This document shows positions 1 through 10,455 of a stretch of 10,455 nucleotides of DNA, piece after piece. The stretch's first letter is position 1. Each line of letters starts with the position of its first letter. This DNA comes from Eubacterium sp. (GTDB lineage Bacteria > Bacillota > Clostridia > Lachnospirales > Lachnospiraceae), in contig JAFSTZ010000374.1 of assembly GCA_017445525.1 (NCBI GenBank), positions 1 to 10,455 on the forward strand, read 5' to 3'. The notes under the pieces were generated by a model. The model was not told where the DNA came from, searched no databases, and saw nothing but the letters and a program-made list of their open reading frames with translations. The translations under genes were made by a program, and so were the position numbers.

Positions 1-443
1 GAATCACTGGGCTGTATAGTGCCTGACGCCCTGCCGAACACACAGACATTGGTCTCGTTGGAGAATCCCACAGCGCTGAAGCTGAGCGGAACGACATCCT
101 CAACCTGCTCGAGCAGCAACCCGGTCTCCTCACGAAGTTCCCTCTTTGCGGCCTCTTCAGGCTTCTCATCACCGTCGATAAGCCCTGCCGGAAAGTTGAA
201 TATCCACTGCCCGGTCGCCATACGAAACTCCTTGTTCAGCAGTATCCTGTCCCCGCTCATATCAGTCAGTATCAACACCACAGCATCGGGACGCTTGCTG
301 CGTAGTCCCTCCAGATCGGTTATATCCGGATTGCGGCTGATCATCTCATATGTTTTTTCATGTCCCGAAGCGGTAGTATACGTCACGTCATATCTTGTAA
401 TAAACTTCCCCTCGTGTACCTTTTTGATCGATTCATACCTCAT
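1..443 (-). CDS. Nudix hydrolase, likely ADP-ribose pyrophosphatase type (C-terminus off window)
   Basis: Reading down from an ATG at 443 gives 147 residues with no stop before the window edge, so the C-terminus is missing. The Nudix box is perfect at residues 87-109 (G-x5-E-x7-RELREETG-L): G87, E93, R101, E102, E105, E106 and G108 are all present, so Mg2+-dependent cleavage of a nucleoside-diphosphate-X substrate is expected. The segment before it (MATGQWIFNFPAG) and the SFSAVGFSNET segment after it resemble the ADP-ribose pyrophosphatase branch. Substrate is inferred, not shown. The start is supported by an AGGGGG Shine-Dalgarno sequence about 6 nt upstream. No clear promoter is visible in the roughly 150-bp gap to the next gene upstream. 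No signal peptide, so cytoplasmic. Members of the family are usually about 170-210 aa. Confidence 0.9.
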   Translation of the reverse strand, partial: MRYESIKKVHEGKFITRYDVTYTTASGHEKTYEMISRNPDITDLEGLRSKRPDAVVLILTDMSGDRILLNKEFRMATGQWIFNFPAGLIDGDEKPEEAAKRELREETGLLLEQVEDVVPLSFSAVGFSNETNVCVFGRASGTIQPSD

Positions 444-500
444 GAGGCACCCCCTGATTTAGTTTATAATTACTCTATTTGAACTGATCACGATCTGACA

Positions 501-578
501 CGGGACGGGCGTTCGCAGATGTTTTGTGCGAGCTTTAGATGCTCGGCACAAAACATCTGTCGAACATCAGCCGTCCCG
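501..578. repeat. Long imperfect hairpin between the EAL gene and the Nudix gene
   Basis: The arms pair as CGGGACGG (501-508) with CCGTCCCG (571-578), GTTCG (511-515) with CGAAC (561-565), CAGATGTTTTGTGC (516-529) with GCACAAAACATCTG (546-559), and GAGC (530-533) with GCTC (541-544), around a 7-nt loop. That is about 31 paired bases with small bulges. Neither side has a T-tract, so it is not a classic intrinsic terminator. It lies 24 bp after the stop of the EAL gene and about 58 bp before the Nudix start. It may be a 3'-end or processing structure, or a copy of a dispersed palindromic repeat. Confidence 0.75.
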
Positions 579-601
579 GCTCCTGACTTATCAGTCTCTG
601 A

Positions 602-3600
602 TTACTCAACTATATCAACCGCCTCATCATTGATCGTAACCTGAAAACGAGCGTCTGCAAGTCTTGCCACATCACGTCGTGTCACGAGACCCCGTTCCGC
701 TTCAGTCCTGATCCTGATCAGCGTATCGGAGTTATGAACATCTATATCCGTTTTTCCATCGATTCCGCCAAAGACCAGCGCCTGTTTTCCGCGCCCGTCA
801 ACTCTCAGTCCGGTATAGGCCATCTTCACCTTTGTATCGCCCCTGATCGATCCCATAGCTGTCGATCTGTCTCCCCTGACAGTCAGGGCCAGACCGGCAT
901 TCTCTACCTCAACCGATCCCATCTTTCCGTCCACGGTACCGATATTCACCACTTCGTTGCCGCCAATCATACTCTTTACTGAGCTCTTGGTAATATACGT
1001 CTTTGAGTTACCCTCCAACGAACCGATGCAGACACCTTTATACAGAGAGAACTCAGTCCCGATAGCACAAGACGATATCCTCAGATCACTGTCACCGCTC
1101 ACAGCACCTATACCCACGCACTCATCGGAGTTTACATCCAGGAAGAACTTACCTCTGCGTATATGCGTCTTGCCGCCGTGTCCGGAGCCTATGCAGACGC
1201 CCTTCTTTCCGGACGTCTCTATGTATATCTCTCCATCCTGCTCAAAGATTATCTCCCCATGATTTGACAAAAGATCATTTCCTATACCGTAATACTCCTC
1301 CATATCCAACTTGATCTTGAGATCTCCGTTGCCCTCGATGACAAGTCTGGACGTCCTCGGCACTCTTATACCTCCGCGCCTTAACACATTCTCCCCACGG
1401 AACACCAGTGTAACATCCGTATTCTCACCCAGATCGATACACGGATTTCCTTTTGCATTGGAAAAATATACGTTTTCCAACGTCAGAACACCGGTATAGT
1501 TCGGTGCTATGTGCATGTGCAGATCGGTCGTCACACCCGGTGTACCGGTAAATGTCACATCACGGCATGTGGGATTATCCTCACCGACCACGATCTCCGA
1601 ATATCCATTCTTCACCAGAGTACTGAGAGCAACCCTCACCGTCCTTCCGGCTCTGTAGCTGCGCTTGGTCAAACCGTTTCTGCGTTCCTTGTCATAGGTA
1701 ACGATCTCTTTCTTTATAGACTCACCGACTTCTGTTATCAGATCCGGCGCCGGTCTCGCTGTATAGTAACCCTGGATCAGATCCGCTCCTAAGTGTATAA
1801 CCATACGCAGCTCTTCGGACGTTTCAACACCCTCAGCCAGAGCCATGATCTTGTTGTCATGACAGAAATCGATGATCTCACGCACAAAATACTGCTTCTG
1901 TGGTTTGTTCTGTATATCGCTCAGCAGCGATCTGTCTATCTTGACATAATCGGGCATATATCGCAGAAGATTCGATACATTTGAGTATCCTGTACCATAG
2001 TCATCCACCGCGATCTCTATCCCTTTACTCCTGAGATAAGCCTTTACCTCATCCAGATCCTCCTCAGAAAGCTCAGCCTCCTCAGTCATCTCCACGACGA
2101 TATTCCCGGCATGCTTGTCCAGTGCCCTGTCTACCTTGACAGAAGTCGACTCATCAAGCTTAACTCCGGGGATACTATTTATAAAAATCTTCCTGTCACC
2201 GAAAATAAATGACTTATCTTCTACTATCTTCAATACGTTTAAAAATGTTGCCCTCTCGATATCCATAAGCCTGCCCATCATCCCACCGTATCTGATGATG
2301 GCAAGAGGAGATATACGTCTGTCCGTGGTGGATCTCATCAATGCCTCATAGGAGTAGATCTCACCATCCGACACCCTCACGATAGGCTGGAAGTGATAAG
2401 TAAGGAGATTTTGATCGAGTATCCTCTCGACCATATCATAGTCAACCTTTTCCTCCCCCGAAAGCTTATCTGCAGGCCTGACAGTAGCAAACCTCCTGGA
2501 TTCTATACTCTTTTTTTCAAACACGCGAAGCCCGACATTTCTACGAAGCGCCTCAAGCGATCGGGACAGAAGTATCACCCAGTCTCTATAGATTTTATCA
2601 TATGTCTCAGGCTTATCTCCGTAGTTTACCACGAGATAACCGAAGCATTCATCCTCGAAAAACACGGGCGTGAAATAGTAAACAGTTGCTTCCCTCCTGA
2701 GTCCCAGACCCGGCAGCATCTCCCCGACATCAAAGAAATCATCTATGCTTACCTGTCCGTCGCTTCCGTCCCTGTGATACTCAACAGCATGCAGGATGCG
2801 ATTCTCGTAGCCGTCATTTTTACAATGCACCGAATCCTCATAATCCATATCAGCCCAAGATGAGTTCAGACACAGATGCACCTCCTCTGCTTTCTCTATC
2901 TGATAGGCATATGCGTAAACCGTTCCCAGAAAACTCAGCAGATTGTTCTGGATCATCAGATCATCGCCCATGAAGTTATTGATAGACTCGAAACCGTCAT
3001 CTGAAAGCTCGGTTCCCCAGGTCTTTCTGAGCGTCAGCTCATGTCCGAGAGTGCACTCTTCATCAGGACATCCACAGCTTGGTCCTATGACCATCTCGGC
3101 ACGCCCGGTAAACTCCTGCACCTCGCGTCCCTTAAGCTTGGAAATGATATAATCCGCTGCGTAGATACCGCAAAGTCTCGCCGCCACCACCGCTGATGTG
3201 AGCGGCACCGGACAGGTCTGCCCCTCATAGGTCGAGTCAAACCCGACTACCGCGACATCCTCAGGCACTTTATATCCTTTTCTCTCGAGCTCCTCACAGA
3301 CGCCTATCGCCATCTGATCGTTGGCACAGGCTATAGCCTCCGGCAATCCCTTCTCAGTAGCCAGAAGCTGTTCCACACAGAGTTCTCCGCTCTTGTACCA
3401 GAAATCGCCGTAGAATATCCTGTCATCCGACACCGTAAGACCATGCTTTTTCATAGTCTCTTTGTACGCCTCCAGCCTCTGCTTGGAATGCGGGTGCCAC
3501 TCTTTACCCGTTAAAAATGCTATGTCCTTGTATCCGTGCTTCAATATAAGATGTTCTATCAGATCCACTATGGGAGAATATCCGTCAGTACAAACCGAAT

Positions 3601-3928
3601 CAAAGAAAAGACTCTCCTGCTCGATCACGAGCACAGGTCCCGCAAATCTGTCATGTATCTCCTGCTCCAGTCTCGCGGCTATCCCCTTGGTCTGTATGGT
3701 ATCCTTGAGCATCACGATACCGTCAAACCTGTCATAGTTCACAAGCTGATAGATATTGGACTCGCCGAGCTCTCTCTCCGGAGTCGACTGGTATTTTCTG
3801 TACATGGAAAAAACGCAGACATCCATATCCGCTTTCTTCATCTGTGTCAAAAGCCCATTCAAAAAACGCTTCTGATATTCCTCATCAGCCTGACCTATAA
3901 GCACAGCTATCATCTCATGCTTAGCCAC
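602..3928 (-). CDS. Multidomain EAL c-di-GMP phosphodiesterase with LacI-type sensor and C-terminal solenoid-like domain
   Basis: A protein of about 1108 aa, numbered from GTG 3928. Residues 5-280 form a LacI/Peripla_BP_3-type sugar-binding fold (IAVLIG start, IACANDQMAIG, VVGFDST) that ends in the SCGC motif common after such cytoplasmic sensors. There is no HTH and no signal peptide. Residues about 305-480 look GAF-like (weak). Residues 496-735 are an EAL domain with its expected catalytic residues: E528-A-L, N584, E613, D642-D643, K663, E699-G-V-E702 and Q719. It should therefore hydrolyse c-di-GMP to pGpG. No GGDEF domain is seen. Residues about 752-1085 are rich in beta-strands, with roughly seven units carrying IGS/IGx...G motifs, resembling carbohydrate-binding beta-solenoids normally found outside the cell. 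An in-frame GTG at 3964 would add 12 residues but lacks a well-spaced ribosome site. It follows coaBC by 103 bp with no terminator, so co-transcription is possible. Ligand and solenoid role are unknown. Confidence 0.92.
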   Translation of the reverse strand: MAKHEMIAVLIGQADEEYQKRFLNGLLTQMKKADMDVCVFSMYRKYQSTPERELGESNIYQLVNYDRFDGIVMLKDTIQTKGIAARLEQEIHDRFAGPVLVIEQESLFFDSVCTDGYSPIVDLIEHLILKHGYKDIAFLTGKEWHPHSKQRLEAYKETMKKHGLTVSDDRIFYGDFWYKSGELCVEQLLATEKGLPEAIACANDQMAIGVCEELERKGYKVPEDVAVVGFDSTYEGQTCPVPLTSAVVAARLCGIYAADYIISKLKGREVQEFTGRAEMVIGPSCGCPDEECTLGHELTLRKTWGTELSDDGFESINNFMGDDLMIQNNLLSFLGTVYAYAYQIEKAEEVHLCLNSSWADMDYEDSVHCKNDGYENRILHAVEYHRDGSDGQVSIDDFFDVGEMLPGLGLRREATVYYFTPVFFEDECFGYLVVNYGDKPETYDKIYRDWVILLSRSLEALRRNVGLRVFEKKSIESRRFATVRPADKLSGEEKVDYDMVERILDQNLLTYHFQPIVRVSDGEIYSYEALMRSTTDRRISPLAIIRYGGMMGRLMDIERATFLNVLKIVEDKSFIFGDRKIFINSIPGVKLDESTSVKVDRALDKHAGNIVVEMTEEAELSEEDLDEVKAYLRSKGIEIAVDDYGTGYSNVSNLLRYMPDYVKIDRSLLSDIQNKPQKQYFVREIIDFCHDNKIMALAEGVETSEELRMVIHLGADLIQGYYTARPAPDLITEVGESIKKEIVTYDKERRNGLTKRSYRAGRTVRVALSTLVKNGYSEIVVGEDNPTCRDVTFTGTPGVTTDLHMHIAPNYTGVLTLENVYFSNAKGNPCIDLGENTDVTLVFRGENVLRRGGIRVPRTSRLVIEGNGDLKIKLDMEEYYGIGNDLLSNHGEIIFEQDGEIYIETSGKKGVCIGSGHGGKTHIRRGKFFLDVNSDECVGIGAVSGDSDLRISSCAIGTEFSLYKGVCIGSLEGNSKTYITKSSVKSMIGGNEVVNIGTVDGKMGSVEVENAGLALTVRGDRSTAMGSIRGDTKVKMAYTGLRVDGRGKQALVFGGIDGKTDIDVHNSDTLIRIRTEAERGLVTRRDVARLADARFQVTINDEAVDIVE

Positions 3929-3933
3929 TTTTT

Positions 3934-3938
3934 CCCTC
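3934..3938 (-). promoter_or_regulatory. Shine-Dalgarno site deciding the GTG start of the EAL gene
   Basis: On the minus strand GAGGG is followed by AAAAA and then GTG at 3928. The 5-nt spacing is good, and the encoded protein then begins (V)AKHEMIAVLIG, directly at the first strand of the sensor fold. The GTG at 3964 has its nearest purine-rich run (AGGGGAG) about 15 nt away. The downstream start is therefore preferred. Confidence 0.6.
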
Positions 3939-4031
3939 GCCTTTCCATACGCCTGCCGTACCACTGTCCGATCGCATATCTCCCCTGTCGACCATCGGAG
4001 CGACGACCTACGTATCTGTCATCCTTGACTT

Positions 4032-5234
4032 TTACCTATCCCGTAACCTTTCCCCGATAGCACCGAGAATCTCATCCGCCGCATCATCCTTGCTCATCAG
4101 CGGAAGTTCTCTTACGCCATCTGCCGTTATGATAGTAATCACGTTTGTATCTCCGCCGAATCCCGCTCCGTCAACTTTGAGATTGTTCGCAACTATCATG
4201 TCGGCATTTTTCTTTGCAAGCTTATCCTTTGCCCGCTCTACCAGATTCTCCGTCTCCATCGCAAAACCGCAGATAAACTGCCCTGCCACCTTGTTCTCCC
4301 CGAGCCATGACAGTATATCCGTAGTCCTCTTTAACTCAACCTGCATGCTGTCATCACTCTTTTTGATCTTCTCATCAGACACCACCGCAGGTGTATAGTC
4401 GGCAACCGCTGCCGCCTTTATCACTATATCGCTTCCGGAAAAATGCTCCCGCACTGCCAAAAACATATCCTCCGCAGTTTCAACATGCACAGTCTCTACC
4501 CCGACCGGATCCGGAAGACTCTCCGTGCCCGAGATGAGAGTCACATCCGCTCCCCGTCTCCAAGCTGAGGCTGCTATCGCATATCCCATCGTCCCCGTAG
4601 AATGATTGGTGATATACCTGACCGGATCAAAGGGTTCCCTTGTAGGTCCGGCAGTCACTACAACTTTCTTTCCACGCAAATCATTTTTCTCTTCAATTGA
4701 TCTGTATAGATACTGAAGCAGAACGCCCGTATCCGGCAGTCTCCCCCGTCCGGTAACACCGCAGGCAAGCCGTCCCTCATCGGGCTCTATTATCTCGTAT
4801 CCGTATCCCTTAAGTCTTCTGAGATTGTCCTGCAGCACAGGCTCATCATACATCCCGGTATTCATAGCCGGAGCGACAAGCTTCGGACACTTGGCAGCCA
4901 TGACCGTAGTCGTCAGCATATCATCGGCTATACCGCAGGCAAGCTTTCCGATGATGTTTGCCGTAGCCGGAGCGATGATACATGCATCCGCCCTTGACGC
5001 AAGTGATACATGCTCTATATTGAAGTTGAAATCCCTGTCAAATGTATCAACAAGACATTTATGTCCCGTCAATGTCTCAAAGGTTATGGGGTTTATAAAA
5101 TTGACTGCATTTTCAGTCATGATCGTAAAAACATCGCAGCCCTTTTTTACAAGTGTGCTCACCAGATCCGCCGCCTTATAAGCCGCTATGGAACCGGTCA
5201 CCCCGACTATAACTGTTTTATCCTTTATCTGCAT
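4032..5234 (-). CDS. coaBC: Bifunctional phosphopantothenoylcysteine decarboxylase / phosphopantothenate-cysteine ligase
   Basis: It carries out two steps of CoA synthesis: ligation of cysteine to 4'-phosphopantothenate (CoaB), then FMN-dependent decarboxylation to 4'-phosphopantetheine (CoaC). The N-terminal CoaC half (numbering from ATG 5234) shows the flavin-binding GSIAAYK at 14-20, the active-site His75 in NIEHVSLASRAD, the PAMNTGMYD motif at 122-130 and the substrate-flap Cys158 in ACGVTGRGR. The CoaB half begins near residue 188 with VVVTAGPTREPFDPVRYITN, then has KAAAVADYTP, the AMETENL segment and IVANN. About 400 aa is the normal family length. A TTG at 5261 would add nine residues, but ATG 5234 gives the typical MQIKDKTVIVGVTG start, with AAGGAG about 12 nt upstream (rather far). 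It follows panC by 81 bp, a sensible pathway pairing. Cytoplasmic. Confidence 0.96.
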   Translation of the reverse strand: MQIKDKTVIVGVTGSIAAYKAADLVSTLVKKGCDVFTIMTENAVNFINPITFETLTGHKCLVDTFDRDFNFNIEHVSLASRADACIIAPATANIIGKLACGIADDMLTTTVMAAKCPKLVAPAMNTGMYDEPVLQDNLRRLKGYGYEIIEPDEGRLACGVTGRGRLPDTGVLLQYLYRSIEEKNDLRGKKVVVTAGPTREPFDPVRYITNHSTGTMGYAIAASAWRRGADVTLISGTESLPDPVGVETVHVETAEDMFLAVREHFSGSDIVIKAAAVADYTPAVVSDEKIKKSDDSMQVELKRTTDILSWLGENKVAGQFICGFAMETENLVERAKDKLAKKNADMIVANNLKVDGAGFGGDTNVITIITADGVRELPLMSKDDAADEILGAIGERLRDR

Positions 5235-5315
5235 GAGATCACGAATCTCCTTCTCAACCAAAGATGTATACCGTCCTGCTCATCCATGCACCGCACAGGT
5301 CGTAACGCTTTAAGT

Positions 5316-6164
5316 TCAGCCTATGATAAAGTTATCTATAAGCCTGGTCTTCCCTATGTATACTGCAACCGCAACAAGTGTGTTGCCCTCTATACGTGCA
5401 ACCGGCTCGATACTGTCAAAGTCGACAACCTCAACATAGTCGATCTCCGCCAAAGGCTCCGCATCTATGATACCACTGATAGTCTCCTTGACTACCATCG
5501 CATCCGTCTCGCCTGCCTTTATCTGCTCCTCGCCTGCCGTCAATGCTTTATGCAGTACTATAGCGGCCTGTCTCTCAGTCGGCGACAGATACGTGTTTCT
5601 GGAGCTCTTTGCCAGTCCGTCCTCCTCACGTATGATCGGACATCCAACTATCTCCAGATCAAAGTTCAGATCTCTGACCATGCGTCTGATGACAGCCAGC
5701 TGTTGTGCATCCTTCTGTCCGAAGTACGCCCTGTCAGGAGCGACGATATGAAACAGCTTTCCGCAGACAGTACATACTCCCCTGAAGTGTGTCGGTCTGG
5801 TCTTGCCGCAAAGATTTTTAGTGACCTTATCCATATCTATAAATGTGCAGAAATCATCCGCATACATATCGGATGGTTCGGGATGAAAGATCAGATCGGC
5901 CCCTGTACTCTCACAGAGTTCCGTATCACGTTTCATATCCCTGGGATAGGTTGCCAGATCCTCGTTCGGTCCAAACTGTATAGGATTGACAAACACCCTT
6001 ACAACCGTCTTATCGTTCTGCTCGACACTCTTTTGTATCAGGCTCTGATGCCCCTCATGCAGATATCCCATGGTAGGGACCAGTCCTATGCTCAAGCCCT
6101 CGGCTCTCCACTTCTTTACCTGATTTCTGACCTCGACCGGATCCGAAACTACATTTATAGCCAT
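5316..6164 (-). CDS. panC: Pantoate-beta-alanine ligase (pantothenate synthetase)
   Basis: It condenses pantoate with beta-alanine using ATP, via a pantoyl-adenylate, to give pantothenate (vitamin B5). The 282-aa length is typical. Class-I-synthetase-like motifs are intact: VPTMGYLHEGH with H36 and H39 (HIGH-like), VRVFVNPIQFGPNEDLATYP, THFRGVCTVCGKLF, FGQKDAQQ (148-155) and KSSRNTYLS (186-194, KMSKS-like). The ATG at 6164 has a textbook GGAGGT Shine-Dalgarno sequence 8 nt upstream and a consensus promoter about 37-65 bp upstream. It is the first gene of a probable panC-coaBC transcript. panB and panD are not in the window, so pantoate and beta-alanine must come from elsewhere. Cytoplasmic. 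Confidence 0.97.
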   Translation of the reverse strand: MAINVVSDPVEVRNQVKKWRAEGLSIGLVPTMGYLHEGHQSLIQKSVEQNDKTVVRVFVNPIQFGPNEDLATYPRDMKRDTELCESTGADLIFHPEPSDMYADDFCTFIDMDKVTKNLCGKTRPTHFRGVCTVCGKLFHIVAPDRAYFGQKDAQQLAVIRRMVRDLNFDLEIVGCPIIREEDGLAKSSRNTYLSPTERQAAIVLHKALTAGEEQIKAGETDAMVVKETISGIIDAEPLAEIDYVEVVDFDSIEPVARIEGNTLVAVAVYIGKTRLIDNFIIG

Positions 6165-6200
6165 TTTCTTATACCTCCATCATCTAAAACCGTAACTTCT

Positions 6201-6229
6201 ATTATACTATAAAAACCCGCTCGCCGCAA
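6201..6229 (-). promoter_or_regulatory. Sigma-A promoter of panC-coaBC
   Basis: On the minus strand TTGCGG (6224-6229) is separated by exactly 17 bp from a perfect TATAAT (6201-6206). Transcription would begin near 6194, giving a 5' leader of roughly 30 nt that contains the GGAGGT ribosome site. The leader is too short for a riboswitch. Confidence 0.8.
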
Positions 6230-6244
6230 GCCTTTGTTTCTAAA

Positions 6245-6334
6245 GTTACTATTCACAGCTGAATTACACCCATAAATACATCGGATGCTTGCATCCGTAA
6301 GCATTCATGTTTGTTATTCAGGCTGAATAGTAAC
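6245..6334. repeat. 90-bp inverted-repeat element with nested alternative hairpins
   Basis: GTTACTATTCACAGCTGAAT at 6245-6264 is mirrored by ATTCAGGCTGAATAGTAAC at 6316-6334. This gives 11 bp plus 5 bp of pairing around a small internal mismatch. Between the arms, CGGATGC/GCATCCG (6282-6288 with 6291-6297) competes with ATGCTT/AAGCAT (6285-6290 with 6299-6304). The element sits between two divergent promoters and upstream of both, so it is probably not part of either mRNA. The 14-mer GTTACTATTCACAG recurs at 9096-9109, suggesting a dispersed repeat. A shared protein-binding site is another possibility. Confidence 0.6.
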
Positions 6335-6354
6335 GATTCAGACTAAACAGTCAC

Positions 6355-6383
6355 TTGCCATCCATGAAAATATGTATTATAAT
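6355..6383 (+). promoter_or_regulatory. Sigma-A promoter of the DUF2752 gene, predicting a leaderless mRNA
   Basis: TTGCCA (6355-6360), a 17-bp spacer and a perfect TATAAT (6378-6383). The expected transcription start, about 7 nt past the -10 box, coincides with the ATG at 6391. The longer in-frame starts at 6355 (TTG) and 6364 (ATG) lie inside the promoter, so they would not be transcribed from it. Confidence 0.7.
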
Positions 6384-6390
6384 CAGGATC

Positions 6391-6864
6391 ATGAAAACTG
6401 ATACCTGCTTTTACGTCATATCGTGGATCATCATGATCGGTCTCGTCGTGATAGGAATACTGCATCACACGGGGCTTTTCACGCCGACCGATGACCTCGT
6501 CTTCCCCTGCTTCTTCAGAAGTGCCACGGGACTGTACTGCCCAGGCTGCGGCGGCACACACGCCGTGATCTCACTTGTCGAGGGGCATCTGACAGACAGC
6601 TTTTTGGCGCATCCGATCATACTGTATGTGACTGCCTGCGCCCTTGTCGACATATCCGCAAATACCGTAAGTCTGATAAGATCCAAACTTTCAACACGGT
6701 CATGTGACAAGGATGAACATATACAGGCCGGACAGCCAAAACATCATCACGAGGCATCTGCATCTCCGTATGTCCTCCACTTCAGGATGATATATCTATA
6801 TGTAGGCATTGCCATACTTTTCATCCAGTGGATCATAAAAAATATCCTACTGCTTGCTGCGTAA
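6391..6864 (+). CDS. DUF2752 family small membrane protein
   Basis: A 157-aa protein with three hydrophobic segments (about residues 8-28, 72-93 and 132-152). Between the first two lies the DUF2752 signature: a Cys40-Phe-Phe segment, then TGLYCPGCGGTHA (Cys50, Cys53), then a short helix and the AHPIILY segment. The closely spaced cysteines and CPGCGG suggest a metal or thiol role, but the family has no established function. A hydrophilic loop at about 101-127 contains a histidine cluster (HHH at 118-120), which is not part of the core domain. Translation is placed at ATG 6391 because the promoter covers all upstream starts. No good Shine-Dalgarno sequence precedes it. It is the only plus-strand gene here. 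It diverges from panC and overlaps the response regulator gene at its 3' end. Confidence 0.85.
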   Translation: MKTDTCFYVISWIIMIGLVVIGILHHTGLFTPTDDLVFPCFFRSATGLYCPGCGGTHAVISLVEGHLTDSFLAHPIILYVTACALVDISANTVSLIRSKLSTRSCDKDEHIQAGQPKHHHEASASPYVLHFRMIYLYVGIAILFIQWIIKNILLLAA

Positions 6865-7632
6865 CGCCTCACGAGTCGGTTCTGCCCAGGCATACTGCGA
6901 CAGATATTCATCGGCGTTCTCCGCCCCCGATATCTTTCCGTCCAGATAATCATAATAATCACAGGACAACCCGGTCTTATCTATACCGATCACTCCTCTC
7001 CTGCGCACTATGATATCATCAGCACCGTACTTCTTCAGTGTCGAAGTCAGATCTGATATCAGATTTCTCAGATAGGAGGCATGCGAACCGGAGCCCTCAT
7101 CATCCTGCCACAGCATCTCGATAAGTCTTGCATTTGTCATCACGTTTCCGCAGGCATCGATCAGCACAGCCAGTAATTCCTTGCTCTTTTGATATAAAAA
7201 TGTTACCGCCTGCCCCTCTATAAAAAGTCCAAATTCTCCGAAAGTTTTTACTATTATATGGTCTTTAGCGCTTTCCACCGGAAACCTGAGATGTTCGAGC
7301 TCCTTCTTCAGCTTATCCGGTGTCACCGGCTTCATGATATACCCGCTTGCATGTATATCAAAAGCATCCTCCATATATTCTTTATAGCCTGTTGTAAAGA
7401 TGATATTTATCCGAGGATTCTGCTCTTTCAGCTTGCCGGCCAGTTCGATACCGCTTATCTCACGCATCTCTATATCCAAAAATGCGACATCTGCAGGCTT
7501 GTTCTCTGTATCCTCAAGAGCCTCAGAAGGATCTCTGAAACCTCTCACCGCCGCTCCCGGAACCGCTTTTTTCAGTCCGTTCAAAACGCCCTCGAGAGCC
7601 AGACTCTCATCATCAACCGCAATAATATTCAT
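6847..7632 (-). CDS. Response regulator: receiver domain plus OmpR/SARP-like winged helix
   Basis: A 261-aa cytoplasmic DNA-binding regulator. The receiver domain (1-120) has the acidic pair D7-D8, phospho-acceptor D53 in AFLDIEM, T80/T81 in IFTTGY and the conserved K101-P in YIMKPV. It should therefore be phosphorylated normally. From about residue 126, VKTFGEFGLFIEGQ opens a Trans_reg_C/SARP-like winged helix (strands, then KSKELLAVLIDACG, ARLIEMLW, YLRNLISDL and a wing near VRRRGVIGID). About 40 residues follow. The cognate kinase is almost surely the gene 123 bp upstream. That kinase is LytS-like, and such kinases are classically paired with LytTR-type regulators. The ATG at 7632 is preceded by GGGAG at short spacing. 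The last 18 bp overlap the oppositely transcribed DUF2752 gene. Target genes are unknown. Confidence 0.92.
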   Translation of the reverse strand: MNIIAVDDESLALEGVLNGLKKAVPGAAVRGFRDPSEALEDTENKPADVAFLDIEMREISGIELAGKLKEQNPRINIIFTTGYKEYMEDAFDIHASGYIMKPVTPDKLKKELEHLRFPVESAKDHIIVKTFGEFGLFIEGQAVTFLYQKSKELLAVLIDACGNVMTNARLIEMLWQDDEGSGSHASYLRNLISDLTSTLKKYGADDIIVRRRGVIGIDKTGLSCDYYDYLDGKISGAENADEYLSQYAWAEPTREALRSKQ

Positions 7633-7705
7633 GTTCTCCCACTATCCTTTCTACTTGTAGTTTGACTAAGCCATTTTTCCTATGCTCTATCTCCCAAGCC
7701 AGAAT

Positions 7706-7755
7706 GCTTGCTGCTTGACCTGATAGTAAACTCAGAAAGCCTCATCGTAGCAAGC
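7706..7755. other. Weak intercistronic inverted repeat between kinase and regulator
   Basis: GCTTGCT (7706-7712) is complementary to AGCAAGC (7749-7755), which abuts the kinase stop codon. A small CTGA/TCAG stem can form in between. There is no T-tract, so read-through to the regulator is expected. A 7-bp repeat with a 36-nt spacer could be chance. Confidence 0.3.
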
Positions 7756-9072
7756 TTATCTCGGTATGGTTATGTACGCTTCGCAGCCGTTTCCCGGACT
7801 GCTTATGATATTCAGACTCCCGTCACACATAAGCCGGAGACGTTCCCTGACATTTTTTATCCCTACATGACGCCTTTGCCTGCCGCCATCATCACTTAAT
7901 ATCTCTTCCTGCTCATCCTGACCCTTGTCGTCCACACTTTCAGGCTCAAATCCCACACCGTCATCCTTTACATAAACCACATATTCATCTTCGGTAGCGT
8001 AACTGCCGATACTGACAGTCCCCCCATCCTTTTTATGGCCTATGCCGTGCCTGACCGCATTCTCAACTATGGGCTGAAGCGACAACGCCGGAATCCTTAT
8101 CTCTTCTAAAACCTCTCCCTTCTCTATCATCAGCTGCTCCTGAAACCTCATCTTCTCCAACTTCAGATATGTATCCACATGCTCCATCTCATCTTTCAGA
8201 GAGATCAGTCTCGAGGTTTCCAAGCTCTCAAGATTTGCCCTTAAGTATTCCGAGAAGTCTCCGACCGCTTCCTGTGCCTGTTTCGGATCCTTCTCACACA
8301 ACACATATATTGAGTTCAGCGCATTGAACAAAAAATGCGGCTGAACCTGTGAGATCATGATCCTTATCCTGTCATCCGCGATTATAGCCTCCTGACGCCT
8401 GACTCTTTCACCGTTTTCCAGATCGATGATGATATGCATCAGCACCATAGTCAGAGAGAACAGCAAAACAACCACTGACTGTATCTTGAAGATCGAACGT
8501 ACTACTACTCCTATGATCGGGCACAGGCTGAATGATATAATCACCGTCATATTCTGTCTGCTTATCCCCTCGCCGTAACGCTTGATCATCACCACAACGA
8601 GTATGACTATGAAGTATCCTCCCAGCTGTCCAAGCGCATACAGCGGTCCCGGAACCATATATCCATCCTCAATCTTGAAGAGGATACCATTTATAACTGA
8701 AAGTATCCAAAGTATCGTAAAAACTATGCAAACTACTAACGACGCGATCGTATAATACCTGGGAACATTCCTGTACTGTCCGATATACTTTCTCACGTAC
8801 ACGATAAAGAAAAACAGCGTCATATAATATGCGATAAAACACACGATGATCGCTATGTCGGAAGGCTTCACACCACTGTTTTCCGGCATTTCATATCTAT
8901 ACAACAGATGATGAAATATATCGGAAACGACCATGATGATCGCCGACAGCTGTAGGTTAAGAAAGCTGGCGTGCTTCAGAATCCCCATCCTCTTCTGTAT
9001 GATGTCTTCGGCAAACATATACACCAGGATCACAGCGGCATATATCTCCACCCACATCTCAACATATCCCAT
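7756..9072 (-). CDS. LytS/YpdA-type sensor histidine kinase with seven TM segments
   Basis: A 438-aa membrane sensor. About seven hydrophobic segments (7-22, 36-52, 72-94, 108-131, 146-164, 176-194, 198-217) form the sensor, followed by a short linker and a His_kinase (PF06580-type) domain. Phospho-acceptor H246 sits in QVQPHFLFNALNS. An ATPase domain follows, with N338 in PIVENAVRHGIGHK, the DDGVGF box at 370-375, an unusually acidic lid (about 377-395) and GIKNVRERL near 404-412. No PAS or large extracellular domain is seen, so the signal is probably membrane-embedded or small. The ATG at 9072 has a strong GGAGG site 6 nt upstream. It is the first gene of the kinase-regulator pair. It lies downstream of a terminator, so it should have its own promoter, although I see no convincing -35/-10 pair. 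Confidence 0.93.
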   Translation of the reverse strand: MGYVEMWVEIYAAVILVYMFAEDIIQKRMGILKHASFLNLQLSAIIMVVSDIFHHLLYRYEMPENSGVKPSDIAIIVCFIAYYMTLFFFIVYVRKYIGQYRNVPRYYTIASLVVCIVFTILWILSVINGILFKIEDGYMVPGPLYALGQLGGYFIVILVVVMIKRYGEGISRQNMTVIISFSLCPIIGVVVRSIFKIQSVVVLLFSLTMVLMHIIIDLENGERVRRQEAIIADDRIRIMISQVQPHFLFNALNSIYVLCEKDPKQAQEAVGDFSEYLRANLESLETSRLISLKDEMEHVDTYLKLEKMRFQEQLMIEKGEVLEEIRIPALSLQPIVENAVRHGIGHKKDGGTVSIGSYATEDEYVVYVKDDGVGFEPESVDDKGQDEQEEILSDDGGRQRRHVGIKNVRERLRLMCDGSLNIISSPGNGCEAYITIPR

Positions 9073-9095
9073 CAGTTTCCTCCGAACATCAGAAT

Positions 9096-9109
9096 GTTAC
9101 TATTCACAG
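9096..9109 (+). repeat. Second copy of the GTTACTATTCACAG motif
   Basis: Identical over 14 bases to the left arm of the element at 6245-6334. Here it lies between the kinase gene and the terminator of cheX, and is followed by an imperfect small hairpin around CTCC/GGAG (near 9116-9130). No matching right arm is present, so this may be a half-copy or a solitary site. Confidence 0.5.
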
Positions 9110-9146
9110 CGGTCACTCCCCATTCGGAGAGTCCGTACTCGAAATC

Positions 9147-9173
9147 AAAAAAAGCCGAACCCCAGGGTCCGAC
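9147..9173 (-). terminator. Intrinsic terminator of the HD-cheX transcript
   Basis: On the minus strand the stem spanning 9173-9154 (GTCGGACC...GGTTCGGC, eight pairs with two G-U, CTGG loop) is followed directly by seven T residues (9153-9147). It lies 14 bp after the cheX stop and before the kinase gene, marking the end of the HD-cheX unit. Confidence 0.85.
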
Positions 9174-9186
9174 TCACTTCTTTCTG

Positions 9187-9654
9187 TCAAGCCTGCTGTA
9201 ACGCCAGGTACAAGTCAAGTCCCCCGCCATCAAAGGTCAACGGAACGCACAATGTCTTCGCTCCTTTCGAGGCGAAGCTCACGTTCCCGTTGGAAAGCGT
9301 AGGCGGCGTAATATCTATCCCTATACCGTTGCTTGAGAAAACAGTCGCAACGTTTCCCATGATCATGTTTCCGAGCTCTCCTACCGCAGAACTTGCGAAC
9401 TCATCCATCTGCGTCAGCTCCATCATAGCCATCTTGGAGGCTATCCCGCAAGCCTGTTGCTCTGTCATGGCCAACAGTACATGTCCGTGAAGCTGTCCGG
9501 TAACACCCACTATAATAACCCAGTTACTCTTATCAAAAGTAGCCTCCTTGAGTTCAGGCTTCTGTATGGCTACCTCAACAAAACAAACCTCTGAAAGGAT
9601 CTTCTTCGCCGTTGCCAAAAATGGATTTATAAGTTCTACGCTAAGTGTCGCCAT
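9187..9654 (-). CDS. cheX: CheX-like CheY-P phosphatase
   Basis: A 155-aa cytoplasmic protein of the CheC/CheX/FliY phosphatase family. In CheX the single active-site signature E-x2-N lies on a long helix. Here it is E93 and N96 in SAVGELGNMIMGN, preceded by DEFASSA and followed by the ITPPTLSNG segment typical of CheX. The start (INPFLATAKKIL) also fits. Expected role: dephosphorylation of CheY-P or another receiver-domain protein. No cheA, cheY or receptor gene is in the window, so its partner is not visible. The single active site favours CheX over CheC. The ATG at 9654 has AAGGGG 6 nt upstream. The gene follows the HD-domain gene by 25 bp, so they are very likely co-transcribed, and it ends at a clear terminator. 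Confidence 0.88.
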   Translation of the reverse strand: MATLSVELINPFLATAKKILSEVCFVEVAIQKPELKEATFDKSNWVIIVGVTGQLHGHVLLAMTEQQACGIASKMAMMELTQMDEFASSAVGELGNMIMGNVATVFSSNGIGIDITPPTLSNGNVSFASKGAKTLCVPLTFDGGGLDLYLALQQA

Positions 9655-9679
9655 ATACTACCCCTTATACCGGAACGCT

Positions 9680-10129
9680 CTATCTCATCCATAGGGTCTC
9701 CATCATGGATGCGATCTTGTCAGCCATGCAAACGATCCACGCTTCGCGGCTTCTCGGTATCTTCGTCAATGTAAACGGCCACATATGTGTCTCTATAGCC
9801 GATTTTACCCTATCATCCACCCTAAAGATCGTAACGGCCTTCTCAGCAGCTCTCGCCGGATGTCTGTATCCGTGCAGATCGCTGTATGGTTTGTCGTGCC
9901 AGTCATACAGATAAAAATCATGTAGCAGCGCCGCAGTCAAAAGCACCTCCCTGTCAGCGCCGAGGCCGTACTTCTTGTCCAGTCTGTAAGCTATCTTTGT
10001 TACGTTTACTACATGTTTATAAGTCGAGATACTCCCGTGCTGGATATAATCGCGCATCTCCTGCACGCGCGGATGCTCCAGGTACTTCCCGATCACATCG
10101 AGAATCTCCTGTTTCTCAGTTGATGTCAT
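9680..10129 (-). CDS. HD-domain phosphohydrolase (small Clostridia-type)
   Basis: A 149-aa cytoplasmic protein with an HD metal-dependent phosphohydrolase fold. Candidate metal ligands are H39 (STYKHVVNV), H70-D71 (ALLHDFYLYDWH), H86/H90 (HGYRHP), H115 (ETHMWPFT) and D137 (CMADKIAS), in the expected order. The LLHDFYLYDWH...HGxxHP pattern matches a small HD family that I recall from Clostridia, with no experimentally assigned substrate that I know of. It is not an HD-GYP protein: the GYP motif and the longer domain are absent. The ATG at 10129 has AAGGG about 7 nt upstream. It is the first gene of a pair with cheX. Its 5' region contains a small hairpin and a larger structured element. Substrate is unknown. 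Confidence 0.88.
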   Translation of the reverse strand: MTSTEKQEILDVIGKYLEHPRVQEMRDYIQHGSISTYKHVVNVTKIAYRLDKKYGLGADREVLLTAALLHDFYLYDWHDKPYSDLHGYRHPARAAEKAVTIFRVDDRVKSAIETHMWPFTLTKIPRSREAWIVCMADKIASMMETLWMR

Positions 10130-10200
10130 ACCTACTTCCCTTGTTACCTCTCTATTATTGGCGGAGGCGTATGTATTAAGTCCCAGCTGTCCGGATTACT

Positions 10201-10226
10201 GAAACCAAGCTCACTCTTTTGGTTTC
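10201..10226. other. Small perfect hairpin upstream of the HD gene
   Basis: GAAACCAA (10201-10208) pairs with TTGGTTTC (10219-10226) around a 10-nt loop. No T-tract follows on either strand. It lies about 70 bp upstream of the HD start, next to the larger structured element, and may be part of the same leader. Confidence 0.55.
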
Positions 10227-10229
10227 CAA

Positions 10230-10364
10230 GAGATGTGGAGACAGGTATCTGGCGAGGGACCTGTCGCGGACGCCGGTGCGCAGCCGAGGTGTTTTCGAGG
10301 CGCCCACCGCTGCGTTCGGGAATGACGCAAGCGGAGTCCCGAGCAGATAACTGCTCCACATCTC
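10230..10364. ncRNA. Candidate structured RNA or dispersed palindromic repeat, GC-rich, five helices
   Basis: A perfect 11-bp inverted repeat, GAGATGTGGAG (10230-10240) and CTCCACATCTC (10354-10364), encloses about 113 bp that is visibly more GC-rich than its surroundings. Inside are ACAGGT/ACCTGT (10241-10246 with 10259-10264), GGACGCC/GGCGCCC (10268-10274 with 10299-10305, one G-U in RNA), CCGC-TGCGT/ACGCA-GCGG (10307-10315 with 10325-10334, one bulge) and GAGCAG/CTGCTC with an ATAA loop (10341-10356). It lies 6 bp after the stop of the gene to the right and 100 bp before the HD gene. No known RNA class was recognised. Transcribed strand is unknown, and a mobile or dispersed repeat is an equal alternative. 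Confidence 0.5.
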
Positions 10365-10370
10365 GGATAA

Positions 10371-10455
10371 TTATAAATAATGTGCCCTGATATCTTCTCC
10401 TGACAGCGGACTGAGCATCGCCGGAGCGATATCAAAAACGGTGTAAGCACCGGTC
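10371..10455 (-). CDS. C-terminal end of an unrecognised protein (start off window)
   Basis: Reading down from the window edge gives an open frame of 27 codons (TGAYTVFDIAPAMLSPLSG... ending RAHYL) and a TAA at 10373-10371. The codon pattern resembles that of the neighbours, and the frame ends just before the structured element, so I take it as the 3' end of a real gene. Too little is visible to assign a family. Confidence 0.55.
   Translation of the reverse strand, partial: TGAYTVFDIAPAMLSPLSGEDIRAHYL

Follow-up and report, generated by a model that had tools for sequence, protein, structure and literature searches.

c-di-GMP enzymes are usually classed by the sensor ahead of them. The closest described relatives of the protein discussed here are EAL phosphodiesterases of the BlrP1 and DosP type (PF00563), with which it has in common the EAL fold, the full catalytic residues and a sensor preceding the EAL domain. 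In contrast to these enzymes, it adds a C-terminal beta-helix of ~350 residues. At its other end it resembles a set of LacI/GGDEF proteins from the same genus (L022-L036), which share the LacI plus middle-domain head, a CxC motif and several pocket residues. These sisters finish in GGDEF (synthesis), with the motif intact in 15 of the 16, whereas our protein finishes in EAL and the beta-helix (breakdown). The open-access literature listings consulted show no account of a beta-helix or solenoid joined to an EAL domain, nor did we find a relative with a tested function.

The gene lies in a window of 10,455 nucleotides (the whole stretch of DNA analysed) from Eubacterium sp., a bacterium probably of gut or rumen origin. 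We propose, at a probability of roughly 0.6, that it encodes a cytoplasmic ligand-gated c-di-GMP phosphodiesterase in which a recruited beta-helix would work for the EAL domain by binding a partner or by positioning it. The reading frame (602-3964, minus strand) is uninterrupted. The start adopted is the GTG at 3928, with GAGGG 5 nt before it; other possible starts are the GTG at 3964 and the ATG at 3913. The closest relative (P0001) is also 1108 aa long. Pfam matches Peripla_BP_3 (129-272) and EAL (501-726), leaving 285-495 and 740-1108 blank, and a search for GGDEF with the same models found none. The features are listed in Table 1; the full-length AF2 model has a pTM of 0.47, and the relative placement of the domains cannot be read from it.

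Table 1. Features of the gene and its protein product, with window coordinates
Feature	Residues	Position	Strand	Basis
Coding sequence, 1108 aa + stop		602..3928	-	ORF list and sequence
LacI-type ligand-binding domain, without HTH	1-285	3074..3928	-	Pfam PF13377/PF00532, phmmer, Foldseek
CxC motif closing the LacI domain	285-287	3068..3076	-	Invariant in relatives
Middle domain, GAF-like by predicted secondary structure	320-479	2492..2971	-	AF2 full-length model
EAL domain	501-726	1751..2428	-	Pfam PF00563; alignment with BlrP1 3gfx
Linker helix joining EAL and beta-helix	736-750	1679..1723	-	DSSP on AF2 models
C-terminal beta-helix	757-1108	605..1660	-	AF2 model
Regular ladder, IG-type steps	about 880-1075	704..1291	-	Alignment A1

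The head is LacI-like in profile and fold. Peripla_BP_3 (PF13377) scores 4.9e-26 (92.2 bits against a curated cut-off of 26.5), phmmer on the domain leads to CcpA, LacI and RbsR chains, and Foldseek with the full model to CcpA, a LacI ancestor and RbsR (3.9e-13 to 1.6e-12). No HTH is matched by Pfam and the frame opens directly with the ligand domain's first beta-strand; lacking an N-terminal HTH, the protein is not a LacI-family transcription factor. The highest 19-residue hydropathy window is 1.37, and as none reaches 1.6, neither a signal peptide nor a transmembrane segment is seen by hydropathy. By Pfam and hydropathy, then, the earlier note was right to describe a LacI-type sensor free of both HTH and signal peptide. 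Among 85 LacI-EAL proteins (those >950 aa of 121 aligned), positions that we take to line the pocket, from the residue roles in LacI itself, are nearly invariant: K45, Q47 and R151 at 1.0, D204 and W177 at 0.99 and N203 at 0.98, with D231 conserved in just 85%. This suggests one conserved ligand class. Positions 45, 47, 147, 178 and 180 are class-specific, differing between LacI-EAL and LacI-GGDEF proteins. C285 and C287 are present in 85/85 LacI-EAL proteins and in every LacI-GGDEF sister with a residue there (16 rows). The LacI-type domain would bind a small metabolite, probably sugar-like, and the sisters, with a sensor of the same type, would give a synthesis/breakdown pair useful in hunting the ligand.

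The signal from such a ligand would travel to the EAL domain through the middle domain and the long helix (445-479) that ends it in the full-length AF2 model. The earlier reading of this region as GAF-like is compatible with the predicted secondary structure and went unconfirmed in profile searches: the region has no Pfam match in our protein and no convincing match among PDB profiles, and a weak GAF_2 match (0.0093) was seen in one of the 33 family members scanned.

The EAL domain itself is unambiguous (PF00563, 2.5e-50; 171.5 bits, above the curated cut-off of 31.3). Residues E528, N584, E613, D642, D643, K663, E699 and Q719, to which we assign metal- and substrate-binding roles on general knowledge of EAL enzymes, are identical in 121/121 aligned proteins, so that the full catalytic set claimed for this protein extends to all its aligned relatives. 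Pfam finds the domain in 33/33 family members scanned, and it is present in 120/120 proteins among the matches listed. The GGDEF-like segments of the family lack the canonical motif in 17 cases out of 17, and for this reason its members look like dedicated phosphodiesterases; the EAL domain would hydrolyse c-di-GMP. The Pfam and NCBIfam EAL models listed for the protein end by residue 736.

What precedes the EAL domain is changeable. Among 153 proteins the heads are LacI (109, of which 16 with GGDEF), short (31), other with GGDEF (5), transmembrane hairpin (4) and NUDIX (4), and the head type changes at least six times on a tree of the EAL domain and beta-helix. One of these changes (P0027) is probably a cut gene. 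Whether the head is LacI, short, degenerate-GGDEF, NUDIX or a membrane hairpin, the unit of EAL plus beta-helix behind it stays constant. Being found behind other heads, the solenoid belongs with the EAL domain and not with the LacI sensor. Hydropathy gives no transmembrane peak in 29 of 33 members and paired N-terminal peaks in the other four, a profile that fits a cytoplasmic location for the family; one hairpin member (L113) has a third peak at 863, within the tail. The idea that short heads are a relic of the LacI domain found no support (hhalign probability 0.8%). A beta-helix domain with no listed EAL occurs in eight of 11 short proteins, and these eight, of 190-396 aa, look like cut or split genes. 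One of them, P0129, sits on a contig of 149,823 bases.

The tail has no match in Pfam or NCBIfam. It is modelled as an all-strand solenoid (AF2 pLDDT 94.4, pTM 0.90), which bears out the repeat-rich beta structure noticed earlier at the C-terminus. Its structural matches by VIA-align are right-handed parallel beta-helices, in a ranking confined to the families in Foldseek's own list; Foldseek with the tail gave nothing at E <=0.001. By eye, an IG-type step recurs in seven coils, five times as IG and then as MG and FG, at a spacing of 27-31 residues. The tail is kin to the glycine-rich beta-helices found in secreted and S-layer proteins: hhalign gives 98.9%, against 23.3% for a reversed control, with 12 segments picked for matching tail alignment A1. 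A1 matches occur in proteins carrying PF18889 (Beta_helix_3), whose related coils can be aligned in register with the tail; 11 of 12 regions around weak A1 matches yielded a frame matching A1 at E <=0.01, and the twelfth, around a 4946-aa frame (L139), gave no match at that threshold. Proteins of the PF18889 group have signal-peptide-like N-termini and some have SLH or Ig-like domains, whereas ours has none of these and no hydrophobic N-terminus; its tail gives no PF18889 match and is, by eye, less glycine-rich. The beta-helix would be of surface-protein type, recruited into the cell.

Such kin raise the question of whether the tail is a cytoplasmic glycan receptor, with an intracellular or nascent polysaccharide localising or gating c-di-GMP breakdown and carbohydrate read at both ends of the protein. 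The nearest folds are often polysaccharide-modifying enzymes, tailspikes and adhesins; one, the extracellular beta-helix of the Lactobacillus reuteri SRRP adhesin (5ny0), is 11% identical to the tail, and its Z score lies just a few units from those of numerous others. Sharing a fold, however, does not show function. The A1 profile also matches the beta-helix of 4peu, presumably Cthe_2159 (PF14262), although weakly (0.042), and PF14262 has no match in 12 family members at E up to 5. Cthe_2159 is a biomass binder of Clostridium thermocellum, and beta-helices of its kind are reported to bind cellulose and acid sugars (PMC6712302). Five polar residues of the tail, N884, D885, S888, H890 and Q897, are conserved at 72-93% and by eye differ from the secreted type. 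No recurrence of glycan-synthesis genes was seen near the loci examined. We consider a glycan receptor unlikely, if the best placed of the alternatives. A more specific scenario is more doubtful again: a surface glycan-binding beta-helix moved inside and joined to the EAL domain, so that a metabolite and an intracellular or nascent polysaccharide are sensed at opposite ends. If true, carbohydrate status would be read twice and c-di-GMP destroyed where the glycan is.

Ranking second, and also improbable, is the possibility that the beta-helix merely helps this EAL subfamily to dimerise, or to fold and stay stable, and has no outside partner. The coils vary in number, and the ladder at the distal end can be lost: L018 and L019 lack its IG-type steps, L020 keeps just part of the ladder's first coil, and L148 has also lost the distal ladder. 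Two aligned short-version loci (L130, L131) have the EAL catalytic residues intact. The distal half of the beta-helix is less conserved than the rest in the 121-protein alignment and may be a passive spacer. Against this, a domain of 350 residues with a high-confidence model, kept behind five head classes with its residues well conserved, seems costly for stability alone. Under the partner-binding or positioning proposal, the EAL-nearest coils would form a conserved core and the distal coils a variable extension; short natural versions retain the EAL-proximal coils, and L018 and L019 end in a strand resembling the last one of the full form. The whole would most likely be a rigid module that works for the EAL domain and not for the sensor.

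LapD and FimX, EAL proteins that act as receptors, are among the Foldseek neighbours of the full model, and the EAL domain could in principle be a c-di-GMP receptor or trigger with the beta-helix as output. Receptor EALs are not known to keep the full catalytic residue set seen in this family, and the identity of all eight residues across the alignment makes this reading very improbable.

The gene neighbourhood counts against a positioning module to the extent that none is conserved that would indicate a partner. When neighbouring genes were clustered, first for 41 loci and then for 80 named loci with up to 3 kb on either side, no recurrent operon partner emerged; the former clustering missed some genes, as the longest frame was taken at each place, and its smaller clusters lie mostly inside one genus (L116, L118-L122). 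The largest clusters are ABC ATPases (12/41 and 8/80) and GGDEF/EAL-type proteins (7/80; L168 checked by Pfam, the remaining clusters named by eye). panC-coaBC lies upstream in L129 and L135 only, the contig of L137 being too short for judging. The NUDIX gene adjoining ours (3-443) is 30-39% like the fused NUDIX heads, but a tblastn search of the 43 loci examined, at 1e-8, brought up no relative of NUDIX type, so it is only a lead as a functional partner. A c-di-GMP-I riboswitch search of the genome gave no match, and neither did any of the 14 control genomes, so the negative carries no information.

The architecture had at first seemed unusual. It is not rare: among the matches listed, 72 of 80 related loci have a frame of at least 1050 aa. 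They are labelled Lachnospiraceae, Ruminococcus or Eubacterium, frequently of rumen origin, and include records whose titles name a strain and not a MAG (Ruminococcus albus KH2T6 and AR67, R. flavefaciens YL228, Lachnospiraceae bacterium AC2031 and NC2004). The possibility that two genes were joined by assembly, for which the fragmented source genome (461 contigs) would speak, is refuted by these intact frames.

Set against the usual sorting by sensor, the constant part here is the large domain behind the EAL, one that neither Pfam nor NCBIfam matches. Its presence in many rumen-type bacteria, R. albus and R. flavefaciens among them, makes the idea of a positioning domain for local c-di-GMP control testable.

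The window encodes a protein in which a LacI-type ligand domain precedes an EAL domain and a C-terminal β-helix, the tail (residues 757-1108). Its gene, a single frame in the ORF listing, begins with GTG at 3928 and has GAGGG five bases upstream. Pfam scanning gave no match in residues 285-495 and 740-1108, and NCBIfam scanning gave none in the C-terminal 374 residues. The eight EAL catalytic residues picked out in the earlier note are identical throughout an alignment of 121 proteins, made up of the window protein and its 120 listed relatives. The anatomy and relationships of the protein are well supported; its enzymatic activity, ligand and tail role are inferred. Searches of open-access literature found no description of an EAL plus β-helix protein among the papers listed.

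Features of the window and of its LacI-EAL-β-helix protein
Feature	Position	Strand	Remark
NUDIX gene	3-443	-	just downstream of EAL gene
Hairpin	505-580		between EAL and NUDIX genes; very strong, without obvious T-run
LacI-EAL-β-helix gene	602-3928	-	uninterrupted, 1108 codons plus stop
LacI-type ligand domain	residues 129-272		Pfam match, PF13377
EAL domain	residues 501-726		Pfam match, PF00563
CxC motif	3068-3076	-	invariant in LacI-EAL and LacI-GGDEF proteins
panC-coaBC	4032-6164	-	immediately upstream of EAL gene
Response regulator	6847-7632	-	pair with histidine kinase
Histidine kinase	7756-9072	-	pair with response regulator
DUF2752 protein	within 6355-9072	+	

Judged by sequence, the β-helix goes with the EAL domain. 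EAL is present in all 33 family members scanned (taken from 41 central proteins of fetched loci) and in each of the 120 listed relatives, with 24 further matches beyond those listed. The tail profile, A1, was also used to look for shorter proteins; among 8000 scored candidates it picked out at least 11, three with EAL and eight, of 190-396 aa, without. These eight are likely to be cut genes because some begin within the tail or carry the name ‘partial’, although one, P0129, lies on a long contig, counter to this reading. The 325-aa protein P0127 seems, on visual inspection, to begin with β-helix coils arranged in an unusual order, possibly an assembly effect.

The part N-terminal of EAL, the head, varies. 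Sorted by length, alignment and hand-assigned transmembrane (TM) and NUDIX lists, 153 proteins comprise 93 with LacI heads, 16 with LacI plus GGDEF, 31 with short heads (about 85 residues), five with another head plus GGDEF, four with paired TM peaks at the N-terminus and four with NUDIX, two of which also contain GGDEF. A tree of 119 EAL plus β-helix units, left after removal of those at least 80% identical to one kept, requires at least six changes of head type, one of which (P0027) is probably a cut gene; as this quick tree is unrooted and without bootstrap, gain and loss of heads are indistinguishable on it. By hydropathy, 29 of 33 members lack a TM peak; L113 shows an additional peak at 863, within the tail.

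A GGDEF-sized insert lies ahead of EAL in 17 members of a family alignment (A2). None of the 17 has the canonical motif at the aligned position, the nearest being GSDEF, GNDEF and GVDEF; Pfam matched GGDEF in 16 of 33 members scanned. In contrast, an intact motif occurs in 15 of 16 LacI-GGDEF sisters, same-genus proteins with the same head but ending in GGDEF (L038 lacks it; L037, whose head is not LacI, was excluded from the count). This difference points to a family that would only break down c-di-GMP. The window's genome, where the family gene is single copy, has 21 GGDEF matches above cut-off and two PilZ matches, and therefore a c-di-GMP network.

Among 85 LacI-EAL proteins longer than 950 aa, seven residues never vary (K45, Q47, R151, D175, S180, C285, C287) and seven more are 96-99% conserved (Y46, H145, H147, W177, Y178, N203, D204). 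The 16 sisters share Y46, R151, W177, N203, D204 and CxC with them, but differ at positions 45, 47, 147, 178 and 180. Each class may thus bind one conserved ligand, related but not identical between the two. R151, F176, N203 and D231 (the last conserved in 85% of LacI-EAL proteins) presumably correspond to LacI effector contacts. Candidate roles for the CxC motif are structural, metal or redox. A c-di-GMP sensing review describes LacI-like Periplas_BP as a putative sensory domain that may bind sugars (PMC8846402).

Neighbour comparison revealed no recurrent partner gene beside the family gene among the examined loci. A LacI-GGDEF gene adjoins a LacI-EAL-β-helix gene at L175:3854-5785 (by Pfam) and lies upstream, adjoining the family gene, in L208 (by similarity and motif), each a possible synthesis/breakdown pair; a third such neighbour, in L231, lacks the GGDEF motif. 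Three Ruminococcus loci (L193, L195, L203) have a similar gene downstream, that of Ruminococcus albus (L193:6407-9025) encoding a FIST-EAL protein. NUDIX heads fused to EAL plus β-helix (P0113, P0114, P0117, P0119) are 30-39% identical to the window's NUDIX gene. The hairpin has a folding energy of -58.4 kcal/mol (490-600; z -8.2). The upstream panC-coaBC order was seen elsewhere in L129 and L135 only.

Scanning GTDB representatives with another family alignment (A4) gave at least 590 matching stretches, and 72 of the best 80 loci, those kept, have a stop-to-stop frame of at least 1050 aa. Five of the other eight reach a contig end (L180, L202, L221, L230, L233), two stop early within the contig (L205, L214) and one has 1019 aa (L211). 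Titles of the 80 name Lachnospiraceae, Ruminococcus (R. albus KH2T6 and AR67, R. flavefaciens YL228), Eubacterium, one Saccharofermentans MAG and others, many mentioning rumen, omasum or abomasum. In a census with A1 (E <=0.001; genomes sampled per taxonomic rank), matches occurred in 32/397 genomes of the taxonomic family (24 at E <=1e-40), 9/295 of the order (three strong), 17/391 of the class (13 at E <=1e-38) and 3/299 of the phylum, where the third match is weak (1.8e-5). Two genomes, the window's own and G239, are counted again at each rank.

The coils nearest EAL seem to form the core of the tail, since identity is higher there and short versions retain them. Mean column identity, in 20-residue blocks of the 121-protein alignment, is 0.53-0.66 over residues 741-940 and 0.36-0.51 beyond 940. 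The frames of L018, L019 and L020 stop early, no tail coding was seen in their three downstream frames, and the final strand resembles the full form's last strand in L018 and L019 but not in L020. The L148 tail, as followed within its own frame, stops after 108 profile positions; L017 is short because the contig ends.

The tail has kin among surface proteins. Twelve regions around weak A1 matches were fetched and 11 contained the matching frame, nine with a signal-peptide-like N-terminus by eye; the start of L146 is unclear, and L148, to judge by its start and match, is probably a LacI-headed member of the family whose tail is short. PF18889 (Beta_helix_3) was matched in three of five tail-kin proteins scanned, one under its cut-off, and SLH domains in two. 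Aligned by hhalign with 12 secreted-type segments, all picked for matching A1 and five from one protein, the family tail gave 98.9% (2.8e-17, 153 columns) with coils in register; the reversed family alignment gave 23.3%. One secreted-type protein of 2474 aa (L138:1260-8684, minus strand) has six stretches matching the tail profile. In published work, an adhesin β-solenoid cluster is related to Cthe_2159 and SRRP (PMC9210967), and Cthe_2159 proteins are described as β-helices binding cellulose and acid sugars (PMC6712302). The fold and its distribution, rather than a rooted tree, suggest that the β-helix was transferred from the surface to the cytoplasm.
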